A DNA stretch of 64,000 nucleotides from Solidesulfovibrio carbinolicus (GTDB taxonomy: Bacteria > Desulfobacterota > Desulfovibrionia > Desulfovibrionales > Desulfovibrionaceae): positions 1,116,001-1,180,000 of the forward strand of contig NZ_CP026538.1 in the NCBI RefSeq assembly GCF_004135975.1, written 5' to 3'. Position 1 is the first letter of the stretch. The number at the start of each line of letters is the position of its first letter. Under the pieces are notes generated by a model that worked only from the letters and a program-made list of their open reading frames with translations, did no database searches and was not told the origin of the DNA. The translations under genes and the position numbers were made by a program. Below are positions 1-64,000 of the stretch, one piece after another.

Positions 1-528
1 GATGCCCTCGGGATCGACGCCGTCGGCGTCCATGGGCAGGACGCCCAGATCCGGGCCAAGGCCGGTCTCGCCGGTGGAGCCGGTGGTTCCGGCCGGAATG
101 GGCCGGCCGGACAAGAGCTTACCCTCGGCCGTGCGCAAGGGCTTGACCTCAAGCACTTCCACGGCGTCGCCTTTCAGGCGCAGCTTGGCGATGGACGGGG
201 CGTAGTCCGGGGCTGGGAAGAACTTGGCCGGCACGGGCTTGGCGTCCGGGGCGGCGCGGTAGTTCGGGGCGTCGGCGTTGGGGCCTCGGTCGCCCACGGC
301 CCACAGCAGTATGGAGCCGTCGGCGTCGCGGCCGGCATAGGCCACGCCCGAGCCCAGGCCCAGGGGGAAACCAGTCGGAAAGGCGGCGGCCAGGGCGGCC
401 GGGGCAGGCACGTTGGCGGAAGCGGGCGCTTCGACCAGGTATTTTTGGACGGTGGGGGCCTCGGCGGCCAGGGCCGGCCCGGCCCCGAGCAGCACGGCCA
501 GGGCGGCCGGCAGGAAACGGCTTGTCAT
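1..528 (-). CDS. Phytase-like (esterase-like) secreted protein, 3' end missing
   Basis: The reading frame is open from an ATG at 528 to the left edge, giving the first 176 residues of a longer protein. A Shine-Dalgarno AAGGAG lies just upstream. Residues 1-22 form a signal peptide (MTSRFLPAALAVLLGAGPAL) ending at an Ala-Ala site, so the product is exported. What follows (GLGSGVAYAGRDADGSILLW, then DRGPNAD and a segment rich in Pro and Gly) resembles the beta-propeller esterase-like activity of phytase family (PF13449), where the opening blade carries this G-x-S-G-x-A-Y and D-R-G pattern. The family is poorly defined biochemically, so no substrate is proposed. The membrane protein encoded upstream on the same strand ends 74 bases away and may be co-transcribed. 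Confidence 0.7.
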   Translation of the reverse strand, partial: MTSRFLPAALAVLLGAGPALAAEAPTVQKYLVEAPASANVPAPAALAAAFPTGFPLGLGSGVAYAGRDADGSILLWAVGDRGPNADAPNYRAAPDAKPVPAKFFPAPDYAPSIAKLRLKGDAVEVLEVKPLRTAEGKLLSGRPIPAGTTGSTGETGLGPDLGVLPMDADGVDPEGI

Positions 529-602
529 GGAGCGCTCCTTGGAAGTTTGCCAAGGATTGCACCCTGCCGTGCCGTGTTGGCGACGGCGTGGCGACAGCCC
601 GG

Positions 603-1586
603 TTACGACATGGCCGGCAGGGCGGCGGCGGCCGGCGCGGCCGGGAGCAGCATGGTCAGATTCGGGGCAATCAGGCTGGCGGCCACGGCGCACAGCCCGA
701 TCAGGGCCAGGACCGCGCCGAAAAAGCCGGCCACCAGCAGCAGCTTGTGGCGCAGGGCGTTTTCCTGAGGCATGACGAAGCCGAAGCAGACCAGGGCCAG
801 CAACAGCCCGGTGCCGTAACTCCCCAGGGACATGGCCAGGGTGGTAGTCAGCTCGCCGGCCAGGGGTAAAAGCCCCAACCCCAGCCAGGCCACGCCGGCC
901 AAGGAGAGCAGCAGGCCGCCAAAGGCGAAGCGCGCGGTCAGGCGCATGGTGAAATTGTAGTAGTCGCGCCCGAAATCGTCCCGGTCGCGCCGCCAGACCA
1001 GCCAGGCAGCGGTGTAGGCCCCGGCCAGGCCCACCGACAGGGGCAGCCCCGTGGCCAGGAAACGCCAGAAAAGCGAATTGCCCGGCGGCAGCAGGAAGAC
1101 GGCGTCGGTGGCCGGGGCCAGCCCCAGGGCCAGGGGCCGCGAGGCGGCCAGGCCGACGTAGAAGGCGGCCCACAACAGCAGCGTGGCGGAGAGGCCGATG
1201 AGTCCGTGCAGGGGCTTTTGGGTCTTGAAGCGCTGCCAGGAGCCGCGATAGGTCAAAAAGGCGGTCGCGCCACCGAGCACCGTGGCGGCCACCGCGCCAA
1301 GGGGCAGGGGCAGACCAAGGTAGTAGGGCGCTTTGGCCGGGGCCAGGAACCATACCGCCGCCAGCACGGCGGCCAGGACGCAAAACAGCCACAACCCGCC
1401 AAGCAGGGCAAAGGTGGCGGCCTGCTGGCCGAATTTGTCGGTGAAGATCTTGAGGCGCTTGACCTTGCTTAGGCCCACCACCGACGTGATGGAAGGGATG
1501 GCGGCGGCGGCCAGAGCCAGGCCGAGATGCACGGCGAAAAGGACCATGACCGCCCAGAACACGGTGATGCGGACAGTCTCGGGCAT
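603..1586 (-). CDS. Multi-pass inner-membrane protein of unknown function (327 aa)
   Basis: The start is ATG 1586, preceded by AAGGAGAAG at ideal spacing; a longer in-frame extension runs antisense to the next gene and is rejected. The protein has about eight hydrophobic segments (near residues 8-30, 55-80, 88-110, 127-147, 172-197, 220-243, 252-272, 282-307). Charged loops include a basic-acidic stretch around residues 198-212 (RRDRDDFGRDYYNF) and KVKRLKIFTDKFG after the first segment. I do not recognise the family. The general shape is that of an integral membrane subunit of an electron-transfer or transport complex, but no heme-ligand pattern is clear. It is transcribed toward the phytase-like gene and away from the cpoB-like gene. 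Confidence 0.75.
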   Translation of the reverse strand: MPETVRITVFWAVMVLFAVHLGLALAAAAIPSITSVVGLSKVKRLKIFTDKFGQQAATFALLGGLWLFCVLAAVLAAVWFLAPAKAPYYLGLPLPLGAVAATVLGGATAFLTYRGSWQRFKTQKPLHGLIGLSATLLLWAAFYVGLAASRPLALGLAPATDAVFLLPPGNSLFWRFLATGLPLSVGLAGAYTAAWLVWRRDRDDFGRDYYNFTMRLTARFAFGGLLLSLAGVAWLGLGLLPLAGELTTTLAMSLGSYGTGLLLALVCFGFVMPQENALRHKLLLVAGFFGAVLALIGLCAVAASLIAPNLTMLLPAAPAAAALPAMS

Positions 1587-1812
1587 GGGGCGTCTTCTCC
1601 TTGCGGCCTGGGGTTCGTTGCCTGCCGGCGCGGCGCGCGCGGCGCGGCGCGCCAGCGGCTTTGCAGACGGCTTGTGCCCTAATTCCGCTAAAGATGCAAC
1701 AAAACCGGCCGACTCCGGGGCCGGGTTCCAGAATCGGCTTGCGAAAACCGCGCCTGTCACGTAGTTTCTTTCCAAATATGAAAGGTCTTGCAGCGTTAGG
1801 ATAACCACGGCG

Positions 1813-3096
1813 ATGAAACGACGCTCCCTGTCCCTGGCGGCGTCGGCCATGATGCTGGCCGGCGGCCTGCTTGCCGGCTGCGGCCCGGGCAATACCCTGG
1901 CCGTGGGCAAGGGCAGCGACGACTTTCGCCTGCGCGCCGTGGAATCCTCCTTGCAAAAAGCCCAGGACGAACTGAAGGCCATCGCCGGCCGCCAGCAGCA
2001 AAACGACGGCCGTTTGGCCGAAATCCAAAAACAGATCGCCGCCCTGCGGGCCAGCCTCGAAGGCCAGGGCCTCAAAATACCGGCCGGGGCCTCGCGCGGC
2101 AGCGCGCTCGGCCAGGGCTTTGCCCATCCCGAAGCGGCCCTGGGCGGCCCCGGCCAGGAACGCCCGGCCGAGGGCACGGCTTCCGGCGCGCCCGAGCGGG
2201 GAGCCGAGACGGCGGCCCCGCCCCAGGCCGCCGCCTCCTCCCTGCCCGCGTTCCCGGCCGTCGGCCCTGGCCCGGAATCGGCCGGACCGCCGGCCGGTCT
2301 GCCGCCAAGCGCCGTCCGTCCGTCCGCGCCGCCCCAGACCGCTTCCACCGCCGCTTCCGCCGAGGCCTACGGCAAGCGCGGCCTGGGCCGGGTCGGGCCG
2401 GCCGCCGCGCCGGCCACCCCGGAGGCGGCCATCGCCGCCGACCGCCTGGAAGCCGGGCCGACATCCAAAGCCGCAGCAACGCCCCCGACGTCGCCGTCCC
2501 CGGCCGCTGCCCCGGAACCCCAGCCGGCCAAGGCCGAAGCTCCCGCCAAAGCCGAGGCCGCCGCCAAGGCCGAAAAACCGGCCAAGGCCGAGCCGCCGGC
2601 TCCTGCCCCGGCCGATCCCACCGCGCCGCCGGCCTCGGTCGCGCCGCCGCCGTCCGGCCCCCGGGAGCCCGCGCCCAAGGGCAGCGGCCCGGCCCCGAGT
2701 TATGCCGAAACAGCCAGTCCGGCCCAAAAAGCCGAATACAACCGGGCCTTGCAACTGGCGATAAACGGCCGCACCGCCGAGGCCAAGGCCGCCTTTGACC
2801 AATTTTTGGCCAACCACCCCAGCAGTCCGCTGACGCCAAACGCCCTGTACTGGGTGGGCGAGGGGGCCTTTGCCCAGGGCGACTACATGACCGCCATCGC
2901 TGATTTCGACAAAGTGGCCAAGGGCTGGCCCGGACACCACAAGGCGGCGGATTCGCTCTATAAAATGGCCATGGCCCAGGAAAAGGCCGGCAACATGGCC
3001 GCCGCCCGGGCCTCCCTGGAGCGCTATCTCAAGGACTACCCCAACGCGGAACTGGCCGCCGTGGCCCGCCAGAAGCTCCAGGCCCTGCCCAAATGA
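1813..3096 (+). CDS. cpoB: CpoB/YbgF-like Tol-Pal system lipoprotein with long Ala/Pro linker
   Basis: The 427-residue protein starts with a lipoprotein signal peptide (basic MKRR, hydrophobic core, lipobox LLAGC with Cys 23). Residues about 38-85 are a coiled coil rich in Gln and Leu, as in YbgF/CpoB trimerisation domains. Residues about 90-300 are a low-complexity Ala/Pro/Lys linker with repeats such as PAKAEAAAKAEKPAKAEPPA. Residues about 305-427 form tetratricopeptide-like repeats (YNRALQLAINGRTAEAKAAF onward) ending in the usual ARASLERYLKDYPN pattern. CpoB coordinates peptidoglycan synthesis with outer-membrane constriction via Tol-Pal; no other tol or pal gene is in view. The linker is far longer than in enterobacterial CpoB. 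The stop overlaps the dprA start (ATGA), so the two are probably translationally coupled. Confidence 0.85.
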   Translation: MKRRSLSLAASAMMLAGGLLAGCGPGNTLAVGKGSDDFRLRAVESSLQKAQDELKAIAGRQQQNDGRLAEIQKQIAALRASLEGQGLKIPAGASRGSALGQGFAHPEAALGGPGQERPAEGTASGAPERGAETAAPPQAAASSLPAFPAVGPGPESAGPPAGLPPSAVRPSAPPQTASTAASAEAYGKRGLGRVGPAAAPATPEAAIAADRLEAGPTSKAAATPPTSPSPAAAPEPQPAKAEAPAKAEAAAKAEKPAKAEPPAPAPADPTAPPASVAPPPSGPREPAPKGSGPAPSYAETASPAQKAEYNRALQLAINGRTAEAKAAFDQFLANHPSSPLTPNALYWVGEGAFAQGDYMTAIADFDKVAKGWPGHHKAADSLYKMAMAQEKAGNMAAARASLERYLKDYPNAELAAVARQKLQALPK

Positions 3097-4487
3097 CCGA
3101 CTCCGCCGCTGCGCCGCCCCAGGCCGCGACCTGGGCCGACGACGACGCCTTTGTGGCCGAGTGCCTGGCCTGCCTGCGTCTGCGCCTGCAGCCCGGCATC
3201 GGGCCGCGCACCGTGCGCCGCATTTTCGACCGCTACGACGCGGCCGTGGCCGCCCTGGCCGACGCCCGGTCCTTCGGCCCCCAGGGCCTTTGCCCCGACG
3301 ACGCGGCCGCCGCCCTGGCCCGGGGGCTGACCAGCCGGGCGGCCGAGGCCGAACTGGCCGCCGCCGCCGCCAAGGGCCTGACCCCGCTGCCGTACTTCCA
3401 TCCCGCCTATCCCGCCAGGCTGCGCGAGCTGCCCGATCCGCCGGCCATGCTCTACGTCGTGGGCGACGCCACCTTGCTCTCCGGCCCGTGCGTGGCCATG
3501 GTCGGGGCCAGGCAGTGCTCGCGCTACGGCTTTGGCGCGGCCTTCGACATCGCCGCCGGCCTGGCCGGGGCCGGGGTCACGGTGGTTTCCGGGCTGGCCT
3601 ACGGCATCGACCGGCAAGCGCATCTGGGCGGGCTTTCCGGTCCGGGCCGGTCCGTGGCTATCCTGGGCACCGGGCTTGATCTGGTCTATCCCGACGCCAA
3701 CCTCGACGTGTGGCGGGAGCTGGCCGCCGGCGGGGCCGTGGTCAGCGAATTCGCTCCGGGCACGCCGCCCCGGGCAGCCAATTTTCCGGTGCGAAACCGC
3801 ATCATCGCCGGCATGTCCCTGGGCGTCATGGTGGTGGAGGCGGCCGAGCGCTCGGGCAGCCTCATCACCGCCCGGCTGGCCCTGGAGCAGGGGCGCGAGG
3901 TGTTCGCCCTGCCCGGGCCGGTCAATCTGCCGACTTTTGCCGGCTGCCATGCGCTGCTCTCCCAGGGGGCCAGGCTGGTGCAGACGGCCGACGACATCGT
4001 TTCTGCCCTGGCCCGGGAGCTGGCCCCCTTTGTCGGCGCGCCGCGCCCCGTGCCGCCGGCCCGCGCGCCCCGTCGGGTTACGCCGCCGGTGGCGGCGTCC
4101 CAGGCGGCCCCGCCAGATCGGCCGGGCCTGCCGGGCCCGCCGGGTCGGCCGGTTCGGCCGGTTCGGGCCGGCCGGCCGGCCAAGGTCGCCAAGCCGTCCG
4201 CGCCGCTGCTGGCTGCCGCCCAGCCCAAGCGCGCCGCCGCCACGTCGTCGCCCGAGCCGTCCTCCGCCGCGTCGCCCAGGCCGGCCGCCGCGGCCCTGGC
4301 TCTCGCTCCCCTGGAGGCCGCCGCCCTGGCCGCCCTGGCCGATGGCCACAAGCGCCACATCGACGCCCTGGCCGCCGAACTGGCCGTGGCGGCCAAGGAT
4401 CTCAGCAGCACGCTGGTGCTTCTGGAGATCAAGGGCCTTGTGCGGAAATGGCCTGGCATGTACTACAGCGGGGAAGCGCAAGGATAG
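3093..4487 (+). CDS. dprA: DNA processing protein DprA (Smf)
   Basis: DprA loads RecA on incoming single-stranded DNA during transformation and is widespread in non-competent bacteria as well. The N-terminal helical region (to about residue 80) is followed by the Rossmann-like DNA_processg_A fold with VGARQCSRYG near residue 140, VVSGLAYGID, LGTGLDLVYP, NFPVRNRIIAGMS and SGSLITARLALEQGREVFAL, all family signatures. A Pro/Ala/Arg-rich linker of roughly 100 residues (about 310-405) separates this from a C-terminal winged-helix domain (DGHKRHIDALAAELAV). The start ATG overlaps the stop of cpoB by four bases. At 464 residues it is longer than the usual 370, the excess being the linker. Confidence 0.95.
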   Translation: MTDSAAAPPQAATWADDDAFVAECLACLRLRLQPGIGPRTVRRIFDRYDAAVAALADARSFGPQGLCPDDAAAALARGLTSRAAEAELAAAAAKGLTPLPYFHPAYPARLRELPDPPAMLYVVGDATLLSGPCVAMVGARQCSRYGFGAAFDIAAGLAGAGVTVVSGLAYGIDRQAHLGGLSGPGRSVAILGTGLDLVYPDANLDVWRELAAGGAVVSEFAPGTPPRAANFPVRNRIIAGMSLGVMVVEAAERSGSLITARLALEQGREVFALPGPVNLPTFAGCHALLSQGARLVQTADDIVSALARELAPFVGAPRPVPPARAPRRVTPPVAASQAAPPDRPGLPGPPGRPVRPVRAGRPAKVAKPSAPLLAAAQPKRAAATSSPEPSSAASPRPAAAALALAPLEAAALAALADGHKRHIDALAAELAVAAKDLSSTLVLLEIKGLVRKWPGMYYSGEAQG

Positions 4488-4495
4488 TTTGACCC

Positions 4496-4924
4496 ATGCA
4501 GAAAATCCCCCTGTCCCTGGCCAAGCCGGGCATGATCCTGGCAAAGCCCGTGGCCCGGCCCGACGGCATCGCCGTGGCCGCTGCCGGTTCGGAGCTGTCC
4601 CAGGGCATCCTCGACCGGTTCGATTCCATGGGCGTGAGCCACTTGGTGGTCGAGGGCGAGCCGGTCCAGCTCGACGGAGCACCGGGCGGCACCTCCTATG
4701 ACAAGCGTCTGGAGCGGCTGGACTATCTTTTTCGCAAATTTCCCGACGACAAGTGGATGGGCCAGATCAAGCGGCTTTTCGACCACTATTTCCGCATGAA
4801 GGCCGCCGCCGTCGTGGCCATGGCCGAAGCGGCCAAGGCCGCCCGGGCCGCCGCCGTGGCCGAGCCTGCGCCCGAGGGCGAGGCCGCGACCGAAGCCAAG
4901 CCCAAGGATGCCCGCCATGGCTGA
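4496..4924 (+). CDS. Small protein matching the N-terminal module of HDOD/HD-GYP regulators
   Basis: This 142-residue protein begins 8 bases after dprA and overlaps the following HDOD gene. Residues 5-55 (LSLAKPGMILAKPVARPDG, then GSELSQGILDRFDSMGVSHL) follow the pattern L-x-P-G-M-x-L-A-x-x-V found at the N-terminus of HD-GYP and some HDOD proteins (DUF3391-like). The HDOD protein at 23144-24442 in this same window carries such a segment fused at its own N-terminus (ELSPGMVLAEDV). The rest is predicted helical (residues 60-110) with an Ala/Glu/Lys-rich tail. The likely role is an accessory or sensing partner of the downstream HDOD protein, by analogy with the fused arrangement. It has no signal peptide and should be cytoplasmic. 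Confidence 0.7.
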   Translation: MQKIPLSLAKPGMILAKPVARPDGIAVAAAGSELSQGILDRFDSMGVSHLVVEGEPVQLDGAPGGTSYDKRLERLDYLFRKFPDDKWMGQIKRLFDHYFRMKAAAVVAMAEAAKAARAAAVAEPAPEGEAATEAKPKDARHG

Positions 4925-5756
4925 GGATCTGCGTACCGAACGCAAGGGCCGCATCCTGGCCGTGCGCGACCTGCCCACCTTGCCCAAGGTCCTCGAAGAG
5001 GTCTCCAAGCTCGTCGAGCGGCCGGACTCCACCACCGAACAGGTGGCCAAGCTCATCAGCATGGACCAAGTGCTTTCGGCCAAGGTCCTCAAGATGGTCA
5101 ACTCGCCGGTCTACGGCTTTCCCGGCCGCATCAGCTCCATCGGCCACGCCCTGGTGCTGCTGGGCTTCAACGTCCTGCGCTCGATCATCGTCTCCACCTC
5201 GGTCTTCGAGGTCATGACCGAAAACATGGTCGGCCTGTGGGAGCACAGCCTGGGCGCGGCCATGGCCAGCGGCGCCGTGGCCCGGATGCTCAAGCTCAAG
5301 GACGCCGAGGAATACGCCGTGGCCGGGCTGCTCCACGATCTGGGCAAGGTGGTGGCCACGGTGCAGTTGCCCGACCTCAAGCCCGAGATCGAACGGGTGG
5401 TGGCCGAGCGCGACTGTTTCTACCTCGAAGCCGAACGCGAGGTGCTGGGTTTTGGCCACGACCGCATCAACGCCTGGCTGGCCGACCACTGGAAGCTGCC
5501 GGCCAACATCAAGGAAGGCCTGTCCTACCATCACAAGCCGCACCTGGCCCAGCTCTACCCGGAGATGGCCTGCGTGGTGCACCTGGGCGACTTTCTGGTG
5601 CGCTCCTTCGAATACGGCTTTTCCGGCGACGTGGGCGTCACCTATCTCCAGCCCGAGGCGCTCAAAATCCTCAAAATCCGGCCGGCCGATTTTGAAAACC
5701 TTCTCGATGAACTCAGCGGTCAGCTCGTGGAACTGGCCGATCTGCGCTTCACCTGA
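4917..5756 (+). CDS. HDOD domain signalling protein
   Basis: The 279-residue protein is almost entirely one HDOD domain (residues about 15-215). Signature elements are LPTLPKVLEEV, the helix ISMDQVLSAKVLKMVNSPVY with the conserved N-S-P, VLLGFNVLRSII, and AGLLHDLGKVVA containing an HD pair, later HH in YHHKPHLAQLYPEMA. HDOD proteins are regulatory relatives of HD phosphohydrolases and usually act in c-di-GMP, stress or secretion signalling. ATG 4917 is preferred over ATG 4908 because AAGGA lies 8 bases ahead of it. It overlaps the preceding small gene by 8 bases and is followed after 21 bases by a GGDEF gene, so the three form a signalling operon behind dprA. Confidence 0.9.
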   Translation: MAEDLRTERKGRILAVRDLPTLPKVLEEVSKLVERPDSTTEQVAKLISMDQVLSAKVLKMVNSPVYGFPGRISSIGHALVLLGFNVLRSIIVSTSVFEVMTENMVGLWEHSLGAAMASGAVARMLKLKDAEEYAVAGLLHDLGKVVATVQLPDLKPEIERVVAERDCFYLEAEREVLGFGHDRINAWLADHWKLPANIKEGLSYHHKPHLAQLYPEMACVVHLGDFLVRSFEYGFSGDVGVTYLQPEALKILKIRPADFENLLDELSGQLVELADLRFT

Positions 5757-5777
5757 TCCATCCCCCCCCCGAGTCCC

Positions 5778-6737
5778 ATGGTTTCCGACGCGCTGTGCGC
5801 CTTCACCCGCACCCAGAAGATTCTGGTCTTAAGCCCCGACCCAACCCTGGCCCGGCTGTTTGACGCCGCCTTCACCCCGGCCGAGGCCGAGGTGACCATC
5901 CAGAGCCAGGGGCGCTACGCGGTGGAAACCCTTTTCACCGATCCGCCGGACATGCTCGTGGTGGACGCCGCCCTGGCCGACATCCCGGGGCCGACCCTGG
6001 TGACCATGGTCAAAAGCGAAAACGTCTACCGCCAGTTGCCCGTGGCCCTGATCATGGACGAAGCCGCCCTGGGGACGGACATCGACTGGTGCGCCGTAGA
6101 GGTGGACGAACTGCTCACGCGCCCCCTGACCTCGGCCATGCTGCGCGCCCGGGTCACCCTGGCCCTGGCCCGGGCCACACGGTCCCTGGACGCCAACCCC
6201 CTGACCAAGCTGCCGGGCAACACGTCCATCATCGGCCGCATCCAGGACCTCATCGACCGCAAGCAGGACTTCGCCCTGGCCTACGCCGATCTCGACTATT
6301 TCAAGTCGTTCAACGACAAGTACGGCTTTTCCCGGGGCGACGAGGTGCTCATGATGACGGCGCGCATCATCGTCAACACGGTGCGCTCCGTGGGCGGCCC
6401 CACGGCCTTTGTCGGGCATGTGGGCGGCGACGACTTCGTCTTTATCCTGGGCATCGACCGGGTGGAGGAGGCGTGCAAGGCCGTTGTGGCCAGCTTCGAC
6501 GGCATCGTGCCGCATTTCTACGACGCCGACGACCGCGACCGGGGATTCATTCAGTCCGTGGACCGCGAAGGCCACCGCCGCAGCTTTCCGCTCATGGCCA
6601 TTTCCATCGCCGTGGTCTTTAACCGCGACGGCCGACTCAAACACTTCGGCGAGGCCTCCCAGACGGCCATGACGCTCAAGAAGAAAGCCAAGGAAAACCC
6701 CAAGAGCTGCTATGTCCTCGACAAACGGCAGGGCTGA
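5778..6737 (+). CDS. Receiver-like domain plus GGDEF domain protein (GGDDF motif)
   Basis: Residues about 14-130 resemble a receiver fold (KILVLSPDPTLARLFDAAF, MLVVDAALADIPGPTLV with an Asp in the acceptor region, and a closing LLTRPLTSAMLRARV where Lys is replaced). Residues about 140-315 are a GGDEF domain: NPLTKLPGN, ALAYADLDYFKSFND, GDEVLMMTARII and the signature HVGGDDFVFI near residue 215. The signature has Asp at the fourth position instead of Glu, and no RxxD inhibitory site is present immediately upstream, so cyclase activity is uncertain. Diguanylate cyclases make c-di-GMP from two GTP. It is followed by xerC, whose start codon lies inside this gene. Confidence 0.85.
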   Translation: MVSDALCAFTRTQKILVLSPDPTLARLFDAAFTPAEAEVTIQSQGRYAVETLFTDPPDMLVVDAALADIPGPTLVTMVKSENVYRQLPVALIMDEAALGTDIDWCAVEVDELLTRPLTSAMLRARVTLALARATRSLDANPLTKLPGNTSIIGRIQDLIDRKQDFALAYADLDYFKSFNDKYGFSRGDEVLMMTARIIVNTVRSVGGPTAFVGHVGGDDFVFILGIDRVEEACKAVVASFDGIVPHFYDADDRDRGFIQSVDREGHRRSFPLMAISIAVVFNRDGRLKHFGEASQTAMTLKKKAKENPKSCYVLDKRQG

Positions 6738-7713
6738 TACAGGAGCTTCGCCGGCCCCTGCCGCATCGCCTCCCACGCCAAAGGGCGTGGACGAGTTTCT
6801 GACCGCCCTGGCCGCCGTCAAGGGCTACTCTCCGGCCACCGTGGCGGCCTACGCGGACGATCTGGCCCAGTTCGAGGCCTCTCTCGCCGGCCGGGGCCTG
6901 AGTCTGGCCACGCCCGAGGCCATCACCCGGGACCACGTGCGCGGCTTTCTGGCCGAGCTGCACCGCCGCCGCGCGGCCAAGTCCTCCATGGGCCGCAAGC
7001 TTTCCACCCTGCGCGGCTTTTTCAAATACCAGCTGCAAAAAAAACGCGTCGCCGCCGACCCCACGGCCGGCGTCAAAAATCCCAAGGCCGAACGGCGCGG
7101 GCCAAGGGCGCTCAACGCCGACGAGGCCGTGGCCCTGGTGACGCCGCCGCTCGCCGCCCCGGCCGCTGACGGCTCGGCCGCGTCCTGCCGCGACCTGGCC
7201 CTGGCCGAGCTGCTCTACGGCTCGGGGCTTCGTATAAGCGAAGCCCTGGGCCTGGACCTCGACGACCTGGACCTGTCCCAGGGCATTGTCCGTGTCATGG
7301 GCAAGGGCAGCAAGGAGCGCCTGGCTCCCCTAAGCGACGCCTCGCGGGAGCGGCTGCGGGACTATCTGCGCCGCCGGGGCGAACTCGGGCCGGGACCCAT
7401 GGAGCTGGCCCTTTTTCTCGGGAATCGGGGCGGTCGCCTCGACCGACGCCAAGCGGCGCGCATCGTGGACGCCCTGGCCAAGGGCGCGGGACTGGCCCGC
7501 CACGCCCATCCCCACATGCTGCGCCACAGCTTCGCCACCCATTTGCTTGAATCCGGGGCCGACCTGCGCAGCGTCCAGGAACTCCTGGGCCACGCCCGCC
7601 TGACCACCACCACCCGCTACACCAGCCTCGACCTGGCCCGTATCGTCGGCATCTACGACAAGGCCCATCCCCGCAGCGGCCACAAGGACGAGGGCGACGA
7701 CAACAAAAAATGA
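6712..7713 (+). CDS. xerC: Tyrosine recombinase XerC
   Basis: XerC with XerD resolves chromosome dimers at dif. The N-terminal core-binding domain covers residues about 25-115 (GVDEFLTALAAVKGYSPATV). The catalytic domain has Arg in LLYGSGLRISEALGL, Lys in GKGSKERLAPL, HMLRHSFATHLLESGADL (His and second Arg), LLGHARLTTTTRYT with the third His and Tyr. The C-terminal IYDKAHPRSG matches XerC rather than XerD. At 333 residues it has a short extra N-terminal tail. The chosen start overlaps the GGDEF gene by 26 bases; a GTG further in (near 6787) would give a more typical N-terminus and cannot be excluded. No adjacent dif site was recognised. Confidence 0.9.
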   Translation: MSSTNGRADTGASPAPAASPPTPKGVDEFLTALAAVKGYSPATVAAYADDLAQFEASLAGRGLSLATPEAITRDHVRGFLAELHRRRAAKSSMGRKLSTLRGFFKYQLQKKRVAADPTAGVKNPKAERRGPRALNADEAVALVTPPLAAPAADGSAASCRDLALAELLYGSGLRISEALGLDLDDLDLSQGIVRVMGKGSKERLAPLSDASRERLRDYLRRRGELGPGPMELALFLGNRGGRLDRRQAARIVDALAKGAGLARHAHPHMLRHSFATHLLESGADLRSVQELLGHARLTTTTRYTSLDLARIVGIYDKAHPRSGHKDEGDDNKK

Positions 7714-7860
7714 CCCCCCGCCACGGCGGATCAGGCCTTTGCGACAGCGAGAAGCGCCGCTTGCCCGGACTCTCCTTGCCTTGAACCGGTTTTTGCCCTA
7801 GTGCAAAACCAAATACTCCCTGGACTGCATCCTGAAATTTTCAACGCAAGGAAGGCTTGT

Positions 7861-8361
7861 ATGGTGCTGCGTGGCCTTTTGTCCTGCATTGTCGTGTTGA
7901 CGCTGTTTGTCTCCGCCGCATCGGCCGGCTCATTCGATTGCGTCAAGCCGCCATACGGCAAGCCGTTCGCGCCGATAAACGAAGACGGCGCTTTCCAAAA
8001 GGTCAAGGAAGAGGGCGGCATCGCCTATTACAACTATACAGGTCCTTGCAAGATCGGCGTTTACGAACGCCTCACGCCGGTCATCGCCTACGGCGTGGTG
8101 GACGATAAGCTCTACAGCCGGGTCATGCAAACCGAAAACGACGATATCGACATCATCCGGCAGGTGACCACCAAGCTGGCCGGCACGCCAAAAACCACGG
8201 AAGAAGGTGACTGGACCGTCATGCGCTGGAATTTTCCGGAAAAGCAGATCAAGATGAAGCTCAAATACAACAACAAAACCAAAGCCACCAAGTCGGCGCT
8301 CTACTACGAACCCCTGCGCCCCGGCCAGAACAAAGCCAACCCCGAAGACCTGGACGATTAG
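7861..8361 (+). CDS. Secreted protein of unknown function (166 aa)
   Basis: ATG 7861 is preceded by AAGGAAGG, and the first 23 residues (MVLRGLLSCIVVLTLFVSAA) are a signal peptide ending in Ala-Ser-Ala-Gly, so the product is periplasmic or secreted. An in-frame GTG at 7801 would bury this signal and is rejected. The mature part has two cysteines (FDCVKPPYG and GPCKIGVYE) that could form a disulfide, a conserved-looking aromatic core (GGIAYYNYTG) and a basic C-terminal region (KMKLKYNNKTKATKSALYYE). I do not recognise the family. It stands alone behind xerC and is followed by a palindromic repeat element. Confidence 0.75.
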   Translation: MVLRGLLSCIVVLTLFVSAASAGSFDCVKPPYGKPFAPINEDGAFQKVKEEGGIAYYNYTGPCKIGVYERLTPVIAYGVVDDKLYSRVMQTENDDIDIIRQVTTKLAGTPKTTEEGDWTVMRWNFPEKQIKMKLKYNNKTKATKSALYYEPLRPGQNKANPEDLDD

Positions 8362-8370
8362 TACTGGGAC

Positions 8371-8589
8371 ATGCCTCCGGCGGCCAGGAGAGGCGCTGCC
8401 TCTCCTGGACCTCTCCGCTGGGGGCCTGAGGCCCCCAGGCCCCCCCTTGTTCGACGTTCTCCCGTGTCTTCCTCGTATCCTTGTTGGGGTCGGTTTTTCG
8501 GTTTTCAAGCGGAGCTTGAAAACCGAAAAACCGACCCCAATCAGGGAGGGTCCGGGAGGGGGTTACCCCCTCCCGGCCGCCGGAGGCAT
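8371..8589. mobile_element. Composite palindromic element, MITE-like, with 15-bp terminal inverted repeats
   Basis: The segment starts with ATGCCTCCGGCGGCC (8371-8385) and ends with its exact reverse complement (8575-8589). Inside are hairpins at 8384-8408 (11-bp stem, GCT loop), 8418-8438 (CTGGGGGCC, TGA loop) and 8551-8575, plus a central very long hairpin (8484-8540). The ends are two opposed copies of the window-wide palindromic repeat family. It contains no gene, so it would be a non-autonomous element if mobile. No target-site duplication could be read with confidence. Confidence 0.6.
8484..8540. repeat. 57-nt perfect hairpin (27-bp stem, GGA loop)
   Basis: Bases 8484-8510 are the exact reverse complement of 8514-8540, leaving a three-base loop. 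The stem is less GC-rich than its surroundings, with T-runs and A-runs. It lies between the two opposed repeat copies of the composite element and beyond any usual terminator in length. Confidence 0.85.
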
Positions 8590-8617
8590 TCTTCACTTCT
8601 CCCTAATTTTTCACTTT

Positions 8618-11584
8618 TCACAGCGCTCTACAGGCCTGTCGAAACTCGCAGTAGGGGCAGCGGTTGTTGTCTGGGCGGGGGCGGAAGCTTGGGGTATTGG
8701 CGAGGTGGCGCAGGATTGCGACCAGGAGCTGGGGGACGTGATGGGTGATGGCCTGGGCGCGGGTTTCGGGGTCTTGGCGCGGACCAAACAGCGGGCGTTC
8801 CTGCCCTTTGTCGCGCAGTTCCACCACGGCGGCGTCGGCCGGGGTTTCGCCGCGCGCGGCGTGGTGCAGCCAGCAGTAGAGCGGCAGCTGGACGCTGCCG
8901 GCCCGGGTGGCGATGTCCTCAAAAAGCGCGTCGTCGGCAGCCAGGGGATCGGCGGCCAGCCGGTCCCAGAGGTGGTCGTCGGTCCAGAAGCGGCCTTGGC
9001 CCTTGGGCGGCCGGCCGGTCTTGTAGTCGAGGATGACGACGCCGTCTTCGCGCTGGTCGATGCGGTCGGCCCGGCCGTAAAGGGGGAAGGTCCGGCCGCC
9101 GGTTTCCAGGCTGGCGGTCAGGTCGGTTTCCAGGGCCAAAATGGTGGTTCGGGGCGTGGCGGCCACGGCTTCGGCAAGCTTGGCCCGGCCGGTGCGGGCG
9201 AGCAGCAGTTGGCCGTCGGGCGGCAGGGCGGCGAAGGCGGCGTGGCCGGCCAGCCGGGACTCGAACAGGTCGGCCAGAGCCGTGGCGTCGAGGTCGGCGG
9301 CGTCAATGTCGCGGTTGAGATAGGGCGTGAAGAAGTCGCGCAAGACCTCGTGGACCACCTCGCCCACGGCTGCCCGGTCGCCTTCCTCGGCCACCTCGGC
9401 CAGGGGCGAGAGCGGCGACAGGTAGCGGTAGAAAAAGCGCAAGGGGCAGGCCAGGTAGGCGTCGAAAAAGCTGGCCGAGAGCTTTTGGGTTTCGAGATAG
9501 GCGGCCAGCCGGTCGGCCACTTCCCCGGTGACCGGCACGGCCGGGTCGCTGGCGGGGATGGGGCAGGGCGGCAGGCGCAGGATGGAAACCGGCGGCTCGC
9601 CGGGGCGCAGCACCCGGCCCAGGCGTTTTTCCTCTTCCCACAGGAGCTGCTCCACGAACCGGCTGCGGCCGGGCTTGTCCTCGAACAGCCCGGAGCCGGG
9701 CGAGCCGGTGCGGTAGAAGACCGTGATCTCCTCGGCCCCGAAAAAGAGCCGGTAGAGGTTGTAGGCGGCGACCAGATCGCGCTCCCGGGAGTCGGGCAGG
9801 CCCATGAGGCGGCGCAGGGTGTCGGGCAGCAGCGGATCGTAGCGCGGCGCGCCGGGCAGCTTGGCTTCCACGGCGTCGAGGAGGAACAGGCGCTTGAAGG
9901 ATAACAGGCGCGTTTCCAGGACGCCCAGCACTTGCAGGCCGGTCAGCGGCTCGGCCTCGAAGGGGGCGCGCTCGTCGGCCAACAGCCGGCGCAGCAGGGC
10001 AAACAGCGTCGGGGCCGGCAGCGCGGCATCGGCCAGACGGCCGGAGGTCAGGGCCGGCACGATGCCGGCGGCCAACCGGAACAGGCACTCGGCGTCGATG
10101 AGAAACCGCTCCCAGGCGTCGCCGCAGTGTTCGGGGTCCAGCAGCAGATCGCACAGCCCGGCCAGGGCGTTGCCCAGGGCGCGGGGCGTGTCCACGGCGT
10201 CGAAGGAGGCCAGGCAGACGCCCAGCACGCGTCCGGCCAGGGCCAGGGCTTCGGGGCTTGGCGGCTCGTCGTCCTCGCCCCCGGCCAGGGGCAGGGCCAG
10301 GGGATCGACGTAGGCCCCGCCCTGGCGGATGGCCGCCTCCAGGCCGTGGAACACGGCCCGAAGCGGTTCGGCCGCGCCCAGGCGCAGCATCTTGAGATAG
10401 GGATGGCGCAACAGGGCAATCAGTTCGCGCCAGTGGTAGCGGCCGCGCTCCAGCCGGGTTTCCTGCAGGGCCAGGATGGTTTCCAGCAGCCGGGCCAGGG
10501 ACGAGCGGGCCAGGGGATAGCCCATGGAGATGTTGACGTCGCGCCGGGGCAGGATGTGGAGCACGGGGCTTAAAAGCCCGGTGTCGGGCAGGACGATGGC
10601 CGTGGACTCCAGGTCCTGGGCGTCGTGAAGCGCCTCTTCCAGCCCCTTGAGTTCGGCGTGGAGGTCGTGGGCCTCGATGAAGCGCAGCTTTTTCGAGGAC
10701 AGGTTGGCGGCGTCGGCGTCGAGCACCAGCGTCCCCCGCGTTGGATCGGCCTTGGCCTTGAGCTTTCGCGCCTTGCCGTCGCCCAGGACCACGGCCTTGG
10801 CTTTCCAGTCGTTAAGCAGGCGCTTGTGCTCGCGGCAGGCGAAATGGACCGGCCGGCCGCCGTCGGCCAGGGCCGGATCGGCGTGCCAGACCAGCTCCAG
10901 CAGCCCTTTTTTCCACAGCGTCTGCAAGAGCGTTTTTTCCGCTCCGGTCAGCACGGCAAAGCCGCAGGCGAAAAGGCGCTTGCCGGCGAAGCGCTCGGCT
11001 ACGGCCGGGGCGTTTTCGGCGGCCAGGGCGGCCAGGAGTCCGGGCGTGCCCAGGCCTTCGTCCAGCAGGCGCTGCCGGTAACGGCGGTGGATGGCCCCCA
11101 GGCGTCCCAGCAGCGCCGCGGCCGGGGCCAGCACCTGGCCTTCCAGATGGGCCATGTCCTGGCCGTGGAGGCCCTGGCGGAACAGCTCCTCCATGATTTC
11201 GGCCAGCTCCAGGCCCCAGGGGAAAAAGTCCGTGATGTCGGCCGGGAAGGCTTCGTCCTGCGAAGCTGTGGCGGCGATGTCGCGCACGATGTCGTGGAGG
11301 ATGGCCACCCGGTCCAGGGCGTCGAGCATGACCGGCGGGACCGGGGCGCAGTCGGCCCCCAGGGCGGCCGTCCATTCGCCGATGGCAGCGATTTCCGGCA
11401 GGAGCAGCGGCTTGGGCAGCCCGGGCAGCTCGGCCAGCCGGTCGCAGAGATGGCGGGCGGCCCGGCGCAGGGGGAAAAGCACCGCCACATCGGTGAAATC
11501 GCCCCCGGTGGCGGCGAGCAGCCGCCGGGCCAGGGCGGCGAAGAATTCCTCGGTCCAGGGGATGACGCTGACAGGGGCTTTCAC
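8618..11584 (-). CDS. addB: AddB-type ATP-dependent nuclease subunit
   Basis: AddB is the second helicase-like/nuclease subunit of AddAB, which resects double-strand breaks up to Chi and loads RecA. The 988-residue protein opens with VIPWTEEFFAALARRLL and has a degenerate SF1 helicase body. The C-terminal PD-(D/E)xK nuclease shows VVILDYKTGRP and QLPLYCWLHH. Four cysteines (CPLRFFYRY upstream, then CPYCEFRQAC at the end) fit the iron-sulfur cluster that staples AddB nuclease domains. GTG 11584 is chosen as start because it overlaps the addA stop as GTGA and has GGAG 7 bases ahead; an ATG at 11608 is possible and would add 8 residues. It is co-transcribed with addA. Confidence 0.9.
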   Translation of the reverse strand: MKAPVSVIPWTEEFFAALARRLLAATGGDFTDVAVLFPLRRAARHLCDRLAELPGLPKPLLLPEIAAIGEWTAALGADCAPVPPVMLDALDRVAILHDIVRDIAATASQDEAFPADITDFFPWGLELAEIMEELFRQGLHGQDMAHLEGQVLAPAAALLGRLGAIHRRYRQRLLDEGLGTPGLLAALAAENAPAVAERFAGKRLFACGFAVLTGAEKTLLQTLWKKGLLELVWHADPALADGGRPVHFACREHKRLLNDWKAKAVVLGDGKARKLKAKADPTRGTLVLDADAANLSSKKLRFIEAHDLHAELKGLEEALHDAQDLESTAIVLPDTGLLSPVLHILPRRDVNISMGYPLARSSLARLLETILALQETRLERGRYHWRELIALLRHPYLKMLRLGAAEPLRAVFHGLEAAIRQGGAYVDPLALPLAGGEDDEPPSPEALALAGRVLGVCLASFDAVDTPRALGNALAGLCDLLLDPEHCGDAWERFLIDAECLFRLAAGIVPALTSGRLADAALPAPTLFALLRRLLADERAPFEAEPLTGLQVLGVLETRLLSFKRLFLLDAVEAKLPGAPRYDPLLPDTLRRLMGLPDSRERDLVAAYNLYRLFFGAEEITVFYRTGSPGSGLFEDKPGRSRFVEQLLWEEEKRLGRVLRPGEPPVSILRLPPCPIPASDPAVPVTGEVADRLAAYLETQKLSASFFDAYLACPLRFFYRYLSPLSPLAEVAEEGDRAAVGEVVHEVLRDFFTPYLNRDIDAADLDATALADLFESRLAGHAAFAALPPDGQLLLARTGRAKLAEAVAATPRTTILALETDLTASLETGGRTFPLYGRADRIDQREDGVVILDYKTGRPPKGQGRFWTDDHLWDRLAADPLAADDALFEDIATRAGSVQLPLYCWLHHAARGETPADAAVVELRDKGQERPLFGPRQDPETRAQAITHHVPQLLVAILRHLANTPSFRPRPDNNRCPYCEFRQACRAL

Positions 11585-14500
11585 GAGCGGATCTCCACGG
11601 GGCGGCATTCCCGGCGGTCGAGGTAGAGCAGGTAGCCGGCGGTCGGGGCCTCGGCCAGGCCCGGCAGGTGGCGGATAAGGCCGACGTAGCGGCGCACCTG
11701 GGCCTCGTGGTCAGCGGCCGGCCGGCCGGTCTTGAAATCGGCCACCAGGATGGCCTCTGGCGAGGCGGCAAAGAGGTCCGGCCGGTGGCGCGAACCGTCG
11801 GCGTCCAAAAGCTCGCGCTCGGGCAGCCCCGCGACAAAGGCCGGGCGCAGGGCGTCTAGGCCGGCCAGCCAGACCAGCATGGCGGCCAGTTCCGGGGCCA
11901 GGGCGGCCCGAAGGCCCGGGTCCAGCCGGGCCGGTCCCAGGGCCGTGGCCACGGCCCGGGCAGCGGCCGGGGCGGGAGCGGCCGGATCGAAACCGGCCCG
12001 CACAAAGGCTTCAGCGGCGGCGTGGGCCAGCTCGCCGCGCTGTTTTTCGGAAAAACGCATGGACTGACGGATGTCGCGGGCCACGTTGCGAAACACCTTG
12101 ACCCGGGGCAGCCAGTCCATGGGCGGCCCGGGTTCCACCAATGCCGGCTCGGGCGGCGGAGCCGGGCAGGCGGCCGGGGCGGCGGCCGGGGTCTGCGGCG
12201 GCGCGCCGATGCGGATGGGGTCGCCGTCGGCCGGGTCACTACCCAGGCCGGCAAACAGCCCGGCCATGGCCCGGGGCAGGGGGTAGCTGGCCTTGTCGCG
12301 CAGCGGCCCATGGCCCGGGACAAAGGCGTGCAGCTCGATCTCGGGACGAGTCCAGGCCACGTAGAGCAGATGGAGCTGCTCGGCCAGTTCCCTGGCCCGG
12401 CGTCTGGCGTAGTCCAGGCCAAGGCCGGGCTGGTCCGGCACCAGCAGCCGGCCTTCGGGGAAATCGGCCGTGACCAGGGCCGGGTTTTTGTTGTCGGTGT
12501 GGAAGTGGTGGTAGGGCACGACCACGGCCGGGAATTGCAGCCCCTTGGCCTTGTGGATGGTCATGACCCGCACGGCCCCGGCGTTTTCCGGCTGGGGCAC
12601 GGTCTCGCCCTCGCCCTTGTCGTTCCAGAATTCCAGGAAGGCGGAGATCGACGCCCGGCCGTCGTTTTCGGCCAGATGGGCGATTTCGAGGAACCGGCGG
12701 ATGAAGGCCTCGTCGGCCGGCCGGCGTTCAATGAGCCGGTAGCCCGACACCACCGAGCGCAGGATGTCGTAGGGCGAGGCCACGCCGGACTGGCGCAGGT
12801 AGGGCCGGATGAGCCGCTGCCAGACGTCCGGCCAGCGGGCCTTGAAGGCCAGGGACAGCGAGGCCCGGCGGGGCAGCCCGGCCAGCCAGCCGGCCAGTTC
12901 CCGACGGTCGATGCCCGACAGGTCGCCAAAAAGCTCCTGGCCCGAGATAAAGGCCCAAAAGGCCAGGCTGTCCGGCGGATAGTCGAGAAACGCCAGCATG
13001 GCGGCCAGCTGGCCAATGAGCGGATGGTCGGCCAGCCGCAGGCTGTTCTCGGTCACCACCTCAATGCCGGCCGCCACCAGCCAGGCGGCGCAACGTGCAG
13101 CCTGCGGGTTGGTGCGGGTGAGCACGGCCACCCCGCCCGGGCCGTGGCGCGGGATGAGTTCGGCCTTGAGCAGGGTCAGCAGCGCCCCCCGGGCCGCATC
13201 GTGGTAGGTGTCCGGGTCTTCGGCGTTAAGGGCCGTGATGCGCACGTGGCCCTGGGGGCCGTGGTAGTCCGGCCGCACTTCCTGGGCCGCGCCGGCAAAG
13301 GCCCGGCCGATGGCCTCGGCCAGCTCCGGCGCGGCTGCGGCCAGCCCTTCGCCCAAAAGCGCCTCGGCGGTTTGTTGGGCTGCGGCCGGGTCGCTTAACT
13401 GCCCGAAAAACCGGTTGTTGGCCCCGACGATGGCTGGGGCGCTGCGCCAGTTGTGGGGAAGGGCGTCGAAGATCGGTTCGGCCACCTGGGTCAGCTCGGG
13501 ATCGGCCGGGGCTTCGTCAAAAAGGGCGGCGTCGCCGCCGCGCCAGCCGTAGATGGCCTGCTTGACGTCGCCGACAAGGTAGAGGCTGCCGCCGCGCGAC
13601 AGGCTTTCCAGGGCCAAAAGCCGCAGTACCTCCCATTGGCTTCTCGCCGTGTCTTGGAATTCGTCCACCAGGATATGGGCCAGCCCAGAACCCATGCGGC
13701 ACCAGGCGTCGGGTACGCCGTCCTCGCCGGCCAGGCGCGCCGCCACAAGCCGCCCCCACTGGGACTGGGGCAGCATCCGCATCCGGGCCAGATAAGCCGG
13801 GAAATCGGCGGCCAGCCGCCGGGCCAGGGCCAGAAACGGGGCCAGCCGGCTGGCGGCCAGCAGCACCGGTCCCTGGCGGCGGCAGACGTCGTGGCTGGCG
13901 GTCATGGCGGCGTGGAGCCGGTCCAGGGCGGATGTAACCTTGTCGCGGGAGGCTTTGTTCAGGCACTCGGCCAGGGACGCCTTGGCGGCAAAGGCCGAGG
14001 AGGGCAGGGCGGCGGCGTTGTCGCAGTCCCGGCATTTGCGCAGAAACGTCAGGAAATGGGCGTTGCCGGACAGTTTTTCGGCCTCAATGGCCCGCAGCAG
14101 GGCGTCGGCGGCGTTTTGGAGTTCCCCCAGCCGCCGGGCCAGGCCCAGGCGCAGGGCTTCGGGGGCGGCATTGCCGCAGTCCGGGTCGGCCAGGAGCCGG
14201 GCGGCCACGGTCAGGAGCTGGTCGCGAAAGCTGCCGGTGGGTAGGAAATTTTTGGTGTGGTCAATAAGCGCCCCGGCCGCCTCGGAAAACTGGCGGGCCA
14301 GGGTCGGATCGGCCGGCAGGCCGGCGCACAGGCGCTCGTAGAGGTCGTCCAGGATGGCCCGGTCGTCAAAGGACGGCTCGAAATCCGGGCGTAGCCCCAG
14401 TTCCAGGGCAAAGACCCGGGCCAGCAGATAGAGCAGGCTGTCGATGGTGCGAATACCCAGGCGCTGGGCATGGACGAGCAGCGACTCCAGCTCGCGCCGG

Positions 14501-14763
14501 GCCGTGGCCCGCTTGGCGGGATGGACCGGGTTGGGATCAAGGGCCAGGCGCTTAAGCGCCTCAATGACCCGGTCGCGCATCTCGGCGGCGGCCTTGTTGG
14601 TGAACGTCACGGCCAGGATGTCGGGCACGGCGTAGGCCCCGTCGCCGGTGTCGCCGCAGGCTCGCGGCAGGTCGCGGCTGGCGCCGAGGACGAGATCGAT
14701 GAAACGCCCGGTCAGGGCGTGGGTCTTGCCCGAACCGGCCGAGGCCTTGACCTGGATGAGCAT
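11581..14763 (-). CDS. addA: AddA-type UvrD-like helicase/nuclease
   Basis: AddA unwinds and degrades DNA ends together with AddB. The 1060-residue protein starts at ATG 14763 (MLIQVKASAGSGKTHALTGR), where the Walker A sits within the first 15 residues as usual; AAGGAG precedes it. Other SF1A motifs are AVTFTNKAAAEMRDR (Ia), LVDEFQDTARSQW (II), LYLVGDVKQAIYGWRGGD (III), VRVMTIHKAKGLQFP (V) and LYVAWTRPEIELH (VI). The C-terminal nuclease has ILVADFKTGRP with the catalytic D-x-K. A longer in-frame N-terminal extension would run antisense through the pseudouridine synthase gene and is rejected. It precedes addB with a four-base overlap. Confidence 0.92.
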   Translation of the reverse strand: MLIQVKASAGSGKTHALTGRFIDLVLGASRDLPRACGDTGDGAYAVPDILAVTFTNKAAAEMRDRVIEALKRLALDPNPVHPAKRATARRELESLLVHAQRLGIRTIDSLLYLLARVFALELGLRPDFEPSFDDRAILDDLYERLCAGLPADPTLARQFSEAAGALIDHTKNFLPTGSFRDQLLTVAARLLADPDCGNAAPEALRLGLARRLGELQNAADALLRAIEAEKLSGNAHFLTFLRKCRDCDNAAALPSSAFAAKASLAECLNKASRDKVTSALDRLHAAMTASHDVCRRQGPVLLAASRLAPFLALARRLAADFPAYLARMRMLPQSQWGRLVAARLAGEDGVPDAWCRMGSGLAHILVDEFQDTARSQWEVLRLLALESLSRGGSLYLVGDVKQAIYGWRGGDAALFDEAPADPELTQVAEPIFDALPHNWRSAPAIVGANNRFFGQLSDPAAAQQTAEALLGEGLAAAAPELAEAIGRAFAGAAQEVRPDYHGPQGHVRITALNAEDPDTYHDAARGALLTLLKAELIPRHGPGGVAVLTRTNPQAARCAAWLVAAGIEVVTENSLRLADHPLIGQLAAMLAFLDYPPDSLAFWAFISGQELFGDLSGIDRRELAGWLAGLPRRASLSLAFKARWPDVWQRLIRPYLRQSGVASPYDILRSVVSGYRLIERRPADEAFIRRFLEIAHLAENDGRASISAFLEFWNDKGEGETVPQPENAGAVRVMTIHKAKGLQFPAVVVPYHHFHTDNKNPALVTADFPEGRLLVPDQPGLGLDYARRRARELAEQLHLLYVAWTRPEIELHAFVPGHGPLRDKASYPLPRAMAGLFAGLGSDPADGDPIRIGAPPQTPAAAPAACPAPPPEPALVEPGPPMDWLPRVKVFRNVARDIRQSMRFSEKQRGELAHAAAEAFVRAGFDPAAPAPAAARAVATALGPARLDPGLRAALAPELAAMLVWLAGLDALRPAFVAGLPERELLDADGSRHRPDLFAASPEAILVADFKTGRPAADHEAQVRRYVGLIRHLPGLAEAPTAGYLLYLDRRECRPVEIRS

Positions 14764-14872
14764 GATGGGCGGCTCCTTGGGATGCTGCCCGGAGGGTAGC
14801 CGCAACCCGGCCGGGGCGCAACGCCGAGGGGCTATCCTTGCCGGCCGGCCCGGCCCCAGGCATGGTGAGGCC

Positions 14873-15733
14873 ATGACAAACGACACGACAACGACGTGGA
14901 TGATTCCGCCCCAGGCCGACGGCTGGCGGCTGGACAAGGCGCTGGAGCTGTTGCTGCCCGGGGTGGGGCTTCGGGGCCGGCGACGGCTGGTCGAATCCGG
15001 CCTGGCGACGGTCAATGGCCGACTGCTGCCCGCCGGCTACCGGGTCCGGGCCGGCCAGACCGTGGCTATTGTCCCGCAACACCGGGAGCGCCGGTTTGGT
15101 CCGGCCGATGTGCCGGTGGTGCTGATGGCCGGGGACTACGGGCTTTTGAACAAACCCTCCGGCCTGCACAGCGCCGCCCTGGCCCAGGGCGGGGGCGAGA
15201 GCGTGGAGGCCCTTTTGCCGGACATTTTTTCGGGCCGGCCCACGTTTTTGCTTTCGCGTCTGGACAGCCTGACCACGGGACTGTTGCCGGCGGCGTTTTT
15301 AGCCGAGGCGGCAGCGGCCTACCGGGACATGGAGGAGGCCGGCGAAGTGGACAAGACCTACCTGGCCGTGGGCCACGGGGAACCCGCCGCGACGTATTTC
15401 CGGTGCGACGGCGAGCTGGACGCGGCGGACCGCAAAAAAACAAGGGTGCTGGACAGGGCGACCATCGATTCCCTGCGCATGACCGAGGTCGAGGCGTTGG
15501 AGACGCGAGGGGGGGTGACGCTTTTTCGCTGCACCATCAAGAAAGGCGCGCGCCACCAGATACGCACCCATCTGGCCTGGGCCGGCCATCCGCTGGTGGG
15601 CGATCCGCTGTACGGCTTTGGCGAGGGGGAGCGGCTGTATCTGCACTGCGCCGGCATCGACTGTCCGGCCTTTGCGGCGGTTTGCGACGCGCCGTGGAGT
15701 CTTGGAGAGGCGGTGGAGATTGTTTCTCTGTGA
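14873..15733 (+). CDS. RluA/RluD-family pseudouridine synthase
   Basis: The enzyme isomerises uridine to pseudouridine in structured RNA. Residues about 12-62 are an S4 RNA-binding domain (DGWRLDKALELLLPG to GYRVRAGQTVAIV). The catalytic domain has LLNKPSGLHSAALA and the signature LLSRLDSLTTGLLPA with the catalytic Asp. RHQIRTHLAWAGHPLVGDPL is the family motif near the C-terminus. The start ATG 14873 has GGTGAG ahead of it and lies 109 bases from the divergent addA start. Whether it targets 23S rRNA (RluC/RluD) or another RNA cannot be told here. The 286-residue length is slightly short for RluD. Confidence 0.9.
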   Translation: MTNDTTTTWMIPPQADGWRLDKALELLLPGVGLRGRRRLVESGLATVNGRLLPAGYRVRAGQTVAIVPQHRERRFGPADVPVVLMAGDYGLLNKPSGLHSAALAQGGGESVEALLPDIFSGRPTFLLSRLDSLTTGLLPAAFLAEAAAAYRDMEEAGEVDKTYLAVGHGEPAATYFRCDGELDAADRKKTRVLDRATIDSLRMTEVEALETRGGVTLFRCTIKKGARHQIRTHLAWAGHPLVGDPLYGFGEGERLYLHCAGIDCPAFAAVCDAPWSLGEAVEIVSL

Positions 15734-15773
15734 GCTGTTTCGGAGTGAAACCGTGTTTTCGATAGCGCTTTGG

Positions 15774-15798
15774 CCAAAACCGGTCTTGCCGGCTTTGG
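15774..15798. terminator. Bidirectional terminator between convergent genes
   Basis: CCAAAACCGG (15774-15783) pairs with CCGGCTTTGG (15789-15798) around a TCTTG loop with one A-C mismatch. It lies between the convergent ends of the pseudouridine synthase and FlgM-like genes. Confidence 0.55.
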
Positions 15799-15808
15799 AA
15801 GGGCCAGA

Positions 15809-15991
15809 TCAGTCGGTTTCGGTGGCCAGGGCGTCGAGGAGCCCTTCGATGATCTCGTAGCGCTGGATCAGATACGTTCCGGAGGCCACACGCCGCTTGA
15901 GGTCGGCGATACGGCGGGCGCGCTCGGCCGGATCTTCCTGATGGCCAATGGCCCCGCCGCGGGCGCGGTGGTGCTTTGTTGCTGCGTTCAT
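15809..15991 (-). CDS. FlgM-like 60-residue protein (possible anti-sigma-28)
   Basis: The C-terminal half, RARRIADLKRRVASGTYLIQ followed by RYEIIEGLLDAL, follows the FlgM pattern (R-V-A-E-L-K-x-x-I-A-x-G-x-Y then a helix ending in L-L). FlgM binds and silences the flagellar sigma factor FliA. The protein is shorter than FlgM (usually 85-100 residues), lacks most of its unstructured N-terminus, and no flagellar genes are adjacent, so it may have another partner. ATG 15991 is preceded by AAGGAAG. It is divergent from the repressor gene at 16165, sharing a 173-base promoter region. Confidence 0.65.
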   Translation of the reverse strand: MNAATKHHRARGGAIGHQEDPAERARRIADLKRRVASGTYLIQRYEIIEGLLDALATETD

Positions 15992-16145
15992 GGCGGACTT
16001 CCTTGTCGCTGGTTTCTCCCGGTCCCGTAGGGAGACATCCGTCGTCGCCGCTCTTATCGGCGGCCTTGACGGCAGTCTTTAGCAGGACAGAAAAAAAAGC
16101 GGGCCAAGGTTGTAACCGGAAAAAAAGCTTGCGGGTCACAGTAAG

Positions 16146-16164
16146 GTTGTTTATAAAACGCAAC
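16146..16164. promoter_or_regulatory. Candidate repressor operator abutting the repressor start codon
   Basis: GTTGTTTATAAAACGCAAC is a 19-base imperfect dyad of form GTTG-N11-CAAC ending one base before the ATG at 16165. A matching-length dyad occurs at 16912-16930, just after the same gene. Autoregulation by the S24-type repressor is inferred. Confidence 0.45.
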
Positions 16165-16875
16165 ATGACGCAACGAGACCAGGAAACAAACGCCTTGGGC
16201 GGCTTCGAAGGGTTTTTCGAGCGGGCGGCCAAGGCGGCGGGGATCGCCTCCCAGGCTGAGCTGGCGGCGCTTTTGGGCGTCCACCGTTCGGCCGTGACCC
16301 AGGCCAAGCGCAAGGAGGCCGTGCCCAAGGCCTGGGTGCTCACCGTGTCGCGCCGCACCGGGGCCGACCCGGACTGGCTGGAGTATGGCCGGCGGCGGGG
16401 CGGCGCGGCGCGGGGAGAAGGCCGGGGGAGCGCGGCCGACGACGGGGCGGCTGCGGCTGCGGTGGAGATTTTCGCCGCCGTGCCCAAGGTGCGGGCCAGA
16501 TTGTCGGCCGGCGGCGGGTCATTCGAGACCGGCGGCGAGGTGGAGCGCGTCTATCCGTTTCGCCAGGACTGGCTGCGGGCCAAAGGGCAGCCCTCGCGCA
16601 TGGTGCTCATGGACGTGGTGGGCAACAGCATGGAACCCGAGATTCGCCACGGCGACATGGTGCTGATTGACCAGGGCCAGACGGCGGTGGTGGCGCACGG
16701 GGTCTATGCCGTGGGGCTGGAGGATACGGTGCTGGTCAAGCGGGTGGAAAAGCGCCCCGGGCAGTTGGTGCTTTTAAGCGACAACCGGGACTACGCGCCC
16801 ATTGTGCTGACCGGGGACGAGCTCGACGCCTTGCGGGTCATCGGCCGGGTGTTGTGGGTGGGTCGAGAGCTGTAA
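16165..16875 (+). CDS. LexA/CI-like transcriptional repressor with S24 peptidase fold
   Basis: Residues about 15-70 are a helix-turn-helix domain (AAGIASQAELAALLGVHRSA). After a Gly/Arg/Ala-rich hinge, residues about 115-236 are an S24 domain: VVGNSMEPEIRHGDMVLID carries the catalytic-type Ser 155 and DTVLVKRVEKRPGQ the Lys 192; LLSDNRDYAPI closes the fold. Such proteins are phage-type or regulatory repressors that may self-cleave under RecA stimulation. ATG 16165 lacks a Shine-Dalgarno because a candidate operator abuts it, so the message could be leaderless as lambda cI from PRM; the nearest purine run (TAAGG) is too far away. No phage genes follow, so it is probably a chromosomal regulator or a relic. 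Confidence 0.85.
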   Translation: MTQRDQETNALGGFEGFFERAAKAAGIASQAELAALLGVHRSAVTQAKRKEAVPKAWVLTVSRRTGADPDWLEYGRRRGGAARGEGRGSAADDGAAAAAVEIFAAVPKVRARLSAGGGSFETGGEVERVYPFRQDWLRAKGQPSRMVLMDVVGNSMEPEIRHGDMVLIDQGQTAVVAHGVYAVGLEDTVLVKRVEKRPGQLVLLSDNRDYAPIVLTGDELDALRVIGRVLWVGREL

Positions 16876-16911
16876 TTTTTTTTTATCAGTGTGTTTATAT
16901 TTATCTACTTC

Positions 16912-16930
16912 GTTGCGCAGGCCGCGCAAC
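16912..16930. promoter_or_regulatory. Candidate operator before the zinc-ribbon gene
   Basis: GTTGCGCAGGCCGCGCAAC has perfect 7-base arms around a 5-base centre, total 19 bases as at 16146. It follows an AT-rich stretch (16875-16910, with TATATTTATCTA as a possible -10) and precedes the AAGGAGG of the next gene. Confidence 0.45.
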
Positions 16931-16943
16931 AAGGAGGCGGATC

Positions 16944-17108
16944 ATGCAACGTCGTTACTGCCGCTGCGGCAAGTCCATCCTGGTGGAATACCGGCCTTGC
17001 GGCCCGACCTGGCGGGCGGTGTTTTTCCGGCCGCGCCTGCTGTTCCGTTCGCGGGTGCAGCGCTGCCCCTGCTGCGGCGCGGCGCTGGACATCGACAGCC
17101 TGTCCTGA
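16944..17108 (+). CDS. 54-residue zinc-ribbon mini-protein
   Basis: ATG 16944 has a near-perfect ribosome-binding site (AAGGAGGCGG). The protein is highly basic and carries two cysteine knuckles, YCRCGKSI near the N-terminus and CPCCGAALDID near the C-terminus, plus one further Cys (RPCGPTW), as in small zinc ribbons. No known family is recognised. The strong ribosome-binding site, its own AT-rich promoter region and the dyad upstream suggest a genuinely expressed gene controlled by the neighbouring repressor; that link is inference. Confidence 0.7.
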   Translation: MQRRYCRCGKSILVEYRPCGPTWRAVFFRPRLLFRSRVQRCPCCGAALDIDSLS

Positions 17109-17413
17109 CGCCGGCCGGCAGCAAACGCCATCACAAGCATTTCCGGAGCCGGGCGGCCCGATCCCCAATCCGCTGCCCGCTGCGGCCGGTCCTGAACGCC
17201 GGTTGCCGAGCGCCCCCGCATCGGCCTCCCCCAAGCCTGGCCGTGGGGTCCGTTCCCCCAGGCGGCCGGCCGACCCGGGCCAACCGTGGACGCCGTATGG
17301 CCGTGCCTGCGGCGTCCACGATTTCTAACCGCCGCATATCGTTGAAGCCGGGCTTTCCTCCGCAACCAATCGGGAGTATGTGAACCAGACGCGACGTGAC
17401 CGGAGGGAACGGG
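17109..17413. other. Gene-free stretch with a terminator hairpin
   Basis: No convincing gene is seen between the zinc-ribbon gene and the MFS gene. CGTGGACGCCG (17285-17295) pairs with CGGCGTCCACG (17310-17320), followed by ATTTCT, a plausible terminator on the plus strand. The remainder is GC-rich without clear motifs. Confidence 0.6.
17285..17320 (+). terminator. Hairpin terminator after the repressor/zinc-ribbon unit
   Basis: A perfect 11-bp stem with a 14-base loop is followed by ATTTCT. It separates the upstream transcription unit from the MFS operon. Confidence 0.55.
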
Positions 17414-18592
17414 ATGGGGAAGTGGACGTTGGGCGTGCTATTTGCCGCAACCGTTTGCGGCATCTCCTCCATTTACCTGCCCCAGCCCTTGCTGCCCCTG
17501 CTGGCCGAGGCTTTCGGCGCGTCCCAGGCCACGGCCTCCCTGGCCGTCACCGCCACCATGCTGCCCCTGGGGCTCGCGCCGCTGGTGTACGGGTTTTTTC
17601 TCGACGCCGTGCCGGCCCGGCCGCTTATCGCCTTGTCCCTGGGACTTCTTGGCGCAACCACGGCAGCCTTGCCTTTTTGCGCCGATTTCAAGGTTTTCCT
17701 GGCCTTGCGGGTGGTGCAGGGCCTGGCGGTTCCCTGTCTGCTCACGGCGCTGATGACCTATCTCTCCACTTCCGTGCCGCCGGCCGCGGTGCGCCGGGTC
17801 ATGGCCGCCTACATCGCCGTCACCGTGCTCGGCGGTTTTTCCGGGCGCTTTTTTTCCGGTCTGACCGCCCACCTGTTCGGCTGGCGGTTTCCCTTCTATT
17901 GCCTGGGGGCCACCATCGCGGCCTGCTGTCTGGCCTGTCTGGCCTTGCCCCCGGACGGCCGTTCGGCCTTTTTGCCCATTCGTCTGCGCGACGCGCCCCA
18001 TGTGCTGGCCAAGCCGGGTTTTCTGACCACCTACCTGATCGTGGCCCTGCTGTTTTTCGTGTTTTCCGGGATGCTCAACCTGCTGCCCTTTCGCCTGGGC
18101 GAGCTGGACGGCGGCTACTCCCCGTTGCGGGCTGGGGCCATGTACTGCGGCTATCTCATGGGCATCGTCACCTGCTTGACCTCCCACCGGGTTTCCGGCC
18201 GTCTGGGCGGGCCGGCCGGGGCCATGGCCATGGGCGCGGCCGTGGTCATCGGCGCTGCCGGGCTTTTTGCCGTGCCGGCGACCTGGGCGGTTTTCGTGAG
18301 CGTTTTCGTCCTGTGCACGGGCATGTTCATGGCCCATTCCGTGGCTCCGGGCGTGCTCAACAGCGCCGAGGCCGAACACAAGGGGCTTGTCAACGGCCTC
18401 TATATTTCCTTTTACTATTCCGGTGGCGCGCTTGGAACCTATCTGCCCGGACTGGTCCTGGGACGGCTGGGATTCGGGGCGGCGGCTGCGGTCCTGGTCG
18501 CGGCGGCGGCGGCGGCCACGGCTCTGGCCGTGGGACTGCGGCGGTCCGGTCCGCTGCCTGGGAGCCTGGGCGGACGGGGAGGGGGACGATGA
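17414..18592 (+). CDS. MFS transporter
   Basis: The 392-residue protein has about twelve hydrophobic segments and the typical major facilitator features: VCGISSIYLPQPLLPLLAEAF in the first helix, FCADFKVFLALRVVQGLAVP in helices 3-4, and a pseudo-symmetrical second half starting near residue 200. The C-terminal region LVNGLYISFYYSGGALGTYLPG resembles YnfM/arabinose-efflux-type exporters. Substrate unknown. ATG 17414 has GGAGG ahead of it; an in-frame GTG at 17396 is less likely. The stop overlaps the start of the FliL-like gene (ATGA), so the two are coupled. Confidence 0.85.
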   Translation: MGKWTLGVLFAATVCGISSIYLPQPLLPLLAEAFGASQATASLAVTATMLPLGLAPLVYGFFLDAVPARPLIALSLGLLGATTAALPFCADFKVFLALRVVQGLAVPCLLTALMTYLSTSVPPAAVRRVMAAYIAVTVLGGFSGRFFSGLTAHLFGWRFPFYCLGATIAACCLACLALPPDGRSAFLPIRLRDAPHVLAKPGFLTTYLIVALLFFVFSGMLNLLPFRLGELDGGYSPLRAGAMYCGYLMGIVTCLTSHRVSGRLGGPAGAMAMGAAVVIGAAGLFAVPATWAVFVSVFVLCTGMFMAHSVAPGVLNSAEAEHKGLVNGLYISFYYSGGALGTYLPGLVLGRLGFGAAAAVLVAAAAAATALAVGLRRSGPLPGSLGGRGGGR

Positions 18593-18990
18593 GACGGAAG
18601 GTTTTGCCGCTTCTGGCGATTGTCTGGCTGACAGGCTGGGGCCTGGTCGGCCAAGTCCTGGGCCAGGGCGAACCCGTGGTCCGGGGCGGGACGGTGACTT
18701 ACCCGAATTTTGACGTCAATATCGATGATGGCGGCGGGCTGGGCCGGCTGCGCCTGGGCTTTGAGGTGCTTTTCACCGATGAACTCGGAGCCAAGGCCGC
18801 CGCCGCGCTTCAGGTGCGCGAATCCATCCTGCTTTTTTTGCGGGGAAAATCCGCAGCTGATTTGCTGGCCCCCAAAGGCCGGGATGTGTTGCGGGCGCAG
18901 CTGCTGGCCCACATCAACGCGGCCATCGGCAGCCCCAAGGCCGTCAAATTGTTTTATCTCGACTACGTCGTCATCAAGGGGACGCCATGA
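18589..18990 (+). CDS. FliL-like exported or anchored protein outside a flagellar operon
   Basis: The 133-residue protein has one N-terminal hydrophobic segment (residues 5-27) serving as a signal or anchor. The rest follows the FliL pattern: FDVNIDDGGGLGRLRLGFEV, then RESILLFLRGKSAADLLAPK, RDVLRAQLLAHINAAIGSPK and the closing VKLFYLDYVVIKG. FliL is a stomatin-like ring protein that clamps flagellar stators; here the neighbours are a transporter and a phosphatase, both overlapping by four bases, and no flagellar gene is present. It may modulate a different membrane complex. Family assignment rests on the pattern and was not aligned. Confidence 0.7.
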   Translation: MRRKVLPLLAIVWLTGWGLVGQVLGQGEPVVRGGTVTYPNFDVNIDDGGGLGRLRLGFEVLFTDELGAKAAAALQVRESILLFLRGKSAADLLAPKGRDVLRAQLLAHINAAIGSPKAVKLFYLDYVVIKGTP

Positions 18991-19631
18991 CCGTCATCCG
19001 CTGCATCCGGCACGGCCAAAGCGCCTCCAACGCCGGCGAAGTGACCGAATATCCCGACACCATCCCCCTGACCGGCCTGGGCCACGCCCAGGCCGCCCTG
19101 GTCGCCTCCTGCTTCAACAAACCGCCCCGGCGCATCGTGTTTTCCTCCTTCGACCGGGCGGTGCAGACGGCCATGCCCCTTTGCGAGCGCTTTCCCGACG
19201 TGCCCGTGGCCGTGTGGCCGGTGCAGGAATTCACCTATCTCGCCCCCTTCCGCTACGCCGGCACCCGCCGGGCCGACCGCCACGAGGCCGTGGAGCGTTA
19301 TTGGGAGCGCCTGGATCCCATGTACCGGGACGGCGAGGGCGCCGAATCGTTTCTCGGCTTCTGGGACCGGGTGGAATCCTTTCTTGACCGCATGGCCGAA
19401 GCCAGCGGCCATGTGGCGGTGTTCACCCACGGCCAGTTCCTGCGCGGGGTGATGCTGCGCGTCCTGTGCGGCCGGCTTGGCGTGGAGGAGGCCATGTTCC
19501 GCTTCCGGGCCTTCCGGCAGGCCGTGGCCATACCCAACGCGGCCATGGTGGTCATCGGCCTGTCCCGGCGGTCCCCGGTGCTGGGGCCGGTGGTCACCAA
19601 CCATTTGCCGCCGGAGCTGCTTTCAACCTGA
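18987..19631 (+). CDS. Histidine phosphatase (phosphoglycerate mutase-like) protein
   Basis: The catalytic RHG-type motif is at the start (IRCIRHGQSASNAGE; His in RHGQ), with DTIPLTGLGHAQAAL downstream, a second conserved Arg in SSFDRAVQTA, the Glu in EFTYLAPF and the later VFTHGQFLRGVM containing the second catalytic His. The 214-residue length fits single-domain cofactor-dependent phosphatases such as GpmB/CobC-like enzymes; the substrate is unknown. It overlaps the FliL-like gene by four bases. Confidence 0.88.
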   Translation: MTVIRCIRHGQSASNAGEVTEYPDTIPLTGLGHAQAALVASCFNKPPRRIVFSSFDRAVQTAMPLCERFPDVPVAVWPVQEFTYLAPFRYAGTRRADRHEAVERYWERLDPMYRDGEGAESFLGFWDRVESFLDRMAEASGHVAVFTHGQFLRGVMLRVLCGRLGVEEAMFRFRAFRQAVAIPNAAMVVIGLSRRSPVLGPVVTNHLPPELLST

Positions 19632-19673
19632 TGGACATGGTTTTTTTCGCCAACCCGTTGAAACGGCGCACCT

Positions 19674-19690
19674 GTTGCTCTATAAGCAAC
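19674..19690. promoter_or_regulatory. Short inverted repeat GTTGCT-CTATA-AGCAAC
   Basis: Perfect 6-base arms around CTATA lie 39 bases before the next start codon. The ends (GTTG...CAAC) and central TATA resemble the dyad at 16146-16164, but the total length is 17 rather than 19. It could be an operator or a weak terminator of the phosphatase gene. Confidence 0.35.
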
Positions 19691-19728
19691 AGCATGAGAC
19701 CGTGGGCGAGCGGAACCGGGGGGCTTTG

Positions 19729-20181
19729 ATGGGGCGTGGGCATTTTTGCGGGCGGACTGCGACATGTGCGCTGCTGTTGTTGCTGCTGGCCGTGGCGGCC
19801 TTTGGCGATGCGCCGGCCTGCGCCGCCGAGGCCCAACGCCGGGCCGGAGCCTACTGGTCGGGGCTGTCCCGGGAACAAAAGACCGATCTGGTGCTGGGCA
19901 TCTTCGACGGCTTCAACCTCAACGAGAACATCCTCGGCATCACGCTCAAAAACGAGTACACCATCTGTTCAGAAATCATGGACAGCATCATGCGCCAGTC
20001 CGACGCCTATTTCGCGGACATGCCGGCCGGGCGCATCGTCAGCGGACTCGACGCCTTTTACGCGGAACGCAAAAATCGCAACATCCCCATATCCTGGGGC
20101 GTTTGGGTCGTGGTTCGCAAGAACCGGCGCGACGCCACCCTGCCGCAGTTTCTGGAAGAGCTGCGCAATCTCTACCCCTGA
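19729..20181 (+). CDS. Secreted protein of unknown function (150 aa)
   Basis: ATG 19729 begins a signal peptide (hydrophobic core ATCALLLLLLAVAAFGDAPA, likely cleaved after ACAAE). The mature protein, about 118 residues, is mainly helical with GLSREQKTDLVLGIFDGFN, a single Cys in YTICSEIMDSIM and the aromatic motif PISWGVWVVVRK followed by a helix ending LRNLYP. The pattern of a helical exported protein with one Cys does not match a family I can name. A related layout is seen in the 124-residue exported protein at 48617. Confidence 0.72.
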   Translation: MGRGHFCGRTATCALLLLLLAVAAFGDAPACAAEAQRRAGAYWSGLSREQKTDLVLGIFDGFNLNENILGITLKNEYTICSEIMDSIMRQSDAYFADMPAGRIVSGLDAFYAERKNRNIPISWGVWVVVRKNRRDATLPQFLEELRNLYP

Positions 20182-20256
20182 CCATTCCATGCCTTGCTTT
20201 TTTGGGCGACGCGATTAAAAGGGCTTCGCCGCCGCGTGGGCGGCAAAGGAGGCGGC

Positions 20257-20910
20257 ATGTTGGCGCCTGTTCAGGCCTACTTCGAAAAACGCCTGGCCGA
20301 CACGGCCAAGGCTCTTTCGGACAATCATTTTCTCGTCCATGTCGTGGCCGACGCCGAGGAAGCGGCCCAGGTCGTCATCGGCGAAGTGCTGCCGGCCGCG
20401 GCGCCCAAGGTCGTGTCCTACGGCGGTTCCATGACCCTGGCCGCCACCGGCCTGCCGGCGCTTTTGGCCGCCCGGCCGGAGCTGTCCATCATCAATACCA
20501 TGGACCATGCCATCCCGGCCGAGGAAATGTACGAACGCCGCCGCCAGGCCCTTTTGGCCGACCTCTTCGTCACCGGCTCCAACGCCGTCACGCAGGACGG
20601 CAAGCTCGTCAATCTCGACATGATCGGCAACCGGGCCTGCGCCATAAATTTCGGCCCCCGACACGTGGTGGTGCTCCTGGGGCGCAACAAGATCGTGCCC
20701 GACGTGGCGACGGGCATGGCTCGCGTCAAAAATTACGCCGCCCCGGTCAACGCCATGCGCCTGTCCAAGAACACGCCCTGCGTGGCCACGTCTCATTGCC
20801 AGGATTGCGGCAGCCCGCAGCGCATTTGCAACGTGTGGACCATTACCGAGAAGTGCTTCCCCCGGGGACGCGTCACGGTGGTCCTGATCAATCAGGATCT
20901 GGGATTCTAA
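20257..20910 (+). CDS. LUD-domain (LutC/YkgG-like) protein
   Basis: ATG 20257 has AAAGGAGG ahead; an upstream in-frame ATG at 20194 lacks one. The 217-residue protein has the LUD fold features: VVSYGGSMTLAATGLPALL, DLFVTGSNAVTQDGKLVNLD (typical of LutC and the C-terminal part of LutB), MIGNRACAINFGPRHVVVLLG and GRNKIVPDVATGM. The C-terminal region has CVATSHCQDCGSPQRICNVW, a cysteine cluster not found in plain LutC. LUD proteins take part in lactate utilisation and related redox steps, but no lutA or lutB is adjacent, so the role is open. Confidence 0.88.
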   Translation: MLAPVQAYFEKRLADTAKALSDNHFLVHVVADAEEAAQVVIGEVLPAAAPKVVSYGGSMTLAATGLPALLAARPELSIINTMDHAIPAEEMYERRRQALLADLFVTGSNAVTQDGKLVNLDMIGNRACAINFGPRHVVVLLGRNKIVPDVATGMARVKNYAAPVNAMRLSKNTPCVATSHCQDCGSPQRICNVWTITEKCFPRGRVTVVLINQDLGF

Positions 20911-20946
20911 CAGGGCCGCCCCGCGCGGCCGGATGAGGAAGCGGCT

Positions 20947-21693
20947 TTGGTTTGGAAGAAAATACCCCCGGAAGCGGACTATTTCCACTGCGAGCCCGGA
21001 ACGGACTATTTCATCTGCGAGGAAGGCTTCGTGGTCGAAGGCCGGTTCCTGCAGGACGGGCAGGCCAACCTGGACAAGGCCATCTGGCCCACGGTGCAGG
21101 GCAACCGGGCTTATATCCGGGTGCGCCGCAAGGGCGTGGACAAGAAGTTCCAACTGGTGCGGATTTTCGCCGAGCTGTTCCCGGAGTTGCTCGCCGTCGA
21201 ACTGACGCTGCGCACCCGCAAGGGGCCTTACAACCTGCGCATCGAAGCCGACGCCGGCGACGAGCCGGCCGCCGAGCGTCCGGCCGCGGCCAAGGCGCGC
21301 AAGGAAAAGCCCGTACGCAAGGAGCGTGAGCGCGAACGCGAGCGGGAACGGGAACTCCCCGAGGAGGCCGACGAGGAGATCGTTGAGGCTCCCGAGGAAG
21401 CCTTCGCCGAGGACGAGGACGAGGACGAACCGGCCGTGGCCGTGGCCGACCATCGGCTGTGCCGGGTCTGCAATCTGCGTAAGCGTTCATCGGAATTCAG
21501 CCCCCGCGAGGACATGTGCCTGGACTGCTACATGGGCCGCGACGAACTCCTCAAGGAGATCATCGCCCGCCGCCGCCGCAAGTCCAAGCCCGCCGCTCCC
21601 CGGGTCACGGAAGAAAACGTCGAACGCGGCGGGATGGAAGACAATCTCGACTCGTTTGGCAGCATGGATTTCGGCATATCCCTGCCTGAATAA
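20947..21693 (+). CDS. Charged-linker protein with C-terminal zinc ribbon (TTG start)
   Basis: The frame opens at TTG 20947, with GAGGAAG six bases ahead; no in-frame ATG is available nearby. Residues 1-100 form an apparent globular domain with cysteines (YFHCEPGTDYFICEE). Residues about 105-165 are a highly charged linker including a run of Arg-Glu repeats and a Glu/Asp-rich stretch. Residues about 170-200 hold CRVCNLRKRSSEF and MCLDCYMGRDELL, a CxxC...CxxC zinc ribbon typical of HNH-like or recruiting domains. No family is recognised. It follows the LUD gene by 36 bases and is probably co-transcribed. Confidence 0.75.
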   Translation: MVWKKIPPEADYFHCEPGTDYFICEEGFVVEGRFLQDGQANLDKAIWPTVQGNRAYIRVRRKGVDKKFQLVRIFAELFPELLAVELTLRTRKGPYNLRIEADAGDEPAAERPAAAKARKEKPVRKERERERERERELPEEADEEIVEAPEEAFAEDEDEDEPAVAVADHRLCRVCNLRKRSSEFSPREDMCLDCYMGRDELLKEIIARRRRKSKPAAPRVTEENVERGGMEDNLDSFGSMDFGISLPE

Positions 21694-21712
21694 ACGGCGG
21701 GCGCGTTCCACC

Positions 21713-21746
21713 AATCGTGGGGCGCGCCTGGCCGCCACGATTTTTC
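21713..21746 (+). terminator. Rho-independent terminator
   Basis: AATCGTGG (21713-21720) pairs with CCACGATT (21735-21742) and is followed by TTTC. It lies 20 bases after the stop of the zinc-ribbon gene. Confidence 0.65.
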
Positions 21747-21855
21747 GGACAACGCCTCGGCTGGCCCGTTGCCGGGCATCCGGCCGATTGCGGCGGCGCC
21801 GCCCGTGTCCTGCCTGTGCTTGCGCATCCGGCACGATTCCTGCCAGGAGGAAACC

Positions 21856-23022
21856 ATGCCGCCATCGCCCGATTCCGACCCCGACCAGCGCCCGTCGGCC
21901 GGCGTCGGCCTCAACGAGGCCGACGTGGTCATGCCCTTGGCCGCGGCCATCTGCATCACCATCGGCTGGGCCGTGGTCATGGACTATGAAAGCGTGATCC
22001 AACCGCTGGCGGCCAGTCTGCCGGCGATGGAGTCGCGTATCCGGCTCATGCGTCTGGTCATGGGCCTTTTGACCGTCGGCGGCCTGGGGCTGGCCTTTTT
22101 GGCCGCCAGGGACGGCCGCCGCCGTCGTCAGGCCGAGGCGCAGCTGCACATCGCCCATGCCGCCCTGGCCCGGCGCATGGCCCGGCGCACCGATCAGCTG
22201 CGCACCAGGACCCGCGCCCTGCGCGAGGCCCGGTTGCGCGAACGGCTGGCCGAGACCGAAGCCGAGGCGGCGTACGCCGCCGGCCAGGTGGAAGCCGCCG
22301 GAGCCTATCTGCACGGCGTGGGCAACGCCATTTCGGCCATGGACCTGGAACTGCTGCGCCTTTCCCGGGCCCTGGCCGCCGCGCCGCGCCTGGAGGCCGC
22401 CTTTGCCGCCGTGGCCCAAGGCCTGCGTAGCGGCAAGGCCGACCAGGCCGCGACCGATCTCGAATCCCTGCGCCAGACCCTGCTTGAGCGCGCCATGCCC
22501 AGACTCGCCGCCGGCATTGCCGCCGTGGCCGAGCTCAAGGAGCGCATGGCCGCCGACCTGGAACGCCATCGCGGCGAGTTCGAGCGGCGCGACAAGCGTG
22601 AGCCCTATCTCCAGGACGTGCGCCTGGACGAGGAACTGGCCGCCATCCTCGACCGTATGCCCCGGGCCGCCGGCAGCGATCCCGTGGCTCGGGAGATCGT
22701 CCCCGGCCTGCGCCTGCGTACCCGCAAGCAGCCGTTTCTGGCCGCCTTGGCCGCCCTGGTCAGACAAGCCCTGGACGCCGCCGTGGGAGCCGTGACCGTG
22801 CGCCTGTACCCGGGCTCCGGCGACCGGGCCGTGCTGGTCGTCGAAGGCGCGACCCTGCCTGGCGGCGATGTGGGGCCGGTGGCCGCCGGCATAAACTTCC
22901 TCAACGAAAACGGCGGGTCCGTCCGCCAGGAACCGGCCAGCGCCAACCAGCCGCCGCGCCTGGTCATCGAGATGGCCGGGCAGCCGACCAAGGCGGCCGA
23001 TCCGACCTCCGGCCTTTCTTGA
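21856..23022 (+). CDS. Membrane protein with degenerate histidine-kinase core
   Basis: ATG 21856 is preceded by CAGGAGG. The 388-residue protein has two transmembrane segments (about residues 15-38 and 58-80) and a long coiled coil (about 85-150). It then shows AGAYLHGVGNAISAMDLELL near residue 150, which resembles the H-N-x-x-N phospho-acceptor box of HNVGN-type kinases but with His-Gly-Val-Gly-Asn. The C-terminal segment (LRLRTRKQPFLAALAALVRQ to LNENGGSVRQEP) resembles the last part of a HATPase_c domain, but the N, G1 and G2 boxes are not recognisable. It is probably a pseudokinase or scaffold acting with the HDOD protein that follows. Confidence 0.6.
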   Translation: MPPSPDSDPDQRPSAGVGLNEADVVMPLAAAICITIGWAVVMDYESVIQPLAASLPAMESRIRLMRLVMGLLTVGGLGLAFLAARDGRRRRQAEAQLHIAHAALARRMARRTDQLRTRTRALREARLRERLAETEAEAAYAAGQVEAAGAYLHGVGNAISAMDLELLRLSRALAAAPRLEAAFAAVAQGLRSGKADQAATDLESLRQTLLERAMPRLAAGIAAVAELKERMAADLERHRGEFERRDKREPYLQDVRLDEELAAILDRMPRAAGSDPVAREIVPGLRLRTRKQPFLAALAALVRQALDAAVGAVTVRLYPGSGDRAVLVVEGATLPGGDVGPVAAGINFLNENGGSVRQEPASANQPPRLVIEMAGQPTKAADPTSGLS

Positions 23023-23143
23023 CAGCCTGTCGCAAACCCGTATGATTGCACGATCACTGGCGGAAAATGCCTGAAACGGCAGGGGATGGCGTATGCCCGA
23101 CCCCGGCCGGGCACGGCCGCCGGACAGGCGACGGCAGGAGGCC

Positions 23144-24442
23144 ATGGTCACACGCGCGGTTACCGAACTTTCTCCAGGCATGGTCCTGGCCGAGGACGTG
23201 CTCACCCCGGGCGGGCGGTTTCTCATGCCCCGGGGCACGGTCCTTGATGTCGGCCATCTCAAGTCCTTGCTGGCCTGGAATCTGGCCGAAGTCCGGGTGG
23301 CCGGGGAGGCCTCGCCGTGTCCGGACGCGCCGGCCGCCGCCGCGCCCGATGCGGCGCAGGGCCGGCCCGACGTGCTGGAGGCGGCCGAGGCCGCCGTGCG
23401 CGAGCGCTTTGCCTGCTGTATCCTGGCGGCCTCCCCCTGCGACGTGCTCTTTCGTCTGGCCCTGGACCGCGAGGTCCGGCGGCGGCTGGCCGAGGGCGTC
23501 CCGGCCGGGGAAGGCGGGGAGGACCGTTCCTGGCGCATGATCGAATCCGAGCCCGGACACCTCGCCATGGACGCCCTGCTGCGCGACGAGCCCCAGCTCG
23601 TCTCGCCTCCGGAAGTCTATCTGCGCATCAGCGCGGTGCTGGGCGATCCGGCCAGCACCGTGGAGGACGCGGCCGAAAGCATCAAGCACGACCCGTCCCT
23701 GGCCGCCAAGCTTTTGCGCCTGGTCAACAGCTCCTACTACGCCCGCACCATGCGGGCCATGCGCGGCCGGTTCCCGGCCAAGATCGACAGCCTGTCCCGG
23801 GCCGTCACCGTGGTCGGGGCGCGCCAGCTGGCCACGTTGGCCCTGGGCGTGTCCGTGCTGCCGCTTTTTCAGGACATCCCCCAAAATTGGGTCAACATGC
23901 GGCTTTTCTGGGAGCACAGCGTGGGCTGCGCCGCCGCCGCCCAGGCCCTGGCCGAGGCCACGGGACTGGTCAATCCCGAGACCGCCTTCGTGGCCGGGCT
24001 GCTCCACGACATCGGCCGCATCATCGCCTTCAAGCAGGCTCCGGCCCACATGGCCGCCGCCATGCGTCGGGCCGAGGCCGAGGGCTGCCCGCTCTATCTG
24101 GCCGAACGCGAAGTGCTGGGCTTCGACCACGCCGCCCTGGGCGGCCATCTCCTGCAGAAATGGCAGTTTCCGGCCAACCTTGAGAAAATGGTGCGTTACC
24201 ACCATGACCTCGACGAGCCGTTTATCATCGACGAGCCGGCTGTCGTCCATCTGGCCGATGTGGTGGCCACGGCCATGGGCTGGGGCGGCAGCGGCAACCG
24301 GCGTCTTCCGGCCGTGGACCCGGCCGCCTGGGCCGCCCTGGGCCTGACCGGCGAGGCCCTGGCGGCGCTTGTGCCGGGCATGGAAGATCGCCTGGCCGAT
24401 ACCATGCGGAGTTTTTTCCCGGACCACCAGGGGCCGCTGTGA
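23144..24442 (+). CDS. HDOD domain protein with fused N-terminal module
   Basis: ATG 23144 has GGAGG immediately ahead; a longer frame from 23093 has none. Residues 1-50 (VTELSPGMVLAEDVLTPGG) are the same type of module found as a separate protein at 4496-4924. Residues about 165-370 are the HDOD domain: ISAVLGDPASTVEDAAESIK, LLRLVNSSYYAR, FVAGLLHDIGRIIAFKQ with the HD pair, and VRYHHDLDEPF. It sits between the degenerate kinase and the sigma-54 regulator and is likely part of the same signalling chain. The 432-residue length is normal for this fused type. Confidence 0.87.
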   Translation: MVTRAVTELSPGMVLAEDVLTPGGRFLMPRGTVLDVGHLKSLLAWNLAEVRVAGEASPCPDAPAAAAPDAAQGRPDVLEAAEAAVRERFACCILAASPCDVLFRLALDREVRRRLAEGVPAGEGGEDRSWRMIESEPGHLAMDALLRDEPQLVSPPEVYLRISAVLGDPASTVEDAAESIKHDPSLAAKLLRLVNSSYYARTMRAMRGRFPAKIDSLSRAVTVVGARQLATLALGVSVLPLFQDIPQNWVNMRLFWEHSVGCAAAAQALAEATGLVNPETAFVAGLLHDIGRIIAFKQAPAHMAAAMRRAEAEGCPLYLAEREVLGFDHAALGGHLLQKWQFPANLEKMVRYHHDLDEPFIIDEPAVVHLADVVATAMGWGGSGNRRLPAVDPAAWAALGLTGEALAALVPGMEDRLADTMRSFFPDHQGPL

Positions 24443-24470
24443 GGCCGCCCCAAACCCCGCCGGAGCGCTG

Positions 24471-25925
24471 ATGTCCGCCCGAATCCTGGTTATCGACGAC
24501 GACGAAGCCTTCAGGGAAATGCTGTGCGAGGCCCTGGCCGCCAAGGATTTCGATCCCGTGGGCGTGGGCACGGCCGAGGAGGGCGTGGCCCGGGCCAAGG
24601 CCGAAACCTTTGATCTGGTCCTCACCGACGTCATGCTGCCCGGCATGGACGGCATCGAGGGGCTCTCCAAGCTCAAGGAGGCCGCCCCGGACAGCGAAGT
24701 CATCGTCATGTCCGGCTATTCGGCCCGGGAAAAGGCCTTGGACGCCGTGCGCCTGGGGGCCTACGACTTTTTCGCCAAACCCTTTTCCCTGGCCGAAATG
24801 GAAGTGGTCATTCGCCGGGCCCTGGAACGGCGAACCCTGCTCTTGGAGCTGCGACAGCTGAAGTCCGCCGTGGCCGCCGGGCGCGGGCCGACCATCGTTG
24901 GCCAGTCGCCGTCCATGCGCGCCGTGGTGGACATGGTGCGCCGGGTGGCCCCGCTGGATTCCACGGTGCTCGTCACCGGCGAATCGGGCTGCGGCAAGGA
25001 AGTCGTGGCCGACGCCATCCAGGCCTTAAGCAAACGGGCCGACGCCCCCTTTGTGAAGGTCAACTGCGCCGCCATCCCGGAAAACCTCCTCGAATCCGAA
25101 CTCTTCGGCCACGAGAAGGGGGCCTTCACCGGGGCGGTGGGCTTGAAAAAGGGCAAATTCGAGCTGGCCGACCACGGCACCATCATGCTTGACGAGATCG
25201 GCGACATGCCGCTTTTTCTCCAGCCCAAGCTTCTGCGCGCCGTGGAGCAGAAACAGATCGAACGGGTGGGCGGCGGCAAGCCCATCGACATCGACATCCG
25301 CATCATCGCCGCCACCAACCAGGAGCTGCAAAGCCTGGTCGAGCAAAAGCTCTTTCGGGCCGACCTGTACTACCGCCTAAGCGTCGCCGCCATTCCCCTG
25401 CCGCCCCTGCGGGAGCGCAAGGAAGACCTGCCGCTGCTGGTGGGGCATTTCCTGGAGCGCATCGGCCCCCGGGTCGGCATCAATTTGCGCGGCGTTTCCC
25501 GGGAAGGGATGCAGCTGCTTTTCGACTACGACTGGCCGGGCAACGTGCGCCAGTTGGCCAATCTGTTGGAACGGGCGGCCATCATGAGCTCCGGCGAGGT
25601 GCTCACCGCCCTGGAGATCGGCCGGGCCCTGGACGGGGCCTCGCGCCGCCCCGCCCCCGAGGCCTCGCCCGAAGGCCCGTGCCCCATGGCCGGCAATCTG
25701 CGCGACACCCTCCAGGACATGGAGCGCAACATGATCCTCACCGCCCTGCGCAAGGCCGGCGGCGTGCAGAAAGACGCCGCCCGCACCCTTGGCGTGAGCC
25801 CCAAAAACCTCTGGAACAAGCTGCAAAACACCGCATCGACCCGTCCGAATACGCCGGTTGACGACGACACGGCGACAGGGAAGGGCGGCGAGAGGGAAGA
25901 ATGCCTCCGGCGGCCGGGGGCCTGA
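24471..25925 (+). CDS. NtrC-family sigma-54-dependent response regulator
   Basis: Residues 4-120 form the receiver domain (ILVIDDDEAF, phospho-acceptor Asp 53 in LVLTDVMLPGMD, Lys in FAKPF). Residues about 140-375 are the AAA+ domain with Walker A GESGCGKE (170-177), the sigma-54 contact loop GAFTGA (217-222), IMLDEIGDMPLFLQPKLLRA and the arginine-finger region PPLRERKEDLPLL. Residues about 425-460 are a Fis-type helix-turn-helix (GGVQKDAARTLGVSPKNLW). The last seven or eight codons and the TGA stop come from a palindromic repeat (25901-25949), giving an unrelated tail ECLRRPGA. A sigma-54 promoter for the Tad locus lies 240 bases downstream. Confidence 0.93.
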   Translation: MSARILVIDDDEAFREMLCEALAAKDFDPVGVGTAEEGVARAKAETFDLVLTDVMLPGMDGIEGLSKLKEAAPDSEVIVMSGYSAREKALDAVRLGAYDFFAKPFSLAEMEVVIRRALERRTLLLELRQLKSAVAAGRGPTIVGQSPSMRAVVDMVRRVAPLDSTVLVTGESGCGKEVVADAIQALSKRADAPFVKVNCAAIPENLLESELFGHEKGAFTGAVGLKKGKFELADHGTIMLDEIGDMPLFLQPKLLRAVEQKQIERVGGGKPIDIDIRIIAATNQELQSLVEQKLFRADLYYRLSVAAIPLPPLRERKEDLPLLVGHFLERIGPRVGINLRGVSREGMQLLFDYDWPGNVRQLANLLERAAIMSSGEVLTALEIGRALDGASRRPAPEASPEGPCPMAGNLRDTLQDMERNMILTALRKAGGVQKDAARTLGVSPKNLWNKLQNTASTRPNTPVDDDTATGKGGEREECLRRPGA

Positions 25926-25949
25926 GGCCCCCGGACCCCCCATATGGGG
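25901..25949. repeat. Palindromic repeat copy C, fused to the regulator's 3' end
   Basis: It starts ATGCCTCCGGCGGCC and forms hairpin CCGGGGGCC-TGA-GGCCCCCGG, followed by GGACCCCCCATATGGGG. The TGA of the loop is the stop codon of the upstream gene. See the family description among the findings. Confidence 0.85.
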
Positions 25950-26122
25950 AAAAATTCAAGGGGTCTGCGCCAGGTGGGCGGTTGGGAGGATTCCTGGCCG
26001 CTTGGGCTTGAGGAAGACTTTTCCGGGCGTTGCGCCCAGCCGTTGACGATGTTCCCGCTGTCCTGACGGCCGTTGCCGGTCAATCCTGACGTATCTCCAA
26101 ACGCCATCGACGCTCTTGCCGC

Positions 26123-26160
26123 AAACGGCCGCCGGAAGTCCCTCCGGCGGCCGTTTCGTT
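26123..26160 (+). terminator. Rho-independent terminator after the NtrC-type regulator
   Basis: AAACGGCCGCCGGA (26123-26136) pairs perfectly with TCCGGCGGCCGTTT (26143-26156) around AGTCCC and runs into CGTTTG. It closes the signalling operon just ahead of the sigma-54 promoter. Confidence 0.8.
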
Positions 26161-26164
26161 TGCT

Positions 26165-26180
26165 TGGCAGGCTTCTTGCT
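26165..26180 (+). promoter_or_regulatory. Sigma-54 promoter for the Tad pilus locus
   Basis: TGGCAGGCTTCTTGCT matches the -24/-12 consensus TGGCACG-N4-TTGCW except one base, with GG and GC spaced ten bases apart. Transcription would begin near 26190, about 220 bases before cpaB. The NtrC-type regulator encoded directly upstream is the obvious candidate activator (inference). Confidence 0.7.
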
Positions 26181-26409
26181 CAGTACCAAGCGTCGCTACA
26201 GGCGCCAGGCTGGCCAAAGGCCCGAAAGACGGGGCCGGACGGGACTTGCCGCAAGAAAAGGGCCTGCCCCGAAGACGCCTTGGTGTTTGAGAAGACGGAC
26301 CAATCCCGGCGGACCAGACACAGCGTTTAAAAAAGTTATACGCCGTTCCCCAGGCACACCCGAACCGGCCGCGCTGCCGGAAGTCCGGGGCAAGCAGGCG
26401 GAGGCCCGC
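26181..26409 (+). other. Long leader before cpaB without a gene
   Basis: About 220 bases follow the sigma-54 promoter. A Flp pilin gene, often first in Tad loci, was looked for here in all frames and is absent. An AT-rich patch (26326-26340) is present and no riboswitch-like structure is clear. Confidence 0.5.
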
Positions 26410-27312
26410 ATGAAAACCAAGGCCGTACCCCACATCATTTTGGCCGTCATCCTGGCGTTGACGGCCGGCGTTCTGACCATCCGCTGGCTGGGGTCCGTGC
26501 GCGCGCCCACAGTTGAGCAGGCCAAGCCGGCCGCGCCCAAGGTCGAGGTGGTGGTGGCCGCCCGGGCCATCCCCAAGGGCGGGCGCCTCGACGCCTCCAT
26601 GGTCAAGTCCAAGGGTTTCGAGGCCGAGGCCGCGCCCCAGGGGGCGCTTCGCGACGTTCAGGAGGCCTACGGCCGCATCAGCGCCCGCGACATCTCCCCC
26701 GACGATCCCATCACCCCGGACAAGCTCATGCCCAAGGGCGCGACCAGCGGCGGCCTGGACGCCTCGGTAGCCCCGGGCAAGCGGGCCTTTACCATCAAGG
26801 GCAGCAAGATCATGGGCTCCGGCGGCCTTGTCACCCCGGGCTGCCGGGTGGACGTGCTGGTGACCTATCCCGTGCCCAACGGCAAAAACGACGAAAAGAT
26901 CAACAAGATCATTCTGGAAAACGTCCCCATCCTCACCACCGGCACCGAGCGCGAGACCAAGATCGGCAAGGACGGCCGGGAGGAACTGGCCAACACCGAC
27001 TTCTACACGCTCATGGTCGCGCCCGAGGAAGCCGAACGTCTGGCCCTGGCCAGCGATACGGGCAGCCTGCATCTGGCCCTTCGCACCCCTGGCGACGCCG
27101 ACATCGTGACCACTTCCGGGGCCGATGTGGCCAAAAGCCTCGAAGCTTTCGCCGCCGCGCCGGCCGGGCCGCCCCTGGCCGACGCCGGAGCCCTGCCCGA
27201 GGAAGACGCCGGCTACAGCGTGGAAACCATCCGAGGCACTGAGCGCGAACGTGTGCGCCTCGACCCCCTCACCGGGATACAAACGGAGGACAAGGGCCAT
27301 GCCAAGCCGTAA
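26410..27312 (+). CDS. cpaB: Tad pilus assembly protein CpaB/RcpC
   Basis: CpaB is a periplasmic inner-membrane-anchored protein that supports secretin assembly in Tad pili. ATG 26410 has GGAGG ahead. A membrane anchor covers residues 8-27. A SAF domain follows (VVVAARAIPKGGRLDASMVK, residues about 48-110), then the RcpC domain with APGKRAFTIKGSKIMGSGG, GCRVDVLVTYP and FYTLMVAPEEAERLALASD. At 300 residues the length is normal. The C-terminal end overlaps the cpaC start by 14 bases. Confidence 0.92.
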   Translation: MKTKAVPHIILAVILALTAGVLTIRWLGSVRAPTVEQAKPAAPKVEVVVAARAIPKGGRLDASMVKSKGFEAEAAPQGALRDVQEAYGRISARDISPDDPITPDKLMPKGATSGGLDASVAPGKRAFTIKGSKIMGSGGLVTPGCRVDVLVTYPVPNGKNDEKINKIILENVPILTTGTERETKIGKDGREELANTDFYTLMVAPEEAERLALASDTGSLHLALRTPGDADIVTTSGADVAKSLEAFAAAPAGPPLADAGALPEEDAGYSVETIRGTERERVRLDPLTGIQTEDKGHAKP

Positions 27313-28885
27313 CTGCCTGCCGCGCCTGTGGGCGCGCGCCCTGGCCATCGCGCTTTCCCTGGTTTTGGCCGCGCCGGCCCAGATTGTTTGGGGCGGGGTC
27401 GCGCCGGTGGCCGTGCGCGCCGCGCCGCGTCTGGCGCTGACCATCGGCAAGTCCGTGATCTTGCAAAGCGACGCCGACATCACTCGGGTCTCGGTGGCCC
27501 AGCCCGACGTGGCCGACTTCGTGCTGCTCTCGCCGCGCCAGATCTATGTCACCGGCCGCGCGCCCGGCATCACCAACCTGACGCTGTGGGACAAGGGCGA
27601 CAAGATCCGCGCCGTCTACGACCTCGACGTGGCCCCGGACGCCTCGCGCCTCAAGAAAATGCTCCACGACGTGATGCCCGGCGAGACCGGCATCGAAGTC
27701 CTGGCCAGCCAGGATTCCATTGCCCTGTCCGGCACGGTGCGCGACGCCGAGAGCCTCAAAAAGGCCCTGTCCCTGGCCGAGGTCTACGCCCCCAAAAAGG
27801 TCCTCAACCTGCTGTCGGTCAGCGGCGTGCAGCAGGTCATGCTCGAAGTGCGGGTGGCCGAGATGTCCAAGTCCGTGGTCAACCGCATGGGCATCAACTT
27901 AAACGCCGTGGGCGACGGCAATTTCGGCTATACGCTCCTTGGCGGGCTTTCCGCCCTGGCCGATACGGTCTTTAATATCGACAACGTCCAAAATTCCTAC
28001 AAGTACAGCACCATCAAGTTCACCGGCAGCGACAATTCCAGCAGTTCGGAAAGCGCCACCATCCAGACGCGGTTCCGGGAGTTCAACCAGCCCGAGCAAA
28101 GCAAGACCGTGGCCCTGGGCCAAGGCACCGCCGCCATGCGCTTTAGCACCAACTGGGGCGGAACCGGCAACACCACCATGACCGCCGTTTTGGACTTGCT
28201 CAAGCAAAACGGGCTGGTGCGGATACTCGCCGAACCCAACCTCGTGTGCTTAAACGGCCAGTCGGCCAAGTTCCTGGCCGGCGGCGAGATCCCCGTGCCC
28301 GTGCCCTCGGGGCTTGGCACCACCAGCATCGAATGGAAGGAATTCGGCGTGGGCCTCAAGTTCACGCCCACCGTGGCCGGCGAGGTCATTAGCCTCCAAG
28401 TCAATCCCGAGGTGTCCGACCTCGACTATACCCGGGCCATCAAGCTCAACAGCTTCGAGATTCCGGCCGTGCTGACCCGGCGCGCTTCCACCTCGGTGGA
28501 GCTCAGAAACGGCCAGACCTTCGCCATCGCCGGCCTGCTCAAGGAAGAAGGCCGCGAATCCGTGGACAAGTACCCCTGGATCGGCGACATCCCGGTGCTC
28601 GGCAATCTGTTTAAGAGTTCAAGCTACCAGAAGGACCAGTCGGAACTGGTGATTCTGATTACCGCCCATCTGGTCAAGCCCCTCAACAAGAAAGACATGA
28701 TCCTGCCCACCGACGGGGTCCATGAGCCCGACGACCTGGAGTTTTTCCTCGGCATCAAGCGGCCCCAGGCCGCCGCCGGCGCGCCGGGCGGGGCCATCAC
28801 CCGCACCGGGGCGGAAATTGACGGCGACTTCGGCCATGCCGTGCCCCTGGCCGCGGCCCGGCCGACCGATCCCAAGGGCTATTAG
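27299..28885 (+). CDS. cpaC: Tad pilus outer-membrane secretin CpaC/RcpA
   Basis: ATG 27299 has GGAGG ahead and starts a signal peptide (residues 1-42, ending around AAPR). Residues about 43-130 are the N-terminal secretin-associated domain (GKSVILQSDADITRVSVAQP and IYVTGRAPGITNLTLWDKG). A BON-like module follows (IEVLASQDSIALSGTVRDAE). Residues about 175-470 are the secretin domain: VMLEVRVAEMSKSVVNRMGI, LLKQNGLVRILAEPNLVCLN, FLAGGEIPVPVP, VEFG-type WKEFGVGLKFTPTV and GQTFAIAGLLKEE with WIGDIPVLGNLFKS. It forms the outer-membrane channel for the pilus. Length 528 residues, normal. Confidence 0.95.
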   Translation: MPSRNCLPRLWARALAIALSLVLAAPAQIVWGGVAPVAVRAAPRLALTIGKSVILQSDADITRVSVAQPDVADFVLLSPRQIYVTGRAPGITNLTLWDKGDKIRAVYDLDVAPDASRLKKMLHDVMPGETGIEVLASQDSIALSGTVRDAESLKKALSLAEVYAPKKVLNLLSVSGVQQVMLEVRVAEMSKSVVNRMGINLNAVGDGNFGYTLLGGLSALADTVFNIDNVQNSYKYSTIKFTGSDNSSSSESATIQTRFREFNQPEQSKTVALGQGTAAMRFSTNWGGTGNTTMTAVLDLLKQNGLVRILAEPNLVCLNGQSAKFLAGGEIPVPVPSGLGTTSIEWKEFGVGLKFTPTVAGEVISLQVNPEVSDLDYTRAIKLNSFEIPAVLTRRASTSVELRNGQTFAIAGLLKEEGRESVDKYPWIGDIPVLGNLFKSSSYQKDQSELVILITAHLVKPLNKKDMILPTDGVHEPDDLEFFLGIKRPQAAAGAPGGAITRTGAEIDGDFGHAVPLAAARPTDPKGY

Positions 28886-29031
28886 ACGCCCGGCAGGGAA
28901 ATATCGGCAGGCGCGACACCCGCCCCACCGGCGTGCTCACGGCGGCGGGACAACCACAACGGCCTTTACCCGAGGACGCGATGCGAGCCGCTACACCCGG
29001 GCCAACTCCCGAAAGCGGGATGGAGCAAGCC

Positions 29032-29316
29032 ATGCGAAGCATGTTATGGATCGTGGCGGTGGCCCTGGCCGGCCTTCTGGCCGGCTCCCTGACCGGCTGC
29101 CAGGCCGAGAAGGAAAACATTGGCTGGGACTACGGCAAGTCCTACCATACGGTTTTCGAGGCCCAGAAAATCGCCCCGGCCGTGGTGGACGACAAACCCG
29201 TGGACGCCATGGGCGGCACGCGGGCGGCCCTGGCTTATGACCGTCTGGAAAAGCAGGCCCCGGAAGAGCAAAAACAAGGCTCCGGCGGGTTCGAGGCCTT
29301 CTTGCAGCAGAAGTGA
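29032..29316 (+). CDS. Small Tad-locus lipoprotein
   Basis: ATG 29032 is chosen because GGAG lies 8 bases ahead and the signal peptide then begins MRSMLWIVAVALAGLLAGSL with lipobox LTGC; two earlier in-frame ATGs (28981, 29020) are possible. The mature 70 residues carry GKSYHTVFEAQKIAPAV, then a Met-Gly-Gly and AALAYDRLEKQ. This resembles the G-x-S-...-A-Q...P...DG..A...A.D.Y pattern of short lipoproteins found beside secretin genes in Tad loci, which may act as pilotins (inference). Cytoplasmic-to-outer-membrane sorting signals are not clear. Confidence 0.7.
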   Translation: MRSMLWIVAVALAGLLAGSLTGCQAEKENIGWDYGKSYHTVFEAQKIAPAVVDDKPVDAMGGTRAALAYDRLEKQAPEEQKQGSGGFEAFLQQK

Positions 29317-29341
29317 GGCCGAGGCCTCGGGGGGACGATCC

Positions 29342-30508
29342 ATGCGCGACAAGCTCACCGTGATTCTCGACATGCCCCCTTCGGCCGCCCGGGGGGCCTT
29401 CGAGGAATGCCTGTCCGAGGACGGCGATTTCGAGGTGCTCGGGGCCGGCGAGGAGTATGCCGACCTGCTCGTGCGCGAGCTGGCCGAAGGCGGCGAGGCC
29501 GAACTGGAGGCCGTGGCCGAGATGGTGGCCCGGCGCGGCGACCGGGAGGTGTTTCTCACCGCCCAGGTCTATGACGCCGAGGTGCTCATGCGGCTCATGC
29601 GCCAGGGCGTGCGCGAATTTTTTCCCCAGCCCGTGGATCATGAAGAGGTGCGCATGGCCCTTTGGCGCTTCAAGGAGCGCCGGGAGTCGGTGCGGGGGCC
29701 AAGGCGCAGCAAGCAGGGGCGCATCGTCAACATCTTCGGAGCCAAGGGCGGGGTGGGCACCACCTCGCTGGCCGTCAACCTGGCCGCCGCCTGCCAGACC
29801 CACAGGGACGGGGCCTCGGTGGCGCTCATGGACATGAACCTGCCCTTTGGCGAGGCCCAGCTGTTTCTCGACCTCGCCCCCAAATACCACTGGGGCGAGG
29901 TGCTCGGCAACATCAGCCGCCTGGACGCCACCTATCTCATGAGCGTCATGTCGCGCCATCCCTCCGGGCTGTACCTGCTGGCTCCGCCGAGCCGCCTGGA
30001 CGACCTCCAGATGGCCACCCCGGAGAACATCTCCAAGCTCCTGGAACTCATGCGCCAGGTCTTCGACACCGTGGTCATCGACCTGGGCATGTATCTTGAC
30101 GAGATCACCCTCAAGGTCATGGACATCTCCGACGCCATCGTCCTGGTCTCGGTGCAAAACCTGCCCTGCCTGGCCAACGTGCGCCGCTTCCTCGACAACG
30201 TGCGCCACGCCGAGGCCGGCCTTGAGGACAAACTCAAAATCGTGGTCAACCGCCATCTGGAGGAAAGCGACCTGGTGGTGGAGGACATGGAAAAGGCCCT
30301 GGGGCTGCCGGTCTTCTGGCGCGTGCCCAACGATTACAAGACCACCCTGTCGGCCATCAACCAGGGCAAGACCTTGCTTGAGACCGCGCCCAAGGCCCCG
30401 GTCACCCGGGCCCTTTGCGACCTGGCCGCCGCCCTGTCTCCGGCAAGTTCGGCCCAGGAAACCAAAAAATCCTTGTTCGGACTCAAGTTCTTGCGCGGAC
30501 GGTCATGA
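29342..30508 (+). CDS. tadZ: Tad pilus localisation ATPase TadZ/CpaE
   Basis: Residues 1-118 form a receiver-like domain without a clear phospho-acceptor pattern (EVFLTAQVYDAEVLMRLMRQ). Residues about 128-375 are a MinD/ParA-type ATPase with the deviant Walker A FGAKGGVGTTSLAVNLAAAC, LMDMNLPFGEAQLFLDLAP, FDTVVIDLGMYLDEITLKVM and the later VVNRHLEESDLV. TadZ positions the pilus machinery at the pole. ATG 29342 begins MRDKLTVILDMP; the preceding GGGGGACG is a weak ribosome-binding site. Length 388 is normal. Confidence 0.92.
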   Translation: MRDKLTVILDMPPSAARGAFEECLSEDGDFEVLGAGEEYADLLVRELAEGGEAELEAVAEMVARRGDREVFLTAQVYDAEVLMRLMRQGVREFFPQPVDHEEVRMALWRFKERRESVRGPRRSKQGRIVNIFGAKGGVGTTSLAVNLAAACQTHRDGASVALMDMNLPFGEAQLFLDLAPKYHWGEVLGNISRLDATYLMSVMSRHPSGLYLLAPPSRLDDLQMATPENISKLLELMRQVFDTVVIDLGMYLDEITLKVMDISDAIVLVSVQNLPCLANVRRFLDNVRHAEAGLEDKLKIVVNRHLEESDLVVEDMEKALGLPVFWRVPNDYKTTLSAINQGKTLLETAPKAPVTRALCDLAAALSPASSAQETKKSLFGLKFLRGRS

Positions 30509-30543
30509 CCGCCGCCGCCGTGCGGCAGTGAAGGAGATTTGGC

Positions 30544-31917
30544 ATGGAACGCGGCCGCCCGCCCCTGATGCGCCACCAGATGCCCCGCACCCAGGCCCCG
30601 GCCCCGGAGCGGCGGGAGGCCTTGGGCCCGATCTCGCAGGAATACTACGAGATCAAAACCCGCATCCACGACCGTTTGATCGATCTGATCGACCTCACCC
30701 TCCTTGATACCCTGGAGGAGTCGGCCCTGGGCGGCGAGATCAGCAAGATCGTCGAACGCTTGTTGCGTGACGAGTTCTATCAGACGCCGCTCAATCAGTC
30801 CGAGCGCGACCGCCTCATCACCGAGGTGAAAGACGAGATGCTCGGCCTTGGTCCCCTGGAGCCTTTTCTCAAGGACCAAAGCGTCAACGACATCCTGGTC
30901 AACTCCTATCGCCAGATCTACGTGGAGCGGGGCGGCAAGCTGGTCCTGACCGAATCGCGCTTCAAGGACAACGACCACTTAAAAAAGATCATCGACCGCA
31001 TCGTCTCCCGGGTCGGCCGCCGAGTGGACGAATCCTCGCCCATGGTGGACGCCAGGCTTCCCGACGGTTCGCGCGTCAACGCCATCATTCCCCCCCTGGC
31101 CATCGACGGGCCGGCCCTGTCCATCCGCAAATTCGCCAAGGAAAAGCTGACCATCGAGGATCTCATCCGCTTCAAGGCCATGACCCGGGACTTTGCCGAC
31201 GTGCTCAAGGGCATTGTCCTGGCCCGGCTCAACATCCTCATTTCCGGCGGCACCGGCACCGGAAAGACCACCATGCTCAACTGCCTGTCGGGCTTTATCC
31301 CCCACGACGAGCGCATCGTCACCGTGGAAGACGCCGCCGAGCTGCAGCTCAAGCAGGACCACGTGGTGCGCCTGGAATCGCGCCCGCCCAACATCGAAGG
31401 GCGCGGCGAAGTGACCCAGCGCGATCTGGTGCGCAACTGCCTGCGCATGCGCCCCGACCGCATCATCGTCGGCGAAGTGCGCGGGGCCGAGGCCCTGGAC
31501 ATGCTGCAAGCCATGAACACCGGCCACGACGGCTCCCTGGCCACCCTGCACGCCAACACCCCCCGCGACGCGCTCATGCGCCTGGAGACCCTGGTCGCCA
31601 TGGCCGGACTCAACATCTCGGCCCTGTCGCTCAAGCGCTACATCGCCTCGGCCGTGGACGTCATCGTCCAGATTTCGCGCTTCTCCGACGGCAGCCGCAA
31701 GCTCGTGAGCTTCCAGGAACTCACCGGTATGGAAGGCGACGTCATCACCATGCAGGAGATTTTTGCCTTCGAGCAACGCGGGGTCACGGCCGACGGCAAG
31801 GTCAAGGGCGTGTTCATGGCCCGGGGCATCCGGCCCAAGTTCGCCAGCCGTTTCGAGGCCAAGGGGATTCGCATGCCCGAAGGGATTTTCGATCCACGAA
31901 ACGTGGTGGAGGTCTAG
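30544..31917 (+). CDS. tadA: Tad pilus assembly ATPase TadA/CpaF
   Basis: TadA is a bifunctional GspE-family ATPase that powers extension and retraction. The 457-residue protein has the N-terminal helical part (to about residue 95), the PAS-like N2 domain ([20 protein letters not shown]) and the ATPase core: [19 protein letters not shown] (Walker A, near residue 240), [20 protein letters not shown] (Asp box), [20 protein letters not shown] and [20 protein letters not shown] (His box). AAGGAG (30531-30536) precedes ATG 30544. It directly precedes tadB and tadC. Confidence 0.96.
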
Positions 31918-31978
31918 GCGTCATGGAACGCGGCCCAACCCAAACGCCCGCCGGCCCGGACCGGCTTCCGGGGCGGCC

Positions 31979-32959
31979 ATGACTCCCGGGCTGCCAAACA
32001 TCCTGTCCCTGGCCCTGCTGCTGTCCCTGGTCTATCTGGCCGTGGCCGTGGTGGTGCTCATCGGGCGGCTCACGGACACCGCAGGCAAGGAGATCGCCCG
32101 GCGTGTGGAGCAGGTGACCCGGGGCGAAGGCCTGGGGCTGGATACGGCCGACCTCGTCAAGAAGCATGAATTAAGCGGCCTTCGCTGGCTCGACATGCTG
32201 CTGTCGCGCCAGGCCTGGAGCCGACGCATGGACAAGATGCTCGACCAGGCCGACATCAAGGCCCCGCTTGGCATCTTCGTCATGCTTTCCCTTATTTTCG
32301 CCGTCACCGGCTACCTGGCCGCCTCGCTGTACCTGAGCAATCCGCTACTGAGCCTGGCCGTGGCCGGGGTATGCGGTTGGCTGCCGTTTAAGTGGGTGGT
32401 CATGCGCAAGGACAAGCGCATGGCCGATTTCGAGCGCCAATTGCCCGAGGCCCTGGAACTCGTGGGCCGGGCCCTGCGGGCCGGCCACACCTTCACCAGC
32501 GGCATGGGCATGGTGGTGAGCGAGTTCGCCGATCCCATCCGGGTCGAATTCCAGACCACCCTTGAGGAAATCAATTTCGGCATGGGCGTCACCACGGCCC
32601 TGGACAACCTCATGGACCGGGTGGATTGCCCGGACCTCAACTTCTTCGTGGTCTCGGTCAAGATCCAAAACGAATCCGGCGGCAACCTGGCCGAGATCAT
32701 CGGCAACATTTCGGGGCTTATCCGCGAGCGGTTCAAGCTCAAGGGACGCATCCAGGTGCTTTCGGCCGAGGGGCGCATGGCCGCCTGGGTGCTGTGCCTT
32801 TTGCCCTTTGGCGTGGCCGCCGTCATCCAATTCGTCAACCCCGGCTATCTGGGGCTGCTTTTCACCGATTCCCTGGGCCGGATCATGAGCTACGGCGTTG
32901 GCGGGCTCATTGTCATGGGCATACTGGTCATCCGCAAGATGGTGCGGATCGAGGTCTAG
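31979..32959 (+). CDS. tadB: Tad pilus inner-membrane protein TadB
   Basis: TadB with TadC forms the inner-membrane platform that TadA acts on. The 326-residue protein has an N-terminal membrane segment (residues 6-26), a pair of membrane segments near residues 95-135, the GspF domain (FERQLPEALELVGRALRAGH and LDNLMDRVDCPDLNFFVVSV, NESGGNLAEIIGNISGLIRE) and two C-terminal membrane segments (about 262-320). ATG 31979 is chosen because the signal-like hydrophobic N-terminus follows at once; the ribosome-binding site is weak. It is followed by tadC after 8 bases. Confidence 0.92.
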   Translation: MTPGLPNILSLALLLSLVYLAVAVVVLIGRLTDTAGKEIARRVEQVTRGEGLGLDTADLVKKHELSGLRWLDMLLSRQAWSRRMDKMLDQADIKAPLGIFVMLSLIFAVTGYLAASLYLSNPLLSLAVAGVCGWLPFKWVVMRKDKRMADFERQLPEALELVGRALRAGHTFTSGMGMVVSEFADPIRVEFQTTLEEINFGMGVTTALDNLMDRVDCPDLNFFVVSVKIQNESGGNLAEIIGNISGLIRERFKLKGRIQVLSAEGRMAAWVLCLLPFGVAAVIQFVNPGYLGLLFTDSLGRIMSYGVGGLIVMGILVIRKMVRIEV

Positions 32960-32967
32960 GGGGAACC

Positions 32968-33912
32968 ATGGACAGTCTCGTCATCGCCGTGCTCGTGTCC
33001 CTTAGCGTCGGATTTCTTACGTATGCCGTGGCTTCCCTGCGCGAGGAGGGGCAAAGGCGTCGGCGCATGGCCGAGCGCGCCGTGGCCTTGGTCACCGACA
33101 GCCGGCTCGGTGATGGCGGCCGGCCAGGCGTCCTTGGTTGGCTTGAAGGGCTTTTCCGGCGGGCCGCGACCGCATTTGGCGAACTGGTCAAGCCCCGCGA
33201 AGCCCAGGAGCTCACCAAGGCCAGAAGCGCCCTGGTCCAGGCCGGCTACCGCCAGCCCAGCGCCCTGGAAATCTATTGGGGCATCAGGGCCGGCGCGGCC
33301 CTGGTGGGACTGGTGCTGGGCGCGTTGGCCGCCATGTCCGGCAAGGTGCCGGGCCAGTACAAGCTGTTCGTCGTGGTGGGGCTGACGGCCGCCGGGTTTT
33401 ATCTGCCCGGCATGATCCTCGATTCCCGGGTCAAGGCCCGTCAGAAAGCCATCCAGAAAAGCCTGCCCGACGCCCTGGACCTGCTGGTGGTCTGCGTGGA
33501 GGCCGGCATGGGCCTGGACGCGGCCATCTACCGGGTTTGCCAGGAAATGTCCCTCAAGGACCCGATCTTAAGCGCCGAACTGCGCCTGCTCACCCTGGAG
33601 CTGCGGGCCGGCAAGGCCCGGCGCGAGGCGCTCAAAAACCTCTCGGCCCGTATCGGCCTGGAAGACGTGGGCAGTCTCGTGGCCATGCTCATCCAGACCG
33701 ACATGTTCGGCACTTCCATCGCCCAGACCTTGCGGGTCTATGCCGACTCCATGCGCACCAAGCGTTTCCAGCTGGCCGAGGAGTTGGCCGCCAAACTCCC
33801 GGTCAAGCTGCTCATGCCGCTTATTTTCTTCATCTTCCCGACACTGCTCATCGTCATCCTTGGCCCGGCCGGCATCCGCATCTTCCAGATGTTCGGCGGC
33901 ATGAACAAATAA
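32968..33912 (+). CDS. tadC: Tad pilus inner-membrane protein TadC
   Basis: The 314-residue protein has an N-terminal membrane segment (residues 3-24), a central pair (about 108-150), the GspF-type domain (KSLPDALDLLVVCVEAGMGL; LRLLTLELRAGKARREALKN; SLVAMLIQTDMFGTSIAQTL) and a C-terminal membrane segment (LLMPLIFFIFPTLLIVILGP). ATG 32968 follows GGGGGAA. It is the partner of TadB at the base of the pilus. Confidence 0.93.
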   Translation: MDSLVIAVLVSLSVGFLTYAVASLREEGQRRRRMAERAVALVTDSRLGDGGRPGVLGWLEGLFRRAATAFGELVKPREAQELTKARSALVQAGYRQPSALEIYWGIRAGAALVGLVLGALAAMSGKVPGQYKLFVVVGLTAAGFYLPGMILDSRVKARQKAIQKSLPDALDLLVVCVEAGMGLDAAIYRVCQEMSLKDPILSAELRLLTLELRAGKARREALKNLSARIGLEDVGSLVAMLIQTDMFGTSIAQTLRVYADSMRTKRFQLAEELAAKLPVKLLMPLIFFIFPTLLIVILGPAGIRIFQMFGGMNK

Positions 33913-33935
33913 GGCGCACAGGCAAGGAGCACGCC

Positions 33936-34286
33936 ATGGCCAGCGACATCGTGCGCGGCGCAAACGAACTGCGCCAGGGACGGCAGGACGTGCTCGACGC
34001 CGTGTCCGACCTGGGTTCCGGAGCCAAGGGGCTGTCCTCGGGGCTGTCCGATTTTTTGGCCAGGCCCGAGAACCTCGTGGCCCTGGCCATTTGCGCCGTC
34101 GCCCTCGTCGGCATCTACCGGCTGCTGCGCAGCGAGCACATCATCCCGGCGTCCTCGGGTTCGGGCCTGGGGTCGTTGCTGTCCGGCCCCCTGGGGCGCA
34201 GCCTGCTTTTCCGCGCCCTTGCGGCCCTGGTCCTGGGGGCCTTGGGGCTGGCCTTGTTTACCGGCCGCCTGGCCTTTCTTTTCTGA
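33936..34286 (+). CDS. Small two-helix membrane protein at the end of the Tad operon
   Basis: ATG 33936 is preceded by AAGGAG. The 116-residue protein has a helical cytoplasmic part (about residues 1-45, NELRQGRQDVLDAVSDLGSG), a membrane segment (about 47-64), a short loop and a second membrane segment (about 90-114, LFRALAALVLGALGLALFTG). No family is recognised. Its place as the last gene in the cpaB-tadC operon suggests a structural or assembly role in the pilus, perhaps as a platform accessory. Confidence 0.7.
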   Translation: MASDIVRGANELRQGRQDVLDAVSDLGSGAKGLSSGLSDFLARPENLVALAICAVALVGIYRLLRSEHIIPASSGSGLGSLLSGPLGRSLLFRALAALVLGALGLALFTGRLAFLF

Positions 34287-34306
34287 ACCCGCCCGCCCAA
34301 AACAAC

Positions 34307-34340
34307 GGGCGCGGCCGGGGAGTTTCCCCGGACCGCGCCC
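34307..34340. terminator. Hairpin between convergent Tad units
   Basis: GGGCGCGG and CCGGGGA pair with TCCCCGG and CCGCGCCC around GTT, with a small internal mismatch. It lies between the ends of the plus-strand Tad operon and the minus-strand unit. No T-run follows. Confidence 0.5.
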
Positions 34341-34368
34341 ACGCTCAAGACGCCTTCCCCAAAACGCG

Positions 34369-34695
34369 TTATTCCCGGTAGGGCCTGTACTGCTGCAGGA
34401 TCATGTCGGCCACGGACTGCTTCAGCGCGGCCACCTGGCTGTCGGCAGCGTAGGCCTCGGCGACGGCCAGGGCGTCGGCGCTGTTTTCGAAGCCGGCCGA
34501 CTTGGCCACTTCGTCGAACTTGGCGTCGTAGGCCTCTGGCGTATCCCGCGACAGAGTCACGAAGTTGCTGGCGCTGACCAGTTCCAGATAGCCCTGGTAG
34601 AACTTGACCACGTCGTCCTTGGAGGCGGCGTGCGCCGGCAGGGCGGCGGCCAGGGCCAGGACGGTCAGGATGACGGCGGCGCGAACGGCGTTCAT
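34369..34695 (-). CDS. Secreted helical protein (108 aa) in the Tad minus unit
   Basis: ATG 34695 has AAGGAG ahead. A signal peptide (residues 1-23, cleaved after AHAA) is followed by an all-helical region (VVKFYQGYLELVSASNFVTL, then DEVAKSAGFENSADALAVAE) and a C-terminal helix QQYRPYRE. No Cys. It is the last gene of the minus unit downstream of the TadE-like gene. I do not recognise it; a periplasmic accessory role in pilus assembly is a guess from position. Confidence 0.72.
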   Translation of the reverse strand: MNAVRAAVILTVLALAAALPAHAASKDDVVKFYQGYLELVSASNFVTLSRDTPEAYDAKFDEVAKSAGFENSADALAVAEAYAADSQVAALKQSVADMILQQYRPYRE

Positions 34696-34705
34696 GGCAG
34701 GCTCC

Positions 34706-35164
34706 TTACTGGCCCCAGTCTTCGGACATCTTCTTGGCCGAGGCGGACAGCTTGATATTGTCGAAAAACGGCTTCATCGGGGGCGACATGGCGTAATAGG
34801 TGTACTCCAGGCTCACTTCGAACGGCAGGCAGGGCGTTTCGCTGCACGGCGCGGTCGTCGAGGGCGACAAGGTCAACTGCGGTCCATCGCTTGAGCCGGG
34901 CTGCTGGACCTGGGGCACGAGTCCCTGGCTTTGCATGTAATTCTGGGCCGAGGCCTGACTCGTTTCCTGGGTGGCGGCATAGCGGGCGATCTTGCCCACG
35001 GCGCTTTCCAGGGTCGCCTGGATGCGCAGGATGTTGCCCAGTTCGAGGATGCCCAGGAGCAGCGTCAGCAGGATCGGCAGCACCAGGGCCATCTCCACGG
35101 TCAGGCTGCCGGCCTGGCCTGGCTTGGCCGGTGAGGTGGGCGTTGTGGGCGTCAGGGTGTTCAT
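34706..35164 (-). CDS. tadE: TadE-like minor pilin/pseudopilin
   Basis: The 152-residue protein has the TadE pattern: a short basic or polar leader, then GSLTVEMALVLPILLTLLLG (Glu after the N-terminal Gly-Ser-x-x-x-Glu, typical of pseudopilins processed by TadV), followed by a membrane helix to about residue 50. The remainder includes two Cys (TTAPCSETPCLPF). ATG 35164 has GAGG about 7 bases ahead; ATG 35191 would add 9 residues. TadE is a minor pilin needed for pilus formation. A second TadE-like protein is encoded at 36606. Confidence 0.85.
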   Translation of the reverse strand: MNTLTPTTPTSPAKPGQAGSLTVEMALVLPILLTLLLGILELGNILRIQATLESAVGKIARYAATQETSQASAQNYMQSQGLVPQVQQPGSSDGPQLTLSPSTTAPCSETPCLPFEVSLEYTYYAMSPPMKPFFDNIKLSASAKKMSEDWGQ

Positions 35165-35215
35165 GACTGGCCTCTTCGATGTCCTTTTCATGCGCGTCTT
35201 GGGCGTTCGCGCCGG

Positions 35216-36571
35216 TTACGGCGTGCCCGTGGTGGCTTCCTTGCGGCTCATCAGGCGCTGACCGAGCTGCTGGCCGATCTTTTTGAACATTTCCTTGATG
35301 CCGGCCTCGTCGGGCGCGTCGAAGTAGTGGTCTTCGGTGCCGGGCTTGGACGAGGCGATCTGCTTCATGAGGTTTTTGTCCGTGGAGTCGGAGTCGCCGA
35401 ACCGGATGGAGAAGATCTCGATAGGATAGTTGGCGTCGGTCTTGGCCAGGGTCGCCTCGTTGACGACGTAGGTGTTGAGCAGTCCGCCGTCCTTGCAGTC
35501 CGGGATCTGGGCCAGGGTCAGGGCGGCCGTGGACAGGGTGGAGTAGGGTGAGCTCGACGTGTCGGGCTTAAGGCCCTGGCCGAAGTAGGCGTTGGTCCAG
35601 TAGGTGTTGATGGTCTTGGACCCTGAGGCGTAGGAGCCGCCGCAACGCCCGTCCTCGGTGTCGCCGTCGGTGAGCACGATCATGATCTTGCGCACCTTCT
35701 TGTCGGTGCTGCCCTCGACGTAGGGCGCGGTCGGCGTGAGCACATGCCGTCCCCACTTGATGCCTTCGCTGATGATCGTGCCCGAAGTCACCTGGCCGGC
35801 GTTTAAGGCCGTGATGTTGGAGAGGATGGCGCTTTTGTCCGAGGACAGGGCCCGGATGGGCGACATGCCGGAGCAGGTCTTGTCCGAGGTCGTGCTGACG
35901 CCGCTTAAGGTGTAGCCGTAGAAGATGTTGGTCTTGGTCGTGGTCTTGGAATACTCGGTGCGCAGCTTGCCGTTGTTGAGCGTGCCGTCGGCGTTGCGAC
36001 AGCCCGTGCCCACGCCGTCGGGGTTGGCTTCGGCCGCCACCGGATCGTTGCCGTCAATGCGCACCTTGCCCTGGAACGGCACCAGCCCGATCTTGGAGCG
36101 GGTGGAAACTGAAGACGAGGACGGCATGATGAGGTTGACCAGATTGGTGGCCGCTTCCTTGACGTTGGCGATGGGCGTGCCCTTCATGGAACCGGTGGCG
36201 TCGAGGACCATGACCAGCTCAATGTCGTTGTAGCCGGCGCAGGCTTCGGCCGTGACCGTCTGGTCGCCGATGCCGATGACCTGGGACAGGGTCATTTCCA
36301 CCTTGGCTTCGGCCGAAACGCACACGCTGCGGGTGGCTCCGCCGGACTCCACCAGGATGCCGGTGGCGTCGGCGTCATTGGCTAGCAGATTTTGCGTGGC
36401 CGCGGCCGTCACCGCTCCGGTGGACACGTCCGGGTCGTCGGGCAGTTGCAAGCTGCCGGCCAGGGCGGCGGCGTCCACGGCGTTTTGCAGCCGGGTTTGC
36501 TCCACGGAAATCCGCCCGAGGTCCACGGCCACGCCGGCCGCGGCCATGACCGCGACCAGCGCCGCCGCCAC
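35216..36571 (-). CDS. tadG: TadG-like von Willebrand A-domain protein, start uncertain
   Basis: The protein begins with a Tad-type membrane segment (VAAALVAVMAAAGVAVDLGR), then RISVEQTRLQNAVDAAALAG, a Cys-containing region, and a von Willebrand A domain with VMVLDATGSMKGTPIANVKE (MIDAS) and KIMIVLTDGDTEDGRCGGSY. The C-terminal part is FSIRFGDSDSTDKNLMKQIA. No ATG exists before the hydrophobic segment: GTG 36571 is chosen, ATG 36547 would cut the helix, and a longer frame to 36976 is antisense to the next gene. Family members have a Arg-Arg leader (here R-G-A-S-S) that would require a rare start such as CTG. Role: pilus-associated adhesion or assembly factor. Confidence 0.78.
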   Translation of the reverse strand: MAAALVAVMAAAGVAVDLGRISVEQTRLQNAVDAAALAGSLQLPDDPDVSTGAVTAAATQNLLANDADATGILVESGGATRSVCVSAEAKVEMTLSQVIGIGDQTVTAEACAGYNDIELVMVLDATGSMKGTPIANVKEAATNLVNLIMPSSSSVSTRSKIGLVPFQGKVRIDGNDPVAAEANPDGVGTGCRNADGTLNNGKLRTEYSKTTTKTNIFYGYTLSGVSTTSDKTCSGMSPIRALSSDKSAILSNITALNAGQVTSGTIISEGIKWGRHVLTPTAPYVEGSTDKKVRKIMIVLTDGDTEDGRCGGSYASGSKTINTYWTNAYFGQGLKPDTSSSPYSTLSTAALTLAQIPDCKDGGLLNTYVVNEATLAKTDANYPIEIFSIRFGDSDSTDKNLMKQIASSKPGTEDHYFDAPDEAGIKEMFKKIGQQLGQRLMSRKEATTGTP

Positions 36572-36605
36572 GAGCAGGCTGGAGGCGCCCCGGACGTCGC
36601 CGTGA

Positions 36606-37043
36606 TCAGTTCGCGGCCGGCAACGCTGTGACGACCTTGGCCGAAAGCGTGAGGTTATTGAGGCCAGGAAGGCTGAAAGCGTCCGAGCCGCCTTGGCTGC
36701 CCGATTGGGCGAGAAGTGGCGTGAATGCATGGTCCACCTGCACTGTTGCGTTGTTGTTGGCGTCACGGGGGCTGATGGAGACGGTCGGCGGCGCGCCGTC
36801 GATGGTCTGGGACGAACCGCTGCCTTGAAACAGGCTGCTGACGTAGCTCTCCACCCCGGTCGTGTCGCCGTTTTGCCGGTTGAGCATCCGCGCCCCTTCC
36901 ATGGCCGCGTTTTGCAGTTGCTTGTATTCGAGCAGCGCCCGCGCTCCTTCCACCAGCACGAGGAGCAGGGGGACAAGGACGAGCATCGCCAGGGCCGTCT
37001 CCACGGCGGCGACGCCTCGTTGGTCGTTGTGCAGTCTCTTCAT
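36606..37043 (-). CDS. TadE-like pseudopilin, first gene of the minus unit
   Basis: ATG 37043 begins MKRLHNDQRGVAAVETALAM, a type of leader with the conserved Glu after Ala-Val as in TadE/TadF, followed by a membrane helix (VLVPLLLVLVEGARALLEYK) and a C-terminal soluble domain (PTVSISPRDANNNATVQVDH). At 145 residues it is a typical TadE/TadF. The stop lies 35 bases before the GTG chosen for tadG. No good Shine-Dalgarno precedes the ATG. It is divergent from the tadD-like lipoprotein. Confidence 0.85.
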   Translation of the reverse strand: MKRLHNDQRGVAAVETALAMLVLVPLLLVLVEGARALLEYKQLQNAAMEGARMLNRQNGDTTGVESYVSSLFQGSGSSQTIDGAPPTVSISPRDANNNATVQVDHAFTPLLAQSGSQGGSDAFSLPGLNNLTLSAKVVTALPAAN

Positions 37044-37344
37044 GGCCGTGATCCCGGGTTGGTGTCGTTTCCGAACAGTCGGTTTTTCTGATAAAATGGA
37101 AGAATCATGCCACGGCGGCCAAATATTGAATGGTAATTTGAAAGTCATTTGTTGCCAGCTGGTTGCGATGGATGTTGAAATCAGGTCGGCGCGCTGTTGG
37201 AACCAATGGGTCCAGCAATCGTGGACTGATTTCACCAAAACCGCCTAACCGCGTCGTTTGCGCGCCGAGACGATTCGAGCCTGGGTGGAACGAGAGGCGG
37301 GCTGCCGTGTTTACCCGGGATGGCCGCTCTGCTATGACCGCGCC
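37044..37344. other. Divergent promoter region between Tad units
   Basis: The roughly 300 bases are less GC-rich (about 37080-37180 has several A/T runs) and hold no convincing gene. A TGGCATG-like block on the minus strand lacks a proper -12 GC and is not called a sigma-54 promoter. Confidence 0.5.
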
Positions 37345-38796
37345 ATGGATAACGGACATTGCAGGCGAATGGGCTGGAGGGCGGCGGCGGGCGGCGTGCT
37401 GGCGGCGGGACTGCTGGTTTTCGGGCTGGCCGGATGCGGCGGCTCGGGGGCCAAGGGGCGGACTTCGAGCAAGGAGCCGGTTGCCTCCGGCTCGGCAGCG
37501 TCGGCCATCGCCGCCGGCGACGCCGCCCTGGCCCATGGCGACCCGGGCGAGGCCGGGCGGCTCTACCAGGCCGCCCAAAAGGCCGGCGCCGACCCGGCCG
37601 TGGTCCAGGTCAGGCTGGGCGATCTGGCCCTGGGAAGCGCGGCCTACGCCGAGGCGGCCCAAGCTTATAAGCGGGCCTACGCCGCCAACCCCAAGTACGC
37701 CCCGGCCCTGCAAGGACTGGGTTTTGCCTATTATCTCGGCGGCAACAAGGCTCAGGCCGGGCCGTATCTGCAAAAGGCCCTGGCCCTGGACCCCGCCCTG
37801 TCCCGGGCGGCCGCCCTGCTGGGGGCCATCGAAAACCGCGAAGGCCGGCCCGAAGCCGCCCTGGCCGTGTCCGACGCCTCCCTGGCTGCGGCTTTTGACC
37901 CCGACGTGGAGAACAATCGCGGCATATCGCTTATGCTGCTTGGGCGCGGCGAAGAGGCGGCCGCCGCCTTCCGCAAGGCCAGCGCCGCCAAGAAATCCCC
38001 CAAGTTCGCCAATAATCTGGGATTGGCCCTGTGCAAGCTTGGGCGCTACGACGAGGCTTACGTGGCCTTCGTCTCGGTGGGCACGGAGTCGGCGGCCCTC
38101 AATAATCTGGGCGTGTGCTACATGGAGGCCGGTGATCGGACCAAGGCCCAAGAATATTTCGAGAAGGCCATTGCCGCCAATCCCCGGTTCTATCCTCCGG
38201 CCCATGACAATTTGAGCCGGCTGTCGGCCGTGGAAGAGGTGACCCTGCCGACGGTCGCGGCGGCCTCGCCGGTCGCTGGTCCGGCCGCGGCTCCTGCCGC
38301 GACGCCTGCTCCCGCGCCGGCTCCTGTCGCGACGCCGGTTCCGGCCGTGCCGGCAGCCGCTCCCCCGGCGGCGGCCGCCAAGAGCGCGGCCAAAGCTCCG
38401 GCCAAGCCCGCCGCGCCAGTCCCGGCCGTATCTCCCGCCACGCCGGCCGTGCCGTTGCCCACGGCTTCCGAGGCGGCGGCCCCGGGGGGCGCGCCAGCCG
38501 TTGCCCCGGTCCCGGCCACGCCTGCGCCGGTTCCGGCAGCGCCTGCTCCGGCCGCCCAGGCGACGCCCACCCCGGCTTCGCCCGCGCCGGCCCCGGCCGC
38601 CACGGCCCAGCCCGCCGCCGCCAACCCGGCCAAACCCGCCGCCGCGCCCCTGGTTCAGGAACCCAAACCTTTCAGCCCGGCCTCGGCCGCCCCGGCCGCC
38701 GCCGCGCCGCCGGCCGCGCCCAAACCCAAACCGGCCCCCAAACCGGCCCCAACACCGGCGGCCGCCGAGCAAAGCGACCGTTCGGAAATGCCCTGA
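37345..38796 (+). CDS. tadD: TadD-like TPR lipoprotein with Ala/Pro-rich tail
   Basis: The product is a lipoprotein: the signal peptide (MDNGHCRRMGWRAAAGGVLA) ends in lipobox LAGC. An ATG at 37369 is a shorter alternative. Residues about 50-290 are tetratricopeptide repeats (AGDAALAHGDPGEAGRLYQA; ALQGLGFAYYLGGNKAQAGP; NNLGVCYMEAGDRTKAQEYF). Residues about 300-483 are a low-complexity Ala/Pro tail with few other residues. TadD acts as a lipoprotein partner of the secretin or pilus. The tail may be surface exposed or periplasm-spanning. It is divergent from the minus unit and continues into the hybrid kinase gene with 32 bases between. Confidence 0.85.
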   Translation: MDNGHCRRMGWRAAAGGVLAAGLLVFGLAGCGGSGAKGRTSSKEPVASGSAASAIAAGDAALAHGDPGEAGRLYQAAQKAGADPAVVQVRLGDLALGSAAYAEAAQAYKRAYAANPKYAPALQGLGFAYYLGGNKAQAGPYLQKALALDPALSRAAALLGAIENREGRPEAALAVSDASLAAAFDPDVENNRGISLMLLGRGEEAAAAFRKASAAKKSPKFANNLGLALCKLGRYDEAYVAFVSVGTESAALNNLGVCYMEAGDRTKAQEYFEKAIAANPRFYPPAHDNLSRLSAVEEVTLPTVAAASPVAGPAAAPAATPAPAPAPVATPVPAVPAAAPPAAAAKSAAKAPAKPAAPVPAVSPATPAVPLPTASEAAAPGGAPAVAPVPATPAPVPAAPAPAAQATPTPASPAPAPAATAQPAAANPAKPAAAPLVQEPKPFSPASAAPAAAAPPAAPKPKPAPKPAPTPAAAEQSDRSEMP

Positions 38797-38828
38797 TCCG
38801 CCCGCAACCTCGACGGGAAGGAGTTGCC

Positions 38829-40946
38829 ATGGGAGCCGGGGAGACGCGCCAGGAACCGATGCGTGTGCTTATCGCCGACGATGAGCCGCGCATTCTTGAT
38901 CTTTTCACCGAAATCCTGGCCCCCACCGACGACATCCTCGGCGGCCTCGACGATCTTGGCGGCGGCCCCCGGGTCAGCGACCAGACTTTCGAGTTGACGC
39001 TGTGCCGCCAGGGCGAGGAGGCGGTGGAAGCCTTCCGCGTCGCCGCCCGGGAGAACCGCCCCTACGCCGTGGCCTTCATCGACGTGCGGATGCCGCCCGG
39101 ACGCGGCGGCTTGGTCGCCGCCGAAGAAATCCGGGCCATTGATCCGGGCGTGCAGATCGTGGTGGTCACGGCCTTTACCGACGTCGATCCCTTGACCATC
39201 GCCCGGCGTGTGCCGCCCATCGACAAGCTCCTCTACATCCAAAAGCCCTTTCATCCCCAAGAAATCCTGCAATTCGCCACCTCGCTGTGCGCCAAGTGGC
39301 GGGCTGAGCGGGATTTCAAGGCCCTCAAGGGCCGCCTGGAGACCCTGGTCTACGAGCGCACCGCCGCCCTGGCCGCCGCCAATCGCAAGCTCACCCGGGA
39401 AATCGACGAACGCGAACGCGTCACCCAGCTCATCGAATCGGCCAAGCGGGAATGGGAAGGCATCTTTGATTCGGTCCAGGATCTGGTGGTGGTCATCGAC
39501 CGCGACCACTCCGTGCGCCGCCTCAACCTGGCCATGGCCCACCGCCTGGGCCTGGCCCCCCGGGAGGTGGTGGGCCGGCCCTGCACTTTCGTCTTCGACG
39601 ACGAAGCCCGGCCCGGGGAAATCAGCGCCGCCGTCCTGGCCATGACCGACGGCCGCTACCATTCCAAGGAACTCAGCGTGCCGCGCCTTCGCGGGGAATT
39701 CCTCATCACTGCCTCGCCGCTGACCCATGCCGACGACGCGTTCCTGGCCACGGTCTTCGTGGCCCACGACGTCACCGAGCGCAAAAATCTCGAACGCCGC
39801 CTGCTCCAGAGCCAGAAGATGGAAGCCATCGGCACCCTGGCCGGCGGCATCGCCCACGATTTCAACAACATCCTCGGCATCATCATGGGCTTTGCCGAGA
39901 TGATCGAAGGCGAGGCCCAGCCGGACACGCCCCTGTCGCGCCGGGTGGGACATATCCTGTCCGCCAGCCGCCGCGCCCGGGACCTTGTGCTGCAAATCCT
40001 GTCGTTTAGCCGTCAAAACGACGAACAGGCCAACCGGCTGCACGTCGGGCCCCTGGTCAAGGAAACCCTCAAGCTCATCCGGGCCACCGTGCCCATCGCC
40101 GTGGAGATCCGCGAGGTCATCCGACCCGGCCGCGACGCCGTCCTGGCCGAACCGTCCCAGATCCAGCAGATCATCATGAACCTGTGCGGCAACGCCGCCC
40201 ACGCCATGCGCGAAACCGGCGGGCTGCTGGAAGTCGGGCTGGAGGAACTGCCCGCCGCCGCCTGTCCCCTGCCGGCGGAATCCGGACCGAGCCAGTGCCT
40301 GCACCTGTGGGTGCGCGACACTGGACCGGGCATTGCGGCCGACATCATCGAGCGCGTGTTTGATCCCTTCTTCACCACCAAAAAGCCCGGCGAGGGCACC
40401 GGCATGGGCCTGTCCGTGGCCCATGGCGTGGTGCGCAAGTACAAGGGCGAGATCAAGGTCAAAAACATGGCCGGCGGCGGGGCGCTTTTCGACGTCTACC
40501 TGCCCCTGGCCCCGGACGCGGCCGGCGGCGGCGACACGCCGGCCGCCGCCCTGGCCGATCCGGCCCGAGGCCGCGCCCGGGTGCTTTTGGTCGATGACGA
40601 GCAGGCCCTGGCCGAGATCGGCCGCGAACTCCTGGAATCCCTGGGCTACACGGCCACGGCTTTGACCGACTCCCGGCAGGCCCTGACGCTCTTGCGCGAG
40701 CGGCCGGGCGATATTGACCTGCTCATCACCGACCAGAACATGCCCGGCCTGGCCGGGGCGGAACTGGCCAAGGCCGCCCTGGCCGCTCGTCCCGACCTGC
40801 CGGTGCTCATGCTCACCGGCTTCAGCGAAACCATGAGCCCGGAAGCGGCCCGGGCCATCGGCATTCGTGAACTGCTCCTCAAGCCCGTGCTGCGCCGCGA
40901 TCTGGCCGTCGCCATTGAGGCGGCCTTGGCGGAGAAGAAAAAGTAG
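38829..40946 (+). CDS. Hybrid histidine kinase: REC-PAS-HisKA-HATPase-REC
   Basis: No membrane segment is present, so the 705-residue protein is cytoplasmic. Domain order: receiver (residues about 12-150, with Asp 85 in VAFIDVRMPP), coiled coil (165-205), PAS (about 208-318, EWEGIFDSVQDLVVVIDRDH), HisKA (His 343 in LAGGIAHDFNNILG), HATPase_c (about 440-560: NLCGNAAHAM, VRDTGPGI, GEGTGMGLSVAHGVV) and a C-terminal receiver (582-703, Asp 635 in DLLITDQNMPG). AAGGAG precedes ATG 38829. It probably relays a signal through the N-terminal receiver to an unlinked output. The layout resembles kinases of motility and chemosensory phosphorelays. Confidence 0.92.
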   Translation: MGAGETRQEPMRVLIADDEPRILDLFTEILAPTDDILGGLDDLGGGPRVSDQTFELTLCRQGEEAVEAFRVAARENRPYAVAFIDVRMPPGRGGLVAAEEIRAIDPGVQIVVVTAFTDVDPLTIARRVPPIDKLLYIQKPFHPQEILQFATSLCAKWRAERDFKALKGRLETLVYERTAALAAANRKLTREIDERERVTQLIESAKREWEGIFDSVQDLVVVIDRDHSVRRLNLAMAHRLGLAPREVVGRPCTFVFDDEARPGEISAAVLAMTDGRYHSKELSVPRLRGEFLITASPLTHADDAFLATVFVAHDVTERKNLERRLLQSQKMEAIGTLAGGIAHDFNNILGIIMGFAEMIEGEAQPDTPLSRRVGHILSASRRARDLVLQILSFSRQNDEQANRLHVGPLVKETLKLIRATVPIAVEIREVIRPGRDAVLAEPSQIQQIIMNLCGNAAHAMRETGGLLEVGLEELPAAACPLPAESGPSQCLHLWVRDTGPGIAADIIERVFDPFFTTKKPGEGTGMGLSVAHGVVRKYKGEIKVKNMAGGGALFDVYLPLAPDAAGGGDTPAAALADPARGRARVLLVDDEQALAEIGRELLESLGYTATALTDSRQALTLLRERPGDIDLLITDQNMPGLAGAELAKAALAARPDLPVLMLTGFSETMSPEAARAIGIRELLLKPVLRRDLAVAIEAALAEKKK

Positions 40947-40947
40947 G

Positions 40948-41003
40948 ATGCCTCCGGCGTCCGGGAGGGGGTAACCCCCTCCCGGACCCTCCCTCAATGG
41001 GGG
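40948..41003. repeat. Palindromic repeat copy D
   Basis: It begins ATGCCTCCGGCG, then forms stem TCCGGGAGGGGG-TAA-CCCCCTCCCGGA, followed by CCCTCCCTCAATGGGGG. It begins one base after the stop of the hybrid kinase gene. Confidence 0.85.
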
Positions 41004-41018
41004 CAAGGGAGAACAGGT

Positions 41019-42608
41019 ATGGAACGACGGGCCATCGGCTACGTGGCGGGCGTGGAAGGGGCGCAGGCCACGGTGGTGCTTGCCCCAGAAGCTTATGGCG
41101 ACGTGGCCGTGGGGGCCATGGCCGTCATCCCCTCGCCGCGCTCCATGGTCTTCGGGTTGGTGCAATCCCTCTCCACCCCGTCCCCGGGAGAGGCGGCCTC
41201 GCCCCATGACCGCCACCTGGCCCAACTGGCGCTGCTCGGCGAAAGCCCCGGGCCGGAGACCGAGGCGTTCAGTTTTCAGCGCGGCGTGTCCCACAGCCCG
41301 CGCCTGGGGGCCACGGTGCGTCTGGCCGAAAGCGCCGATCTGGTGCGCATCTACGCCAAGCCGACCAAGTCGAGCGTGGCCGTGGGCGCGCTGCATCAGG
41401 ACCCGGACGTGCCGGCCTATGTGGTGGTGGACGATTTTCTCGGCAAGCATTTCGCCGTGCTTGGCACCACCGGCTCGGGCAAGTCCTGCACCGTGGCCGT
41501 GCTGCTGCGCTCGGTGCTGACCGCCCACCGCGACGGCCATATCGTGCTGCTGGACCCCCACGACGAATACGCCGCCGCCTTTGGCGACATGGCCGAGCTG
41601 GTCACCCCGGACACCCTATCGCTGCCGTACTGGCTGCTGGACTTCGAGGAGCTGACCCAGGTCTTTTGCAGCGCCGGCCAGCCTTACCGCGAGGTCGAGG
41701 CCAACATCCTCAAGGACTGCGTGATGACGGCCAAGGCCGAATATCTGCGCGGCGGCGCCGGGGGCAGCGGGGACGAGGCCGGGCTGACCATCGACACGCC
41801 GGTTCCCTACCGCCTGGCCCGGGTGGCCGAACTGCTCAAGGTCGGCATGGGCAAGCTTGACAAACCCGAAAGCTCCATTCCTTATCTGCGCCTGACCACC
41901 CGCATCGATGCCCTGCGCCGCGACCGGCGGTTCGCCTTCATGTTCGGCCAGCTGACCATCGAGGACGTCATGGGCGAACTGCTGTCGCGCTATCTGCGCC
42001 TGCCGGGCGACGGCCGGCCCATGACCATCTTCAACCTGGCCGGCGTGCCGGCCGAGATCGTGGACGTGGTCGTCTCGGTGCTGTGCCGGCTCATCTTCGA
42101 TTTCGCCCTGTGGACCCGGCGCGGCCAGGGCGTGCCGGTGTTGCTCGTGTGCGAGGAGGCCCATCGCTACGTGCCCCGCGACGGCGCGGCCGCCTTTGCC
42201 CCCACCCGCCGGGCGCTGTCGCGCATCGCCAAGGAGGGCCGCAAGTACGGCGTGTCCCTGGGGCTGGTCACCCAGCGGCCGTCGGAGATTTCCGAAACCG
42301 TGCTGTCCCAGGTCAACACGCTTTTCGCCCTGCGCATGAGCAACGAGCAAGACCAGCTCTTCGTGCGCCGGGCCATGCCGGAAAACGCCGCCGGCCTGCT
42401 TTCGGCCCTGCCGGCCCTGCGCACCCAGGAAGCCGTGGCCGTGGGCGAGGGCGTGCCCGTGCCCATGCGCATCCGGCTGCGCGATCTGGCCGCCGAGGAG
42501 CGGCCGCAAAGCGACACGGCCCGTTTCTCCGAGGTCTGGAGCGCGCCGTGTAACGATAAGGGGTTTATCGCCGACACCCTGGACCGGTGGCGGCGGCAGG
42601 TTCGCTGA
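41019..42608 (+). CDS. herA: HerA-like ATPase (DUF87 family)
   Basis: HerA is a hexameric DNA translocase that usually works with the nuclease NurA in end resection. The 529-residue protein has an N-terminal HAS-barrel (residues about 1-110, IGYVAGVEGAQATVVLAPEA), Walker A VLGTTGSGKSCTVAVLLRSV near residue 150, Walker B VPVLLVCEEAHRYVPR, and FALRMSNEQDQLFVRRAMPE with later sensor residues. No nurA gene is in the window. ATG 41019 has AAGGGAGAACAG ahead. It follows a palindromic repeat. Confidence 0.9.
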   Translation: MERRAIGYVAGVEGAQATVVLAPEAYGDVAVGAMAVIPSPRSMVFGLVQSLSTPSPGEAASPHDRHLAQLALLGESPGPETEAFSFQRGVSHSPRLGATVRLAESADLVRIYAKPTKSSVAVGALHQDPDVPAYVVVDDFLGKHFAVLGTTGSGKSCTVAVLLRSVLTAHRDGHIVLLDPHDEYAAAFGDMAELVTPDTLSLPYWLLDFEELTQVFCSAGQPYREVEANILKDCVMTAKAEYLRGGAGGSGDEAGLTIDTPVPYRLARVAELLKVGMGKLDKPESSIPYLRLTTRIDALRRDRRFAFMFGQLTIEDVMGELLSRYLRLPGDGRPMTIFNLAGVPAEIVDVVVSVLCRLIFDFALWTRRGQGVPVLLVCEEAHRYVPRDGAAAFAPTRRALSRIAKEGRKYGVSLGLVTQRPSEISETVLSQVNTLFALRMSNEQDQLFVRRAMPENAAGLLSALPALRTQEAVAVGEGVPVPMRIRLRDLAAEERPQSDTARFSEVWSAPCNDKGFIADTLDRWRRQVR

Positions 42609-42653
42609 TCGCCTTCCTTGTAAAACCCCGGCTTCCGGGGTAGGGAGCAGACG

Positions 42654-43370
42654 ATGCGTCCAGCGAGACCTTTTTTCTTTTGGGCCGCTCTGGCCCTGGC
42701 GCTTGGAGCCCTTTGGGGCGGCATGGCCTTGGCCGCCGCCGCGCCTCGGATCGTCACCGCGCCCATGGCCGCGTCTACCGAGATCCACGGCATCGGCCTG
42801 CCCGATCCCGTGGCCGCCGGCCGGCGCGACGCCGCCTTGCGTCAGGCCGGGCACAAATTTTCCGACAAGAAAACCGTTGGCTGCAAATACCCGGAAGTCA
42901 TCGCCGACGCGAAATTGCTTGGCTGGGTCAACAGCTACAGCAAAAAACACGGCCTGGACCCCCGGCTGGTCTATGCGCTCATTGAGCAGGAATCGCGGTT
43001 CAACGCGTGCGCCGTCTCGCCCAAGGGGGCGCAGGGCCTCATGCAGATCATGCCCGACACCCAGAAGCTGCTCGGGCTTACCGAACCATTTAATCCCGAG
43101 CGCAACATCGCCGCCGGAACGCAATATCTTCGTGCCATGCTCGACAAGTTTCAGACCGAAGTCATGGCCCTGGCCGCCTACAACGCCGGCCCGGGCGCGG
43201 TGGCCAAGCACGGCGGCGTGCCGCCGTACGACGAAACCAAGGACTATGTCCTGAAGGTCGTGGACCGCTATTTCATGCTGCGCCTGCGGTATCCTGACGA
43301 GGGAATCGGCGCGATCCACCAGAAACTGGTCGCCGGCGACGCCGGGCCGGCCAAGACGGAGAAGCCATGA
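42654..43370 (+). CDS. Lytic transglycosylase (SLT domain)
   Basis: The enzyme cleaves peptidoglycan glycan strands. A signal peptide (residues 1-28, ending ALAAA) exports it to the periplasm. Residues about 95-220 form the SLT domain with catalytic Glu in ALIEQESRFNACAVSPKGAQ, GLMQIMPDTQ and ALAAYNAGPGAV. A unique Cys-containing segment (VGCKYPEVIADAK) precedes the domain. The stop overlaps the peroxiredoxin start (ATGA). Confidence 0.93.
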   Translation: MRPARPFFFWAALALALGALWGGMALAAAAPRIVTAPMAASTEIHGIGLPDPVAAGRRDAALRQAGHKFSDKKTVGCKYPEVIADAKLLGWVNSYSKKHGLDPRLVYALIEQESRFNACAVSPKGAQGLMQIMPDTQKLLGLTEPFNPERNIAAGTQYLRAMLDKFQTEVMALAAYNAGPGAVAKHGGVPPYDETKDYVLKVVDRYFMLRLRYPDEGIGAIHQKLVAGDAGPAKTEKP

Positions 43371-43855
43371 GCGACGCCCCCTGGCCCGTCGAGGGCAGCC
43401 CGGCCCCGGACTTTTCCCTGGCCGACGCCGACGGCCGCGTCCATTCCCTGGCCGACTATTCCGGCCGGTGGCTGGTGCTCTATTTTTATCCCAAGGACTC
43501 CACCAGCGGCTGCACCACCGAGGCTGTGGAATTTTCCGGGCTTTTGCCGCGGTTTCTGGCCCTTGGCGCGGACGTGGTCGGCGTGAGCCGCGACAAGCCG
43601 GCCAGCCACCGCAAGTTCATCGACAAGCACGAGCTGACCGTGACCTTGCTGTCCGACCCGGAGACCACGACGCTGGCCGCCTACGGGGCCTGGCGCGAGA
43701 AAAAAGTCTGCGGCAAGGCCTGCATCGGCACGGTGCGCTCCACCTTCCTTATTGACCCCAAGGGCGTGGTCCGCAAATCCTGGGGTCAGGTGGCCAAGGC
43801 CGCCGGCCATGCCGAAACGGTGCTGGCCGCCTTGTCCGAACTGGCCGGGAGCTAG
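43367..43855 (+). CDS. bcp: Peroxiredoxin, Bcp/PrxQ family
   Basis: The 162-residue enzyme reduces hydroperoxides. The peroxidatic Cys is in LYFYPKDSTSGCTTEAVEFS (the Cys of SGCT). The resolving Cys usual at five residues later (CTxEAC) is replaced by Val. Two other Cys (KKVCGKACIGTV) lie where atypical peroxiredoxins may resolve. Family motifs DFSLADADG and STFLIDPKGVV are present. It overlaps the transglycosylase gene and is 9 bases ahead of the radical SAM gene. Confidence 0.9.
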   Translation: MSDAPWPVEGSPAPDFSLADADGRVHSLADYSGRWLVLYFYPKDSTSGCTTEAVEFSGLLPRFLALGADVVGVSRDKPASHRKFIDKHELTVTLLSDPETTTLAAYGAWREKKVCGKACIGTVRSTFLIDPKGVVRKSWGQVAKAAGHAETVLAALSELAGS

Positions 43856-43864
43856 GCGCTTTCC

Positions 43865-44854
43865 ATGACGCTTCACATTGACCGCCTGCGCTCGGGGGGG
43901 CTTATCGCCACCTACCAGTGCCAAAGCGCCTGCCCGCACTGCCTGTATCGCGGAGGGCCGGGGCGGTCGCCGGATTATGTGAGCCAGGAGATGGCGGCGG
44001 CCTGCTTCGCCAAGGCGCTGTCCCTGGGCTGCGCGTCCATGCATGTGGGCGGCGGCGAACCTCTGGCCGATCCCCTGGGGCTGGCCGGAGTGCTGGCGGC
44101 GGCGGCCGAGACCGGGATGCATCTCGAATATGTGGAAACCAGCGCCTCGTGGTACGACGACGCCGACGAAGCCGTGGAACTGCTTACCGAGCTGCGCGCC
44201 ATGGGCCTGTCTTCGCTTTTGGTGTCCTTAAGCCCCATGCACAACGGCTTTGTGCCGTTGCGAAAGACCCTGGGCGTCCTTGAGGCGGCCCGGACGGCTG
44301 GGGTGGCCGTGTTCCCCTGGCAGGAGCATTTTCTGGCCGATGTGCAGGCCTTCGACCCCGAGGCGACCCATCCGTTCGCCGCCTATCTCGACCGCTTCGG
44401 GCCGGGCTATCCGGCCGAGATCCTGCGCCGCACCTGGATTCATCTGGGCGGCCGGGCCTTTGATCTTTTCGCGCCGGCCCTTGGGCGCAAACCTGTGGAG
44501 GCCATCCTGGCCGAGGCTTCGGCCGACTGCCGGCGGGAGCTGGCCGACGCCAGCCATTTCCACATGGACCTTTACGGCGACTACGTGCCCGGGCTGTGTT
44601 CGGGCCTGGCCTGCCGGGTGGACGACCTGGGCGCGCCCCTTGATCCCGAACGCTATCCCATCCTCACCACCCTGGTCGAGTCCGGCATCAGCGGCTTTTA
44701 CGAATACGCCGCCGCCCTTGAGGAGTACCAGCCTCTCCCCGGCGGCTACGTCAACAAATGCGAACTGTGCCAGGATATCCGCCGCCATTTGACACAGCGC
44801 GGCTGGTTCGAGTCCACCGAACTCGCCCCCGTCGAATTCTACGCTGCTCTTTGA
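43865..44854 (+). CDS. Radical SAM enzyme of unknown substrate
   Basis: The 329-residue protein has the CxxxCxxC cluster at Cys 19, 23 and 26 (YQCQSACPHCLY), the SAM-binding MHVGGGEPLADPLGLAG, and LLVSLSPMHNGFVPL. Additional cysteines (LCSGLACRVDDLG near residue 250; VNKCELCQDIRRHL near 305) suggest one extra metal cluster. The fold is a shortened TIM barrel. I cannot name the reaction. It is preceded by the peroxiredoxin with 9 bases between and probably shares its message. Confidence 0.85.
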   Translation: MTLHIDRLRSGGLIATYQCQSACPHCLYRGGPGRSPDYVSQEMAAACFAKALSLGCASMHVGGGEPLADPLGLAGVLAAAAETGMHLEYVETSASWYDDADEAVELLTELRAMGLSSLLVSLSPMHNGFVPLRKTLGVLEAARTAGVAVFPWQEHFLADVQAFDPEATHPFAAYLDRFGPGYPAEILRRTWIHLGGRAFDLFAPALGRKPVEAILAEASADCRRELADASHFHMDLYGDYVPGLCSGLACRVDDLGAPLDPERYPILTTLVESGISGFYEYAAALEEYQPLPGGYVNKCELCQDIRRHLTQRGWFESTELAPVEFYAAL

Positions 44855-44869
44855 CCCCGCCTTTCCCGT

Positions 44870-44910
44870 CGGGGGGCTGGGGGCCTCAGACCCCCAGCCG
44901 CCGGCCTCTT
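44870..44910. repeat. Palindromic repeat copy E (degenerate, inverted)
   Basis: Inverted copy with hairpin CTGGGGGcc-TCA-gaCCCCCAG (44877-44897, two mispairs), preceded by GGGGGG and followed by GCCGCCGGCCTC. It separates two convergent genes. Confidence 0.7.
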
Positions 44911-44926
44911 CTCTTCTTTCTCTCTC

Positions 44927-45376
44927 CTACTTCCAGCACAACAATTCGACCATGTTACCTTCGGGGTCGCGCATGTACTGAAATTCCAGGCGTCCCACGC
45001 CGGGCACGTCGCGGCGGGCCAGTTCGCCCACGGCTGAGCCGCCGGCGGCCAGCACTTCCTCGGCCATGGCCGCCACGTCGTCCACGAGGAAGGCGAGGTG
45101 GACGAAGCCGGGGGTGTTGGCCGCGACGTCGGGGCGGTCGGTGACGGCGTCGTAGGAGAAAATCTCCAGGGTGGGGCCGGTGTCGCCGTGGCCGGGCAGG
45201 CGCAGGTGGACGCCGGTGATGTGGGAGTCCTTGACCCCGGTCGCGGCATCGAGCCAGTCGCCGGAGAGGTCGCGCTGCGGCGGCACGGGTTTGCAGTCAA
45301 AAAGGCGCACGTAGAAGGCGGCCAGGGCGCGCCAGTCGCGGGCGATGCAATTGGTGTGGACGTAACGAATGGCCAT
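44927..45376 (-). CDS. VOC (glyoxalase-fold) family protein
   Basis: The 149-residue protein begins IRYVHTNCIARDWRALAAFY at the usual place of the first beta-alpha module, with LEIFSYDAVTDRPD and HLAFLVDDVAAMAEEVLAAG in the second and the closing QYMRDPEGNMVELLCW containing the metal-binding Glu. These are hallmarks of vicinal-oxygen-chelate proteins; substrate unknown. ATG 45376 has AAGGAG ahead, and the base-level overlap with the DUF309 stop (TGATG) shows coupling. Confidence 0.88.
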   Translation of the reverse strand: MAIRYVHTNCIARDWRALAAFYVRLFDCKPVPPQRDLSGDWLDAATGVKDSHITGVHLRLPGHGDTGPTLEIFSYDAVTDRPDVAANTPGFVHLAFLVDDVAAMAEEVLAAGGSAVGELARRDVPGVGRLEFQYMRDPEGNMVELLCWK

Positions 45377-45768
45377 CAATCGCTCCTTGCGTCTTGGCCG
45401 GCCGGTCGCAGGCGCGGGACCAGGGCTGGCGGCAGCGGGTCGCCGGGCGCGGCGGATTGGCAAAACGCCAAGACCACGGCGACCTCGCCCAGAAGCCCGG
45501 CGATGTCGAGGTCCGCGCCGGCCGGGGAGTAGGGTGTCAGGAGTTGCGTAGCCCGGAGAAGCAGCTTGCGGCAACCCCGCAAGTTGCCGTTTTTTTGGTG
45601 GTGCAGGCCGGCGGCGACCTGAATGAGGCCTTTAAAAAGATCGCGCTCGGGCGAAACGTCGGGCAGCCACAGGGTTTCGAGGATTTCGTGGCACGCGAAA
45701 TAGCGGCCGTCGTTGAAGGCGGCCACGCCGGCGGCCAGGACGGCTTTTTCTTCGGGAGTTCTTGACAT
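45376..45768 (-). CDS. DUF309 family protein
   Basis: The 130-residue protein has the DUF309 signature FNDGRYFACHEILETLWLP followed by RDLFKGLIQVAAGLHHQKNG and CRKLLLRATQLL. It is a small helical protein of unknown function. ATG 45768 has GGAGG ahead; a longer frame from 45840 would begin within a palindromic repeat and is rejected. It is followed by the VOC gene with a one-base overlap. Confidence 0.9.
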   Translation of the reverse strand: MSRTPEEKAVLAAGVAAFNDGRYFACHEILETLWLPDVSPERDLFKGLIQVAAGLHHQKNGNLRGCRKLLLRATQLLTPYSPAGADLDIAGLLGEVAVVLAFCQSAAPGDPLPPALVPRLRPAGQDARSD

Positions 45769-45835
45769 CAGAGGCGTGCCTCCGTCACGTGGGCCGGCCC
45801 ACAACACTCCGGCGCTTGTTGTCGCACCCCCTTGG

Positions 45836-45893
45836 CCCATTTGGGGGGTCCGGGGGCCTCAGGCCCCCGGCCGCCGGAGGCATCTTATCCTCA
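45836..45893. repeat. Palindromic repeat copy F (inverted)
   Basis: CCCATTTGGGG and GGTCCGGGGG-CCTCAGG-CCCCCGGCCGCCGGAGGCAT, the reverse orientation of copy C. It lies in the promoter region between the divergent DUF309 and HI0933-type genes, 13 bases before the latter's start codon. Confidence 0.85.
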
Positions 45894-45905
45894 AAAGGAG
45901 CAACC

Positions 45906-47063
45906 ATGCAGGTCGATGTCGCCATCCTGGGGGCTGGAGCGTCGGGGCTGTGCTGCGCCATCGGCTGCGGCCGGCGCGGACGCTCCGTGGTCCTTATCGA
46001 TCACGGCAACAAGATCGCCCGCAAGGTGCTGGCGGCCGGCGGCGGCCGGGCCAATTGCACCAACATCGACATTCGGCCTGCGGACTATGTTTGCGGCAAT
46101 CCGCATTTCGTCAAGTCCGCCCTGGCCCGGCTCTCGCCCTGGGAATTCCTCGACTGGATTCACGGCGGCGGCGTGGCCACCCAGGAAGAGGACAACGGCA
46201 AGCATTTTTGCGTCGACGGCGCGATCCGGCTGGTGCGGTTCCTTGAAGCCGAAGCCAGGCAGGTCGGTGCGCGGTTTGTCACCGGCGCGACCATCCGCGA
46301 AGCCCGCAAGGACGGCGACGTGTTCGTGGTCGAAACCAGCGCCGGCCCGGTGCGTGCCGCCTCGCTGGTGCTGGCCCTTGGCGGCAAATCCTGGCCGGGC
46401 ATCGGGGCCACGGACTTCGGCTACACCCTGGCCCGGCGCTTCGGCCTGGCCGTCACGCCGCTTTTGCCGGGCCTCACGCCGCTTCTGGCCGGCCCGGACC
46501 TCGCGGCGCTGTGCCGCGACCTGTCCGGCGTGTCCCTGCCCGTGACCATACGCGGCGCGGGCGAGGCGGCCGGGAGCCTGCTTTTCACCCACAAGGGCGT
46601 CTCGGGGCCGGCCGTCCTTGACGCCTCCATGTTCTGGCGCGAAGGGCCGCTGGCCATTGATTTCCTGCCCGGGTGCGACGTCGAAGCCGCCCTGGCCGCA
46701 AACCCGCGCCTGGACGTGAAAAACGCCCTCGCTCGGCTGCTGCCCAAGCGGCTGGCCTTTGCCCTGGCCGACATGCTCGCGCTCACCGGCCCCGTGGCCG
46801 GGCTCTCGCCCAAGGCGCGCCGCGCCCTGGCCGACAAGCTCGCCGCCTTCCCCTTCACCCCGGCCCGGGCCGAAGGCTACGCCAAGGCCGAAGTCACCAT
46901 CGGCGGCGTCGATACCGCCGCCATCTCCTCCAAAACCCTCGAAGCCGCGTCCGTGCCGGGCCTGTACGTCATCGGCGAACTCCTCGACGTCACCGGCCGC
47001 CTTGGCGGCTACAACCTCCACTGGGCCTACGCCTCGGGCTTCGCCGCCGGGGAGAAGGCGTAG
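45906..47063 (+). CDS. HI0933/YhiN-family flavoprotein
   Basis: The 385-residue enzyme has an N-terminal FAD-binding GxGxxG (VAILGAGASGLCCAIGCGRR), GRKVLAAGGGRANCTNID, NGKHFCVDGAIRLVRFL, SLVLALGGKSWPGIGATDFG and the C-terminal YAKAEVTIGGVDTAAISSKT and PGLYVIGELLDVTGRLGGYN. The family is usually called BaiN-type or aminoacetone oxidase-like; the physiological reaction is not settled. ATG 45906 has AAAGGAG ahead. Confidence 0.9.
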   Translation: MQVDVAILGAGASGLCCAIGCGRRGRSVVLIDHGNKIARKVLAAGGGRANCTNIDIRPADYVCGNPHFVKSALARLSPWEFLDWIHGGGVATQEEDNGKHFCVDGAIRLVRFLEAEARQVGARFVTGATIREARKDGDVFVVETSAGPVRAASLVLALGGKSWPGIGATDFGYTLARRFGLAVTPLLPGLTPLLAGPDLAALCRDLSGVSLPVTIRGAGEAAGSLLFTHKGVSGPAVLDASMFWREGPLAIDFLPGCDVEAALAANPRLDVKNALARLLPKRLAFALADMLALTGPVAGLSPKARRALADKLAAFPFTPARAEGYAKAEVTIGGVDTAAISSKTLEAASVPGLYVIGELLDVTGRLGGYNLHWAYASGFAAGEKA

Positions 47064-47097
47064 GGGGTGGGTGGCGCTAGAGAGAGTGAGGAGGGGG

Positions 47098-47146
47098 ATG
47101 CCTCCGGCGGCCGGGGGGCTAAGCCCCCCGGACCCCTTGTATGGGG
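47098..47146. repeat. Palindromic repeat copy G
   Basis: ATGCCTCCGGCGGCCGGGGG-GCTAAGC-CCCCCGGACCCC, then TTGTATGGGG. It begins 34 bases after the flavoprotein stop and is the left part of a composite element. Confidence 0.85.
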
Positions 47147-47198
47147 GGCGGTCGGTCGGGTGGTGCGGCGTCGGCGGGCGACAGGCCCGAGAGAATAT

Positions 47199-47265
47199 GG
47201 GGGCTGGAATTTTCGGGTATCCCCAGGCGGAAGCCGCCCGGGGATACCCGAAAATTCCAGCCCCC
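47199..47265. repeat. 67-nt long hairpin 1 (stem of about 32 bp)
   Basis: Bases 47199-47224 are the exact reverse complement of 47240-47265. The middle (47226-47230, GGCGG; 47234-47238, CCGCC) extends the stem after one A-C mismatch, with an AAG loop. No gene is here. Confidence 0.85.
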
Positions 47266-47274
47266 AACTCGCCA

Positions 47275-47332
47275 GCGAAACGGGCGGATTTTGGCGCGAT
47301 CAAAGCCTCGCGCCAAAATCCGCCCGTTTCGC
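47275..47332. repeat. 58-nt long hairpin 2 (25-bp perfect stem)
   Basis: Bases 47275-47299 are the exact reverse complement of 47308-47332, around TCAAAGCC. It is unrelated in sequence to hairpin 1, nine bases away. A degenerate inverted copy of the repeat family (hairpin CCAGGGGCC-CTC-GGCCCCTGG, 47365-47385) follows and closes the composite element. Confidence 0.85.
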
Positions 47333-47424
47333 ATGTCTGGAGTGGGAACAGAACATGTGGGGGTCCAGGGGCCCTCGGCCCCTGGCGGGCGCGGGCAGAG
47401 CCCGCTCTTTGGCCTTATCTCCCG

Positions 47425-48423
47425 CTAACCTACCTCAAACCCGATGTCGGCCAGCCCCTGTTTGTCGTTGTCCAGGGACGCGCCGGCGGTGGTCAGGTAG
47501 TCGCCGACCATGAGGCCGTCCGCGCCGCAGCGAAGGGGCGCGAGGTTGTCCCGGGTCGGCCCGAAGACCGTGGGCCGGCCGCCGCAGATGCGGATGTGGC
47601 GGTCGGGCAGCAGGCAGCGCAGCAGGATGACGATGCGCCGGGCTTCGTCGCGGGAGAGGATCGGCTGTGCTTCCAGGGGCGTGCCCGGGATGGGCGAGAG
47701 GAAATTGACGGGGATGGAAAACGCGCCGGCTTCAAGCAGCGTCAGCGCCAGATCGGCCCGGTCTTCCCAGGTTTCGCCCAGGCCGAAAAGCCCGCCGGAA
47801 CAGATTGGGATGCCCAGGCGGCGGCAGTCGGTAAGCACGGCCAGGTTGTCGTCGAAGGTGCGGGTGGTGCAGATGTTCGGGTAGTGGCGGCGCGAGGTTT
47901 CGAGGTTGTGGTGGTAGGCGGCCAGGCCTGCGGTTTTGAGGCGCTCCAGGGCGTCGGCAGACAGCACGCCGAAAGAGGCGTCGGCGGCCATGCCGGCGGC
48001 GTCGATGGCCGCGATGGCCTGGGCGGCGGCCGCGATTTCGGCTTCGGGCAGGGCCTTGCCCGAGGCGACGATGCCGAAGCGGGTAACGCCGGCGGCCTGC
48101 ATGGCGGCGGCGGCGGCGGCGATGTCGGCCGGCGGCAGGAAGGGGTGGACGGCGCTTTGGGAAGCGTGGTGGCCGGACTGGGCGCAAAAGGCGCAGTTTT
48201 CGCCGCAGCGTCCGGATTTGGCGCTTATTATGGAGCACAGCGAGGCCCGGTTGCCGATCCGGGCGCGGCGCACGCTGTCGGCGGCCCGGGCCAGGGCGTC
48301 GAGGGCGGCTCCTGTTGTCGTGGGCAGCTCAATGAGCAGGCGCTCCCGCAGGGCGTCGGCGAGAAATCCCCCGGCGATCAAGGGGGCGGCGATGTCATCG
48401 GCAAAGGCGGAAAATTGGGGCAT
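47425..48423 (-). CDS. bioB: Biotin synthase
   Basis: BioB inserts sulfur into dethiobiotin with two iron-sulfur clusters. The 332-residue enzyme has the radical SAM triad at Cys 73, 77 and 80 (SAKSGRCGENCAFCAQSGHH), FGIVASGKALPEAEI, TDCRRLGIPICSGGLFGLGE, VNFLSPIPGTPLE and CGGRPTVFG, all family features. ATG 48423 has GAGG about 8 bases ahead. No other biotin genes are in the window. Confidence 0.95.
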   Translation of the reverse strand: MPQFSAFADDIAAPLIAGGFLADALRERLLIELPTTTGAALDALARAADSVRRARIGNRASLCSIISAKSGRCGENCAFCAQSGHHASQSAVHPFLPPADIAAAAAAMQAAGVTRFGIVASGKALPEAEIAAAAQAIAAIDAAGMAADASFGVLSADALERLKTAGLAAYHHNLETSRRHYPNICTTRTFDDNLAVLTDCRRLGIPICSGGLFGLGETWEDRADLALTLLEAGAFSIPVNFLSPIPGTPLEAQPILSRDEARRIVILLRCLLPDRHIRICGGRPTVFGPTRDNLAPLRCGADGLMVGDYLTTAGASLDNDKQGLADIGFEVG

Positions 48424-48616
48424 AGTCTACCTCGGGAGACGGAAATAGCCCCGGCCGGCGGTTTGGGCAAGGGGTGTGGAGAGGCGAACTTTTGGGCCGG
48501 CCGGCCTTGCTTTTTTTTGGTAATTCCAACAGAAACTTGTTTCAGGCTCCGGAATCGGCCCATGGCCGGCGCACGCATGGGGCGTCGTCAGTCCGGAAGT
48601 GGAAAGGAGGCTTTCG

Positions 48617-48991
48617 ATGCATCGAAAATCGTTGTTGCGTTTGCTTGGCGGCCTGGTCTTGACGCTGCTTTTGGCCGTGCCGGCCTTGGCCGTGGAGTAC
48701 GAGGTGCCGGTGGTGACCGGCGAGCATTGGACGAAGTCCACGCCCCAGGAGCGCAAGGCGTTTCTGGTGGGCGCGGCCACCATCATCGAGCTTGAGCAGG
48801 AAGTGCAAGGCGACACTCCGCCCAAGAAAACCACCATCGATGTCTGGTGCAAGGGCTTGGCTCCTTACTCCTTCGACCAGATGGTCACGGCCATCGATCA
48901 GTGGTACGCCGCCAATCCGGACAAGGTTACCCGGCCGGTGGTGGAAGTGATGTGGTATGAGCTGGCCAAGGGCAAGGCCGGAAAATCCTAA
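48617..48991 (+). CDS. Secreted protein of unknown function (124 aa)
   Basis: ATG 48617 has AAAGGAGG ahead; the in-frame GTG at 48599 lies before this site. The signal peptide (MHRKSLLRLLGGLVLTLLLA) ends at ALA. The mature protein is helical with VVTGEHWTKSTPQERKAFLV, a single Cys in TTIDVWCKGLAPYSFDQMVT and YELAKGK at the end. The layout recalls the exported protein at 19729 (one Cys, similar length, KTP/SREQ-type helix), and they may be distant relatives. It is probably co-transcribed with the glycine-zipper lipoprotein. Confidence 0.72.
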   Translation: MHRKSLLRLLGGLVLTLLLAVPALAVEYEVPVVTGEHWTKSTPQERKAFLVGAATIIELEQEVQGDTPPKKTTIDVWCKGLAPYSFDQMVTAIDQWYAANPDKVTRPVVEVMWYELAKGKAGKS

Positions 48992-49008
48992 CCCGCAGGG
49001 GGCATGAA

Positions 49009-49245
49009 ATGAAGCGTGTCTATGCCGCGTGCGCGGTGTTGGCCCTTGTCGGCAGCCTTGGCTGCACCAATATGACGAAAACCCAGCAGGGAGCGCTTTC
49101 CGGCGCGGCCCTCGGAGCTGGCGCGGGCGCGGCCATAAGCGCCATTGCCGGCGGAAACGCGGGCATCGGCGCGGGCATCGGCGGCGCCCTCGGCGGCATT
49201 GCCGGCGGGCTCATCGGCCATCAGCAGGAACAGCGCGGCTATTAG
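49009..49245 (+). CDS. Glycine-zipper lipoprotein (78 aa)
   Basis: The signal peptide MKRVYAACAVLALVGSLGC ends in lipobox GSLGC. The mature part is a glycine zipper (GALSGAALGAGAGAAISAIA, GIGAGIGGALGGIAGGLIGH), as in YMGG/Omp-like small outer-membrane proteins that oligomerise in membranes. It follows the 124-residue exported protein after 17 bases. Confidence 0.85.
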   Translation: MKRVYAACAVLALVGSLGCTNMTKTQQGALSGAALGAGAGAAISAIAGGNAGIGAGIGGALGGIAGGLIGHQQEQRGY

Positions 49246-49273
49246 GCCGCGTTGCGGCCATTCGTGGTTATCG

Positions 49274-49305
49274 ACCGGCGGCCCAGGGCCGCCGGTTTTG
49301 TTTTG
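49274..49305 (+). terminator. Rho-independent terminator
   Basis: ACCGGCGGCCC (49274-49284) pairs with GGGCCGCCGGT (49286-49296), followed by TTTGTTTTG. It ends the small-protein operon and is followed by 250 gene-free bases before the cytochrome gene. Confidence 0.8.
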
Positions 49306-49454
49306 CGCAGCCGTTACGCAGTTGTTACGCATATGCCTAAACAGGTGCGCAATTATTTTCCCGTTGGCTGTTCCGAAAAACAATCCGCCAGCTGACGACA
49401 GAAAATATTCCCTAAAAAACAGTGGTATGCTAATACGGTTGGAACCCGTATTTT

Positions 49455-49470
49455 TGGCACGTTCCCTGCT
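49455..49470 (+). promoter_or_regulatory. Sigma-54-type promoter of the octaheme cytochrome operon
   Basis: TGGCACGTTCCCTGCT fits TGGCACG-N4-TTGCW with one deviation (C for T), GG and GC ten bases apart. Start of transcription would be near 49480, leaving a 77-base leader before ATG 49557. The activator is not identified. Confidence 0.6.
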
Positions 49471-49556
49471 GTTCGTCACGAAACCAGGATGCGCCGTCGT
49501 TCGCGGACGGCCCGTCCGCCCTGCCCAGCGCCGCCGGGCCGGGAAGGAGGAGGAAC

Positions 49557-51227
49557 ATGCGACTGTGCAAGCGACCACTGCTGTGTTGGGGGGGATTGGC
49601 CGTGGCGGCCGTTTTTTTGCTGGCCGCCGGACCGGGGCTGCTGGGCGCGGCCCAAAATGACAAAAGCGCCGACGCCGCGCCGGGCCGGCAGCTGGCCCGC
49701 AGCGCGGTGAGCGCCCCGGGGGCGCGCTGGACCACCTCGGACCATTCCAAGTACGAGGCGCTGCAAAAGGATTTCACCAAGCCCGAGGAGGTCACGGCCG
49801 CCTGCCTGTCCTGCCACCAGATGGCCGGCGACCAGATCCAGCACACCATCCACTGGACCTGGATCTGCCCGGACTGCGGCGACGGCAAGTCCATGGGCAA
49901 GTACGGCAAGACCATCAACAACTTCTGCATCGCCGTGCCGTCCAACGAGCCGCGTTGCACCTCCTGCCACATCGGCTACGGCTGGAAGGACAAGAAGTTC
50001 GATTTCGCCGACAAGAACCGCATCGACTGTCTGGTGTGCCACGACACCACCCACACCTACGAGAAGTTCCCGACCAAGGCCGGCTATCCCGTGACCGAGC
50101 CGACGCTGTTCCCCGAGGACGGCAAGACCTACCTGCCGCCCGACTACAAGAAGATCACGGCCAAGGTCGGACGGCCCGACCGGCTCAATTGCGGCGCCTG
50201 CCACTTCTACGGCGGCGGCGGCGACGGCGTGAAGCACGGCGACCTCGACAGCTCCATGGGAATGCCCAAGAAGTCCCTGGACGTGCACATGGACGCCGAG
50301 GGCCTCAACTTCAGCTGCCAGCGTTGCCACACCACCAAGGACCACCAGATCGCCGGGCGGCTCTACACCTCGCCGGCCGCGCCCGAGCGCATCAGCCTCA
50401 CCGAGGCCGATCTGGCCTCCAAGATCGCCTGCGAATCCTGCCACGGCCAAAAGCCCCACAAGAACGACGCCAAGGCCAATGATCACGTGGACAAGGTGGC
50501 CTGCCAGTCCTGCCACATCCCGGAATTCGCCCGGGTGCTGCCGACGAAGATGACCTGGGACTGGTCCACGGCCGGCCAGATGAACGCCGAAGGCAAGCCG
50601 TTTAAGAAGGAAGGCCCCTACGGCAAGCCGGTCTACGATTCCAAGAAGGGCAATTTCACCTGGGAAAAGAACGTGGAGCCGGTCTATTACTGGTTCAACG
50701 GGGCCATGAGCAACATGCTCGTCACGGACAAGGTCGATCCGACCAAGATCGTCAGCGTCAACCATCCGGCCGGTTCGCCGTCCGACGGCAAGTCGCGCAT
50801 CATGCCGTTTAAGCGCCACACCGGAAAGCAGCCCTTTGATCCGGTCAACGCCACCTTCGTCATTCCGCATCTGTTTGGCCCCAAGGACTCCGACGCCTAC
50901 TGGGCCAGCTATGACTGGAAGCGGGCCATCGCCTCGGGCATGAAGTACGTGGATTTGCCGTTCTCGGGCGACGTCGGGTTTGTCGAGACGGAATACTTCT
51001 TCCCCATCACCCACATGGTCGCGCCCAAGGAGCGGGTGGTGGCCTGCGGCGAATGCCATAGCGCCGAAGGACGCCTCAAGGGCCTGCCGGGCGTGTACGT
51101 GCCGGGCCGCGACGTCCACGCCGGCGTCACCATGGTCGGCTGGGGAGCGGTGGCGGCGGCTGTTCTGGCCGTTATCGCCCACGGCGTGGGCCGCATGGTT
51201 TCAAGCTCCAGGAGGAAGGGACAATGA
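49557..51227 (+). CDS. Octaheme c-type cytochrome of the tetrathionate-reductase (OTR) family
   Basis: The 556-residue protein has a signal segment (residues about 8-31) and eight CxxCH sites: about 83-87, 134-138, 158-162, 212-216, 254-258, 292-296, 316-320 and 497-501. A ninth near-motif, CPDCGDGKSMGKYGK (from 104), lacks the His. This matches octaheme tetrathionate reductase-like proteins, where one heme has a Lys ligand; DGKSMGK may supply it (inference). The C-terminal membrane helix (VGWGAVAAAVLAVIAHGVGR) anchors it, and the next gene encodes a cytochrome b, so it likely transfers electrons between quinones and a periplasmic sulfur or nitrogen compound. Substrate cannot be told from sequence. 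Confidence 0.88.
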   Translation: MRLCKRPLLCWGGLAVAAVFLLAAGPGLLGAAQNDKSADAAPGRQLARSAVSAPGARWTTSDHSKYEALQKDFTKPEEVTAACLSCHQMAGDQIQHTIHWTWICPDCGDGKSMGKYGKTINNFCIAVPSNEPRCTSCHIGYGWKDKKFDFADKNRIDCLVCHDTTHTYEKFPTKAGYPVTEPTLFPEDGKTYLPPDYKKITAKVGRPDRLNCGACHFYGGGGDGVKHGDLDSSMGMPKKSLDVHMDAEGLNFSCQRCHTTKDHQIAGRLYTSPAAPERISLTEADLASKIACESCHGQKPHKNDAKANDHVDKVACQSCHIPEFARVLPTKMTWDWSTAGQMNAEGKPFKKEGPYGKPVYDSKKGNFTWEKNVEPVYYWFNGAMSNMLVTDKVDPTKIVSVNHPAGSPSDGKSRIMPFKRHTGKQPFDPVNATFVIPHLFGPKDSDAYWASYDWKRAIASGMKYVDLPFSGDVGFVETEYFFPITHMVAPKERVVACGECHSAEGRLKGLPGVYVPGRDVHAGVTMVGWGAVAAAVLAVIAHGVGRMVSSSRRKGQ

Positions 51228-51868
51228 GCGCGCAAGGTAACGGCAAGTTCTATCTCTACACCCGCTACGAGCGGTTTTGGCACTGGCTGCAAGCGGCGCT
51301 CATCATCGCCCTGGCCGCCACGGGCTTCGAGGTCCACGGCAGTTTCACGCTTTTCGGCTACAAGCGGGCCGTGACCGTGCATTCGGCCCTGGGCATCACC
51401 TGGCTGGTCGCCTTTGCCTTCTTCGTCTTCTGGGTGGCCACCACGGGCGAGTGGAAGCAGTACGTGCCGACCACCAAGAAGATGTTCGAGGTCATGCGCT
51501 ACTACGGCTACGGCATCTTCCAGGGCCAGCCCCATCCCTGTCCCAAGACGCCCGACGCCAAGCATAACCCGCTTCAGCGCCTGACCTATCTGGCGCTGGC
51601 CGCGGCCTTGTTGCCCTTTATGATGCTCACGGGCCTGCTGTATTGGCTGTATAACGACTGGGCCGCCCTGGGCCTGGGGGGCCTTAGCCTGTCGGCCGTG
51701 GCCGTGGCCCATCTGCTGGGAGCGTTCGCCATTTTGGCCTTCCTGGTGGTGCATGTGTACATGACGACCACCGGGCATACGCCTTTTGCCCATATCAAGG
51801 CCATGTGCACGGGCTGGGAAGACGCCGAGGACGGCAAGCCCGAGGATTGGGAGAAGCGGATGGCGTAA
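51224..51868 (+). CDS. Cytochrome b (Ni/Fe-hydrogenase b-type/PF01292-like)
   Basis: The 214-residue protein has four membrane segments. Putative heme ligands are in YERFWHWLQAALIIA, KRAVTVHSALGITWLVAF and AVAHLLGAFAILAFLVVHVY. The pattern matches the dihaem b-type subunits of formate dehydrogenase, hydrogenase and thiosulfate reductase. It overlaps the octaheme cytochrome gene (ATGA) and would connect it to the quinone pool. The extra hydrophilic loop (EYKQYVPTTKK-like, residues 80-115) is cytoplasmic. Confidence 0.9.
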   Translation: MSAQGNGKFYLYTRYERFWHWLQAALIIALAATGFEVHGSFTLFGYKRAVTVHSALGITWLVAFAFFVFWVATTGEWKQYVPTTKKMFEVMRYYGYGIFQGQPHPCPKTPDAKHNPLQRLTYLALAAALLPFMMLTGLLYWLYNDWAALGLGGLSLSAVAVAHLLGAFAILAFLVVHVYMTTTGHTPFAHIKAMCTGWEDAEDGKPEDWEKRMA

Positions 51869-51891
51869 AAGTTTGTTCCTCCATGCCTGCC

Positions 51892-51934
51892 GCGCCGCCG
51901 CTCGGAAAAAAGGACTCCGGGCGGCGGCGCTTTT
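51892..51934 (+). terminator. Rho-independent terminator of the cytochrome operon
   Basis: GCGCCGCCGC (51892-51901) pairs with GCGGCGGCGC (51921-51930), followed by TTTT. The loop includes a weaker inner pairing. Confidence 0.8.
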
Positions 51935-52027
51935 GCGCGCGGTCTGGACATCGGCCAAGGCAGGAGACAAAAGAGGGCTACGCTTTTTTGCCGTACATGA
52001 CCCTACCCGATGAAGGAGTTCAGGCCC

Positions 52028-52540
52028 ATGACCAAGCTCTTCCTCGTCAAAGCCCTCTACAACCGCTGGGCCAACGCCCGTTTGGCCGCCGACATGGCCA
52101 GGCTTTCGCCCGAGCAGTTGACGGCCGTTAGCGCCGTCAATTTCGGCTCCATCCTGGCCATCGCCAACCATTTGCTCCTGGCCGACCGGCTGTGGCTCAA
52201 CCGCTTCACCGGCCAGGGCGAGCCGGTCGCTTCCGTCGACGCCGTGCCCTATGCGACCCTTGCGGCTTCAACCGCCGCGCGCCACGTGGAAGAGGACCGG
52301 GCCATCGCCTTTGCCCAGAAGCTCGATCCCCAGCGTCTGGGATCGGTGCTCGCCTACCGCACCACCGACGGCACGCCCATGGCCTTGCCGCTGGCGCTTT
52401 GCATCGACCATTTCTTCAACCACCAGACCCACCACCGGGGCCAGATCCACGGCCTGCTCGGCAGCCACGGCATCAAGGCGGCCGACATCGACCTGCTGGG
52501 CTTCGAGCGCGAAACCAGCGCCTACGCCAATTTGCTCTAG
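52028..52540 (+). CDS. DinB-fold (YfiT/DinB) metal-binding protein
   Basis: ATG 52028 has GAAGGAG ahead; an in-frame ATG at 52010 is less well placed. The 170-residue protein is a four-helix bundle with metal-ligand histidines in AIANHLLLADRLWLNRF and HHRGQIHGLLGSHG, the DinB pattern. Members include thiol-S-transferases and maleylpyruvate isomerase-like enzymes; substrate unknown. The gene stands alone between two terminators or repeats. Confidence 0.88.
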   Translation: MTKLFLVKALYNRWANARLAADMARLSPEQLTAVSAVNFGSILAIANHLLLADRLWLNRFTGQGEPVASVDAVPYATLAASTAARHVEEDRAIAFAQKLDPQRLGSVLAYRTTDGTPMALPLALCIDHFFNHQTHHRGQIHGLLGSHGIKAADIDLLGFERETSAYANLL

Positions 52541-52676
52541 CGCCTTCCCCGTTACCCAGGCGGGGTGTTCAAAAGGGCGCAGCCCCTTTGGCCGCCGGAG
52601 CAAACGCCATCCAGACGGTCTCTTTGGCTTTCCAGCCGACAAAGAGCCACCCCCCGCCGAACCCCTTTAAACCTAT

Positions 52677-52724
52677 CCCCCATTCGGGGGGTATGGGGGC
52701 CTCAGGCCCCCAGCCGCCGGAGGC
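52677..52724. repeat. Palindromic repeat copy H (inverted)
   Basis: CCCCATTCGGGG, then GGGGGCC-TCA-GGCCCCC and AGCCGCCGGAGGCC. It lies in the 299-base gap before the LysE-type gene, which is otherwise gene-free. Confidence 0.8.
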
Positions 52725-52839
52725 CTCTTCCCCCTTTCTCCTCTTCCGCCTCATCCCTTTCTTCCCTCACCTCCCCCTGACGCGCAATCGACGCGTTGCC
52801 GCCGCCTTGGTCACGTCCGGGCGGGGTATTGGAGCGGCC

Positions 52840-53484
52840 ATGTGGGCATTGTTTTTCCAGGGCGCGACCATTGGCGCGATTATCGCCATGCCGTTTGGGC
52901 CGGTGGGCATGTTGTGTCTGGGGCGGGCCATGTCGCGGGGCTTGCGGGCCGGGCTGGCCTCGGGGTCGGGCGCGGCGGCGGCGGACGCCTTGTATGGGGC
53001 CGTGGCCGCCTATGGGCTGACGGCGGTGTCGGATTTTCTGTCCGCCCATGCCGTGTGGTGCCAGGGGTTGGGCGGGCTCTTTCTGGTCGCCATGGGGTGG
53101 CGGCTGTTGCGCTCGGCACCGGCGGCGCGGCCCGAGGACCGGGCCGGTGGCGGCCATGTCCGGGCGTTTGTCTCAATGTTTGCGCTCACCCTGGCCAATC
53201 CCATGACCTTGGCCGGTTTTGCCGCTATTTTCGCCGGCTTCGGGCTGGGGCGGGCCGAGGCCGGGGCCGGGGATGCGGCGGCGGTGACGGCCGGGGTGTT
53301 TTGCGGTTCCATGGCCTGGTGGGTGGTCATAGCCCTTGGCGGCAAGATGCTGCGCCGCCGGCTGTTGGATCGTCTGGCGGCCATCCGCAAGGTGTTCGGC
53401 GGGCTGGTGACGGCTTTTGGGCTGTGGGCGCTGTGGTATGCGGCCACGCATCCGGTCGGCGGCGCTCCGGGCGCGCTGCCCTGA
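52840..53484 (+). CDS. LysE/RhtB-type amino-acid exporter
   Basis: The 214-residue protein has about six membrane segments. Family features are GAIIAMPFGPVGMLCLGRAM, ASGSGAAAADALYGAVAAYG, ALTLANPMTLAGFAAIFAGF and the closing GLVTAFGLWALWY. ATG 52840 has GGAGCGG ahead. These proteins export amino acids or related compounds; substrate unknown. It is convergent with the hybrid kinase gene, 16 bases apart. Confidence 0.88.
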   Translation: MWALFFQGATIGAIIAMPFGPVGMLCLGRAMSRGLRAGLASGSGAAAADALYGAVAAYGLTAVSDFLSAHAVWCQGLGGLFLVAMGWRLLRSAPAARPEDRAGGGHVRAFVSMFALTLANPMTLAGFAAIFAGFGLGRAEAGAGDAAAVTAGVFCGSMAWWVVIALGGKMLRRRLLDRLAAIRKVFGGLVTAFGLWALWYAATHPVGGAPGALP

Positions 53485-53500
53485 GAGTGGGCGGGCGGCA

Positions 53501-56500
53501 CTAGGGGCGCAGGGCCAGCCAGGTCTCCAGGGTGCTCACCAGGCGCGACTTGGGGATGGGCTTGACCTGGAAATCGTCGCAGCCGGCCTGGAAGCTGCGC
53601 TGACGGTGTTCCTCGAAGGCGTGGGCGGTCAGGGCCACCACCGGGGTACGCGGCCGGCCAAGTTCCTTTTCCTGTCGGCGCAGGGCTTCGGTGGTCTGGT
53701 AGCCGTCCATGCCGGGCATTTCGACGTCCATGAGGATGACGTCGAAGGGCGCGTCGGCCAGGGCGGCCAGGGCGGCTTGGCCGCTGGGGGCCCAGGTGAG
53801 GCGAAAGGGCGTGTCTTCGAGCATGAGGCGCATGACTTCGGCGTTGGTGGCGCTGTCCTCGACGAGGAGCACCGTGCCGCCGCCGGAGCGGTTCACCGGG
53901 ATGGCGGGCTGGAGGCTGGCGGGTCGCGGCAGGGGCGCGGGACGCAGGGGCAGGCTGAGGGTGAAGGTGGAGCCCCGGCCGGGAGCGCTGTCCACGCCGA
54001 TGCGGCCGCCCATGAGTTCCGCGAGTTTTTTGCAGATGGCCAGCCCCAGGCCCACGCCGCCGAACTGGCGGTTGGCCGAGGCGTTTATTTGGGTGAAGCG
54101 GTCGAAAATGACGGCCTGCTTGTCGGCGGGGATGCCGATGCCGGTGTCGCGCACGGCCAGGCGCAGGCGCGGGCCGTCCGTGAGGGAAGGGGTGCTGGCG
54201 ACTTCCAGGACGACGTGGCCCTGCTGGGTGAACTTGATGGCGTTGCCCAGGAGGTTGACGAGGATTTGCCGGATGCGGTCCGGGCAGCAGAACAGTCGCG
54301 GCGGCAGATCGCCCTGGATTTCCAGGCGCAACTCCAGGCCTTTGCGGGCGGCGTCGGGGCGCATCATCTCGGCGAGCTGGGTGGCCAGCTCGACGATGTC
54401 GCAGGATTTTTCCTCGATGACCAAGCCGCCGGCCTCAATCTGGGACAGGTCGAGGATATCGTTGAGCAGGCCGAGGAGATTGGCTCCGGCCAGTTCGATG
54501 GACTTGACGGCATGGGTCTGGTCGCTGGTCAGCGAGGTGCCCGCGAGCACGTCGACCATGCCGAGGATGGTGTTCATGGGCGTGCGGATTTCGTGGCTCA
54601 TGGTGGAGAGGAATTCGCTTTTGGCCCTGTTGGCGGATTCGGCGGCTTCCTTGGAGCGGCGCAGGGCCTGTTCCATGGCCTTGCGTTCGGTGATGTCCAC
54701 GAGCACGGACAGGATGCAGGGTTCGCCATAGGCGTGGTTGGCCACGGCGGAATAGAGCACGGTGACGGTGGAGCCGTTTTTGTAGCGCAGTTCGAGTTCC
54801 TTGCCGAAGATGGAGCCGGCCCGGGCCATTTCGGCCAGCAGCGCCTCGCGGTCCTCGGTGCGTCGCCACAGGCCGACTTCGTAGGTGGTGCGGCCGATGA
54901 CGTCGGATTTGACGTGGCCGAACATGCGGGCCCAAGTTTCATTGACGTCAATGATGCGGCCGTCGCGCCGGGTGGTGATGGAGATGCCCACGGGGGTGAA
55001 GCGGAAGATCTTGGCGAGCTGGTCCTGGCTTTCGCGCAGGGCCTCCTCGTCGCGCTTGCGGCGGGTGACGTCGGTGTGGGTGCCGGCCATGCGGATGACC
55101 ACGCCGCGTTCGTCCTTGAGGCTGGCTCCCCGGCCGAGAATCCAGCGGTAGGCGCCGTCCTTGTGGCGCATGCGGTATTCCACGGCGAAATTGTCCACCT
55201 CGCCGTCGGCGCAGCGTTTGTTGGCGCGAATGACGTTTTCGGCGTCGTCGGGATGGATGCGCTTGGTCCATTCGTCGAGGAGATTTTGCACTTCATCGGG
55301 GTTGTAGCCGAGAATTTCGAGGTAGCGTGGAGAATAGTAGACGATGTTGGTGCGCAGATCCCAGTCCCATATGCCGTCGTTGGCCCCTTTGGCGACCAGG
55401 GTGTAGCGGGCTTCGCTGGCGCGCAGGGCTTCCTCGATGCGCTTGCGCTCGGTGATGTCGTTGCCGATGCACAGGATTTCGCTCACCCCTCCCGTGGCGG
55501 CGCGCAGGCCGCGCAACGACCAGGCGATCCAGGCGATTTCGCCGTTTTTGCGTCTGTGCTGGCGGGTCAGGGAGGCGGCGCTTTCCGGGGATTGGGCCAG
55601 GGCGGCCAGGGTGTGCGTCCAGGCGTCGGCGCCGTCGTCGGCCCCGGGGGCGTCGGCCACGTCGATAAGGGCGCCGATTTCCCGACCGATCATTTCCTCC
55701 AGGGAAAACCCGAAGAACTCCAGACCGAAGGCGTTGCAGAAGGCCACCCGGCCCTGGTGATCCAGGCGCAGGATGACGCTGGCGGCGCTCTGAACGAGTT
55801 CGCGGTGGCGTTCCTCGCTTTGGCCCACGGCCATCAACAGCTGATCCAGGCGCGAGGACTGGCGGCGCACCGTGCGCCGCAGCACGGCGTTAATGGCCAC
55901 GAGCACGGCCACGGCCGCCGCCACCACGGCCAGGGCCCACAGGGCGTAGCGCATGGTGGAGGAGGGAAACAGCGCCGAGCCGCGCCATTTACGATCAATT
56001 TCCTCGTATTGCTCCGGCGTGATGCGGGCAAAACCGTCTTCCACGAGCTGGAGCAGGGCTTCGTTGCCCTTGCGCACGGCCCGGTGGAACTCGCCCTGGT
56101 TGAGGGTAAAAGCCAGTCGGAAGTCGTTTTCCAGGCCGTACTTGTAGAGGTAGTACAGGGCCGGGGGCTTATCGACGCAAAAGACCTTGACCCGGGCGTC
56201 GCGGGCGGCCTGGACCACGCCTTCGTAGCCGTCGAAGGCGGCCAGGGGCAGGATGCCCCGGCTGGACAGGTAGTCCACGCTGGAGTCGCCGCGTTTGACG
56301 CCCACGGTAAATCCCCGCAACGTGTCGAGGTCCTTGATGCCGCTTAAGTCCTTGTGGACGAAGATCGGCACTTCGATGGTGGCGTAGGGCTTGGAGAAAC
56401 TGTAGATTTTTTCGCGTTCGGGATTGCGGAACAAGGTGTCGATGACATCGGCGCGGCCTTGCAGCATTTCATTCTGGGCGGCGTTCCAGCCCAAGGGGCG

Positions 56501-56776
56501 CAGATTGACGGGCACGCCCGTCACCTTTTCCCAAAGCTTCCAGTAATCAATGAGGATACCCGTGGTTTCTCCCTCGGGCGTGGTGATGGTGTAGGGCGGA
56601 TAATCCTGATCCAGGACGACGGTGATGGCTTTGGCCGAGGCCTGAGCGTCGGTCTTGGCGGCCTTGGACTCCCTGCCGGCAGACGGCAGCAGCAAGGCGC
56701 ACAGCAATACGAGGAGCGTCGGCAGACCGAAGCGGAGCTTGGCCGTGTCGCGCCCGGAGGGCAGAGAAGTTGTCAC
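53501..56776 (-). CDS. BvgS-like hybrid sensor kinase (SBP-PAS3-HisKA-HATPase-REC)
   Basis: Numbered from GTG 56776, the 1091-residue protein has a signal segment (14-33), a periplasmic solute-binding domain (about 48-265, VLDQDYPPYTITTPEGETTG), a membrane helix (277-298), three PAS domains (about 320-445, 455-575, 580-695), HisKA with His 728 (STMSHEIRTPMN), HATPase_c (about 830-945; NLLGNAIKFT, DTGIGIPAD, GGVGLGLAI) and a C-terminal receiver with Asp 1017 (DVILMDVEMPGMDG). It senses a periplasmic ligand in BvgS/EvgS fashion. The frame continues upstream without an ATG except one antisense-like at 57115 that overlaps the PNPOx gene, so GTG 56776 is the best start. The ribosome-binding site is poor. 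Confidence 0.88.
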   Translation of the reverse strand: MTTSLPSGRDTAKLRFGLPTLLVLLCALLLPSAGRESKAAKTDAQASAKAITVVLDQDYPPYTITTPEGETTGILIDYWKLWEKVTGVPVNLRPLGWNAAQNEMLQGRADVIDTLFRNPEREKIYSFSKPYATIEVPIFVHKDLSGIKDLDTLRGFTVGVKRGDSSVDYLSSRGILPLAAFDGYEGVVQAARDARVKVFCVDKPPALYYLYKYGLENDFRLAFTLNQGEFHRAVRKGNEALLQLVEDGFARITPEQYEEIDRKWRGSALFPSSTMRYALWALAVVAAAVAVLVAINAVLRRTVRRQSSRLDQLLMAVGQSEERHRELVQSAASVILRLDHQGRVAFCNAFGLEFFGFSLEEMIGREIGALIDVADAPGADDGADAWTHTLAALAQSPESAASLTRQHRRKNGEIAWIAWSLRGLRAATGGVSEILCIGNDITERKRIEEALRASEARYTLVAKGANDGIWDWDLRTNIVYYSPRYLEILGYNPDEVQNLLDEWTKRIHPDDAENVIRANKRCADGEVDNFAVEYRMRHKDGAYRWILGRGASLKDERGVVIRMAGTHTDVTRRKRDEEALRESQDQLAKIFRFTPVGISITTRRDGRIIDVNETWARMFGHVKSDVIGRTTYEVGLWRRTEDREALLAEMARAGSIFGKELELRYKNGSTVTVLYSAVANHAYGEPCILSVLVDITERKAMEQALRRSKEAAESANRAKSEFLSTMSHEIRTPMNTILGMVDVLAGTSLTSDQTHAVKSIELAGANLLGLLNDILDLSQIEAGGLVIEEKSCDIVELATQLAEMMRPDAARKGLELRLEIQGDLPPRLFCCPDRIRQILVNLLGNAIKFTQQGHVVLEVASTPSLTDGPRLRLAVRDTGIGIPADKQAVIFDRFTQINASANRQFGGVGLGLAICKKLAELMGGRIGVDSAPGRGSTFTLSLPLRPAPLPRPASLQPAIPVNRSGGGTVLLVEDSATNAEVMRLMLEDTPFRLTWAPSGQAALAALADAPFDVILMDVEMPGMDGYQTTEALRRQEKELGRPRTPVVALTAHAFEEHRQRSFQAGCDDFQVKPIPKSRLVSTLETWLALRP

Positions 56777-57053
56777 GAGCGAACCGCCAGGAGCTGTTTG
56801 CCTGTTGTGGTGGCGGACCAATGGTCCAAAGCGGCCCTTCCGGGCGAAAACGTCAGGACGGATTCGTATTGCATTGCTGATGGTGTCGTTTTTGACAACT
56901 CCGCTTCCAACATAAGCCAATCCGTGCGAGGCAGCAATGGGGGGAAGGGTTGCCTTGGCAAGATTTCCTGATGGGCGGGGTGCGGCAGGGGCGTTTTGGG
57001 GCTTAGTTCTATTTTTTTTAGACTGGTCTTGCCTGGCATATGTCCGGCATTTA

Positions 57054-57563
57054 TCAGTTGCCCGCTTCCCGCTCCAGCGGCCCCAGGGGTCGGCCTTCTT
57101 CCAGGCGCAGGACAAAACGCGTGCCGAAGCCTTTCCGGTTGTCGGTCAGGCGCACGGACTGGGGGATGAACGCATGGGGCCGCACCCGGGCCATTTTGGC
57201 GGCGCTCTCCCCGGGCGCTTCCAGCAGGGCCTTGGCAAAAGGGAATTTGGCGCAGTAGACGGCCGCGGCCCGGCCCATGGCTATGAGGCCTTTGACGGGT
57301 TCGACCCGGCCTTCCAGTTGCAGGCCGTGGATGTCGCGCCAGGAGGCGACCACCGGGTGGATGGTCGCGGCGCAGGCCGGGTTGGCCTCCAGGTTGCGGC
57401 AATGGCGGCTGGCCGGCGACGAGAAAAAGACGAGCTTCCAGCCGTCGGGGGCGAAATAGACGTCGCTGGCCCAGGGGCGGCTCTCCGCGCAGGTGGCCAG
57501 GGTCATGGCCGCCACTTCGGCGAACAGCGTCCGAACGGCGGCCTCGAAGGCTTCCGGGGTCAC
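57054..57563 (-). CDS. Pyridoxamine-5'-phosphate oxidase-like flavin-binding protein
   Basis: The 169-residue protein has the split-barrel pattern: MTLATCAESRPWASDVYFAP, GWKLVFFSSPASRHCRNLEA, PACAATIHPVVASWRDIHGL and QLEGRVEPVKG, typical of FMN- or F420-binding PNPOx-like proteins. GTG 57563 overlaps the stop of ubiX (GTGA), so it is translated with it. It may use or reduce flavin in the decarboxylase pathway (inference). The C-terminal part (AFIPQSVRLTDNRKGFGTRF) fits the family. Confidence 0.85.
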   Translation of the reverse strand: MTPEAFEAAVRTLFAEVAAMTLATCAESRPWASDVYFAPDGWKLVFFSSPASRHCRNLEANPACAATIHPVVASWRDIHGLQLEGRVEPVKGLIAMGRAAAVYCAKFPFAKALLEAPGESAAKMARVRPHAFIPQSVRLTDNRKGFGTRFVLRLEEGRPLGPLEREAGN

Positions 57564-58123
57564 TGCCCGCCCCAGCGCCGGAAGAGGTCGTGGGGTACGG
57601 CGAACTGATCGAGAATCTTGCCCACGGTCTGGTCCACCACGTCCATGATGGTTTGCGGGCCGTGGTAAAACGACGGCATGGGCGGCAAAATGACGGCCCC
57701 CATCTCGGCCAGGGCAACCATGTGGCGCAGATGCCCCAGGTGCAGCGGCGTCTCGCGGGGCACGATGACAAGCTTGCGGCGTTCCTTCAGCGTCACGTCG
57801 GCGGCCCGCGTCAGCAGGTTGTCATTGAGGGACAAGGCGATCTGGGCCAGGCTTTTCATGGAGCACGGGGCCACGACCATGCCGTGGGCGGCAAACGAGC
57901 CGCTGGACACGGCGGCGGCCAGATCGGCCGGATCGTGGTTGACGTCGGCCAGGCCGGCCAGGTCAGCCGGGGTCTTGTCCGTTTCCAGGCCCAGGGTGAC
58001 GGCCGCGCCGGATGAGAGGATGAGATGGGTCTCCACCTCCGCGACGCCGCCCAGGACTTCGAGCAGGCGGACGCCGTAAATAACCCCGCTGGCCCCGGAA
58101 ATGCCGATGATGATGCGTTTCAT
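57560..58123 (-). CDS. ubiX: UbiX-like flavin prenyltransferase, copy 1
   Basis: UbiX joins dimethylallyl phosphate to FMN, making prenyl-FMN for UbiD decarboxylases. The 187-residue protein has IIIGISGASGVIYGVRLLEV, PCSMKSLAQIALSLNDNLLT, ERRKLVIVPRETPLHLGHLR and MGAVILPPMPSFYHGPQTIM, all family signatures. ATG 58123 follows a weak purine run. Its last 104 residues match the second copy at 58811 with only about four changes, whereas the first 80 differ at about one position in three. It is coupled to the PNPOx gene downstream. Confidence 0.93.
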   Translation of the reverse strand: MKRIIIGISGASGVIYGVRLLEVLGGVAEVETHLILSSGAAVTLGLETDKTPADLAGLADVNHDPADLAAAVSSGSFAAHGMVVAPCSMKSLAQIALSLNDNLLTRAADVTLKERRKLVIVPRETPLHLGHLRHMVALAEMGAVILPPMPSFYHGPQTIMDVVDQTVGKILDQFAVPHDLFRRWGGQ

Positions 58124-58210
58124 GGTTATTTCTTTACGGGGCGCGGGCCGGATGCACAAGGCTTGGGCTCTGGCGCGGGATACACCGCGAGGCTTTACTG
58201 TCATGGCGGC

Positions 58211-58252
58211 GGGCCGCTCTCCCGCCGTGACAGGCGGCCAGGAGAGCGGCCC
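58211..58252. terminator. Large intercistronic hairpin before ubiX copy 1
   Basis: GGGCCGCTCTCC (58211-58222) pairs with GGAGAGCGGCCC (58241-58252), and the inner CCGCC and GGCGG pair further. It lies between the small frameshifted gene and ubiX copy 1. No T-run follows on the minus strand, so it may be an attenuator or a processing and stability element. Confidence 0.5.
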
Positions 58253-58294
58253 GGCTTGACGTTGCGGCCACGTTTGCGCCCGGCCGGGCAGGAG

Positions 58295-58529
58295 CTATTT
58301 CCCGTCCTTGCCCTTTTCGTAGACGAAACAGGCGTTGGCAAAGGTTGTAGGGATAGTCCGGCCGGCGGTCGGCCACCCGGCCGAGTTTGGGGCGCAGGTT
58401 GCCGAAGGCCCGGTAAATGAGCGGATAGGGCTGGCCGTGGAAGTGTTTGAGGATGTCGCGCCACATGCGCGGCGCTTGCCGGATGTAGTCGGCCATGGCC
58501 TGGGTGAGGGCCTCCTCGGTCAGTCGCAT
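58295..58529 (-). pseudogene. Small UbiD-cluster gene, apparently frameshifted
   Basis: From ATG 58529 the frame reads MRLTEEALTQAMADYIRQAP and continues as a helical, basic domain through NLRPKLGRVADRRPDYPY. After this it runs into an unlikely Arg/Ala-rich tail to 58134. In the next frame the sequence continues as TFANACFVYEKGKDGK and a TAG at 58295, which looks like the natural C-terminus. Deleting one A within TACAACC (58343-58349, minus strand) joins the two, giving a 77-residue protein. Either this is a true frameshift, a sequencing error, or programmed shifting. The start overlaps the preceding gene (ATGCGACTGA). Family unknown. Confidence 0.6.
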
Positions 58530-58741
58530 TTCATGGCGTGGGCGTACTGCTCGCGGGTGCAGTAGGCCCCGGCCAGGAACTGGAACTCGCAATCCTTGAC
58601 CTTTTCCACCAGCACGGCCTTGTCCGGGTGGACTTCCATGACGGCGGGCAGCTCGTCCACCCGCTTTTCCTCGGCAATGCGCACAAGCTGGCCGATGGAC
58701 TCCAGTTCGGCGACAAAAGACGCAAGATCCTGCTGGGGCAT
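58520..58741 (-). CDS. Stand-alone UbiD N-terminal-like domain (73 aa)
   Basis: The whole protein (MPQQDLASFVAELESIGQLV, RIAEEKRVDELPAVMEVHPD, KAVLVEKVKDCEFQFLAGAY, then CTREQYAHAM) follows the first 70 residues of UbiD enzymes: D-L-x-x-F-x-x-x-L-E-x-x-G-x-L-x-R-I, the V-E-K-V-K core and the T-R-E end. It then stops, where UbiD enzymes continue for several hundred residues and supply the catalytic Arg and Glu. It may be a regulatory or assembly subunit, or a remnant. It is coupled to the next small gene by a ten-base overlap. Confidence 0.7.
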   Translation of the reverse strand: MPQQDLASFVAELESIGQLVRIAEEKRVDELPAVMEVHPDKAVLVEKVKDCEFQFLAGAYCTREQYAHAMKCD

Positions 58742-58810
58742 GACAACCTCGGGTGCCGCGCCGCGCCGCCGAGACGAAGCGGAACGGGAAAAGGTGGCGA
58801 CGTCGGGGCC

Positions 58811-59380
58811 TCAGTGATTGCCGCCGGACCAGCGGCGAAACAGATCGTGGGGGATGGCGAACTGATCGAGAATCTTGCCCACGGTCTGGTCCACCACGTC
58901 CATGATGGTTTGCGGGCCGTGGTAGAAGGACGGCATGGGCGGCAAAAGGACCGCCCCCATCTCGGCCAGGGCGGCCATGTGGCGCAGATGCCCCAGATGC
59001 AGCGGCGTTTCGCGGGGCACGAGGACGAGCTTACGGCGTTCCTTGAGCGTCACGTCGGCGGCGCGCGTGAGCAGGTTGTCGTTTAAGGACAGGGCGATCT
59101 GGGCCAGGCTTTTCATGGAGCAGGGGGCCACGACCATGCCGTCGGCCCCAAAGGAGCCGCTGGAAATGGCGGCGGCCAGATTGTCGTGGGCGTGGCTGAC
59201 GCCGGCCAGGGCGGCCACGGACTCGGGGGTGTGCTTGGTTTCCAGGGCCAGGGTCACGGCCGCGCCCTTGCTGAGGATGAGATGGGTTTCGACGTCCGGG
59301 CTGTGGCGCAGGACTTCCAGGAGCCGGATGCCGTAAACGACGCCGCTGGCTCCGGAAATGCCGACAATGAGGCGTTTCAT
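58811..59380 (-). CDS. ubiX: UbiX-like flavin prenyltransferase, copy 2
   Basis: The 189-residue protein has LIVGISGASGVVYGIRLLEV, PCSMKSLAQIALSLNDNLLT, ERRKLVLVPRETPLHLGHLR and MPSFYHGPQTIMDVVDQTVG. It is a paralogue of the protein encoded at 57560, almost identical from about residue 82 onward. ATG 59380 follows AAAGGGA. Located directly behind the two ubiD genes, it is the natural prenyl-FMN supplier. Confidence 0.93.
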   Translation of the reverse strand: MKRLIVGISGASGVVYGIRLLEVLRHSPDVETHLILSKGAAVTLALETKHTPESVAALAGVSHAHDNLAAAISSGSFGADGMVVAPCSMKSLAQIALSLNDNLLTRAADVTLKERRKLVLVPRETPLHLGHLRHMAALAEMGAVLLPPMPSFYHGPQTIMDVVDQTVGKILDQFAIPHDLFRRWSGGNH

Positions 59381-59546
59381 GGTTGATCCCTTTTTCGCGT
59401 GCTTCGGTTGTCGACCGGCGGTCCGGCCGGACGCGAGGGCTGTCGCGTCATCATGCTGGTCGCTTCCGGCCCGGGAGAGCTTCTGACCGGAAGCGACCGG
59501 CTTCGGCGGGAGTGTCCGGCTGACTGCCGCGACGCTCCCCCAAGCG

Positions 59547-61310
59547 TTATTCGTCGGTGTTGAACTTGTCGCGCAGCGGGAAGCCTTCGGGATATTCCAC
59601 CTGGCCGGTCTCTTCGTTGTAGCGCACCACGCCCTTGCGCGGCACGCCGGCGGTGGGGCCGCCCACGGCGTCGGTATCGACCAGCACGGCGGTGCGGATG
59701 CCGTTTAAGAGCCAATCGCCGGCCACGGCCCGGTCAGCGCACTTGGTCCATTCCTCGCACCAGTCGCCCAGGCTGTAGCCGTACCACTTCCAGCGCGGGG
59801 CGATTTTGGGCAGCCCGGCCTTTTCCCACAGCTCCCGGGCCTCTTCCATGATGTCCTTGGTCGGCAGGGCCACCGGCGGCATGGGATAGTGCATGGTGGC
59901 GTCGATCATGATCTTGGCCTCCCATTCCCGGTCGCGCAGCTTGGGGGCGTGGCCGTTGGCCTGGTAGTCCTCGATTTTCACCGACTTCATGAGGTCGGTG
60001 CGGTAGGCGATGGCCCACAGCACTTCCTCGACGTTGTTGGGGTTGATGTCCTCGTCCACGGCCACGGTGATCTTGCCGACAGACCGCATGAAGGCGCTGG
60101 CGCCGGTAAGCGCCCGCCAGACTTCGGTGCGCGGGGTGTTTTTTTCGAGCACGATGACCGTCAGACGTGAGACGCCGATCATGGGGCCGTGCAGGGCCAC
60201 GTCCTTGACCTGGCGCACGTACAGCGTGTTTTTGAGGTGGTTGAGCATCACCGCGCTGTAGTTGAGCTGCTTGATGACGCCGGATTCCGATGGGGCCATC
60301 TGGGAGATCATGGAGGTGATGGTGGCTTTCTTGCGCCGGGTGATGGCCGTGACCTCGACGGAGTGGTTGTATTCCTCCACGCTCATGTTGCCGTAGGATT
60401 CGCCGAAGGGCGCTTCCATTTCGAGCTTGGTCGGGTCGATCCAGCCTTCAATGATGATCTGGGCGTCGGCCGGGGCCATGAGCGGCACGGTCTTGCAGGC
60501 CACCTTGCGGTAGGGCACGCCGGCCAGGCCGCCGGCCACGTCGAGGTCGTTGAGATGCTCGGGGGTCTTCTGGGGTCCGATGACCTGCAGCATGGGCGGC
60601 GCGCCGACAATGAGCGCCACAGGCATCTTCTCGCCGCGCTCCTTGTATTTCACCCAGTTGTTGTGGGCTCCGCCGTTGGTCTGGATGAGCCACATGGCGG
60701 TCATGCGGTCGGAGGCCTTGAGGCTGCACCGGTTCTGGCTGATGTTTTCCACCCCCGTGTCCAGGTCCTTGGTGATCCACAGCCCGGCCGAGAAATACGG
60801 GGCCGTGTCCCAGCCCGGGGTGTTGTTGGGCACGGGCAGGCCGGCCAGGCCCTTGCCTTGGCCGCCTTTGAGGGCGTCGCCGGTGAGCACCACTTCATGG
60901 ACCGGGGCTTCCTCGGAGGGAATCTCCACGGCCGCAACCGGCTTTTCAAAGGCCTGGACCCATTTGGCGAAGATCTTCTGGGACAGGGCGGTGAGGTCGT
61001 CGCCGGCGTCGTCGATGCCCAGCGACGCCGCGTAGATGGCCGGGGAACCGGCCGTGCCGCCCACCATCACGTCGCAGTCGCCCTGATACGAGCGGCCCTT
61101 GCTGTCGGTGACGTTGGTAAACAGGAAGGCGCGCTTGGGGTTGTTGGCCACCACCGTGCCCACGTCGCCGACATAGCCCCAGCGCACGAAGGGGTGCAGG
61201 TGGCGGTCCTTGTTGATGGGATCATTTATGGTCCACAGCAGGCCGGCCTTGTCGAGCTTTTCGAGATGGGCGTTTAAGTCGTCGTACTGGCGCGGGAAAC
61301 CCTTCTGCAT
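59547..61310 (-). CDS. ubiD: UbiD-family decarboxylase, copy B
   Basis: UbiD enzymes (de)carboxylate aromatic and alpha,beta-unsaturated acids using prenyl-FMN. The 587-residue protein has the N-terminal segment YDDLNAHLEKLDKAGLLWTI, the prenyl-FMN-binding Arg region GVENISQNRCSLKASDRMTA, and the catalytic Glu pair in EMEAPFGESYGNMSVEEYNH. VTAITRRKKATITSMISQMA and VDEDINPNNVEEVLWAIAYR are further signatures. ATG 61310 has GGAG ahead; a longer frame to 61364 has none. It lies between ubiD copy A and ubiX copy 2. Confidence 0.93.
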   Translation of the reverse strand: MQKGFPRQYDDLNAHLEKLDKAGLLWTINDPINKDRHLHPFVRWGYVGDVGTVVANNPKRAFLFTNVTDSKGRSYQGDCDVMVGGTAGSPAIYAASLGIDDAGDDLTALSQKIFAKWVQAFEKPVAAVEIPSEEAPVHEVVLTGDALKGGQGKGLAGLPVPNNTPGWDTAPYFSAGLWITKDLDTGVENISQNRCSLKASDRMTAMWLIQTNGGAHNNWVKYKERGEKMPVALIVGAPPMLQVIGPQKTPEHLNDLDVAGGLAGVPYRKVACKTVPLMAPADAQIIIEGWIDPTKLEMEAPFGESYGNMSVEEYNHSVEVTAITRRKKATITSMISQMAPSESGVIKQLNYSAVMLNHLKNTLYVRQVKDVALHGPMIGVSRLTVIVLEKNTPRTEVWRALTGASAFMRSVGKITVAVDEDINPNNVEEVLWAIAYRTDLMKSVKIEDYQANGHAPKLRDREWEAKIMIDATMHYPMPPVALPTKDIMEEARELWEKAGLPKIAPRWKWYGYSLGDWCEEWTKCADRAVAGDWLLNGIRTAVLVDTDAVGGPTAGVPRKGVVRYNEETGQVEYPEGFPLRDKFNTDE

Positions 61311-61425
61311 GGATCGCTCCGTGATCGCCCCGGCAAACGGAACCGGGGGTTGAAATTTTCGCACGAACTGGTTGGTTTCAATAACAAACGGCCGCTGCCC
61401 GCAGCGGGCTGCGTCCGGGAAACGG

Positions 61426-63060
61426 TTACTTTTCGGCCCAGACGATGCCCCGGGCCGGGTCCTGGGGTTCGGCCGTGGCGCTGCGGTTGGCGGCCGAGCG
61501 GCGGCCGTTGGCCAGCCAGTCGCCGTTGGCGGCGCGCTTGGCGCAGGCGTCCCACTCGGCGCACCAGTCGCCCAGGCTGTAGCCGCTCCAGGGCGTCTCC
61601 GGGGCCAGTTCCGGGAGTTGCAGCTCCTCCCAGATGGTCCTGGCCCGCTCCATGAATTCGGCCTTGGGCAGGGCCACCGGCGGGAACACGCCCTTGGCCG
61701 TGGCGTCGATGAGCATGGTGGAATCGACCTGATGGCCGGGCAGCTCCGGGCCGTGGCCCTTGCCGCGATGGGGGATGATGACGACGTCGGCCACGGGATT
61801 GGAGCGGTAGGCCATGGCCCACAGCACCTGATCGGTGTTGGCCGGGTCGATGTCCTCGTCGATGGCCACGCAGAACTTGCCGATGGCCGGGGTGAAGGAG
61901 GCCGCGCCGTTCAGCGCCCGCCAGACCTCGGTGTTGGGGGTGCCGTTGGCGATGGTGATAAACAGAAACCGCCGCAGGTTGGTCAGCGGCTCGTGCATAG
62001 TCACCCGGGCGACGCCCTTGATATTCAAGGTGTCGCGCAGGTGGTTCAGGTAGAGCGGCTCGTAGGCGACCTTTTTGATCACGCTCGATTCGCAGGGGGT
62101 CACCTGGGAGATGATGGAGGCCACGGTGTATTTCCTGCGTCGGGTGATGGCCGTCACCGTCATGGAGAAGTTGTATTCCTCCAGGGCCATGTAGCCGTGG
62201 GATTCGCCAAAGGGGCCTTCGGGCTCCAGGGCGTCGGTGTCGATCAGGCCTTCGATGATGACCTGGGCGGCCGCCGGTACGAGAAGATCGACGGTCTTGC
62301 CGCGCACGACCTCGATGGGACAGCCGGCCAGCCCCCCGGCCACGGTGAGCTCGTCGCAGTCCAGGGGCAGCTTCTGCGGCCCGGTGTAGGCGACGACCGG
62401 CGGCGCGCCGATGACCACGGCCACGGGCATCTTTTCGCCCTTGGCCTTGTATTTGCGCCAGTGGACGCCGCCGCCGGCCAGGGTCGAACGCTCCATCATG
62501 ACGACCAGCCGGTTGGAGGCCTTGAGGTTGCCCCGGTACAGGCCCAGGTTCTGGATGCCCGATTCCGGGTCGCGGGTGGCCCACAGGGCGGCGGTGAGGT
62601 AGGGGGCGGTGTCGTAGCCCGGGGTGGAAATGGGGATGGGCAGGGCGTCCAGGCCCTTGCCTTCGCCCAGGAGCTCGTCGCCGGTGATGACCACTTCCTG
62701 GCAGGGCGCGTCAGTGACTTCCTTGGGCGCGATGGGGGCGGCTATGGCGTCCAGCCAGGCCTGGCCGATGTCCTCGGGTTTGCGGCCAAGGCCCAGGGCG
62801 TAGACCTCGGGCGTGGCGGCGAAAACGCCGATGGCCACCCGGGCGTCGGGATAGTGGCGGCCCTTGGCGTCGGTGGGGTTGGTGAAGAGAAAGGCCTTGC
62901 GCCGGTGTTCGGGGATGCCGCCCCGGTACTGCCAGCGCACCAGCGGGTGCATTTCCCGGTCCTTGTCGATGGGGCGGTCGATGGTGTGGAGCAGGCCGGC
63001 GGCGGCCAGTTTGTCGAGTTGGGCATCGAGATCGTCGTAACCGGCGGGTTGTTGCGTCAT
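61426..63060 (-). CDS. ubiD: UbiD-family decarboxylase, copy A
   Basis: The 544-residue protein has YDDLDAQLDKLAAAGLLHTI, GIQNLGLYRGNLKASNRLVV (Arg site), EPEGPFGESHGYMALEEYNF (Glu pair), VTAITRRRKYTVASIISQVT and AIDEDIDPANTDQVLWAMAY. It is clearly related to copy B throughout, as in two-subunit phenylphosphate or hydroxybenzoate carboxylases; the two may form a hetero-oligomer or serve different substrates. ATG 63060 has GGAG ahead. It is the first gene after the TetR-operator promoter. Confidence 0.93.
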   Translation of the reverse strand: MTQQPAGYDDLDAQLDKLAAAGLLHTIDRPIDKDREMHPLVRWQYRGGIPEHRRKAFLFTNPTDAKGRHYPDARVAIGVFAATPEVYALGLGRKPEDIGQAWLDAIAAPIAPKEVTDAPCQEVVITGDELLGEGKGLDALPIPISTPGYDTAPYLTAALWATRDPESGIQNLGLYRGNLKASNRLVVMMERSTLAGGGVHWRKYKAKGEKMPVAVVIGAPPVVAYTGPQKLPLDCDELTVAGGLAGCPIEVVRGKTVDLLVPAAAQVIIEGLIDTDALEPEGPFGESHGYMALEEYNFSMTVTAITRRRKYTVASIISQVTPCESSVIKKVAYEPLYLNHLRDTLNIKGVARVTMHEPLTNLRRFLFITIANGTPNTEVWRALNGAASFTPAIGKFCVAIDEDIDPANTDQVLWAMAYRSNPVADVVIIPHRGKGHGPELPGHQVDSTMLIDATAKGVFPPVALPKAEFMERARTIWEELQLPELAPETPWSGYSLGDWCAEWDACAKRAANGDWLANGRRSAANRSATAEPQDPARGIVWAEK

Positions 63061-63475
63061 GGGCGGCACTCCAAAAGGCTTGCGGCGCGGGCTGGGGTTG
63101 TCCCTGTCCAAAGACGGGCGCGGGAGTATGGAATGTATTAACACTAACCGGTTGGTTAGCGTCAAGAGAAGAGATGGTGACGATGGGAAAGGCGTGGAAG
63201 CGCGCCTGCGGGGAGGCGGCGGAAAACGGTCTCGGTTCCTGTCGGGATGGCCCGTAGCCGGGCGCGAGGCGTGTGAAGGGCGGCGCTGTTGGCCGCAAGG
63301 GGGCGGTTATGCTGCGGCACGGGCGTGGGCCGCGGGAAGAGCGAGCCGCAAGGCGGACGGGCTGGCGTCGTCAGTCGGCCTTGCGGGCGGGGCCGGGCCA
63401 ACGGTTGCGGCGGACCGGCGCGTCATGGCGCTGGGTGGCGTGGTGCGCCCAGGGGCGCGGGGAAGGTGTTGCGTG
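63061..63475 (-). other. Regulatory gap between tetR and ubiD copy A
   Basis: The 415 bases contain the promoter and operator described separately, and no convincing gene on either strand. Bases 63166-63475 are GC-rich and show no terminator hairpin after the TetR gene. Confidence 0.55.
63137..63165 (-). promoter_or_regulatory. UbiD-cluster promoter with TetR operator in the spacer
   Basis: On the minus strand TTGACG (63165-63160) and GTTAAT (63142-63137) are 17 bases apart. The spacer holds CTAACC-N4-GGTTAG (63144-63159), a perfect inverted repeat in TetR style. Repression by the TetR protein encoded just upstream is inferred. The untranslated leader to ATG 63060 is about 70 bases. Confidence 0.7.
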
Positions 63476-64000
63476 TTAGCGGGAAGGAGCGGCCTGCAGG
63501 GCCGCAATCACCACGCTGTCCAAAAACGCCGCGATGTCGAGGACGCTTGGCATGGGGGGCGGCTGGTCTTTGTCCAGGGTCTCGGCCAGGCGGGTGCGAA
63601 AGGGCGCGTTTATGGTGCTGACCAGCAGGCTGCCGGCCATGAGCATCTGCAGCACGGCCGTGTCCACGGGCAGCAAGCGTCCGGCGGCCACGCCCTGGCG
63701 GACGAAGCGGGCGGTGACGTTGTGGATGCGGGCGTAGATGGCCAACAGCTCTGGGGATGAGCGCCGGGAGCCGCCGGCCAGCTCGTGGGCGATGGTGCGC
63801 GGGGCGTTGGAATTGTGGGAAAAACCCTCGGCGTGGATGCGGATGACCCCGCGCAGCCCCTCGATTGGGTCGTCGCAGTCGGCCAGTTCGCGCTCCAGGC
63901 GATCGGCGAAATAGGCGAAATGGCGGGTGAGCACCACGTCGTAGAGCTTTTCCTTGTCGCCGATGTGGTAATAGATGGTGGCCTTGTTGACCCCGGCGGC
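63476..64000 (-). CDS. TetR-family regulator, 5' end missing
   Basis: The frame runs from the right edge to the TGA-type stop at 63476. The visible part begins inside the helix-turn-helix (AAGVNKATIYYHIGDKEKLY, with the typical ATIYYHxxDKExL recognition helix) and continues into a ligand-binding domain (residues ILREL-type helices, HAEGFSHNSNAPRTIAHELA, LLVSTINAPFRTRLAETLDK). TetR regulators repress neighbouring genes until a ligand binds. It is divergent in neither direction: it lies upstream of the ubiD cluster on the same strand, with the operator downstream of its own end. The 5' portion, about 25-40 residues, lies outside the window. Confidence 0.9.
   Translation of the reverse strand, partial: AAGVNKATIYYHIGDKEKLYDVVLTRHFAYFADRLERELADCDDPIEGLRGVIRIHAEGFSHNSNAPRTIAHELAGGSRRSSPELLAIYARIHNVTARFVRQGVAAGRLLPVDTAVLQMLMAGSLLVSTINAPFRTRLAETLDKDQPPPMPSVLDIAAFLDSVVIAALQAAPSR

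Follow-up and report, generated by a model that had tools for sequence, protein, structure and literature searches.

A TetR-linked UbiD/UbiX gene cluster in Solidesulfovibrio with paired UbiD paralogues, a PNPOx-like flavoprotein and a third ubiD broken by internal deletion

The window, a stretch of 64,000 nucleotides, belongs to a Solidesulfovibrio close to S. magneticus, a sulfate reducer; its minus strand carries, in this order, genes for a TetR-family regulator, UbiD-A, UbiD-B and UbiX-2, the remnant of a third ubiD (ubiD-C), and genes for UbiX-1 and a PNPOx-like flavoprotein (Table 1). The TetR gene extends 153 bases past the window end, and the whole gene (L030:9476-10153, 225 aa) scores 51.6 bits against Pfam TetR_N (cut-off 24). 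The five intact genes have dN/dS values of 0.04-0.19 against the nearest relative, L032. The module conserved across hosts comprises TetR, ubiD-A, ubiD-B, ubiX and the PNPOx-like flavoprotein, with TetR in Desulfobacterota only; the flanking Solidesulfovibrio genes beyond TetR (three scanned) encode a histidine kinase, a P-type ATPase and FdhD and point to no pathway. A sequence-only reading of this DNA had placed the TetR gene, ubiD-A, ubiD-B, two ubiX genes and the PNPOx-type gene in one direction, which is correct, and had counted a UbiD_N fragment and a second small gene as two further genes, which they are not.

Table 1. Features of the cluster in window coordinates.
Feature	Position	Strand	Basis or remark
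TetR-family regulator, 3' part	63476..64000	-	Pfam TetR_N on whole gene
Predicted TetR operator TAACCAACCGGTTAGTG	63142..63158	-	81 bp ahead of ubiD-A; palindrome
ubiD-A, 544 aa, UbiD-family prFMN (de)carboxylase	61426..63060	-	Pfam UbiD, UbiD_N, UbiD_C
Second operator-like site AAACCAACCAGTTCGTG	61362..61378	-	51 bp ahead of ubiD-B; palindrome
ubiD-B, 587 aa, UbiD-family paralogue	59547..61310	-	Pfam UbiD, UbiD_C
ubiX-2, 189 aa, flavin prenyltransferase	58811..59380	-	NCBIfam NF004685
ubiD-C remnant (third UbiD)	58295..58741	-	Alignment to intact relatives
ubiX-1, 187 aa, flavin prenyltransferase	57560..58123	-	NCBIfam NF004685; tree
PNPOx-like flavoprotein (split barrel), 169 aa, starting with GTG	57054..57563	-	Pfam PNPOx_N

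The frames 58741..58520 (73 codons, with UbiD_N) and 58529..58134 are the two ends of one ubiD-C gene. The intact ubiD-C of L032 (L032:13045-14649) has 534 codons, of which the window frames match codons 1-73 and those from about 460 onwards; compared with it, the window has undergone a 1,159-bp internal, out-of-frame deletion that places a stop at the junction near 58522, and this deletion incidentally brought the two small frames into overlap. Downstream of the junction the remnant has one more single-base length difference, beyond which the second frame departs from the ancestral reading frame. Intact copies of 533-538 codons exist in relatives (L032, L004:7900-9504, L033, L034, L008, L010, L007, L012 and L015); within the genus ubiD-C is intact in five of 14 genomes, namely the five others that bear A and B, and the window genome has the two ends only. 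Across the 14 other A/B-bearing genomes ubiD-C is whole, contig-cut, decayed or absent, with no separate small genes like the window frames found in any of them, and Methylocapsa has an independently decayed remnant sited between A and B. The small frames are debris of a full-length third UbiD lost by internal deletion in this strain, and the extra small subunits first proposed for this cluster are rejected. The 73-codon frame does share 99% protein identity with the start of the intact gene (six synonymous and one non-synonymous differences) and has kept its match to Pfam UbiD_N, as might be expected if the two frames were a working new pair, for instance with a UbiD_N-only assembly factor; however, that conservation is explained by sequence retained since a recent deletion, the C-terminal end is out of frame and the Methylocapsa remnant decayed on its own, and we consider a working pair highly improbable.

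Both UbiX proteins exceed the NF004685 cut-off of 188 (ubiX-2, 271.8 bits; ubiX-1, 269.1 bits) and also that of TIGR00421, and they are 82% identical in amino acid sequence. The paired copies picked out by the sequence-only reading are real, but the tree places the duplication in the S. magneticus group only; it is a local event.

Against Pfam UbiD (cut-off 23.3) UbiD-A scores 167 bits and UbiD-B 143.2 bits; UbiD_N and UbiD_C are also over cut-off in UbiD-A, as is UbiD_C in UbiD-B, and the two proteins are about 49% identical. Neither reaches the cut-off of any curated UbiD equivalog model: with TIGR02723 and TIGR02724 (cut-offs 564.6 and 468.95) UbiD-A scores 83.5 and 84.8 bits and UbiD-B 67.5 and 60.8 bits, with the VdcC model (cut-off 650) they score 148.1 and 125, and both stay below the cut-offs of TIGR03701 (menaquinone, SCO4490-type) and PRK10922 (ubiquinone UbiD). 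The ubiD-C product of L032 likewise misses TIGR02723 and TIGR02724. These scores bear on whether the cluster encodes a carboxylase of several subunits, genuine small ones among them, such as phenylphosphate carboxylase or VdcCD. The layout of two UbiDs plus small frames is similar, and several UbiD-like subunits are described for the D. anilini and naphthalene carboxylases in the accessible parts of the sources (PMC7500099, PMC12016498); nevertheless, the small frames are broken UbiD-C ends and the TIGR02723, TIGR02724 and VdcC cut-offs are missed widely, which leaves such an enzyme with very little probability. Two outcomes had been named that would together tell against a new multi-subunit system, absence of the small genes from all related clusters and grouping of the UbiDs with well-studied enzymes. 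The former is what was found; for the latter the comparison is with curated models only, none of whose equivalog cut-offs is reached, the UbiD tree being built without well-studied UbiD enzymes. In that tree, which also leaves out U_Rik, the G115 A fragment, G211:C128 and G048:C96 (both 38%) and the remote UbiDs L016 and L017, A and B are sister clades (support 99/92), and support of 100/100 sets them apart from C and from ordinary UbiD.

Glu-Arg-Glu residues are described as key for UbiD catalysis in the accessible part of the source (PMC8379154). Our alignment has them kept in 15/15 A, 16/16 B and 12/12 C-type sequences, the last count including one relative from outside the clusters, and on this ground the idea of UbiD-B as a dead subunit was dropped. 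At the metal-ligand position (Glu233 in Fdc1) the Glu is missing from B and C and variable in A, so that metal and prFMN binding may differ. Loss of this ligand was dropped as a B-specific hallmark, as the position varies in A and C too. A fold model of UbiD-B (mean pLDDT 47.6) was discarded for its low quality.

In the gene-order search that the sequence-only reading had called for, ubiD-A adjoins ubiD-B in all 15 genomes in which the two genes are complete (Solidesulfovibrio, Chromatiaceae, Reyranella and kin, and Methylocapsa). B occurs in 6/76 genomes of the order around Reyranella, A being present in each, and B without A was not seen in the genomes searched. A-like UbiDs with no recognised B are present in G048, G211, G318 and rhizobial plasmids; among the proteins compared they are the nearest outside A/B, 47-54% identical to A and 39-43% to B, and the neighbours on one rhizobial plasmid include xanthine-dehydrogenase-family proteins and tricarboxylate transporters. 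A plasmid-borne module was not found, the matches to UbiD-B in 11 plasmid records all being below 60% identity. It is conceivable that A and B are independent decarboxylases for different substrates, sharing cofactor supply and regulator and forming no heteromer: each has an operator-like site ahead of it and the full Glu-Arg-Glu set, and the A-like UbiDs lacking a recognised B imply that the A type can work alone. On the other hand, B was not seen without A in the genomes searched and is far more constrained (dN/dS against L032 of 0.04, versus 0.18 for ubiD-A), and these two observations suggest a partnership. We hold independence to be a serious contender at somewhat under even odds. By analogy, the D. 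anilini enzyme, which according to the available part of PMC7500099 needs both of two UbiD paralogues about 52% identical, could serve as a precedent for cooperation of A and B.

In 6/6 Solidesulfovibrio loci, and likewise in G115, a related TetR gene lies upstream, within about 2.3 kb of the cluster. Ahead of ubiD-A, all six Solidesulfovibrio loci carry the palindrome CACTAAC-N6-GTTAGTG, exactly or in a close variant, the expectation in shuffled sequence being 0.02. In the window TTGACG and GTTAAT are separated by a 17-nt spacer, which TAACCAACCGGTTAGTG overlaps; a strict promoter scan listed no promoter at the ubiD-A palindrome, and terminator-like sites were no more frequent than chance. 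The palindrome also precedes ubiD-B in four of the six loci, with equivalents of AAACCAACCAGTTCGTG in L004, L032 and L034 and none in L033 or L035 at up to two mismatches; in L032 a further palindrome-like match falls within the coding sequence of ubiD-A. Judged from their sequence and placement, the palindromes are predicted TetR operators. They stand ahead of both ubiD-A and ubiD-B, and no curated equivalog is reached; the initial description of the locus as an unusual, TetR-linked UbiD/UbiX system is upheld.

The PNPOx-like protein scores 51.6 bits against Pfam PNPOx_N, and its AlphaFold2 model has a mean pLDDT of 90.9. Its gene overlaps ubiX-1 by 4 nt in the window, and ubiX and PNPOx-like genes overlap by 1-20 nt in 16/16 pairs, with start codons picked by us. 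Homologues match in 21/395 genomes of the phylum, the window's own included, which rules out that the protein is exclusive to the A/B module. The ubiX-PNPOx pair also heads phenylphosphate-carboxylase-type operons in other sulfate-reducing Desulfobacterota, which hints at a role in prFMN handling; this role is read from linkage, and in ten homologue surroundings UbiX is adjacent in four, about 1.3 kb off in one and absent in five. To our knowledge, the route from reduced prFMN to the active form in strict anaerobes is an open question. The PhdABC system (phenazine-1-carboxylate decarboxylase, with PhdC as prFMN maturase) similarly has a single operon for UbiD, UbiX and a small split-barrel protein that binds flavin. 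In the accessible text of PMC13040415, PhdC is HpaC-like and has a conserved Glu as well as an ExW motif at the C terminus, and in vitro it needed oxygen or ferricyanide. The window protein appears to differ from PhdC as described there: the Foldseek matches listed (50 of 417) are PNPOx/HugZ-type split barrels, and no ExW motif is found in 12 aligned PNPOx relatives.

It is plausible that the substrates of A and B are aromatic acids, and cluster neighbours in other hosts disagree on the substrate: L011 has protocatechuate 3,4-dioxygenase subunits (over cut-off), L007 a 4-oxalomesaconate-tautomerase/PrpF-like protein (below both cut-offs) and L008 a lactonase-like protein together with a dehydrogenase, neither of which reaches its cut-off. 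Two marker proteins, a thin test of aromatic metabolism, were searched. TIGR03200, of the benzoyl-CoA pathway, is over cut-off in 0/5 Solidesulfovibrio genomes and 4/4 other Desulfobacterota tested; a relative of the phenylphosphate-synthase-like L105:7460-9292 (the only query, E <= 1e-20) is found in 0/6 and 4/4, respectively. Because neither was found in Solidesulfovibrio, the A/B pair is probably a decarboxylase rather than a carboxylase. That the cluster is a carboxylase feeding aromatic growth would fit the position of the ubiX-PNPOx pair in the operons of other Desulfobacterota, but both markers occur in all four of those bacteria tested and neither was found in the Solidesulfovibrio genomes tested, and we judge this unlikely.

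The phenylphosphate and phenylphosphoamidate carboxylases of Thauera and Desulfatiglans anilini likewise have two UbiD paralogues of comparable mutual identity with UbiX nearby; unlike them, A and B fall short of the TIGR02723 and TIGR02724 cut-offs, and the host genome lacks both a relative of the L105 synthase-like protein and the benzoyl-CoA marker. The hydroxyarylic acid decarboxylases VdcBCD and BsdBCD are encoded by UbiX plus UbiD operons. This layout is shared by the window; UbiD-A and UbiD-B, however, miss the VdcC cut-off, and a Cys4 zinc small subunit of the VdcD type is absent, with no CXXC motif in the 73-codon frame. The naphthalene carboxylase cluster of N47, with four UbiD-like subunits from a sulfate-reducing culture according to the accessible part of PMC12016498, resembles the window, as far as the description goes, in having several UbiD paralogues in one cluster, whereas host and lifestyle differ. 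In the portions of the literature searched, nothing was recognised as this gene set.

We propose, with a probability of roughly 0.7, that the locus is a (de)carboxylase module, inducible and dependent on prFMN, in which the paralogues A and B act with UbiX, the PNPOx-like protein and TetR, and from which ubiD-C has been lost here. TetR would repress promoters ahead of ubiD-A and ubiD-B by binding the palindromes until a small-molecule inducer frees it; UbiX would produce reduced prFMN, and the PNPOx-like flavoprotein, overlapping and probably co-translated, would supply reduced flavin or help with prFMN maturation. UbiD-A and UbiD-B, perhaps as one heteromeric enzyme, would employ prFMN to act, most likely by decarboxylation, on an acid of aromatic, heteroaromatic or unsaturated type, and UbiD-C would have been an accessory third enzyme. 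A bolder proposal, on balance rather doubtful, is that A and B are obligate partners in a heteromeric prFMN decarboxylase, which would join the phenylphosphate carboxylases as a second type of two-UbiD enzyme, and that the ubiX-coupled PNPOx-like protein is a prFMN maturase; if true, this would be a maturase from a family new to that task, able to form the active cofactor in strict anaerobes. The mistaken small-subunit claim gives way to a testable module, paired UbiD paralogues outside the curated models, in distant bacteria, together with a UbiX-flavoprotein pair; linked with UbiX across several sulfate reducers, the PNPOx-like protein is a concrete prFMN maturation candidate for assay.

Every reading frame listed by the sequence-only reading is present in the window, and Pfam and NCBIfam bear out its families for the two UbiD, two UbiX and one PNPOx_N proteins; the TetR assignment also holds, with a TetR_N domain above cut-off when the whole gene is scored. 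The conserved two-UbiD module stood up to the analysis and is real, while the small genes, the most unusual element of that reading, are artefacts created by a deletion that this strain carries. No description of the module was found in the literature searched. The window (C1:1116001-1180000) belongs to a 4.69 Mb genome in 6 contigs, with Solidesulfovibrio magneticus MAGs as the nearest named records (UbiD-A identity 95-96%), and the cluster also occurs in the RS-1-like genome G005 (locus L032). The GC content of the cluster is 66.4%, versus 67.3% for the remaining window.

Features of the cluster, its surroundings and related loci
Feature	Location	Strand	Remark
TetR	63476 onward; L030:9476-10153	minus	L030 holds the whole gene
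Palindrome A	63142..63158		before ubiD-A
ubiD-A	63060..61426	minus
Palindrome B	61362..61378		before ubiD-B
ubiD-B	61310..59547	minus
ubiX-2	59380..58811	minus
ubiD-C remnant	58741..58295	minus	small frames 58741..58520 and 58529..58134
ubiX-1	58123..57560	minus
PNPOx-like gene	57563..57054	minus
Hybrid histidine kinase	53501-56776	minus	after the cluster
CxxCH-rich protein and the membrane protein after it	49557-51868
Tandem ubiD-C	L007:3067-6338		Lamprocystis
Tandem ubiD-C	L010:7048-10407		Enhydrobacter
Nitroreductase-family gene	L012:9193-9870		Reyranella-type locus

To compare gene order, all eight window proteins were searched by tblastn against the loci, alongside whole-genome searches. 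In each of the 15 genomes where both genes are whole, ubiD-A adjoins ubiD-B, with a ubiD-C remnant lying between them in Methylocapsa. The pair is found in 12 of the 14 loci returned by the first collection scan (L016 and L017 have remote UbiDs instead), and A is present in every genome with B, both in the genus (6/14) and in the order around Reyranella (6/76). At E <= 1e-60, 5 of 395 genomes in the phylum sample matched: the window's own; G115, with TetR-B-A on one contig (A cut by the contig end) and the end of A, ubiX and PNPOx on two others; and G048, G211 and G318, each with two or three UbiDs of 38-44% identity. The B protein of the window is 81-83% identical to copies in hosts outside Desulfobacterota, which points to horizontal spread of a strongly constrained gene. 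Related TetR genes were found in Desulfobacterota loci only. Reyranella-type loci carry a nitroreductase-family gene directly before ubiD-A, identified by Pfam in L012 and by like sequence in L009 and L015.

In a maximum-likelihood tree of 53 rows, whose outer rows the tool flagged for long branches, A and B are sister clades (support 99/92), and the stem of B is long (0.84). Next outside is a rhizobial plasmid UbiD, and beyond it lie the UbiDs of G048, G211 and G318, five of whose seven were placed, all A-like and not B, the other two being left out; support for the split between this whole assemblage and C plus ordinary UbiD is 100/100. None of A, B and C reaches the curated equivalog cut-offs, and against the general UbiD subfamily model C is barely over the cut-off (244.9 vs 244.85) and A and B are below it. 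All three keep the catalytic Arg and two Glu of the Glu-Arg-Glu motif, as given in PMC8379154. Purifying selection acts on the intact genes: measured against the RS-1-like copies, dN/dS comes to 0.18 (A), 0.04 (B), 0.04 (ubiX-2), 0.13 (ubiX-1) and 0.19 (PNPOx).

The UbiD N-terminal fragment and second small gene, previously counted as two genes, both belong to one 534-codon UbiD (ubiD-C) in L032: the 73-codon piece is its start (98.6% identical) and the other its end. The former matches the Pfam UbiD N-terminal domain and, weakly, two NCBIfam UbiD models; the latter has no match in Pfam or NCBIfam. DNA alignment with L032 shows that 1,159 bp between the two ends, a length not divisible by three, are missing from the window copy, with a stop at the junction and one further single-base length difference downstream. 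The deletion is seen in a single assembly and could be an assembly error; the second lesion argues against this. Each of the two parts has 7 differences, too few for a rate test. A genus-wide search with intact ubiD-C as query found it whole in 5/14 genomes, and the window's genome returned only the two ends, apart from remote hits on UbiD-A, on UbiD-B and on one more UbiD elsewhere. Among the 15 genomes with a whole A-B pair, nine have ubiD-C intact within the cluster (two with tandem copies), G006 has it intact on another contig, Thiodictyon has it as two pieces that lie at contig ends, and the window's genome has the internally deleted copy. The gene is frame-shifted close to its end in one Reyranella MAG (L011); Methylocapsa (L013) retains a remnant with stops and its own separate internal loss, and the cluster of Reyranella GW715 (L009) lacks the gene, a 53% relative being present elsewhere. 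This distribution marks ubiD-C as an accessory gene that has decayed more than once.

The two ubiX genes group together within Solidesulfovibrio (94/94, just below the level that the tool stars) and are a local duplication. The pair, 82-84% identical in protein, is found in the window's genome, the RS-1-like genome and UBA7700; the clusters of G013 and S. aerotolerans have one ubiX. It is ubiX-1 that overlaps the PNPOx gene, and, with the start codons we chose, such overlaps, of 1-20 nt, occur in 16/16 pairs. The AlphaFold2 model of the PNPOx-like protein has a mean pLDDT of 90.9, and the best 50 of its 417 Foldseek matches are split barrels that bind flavin or heme, PNPOx, PhzG and HugZ among them, with identities of 11-25%; no solved chain was matched by sequence at E <= 0.001. 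Homologues were matched in 21/395 phylum genomes, and in ten surroundings UbiX is adjacent in four, about 1.3 kb off in one and absent in five. The four adjacent cases (L102, L103, L105 and L107, Desulfobacterota of one family, f56) share an operon of ubiX, PNPOx, two further genes, UbiD and a CoA-ligase-like gene, headed by what we take to be a LysR gene. In L105, the one locus of the four whose families were scanned, the two further proteins score as PEP-synthase relatives, and the L105 UbiD is above the phenylphosphate carboxylase beta cut-off (488.1 vs 468.95). The PNPOx-like protein may supply flavin or mature prFMN. Maturation of prFMN by a small split-barrel protein has a precedent in PhdC (PMC13040415), but PhdC is described there as HpaC-like, and the ExW motif given for it is found in 0/12 PNPOx relatives.

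Upstream of ubiD-A, TTGACG and GTTAAT flank a 17-nt spacer holding most of a palindrome; the strict scan listed no promoter there because GTTAAT lacks the A it requires. The pattern TAACCAACCRGTTMGTG, at up to 2 mismatches, has two matches in the window, before ubiD-A and ubiD-B, versus 0.02 expected from shuffles, a measure of rarity and not an independent test, the pattern having been built from these two sites. Better evidence for an operator-like site is its conservation across Solidesulfovibrio, before ubiD-A in 6/6 loci (in L033 recognised only by eye) and ahead of ubiD-B in 4/6; it was not found in six scanned loci of other groups (L007, L008, L009, L010, L013 and L073), and one extra match lies within the L032 ubiD-A coding sequence. 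TetR is predicted to bind this operator-like site. The TetR beside the cluster (also in L004, L032, L033, L034 and L035) is a mosaic between close relatives: the RS-1-like protein is 84% identical to the window copy over the first 80 residues and 38% over the remainder, and that of UBA7700 94% and 91%. Two sensor types (window, UBA7700 and S. aerotolerans versus RS-1-like, MBC34 and G013) group unlike the UbiD tree, and the operator is nearly constant. The differing sensors perhaps reflect a differing inducer in close relatives.

The histidine kinase after the cluster combines an SBP_bac_3 solute-binding sensor with several PAS domains, and the corresponding position in the RS-1-like genome holds a long frame that begins similarly. 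Further along is a 556-aa protein rich in CxxCH haem motifs, followed by what is presumably a membrane protein of the cytochrome-b kind; the two may make up an octahaem tetrathionate-reductase-type pair.

We name no substrate, because neighbours in other hosts suggest differing chemistries. The benzoyl-CoA-pathway marker TIGR03200 is over cut-off in 0/5 Solidesulfovibrio genomes versus 4/4 other Desulfobacterota tested, and a search for relatives of the L105 PEP-synthase-like protein (610 aa) found them in 0/6 Solidesulfovibrio genomes versus the same 4/4. Both results speak for decarboxylation, in a peripheral or detoxifying role, rather than for carboxylation that feeds aromatic growth.
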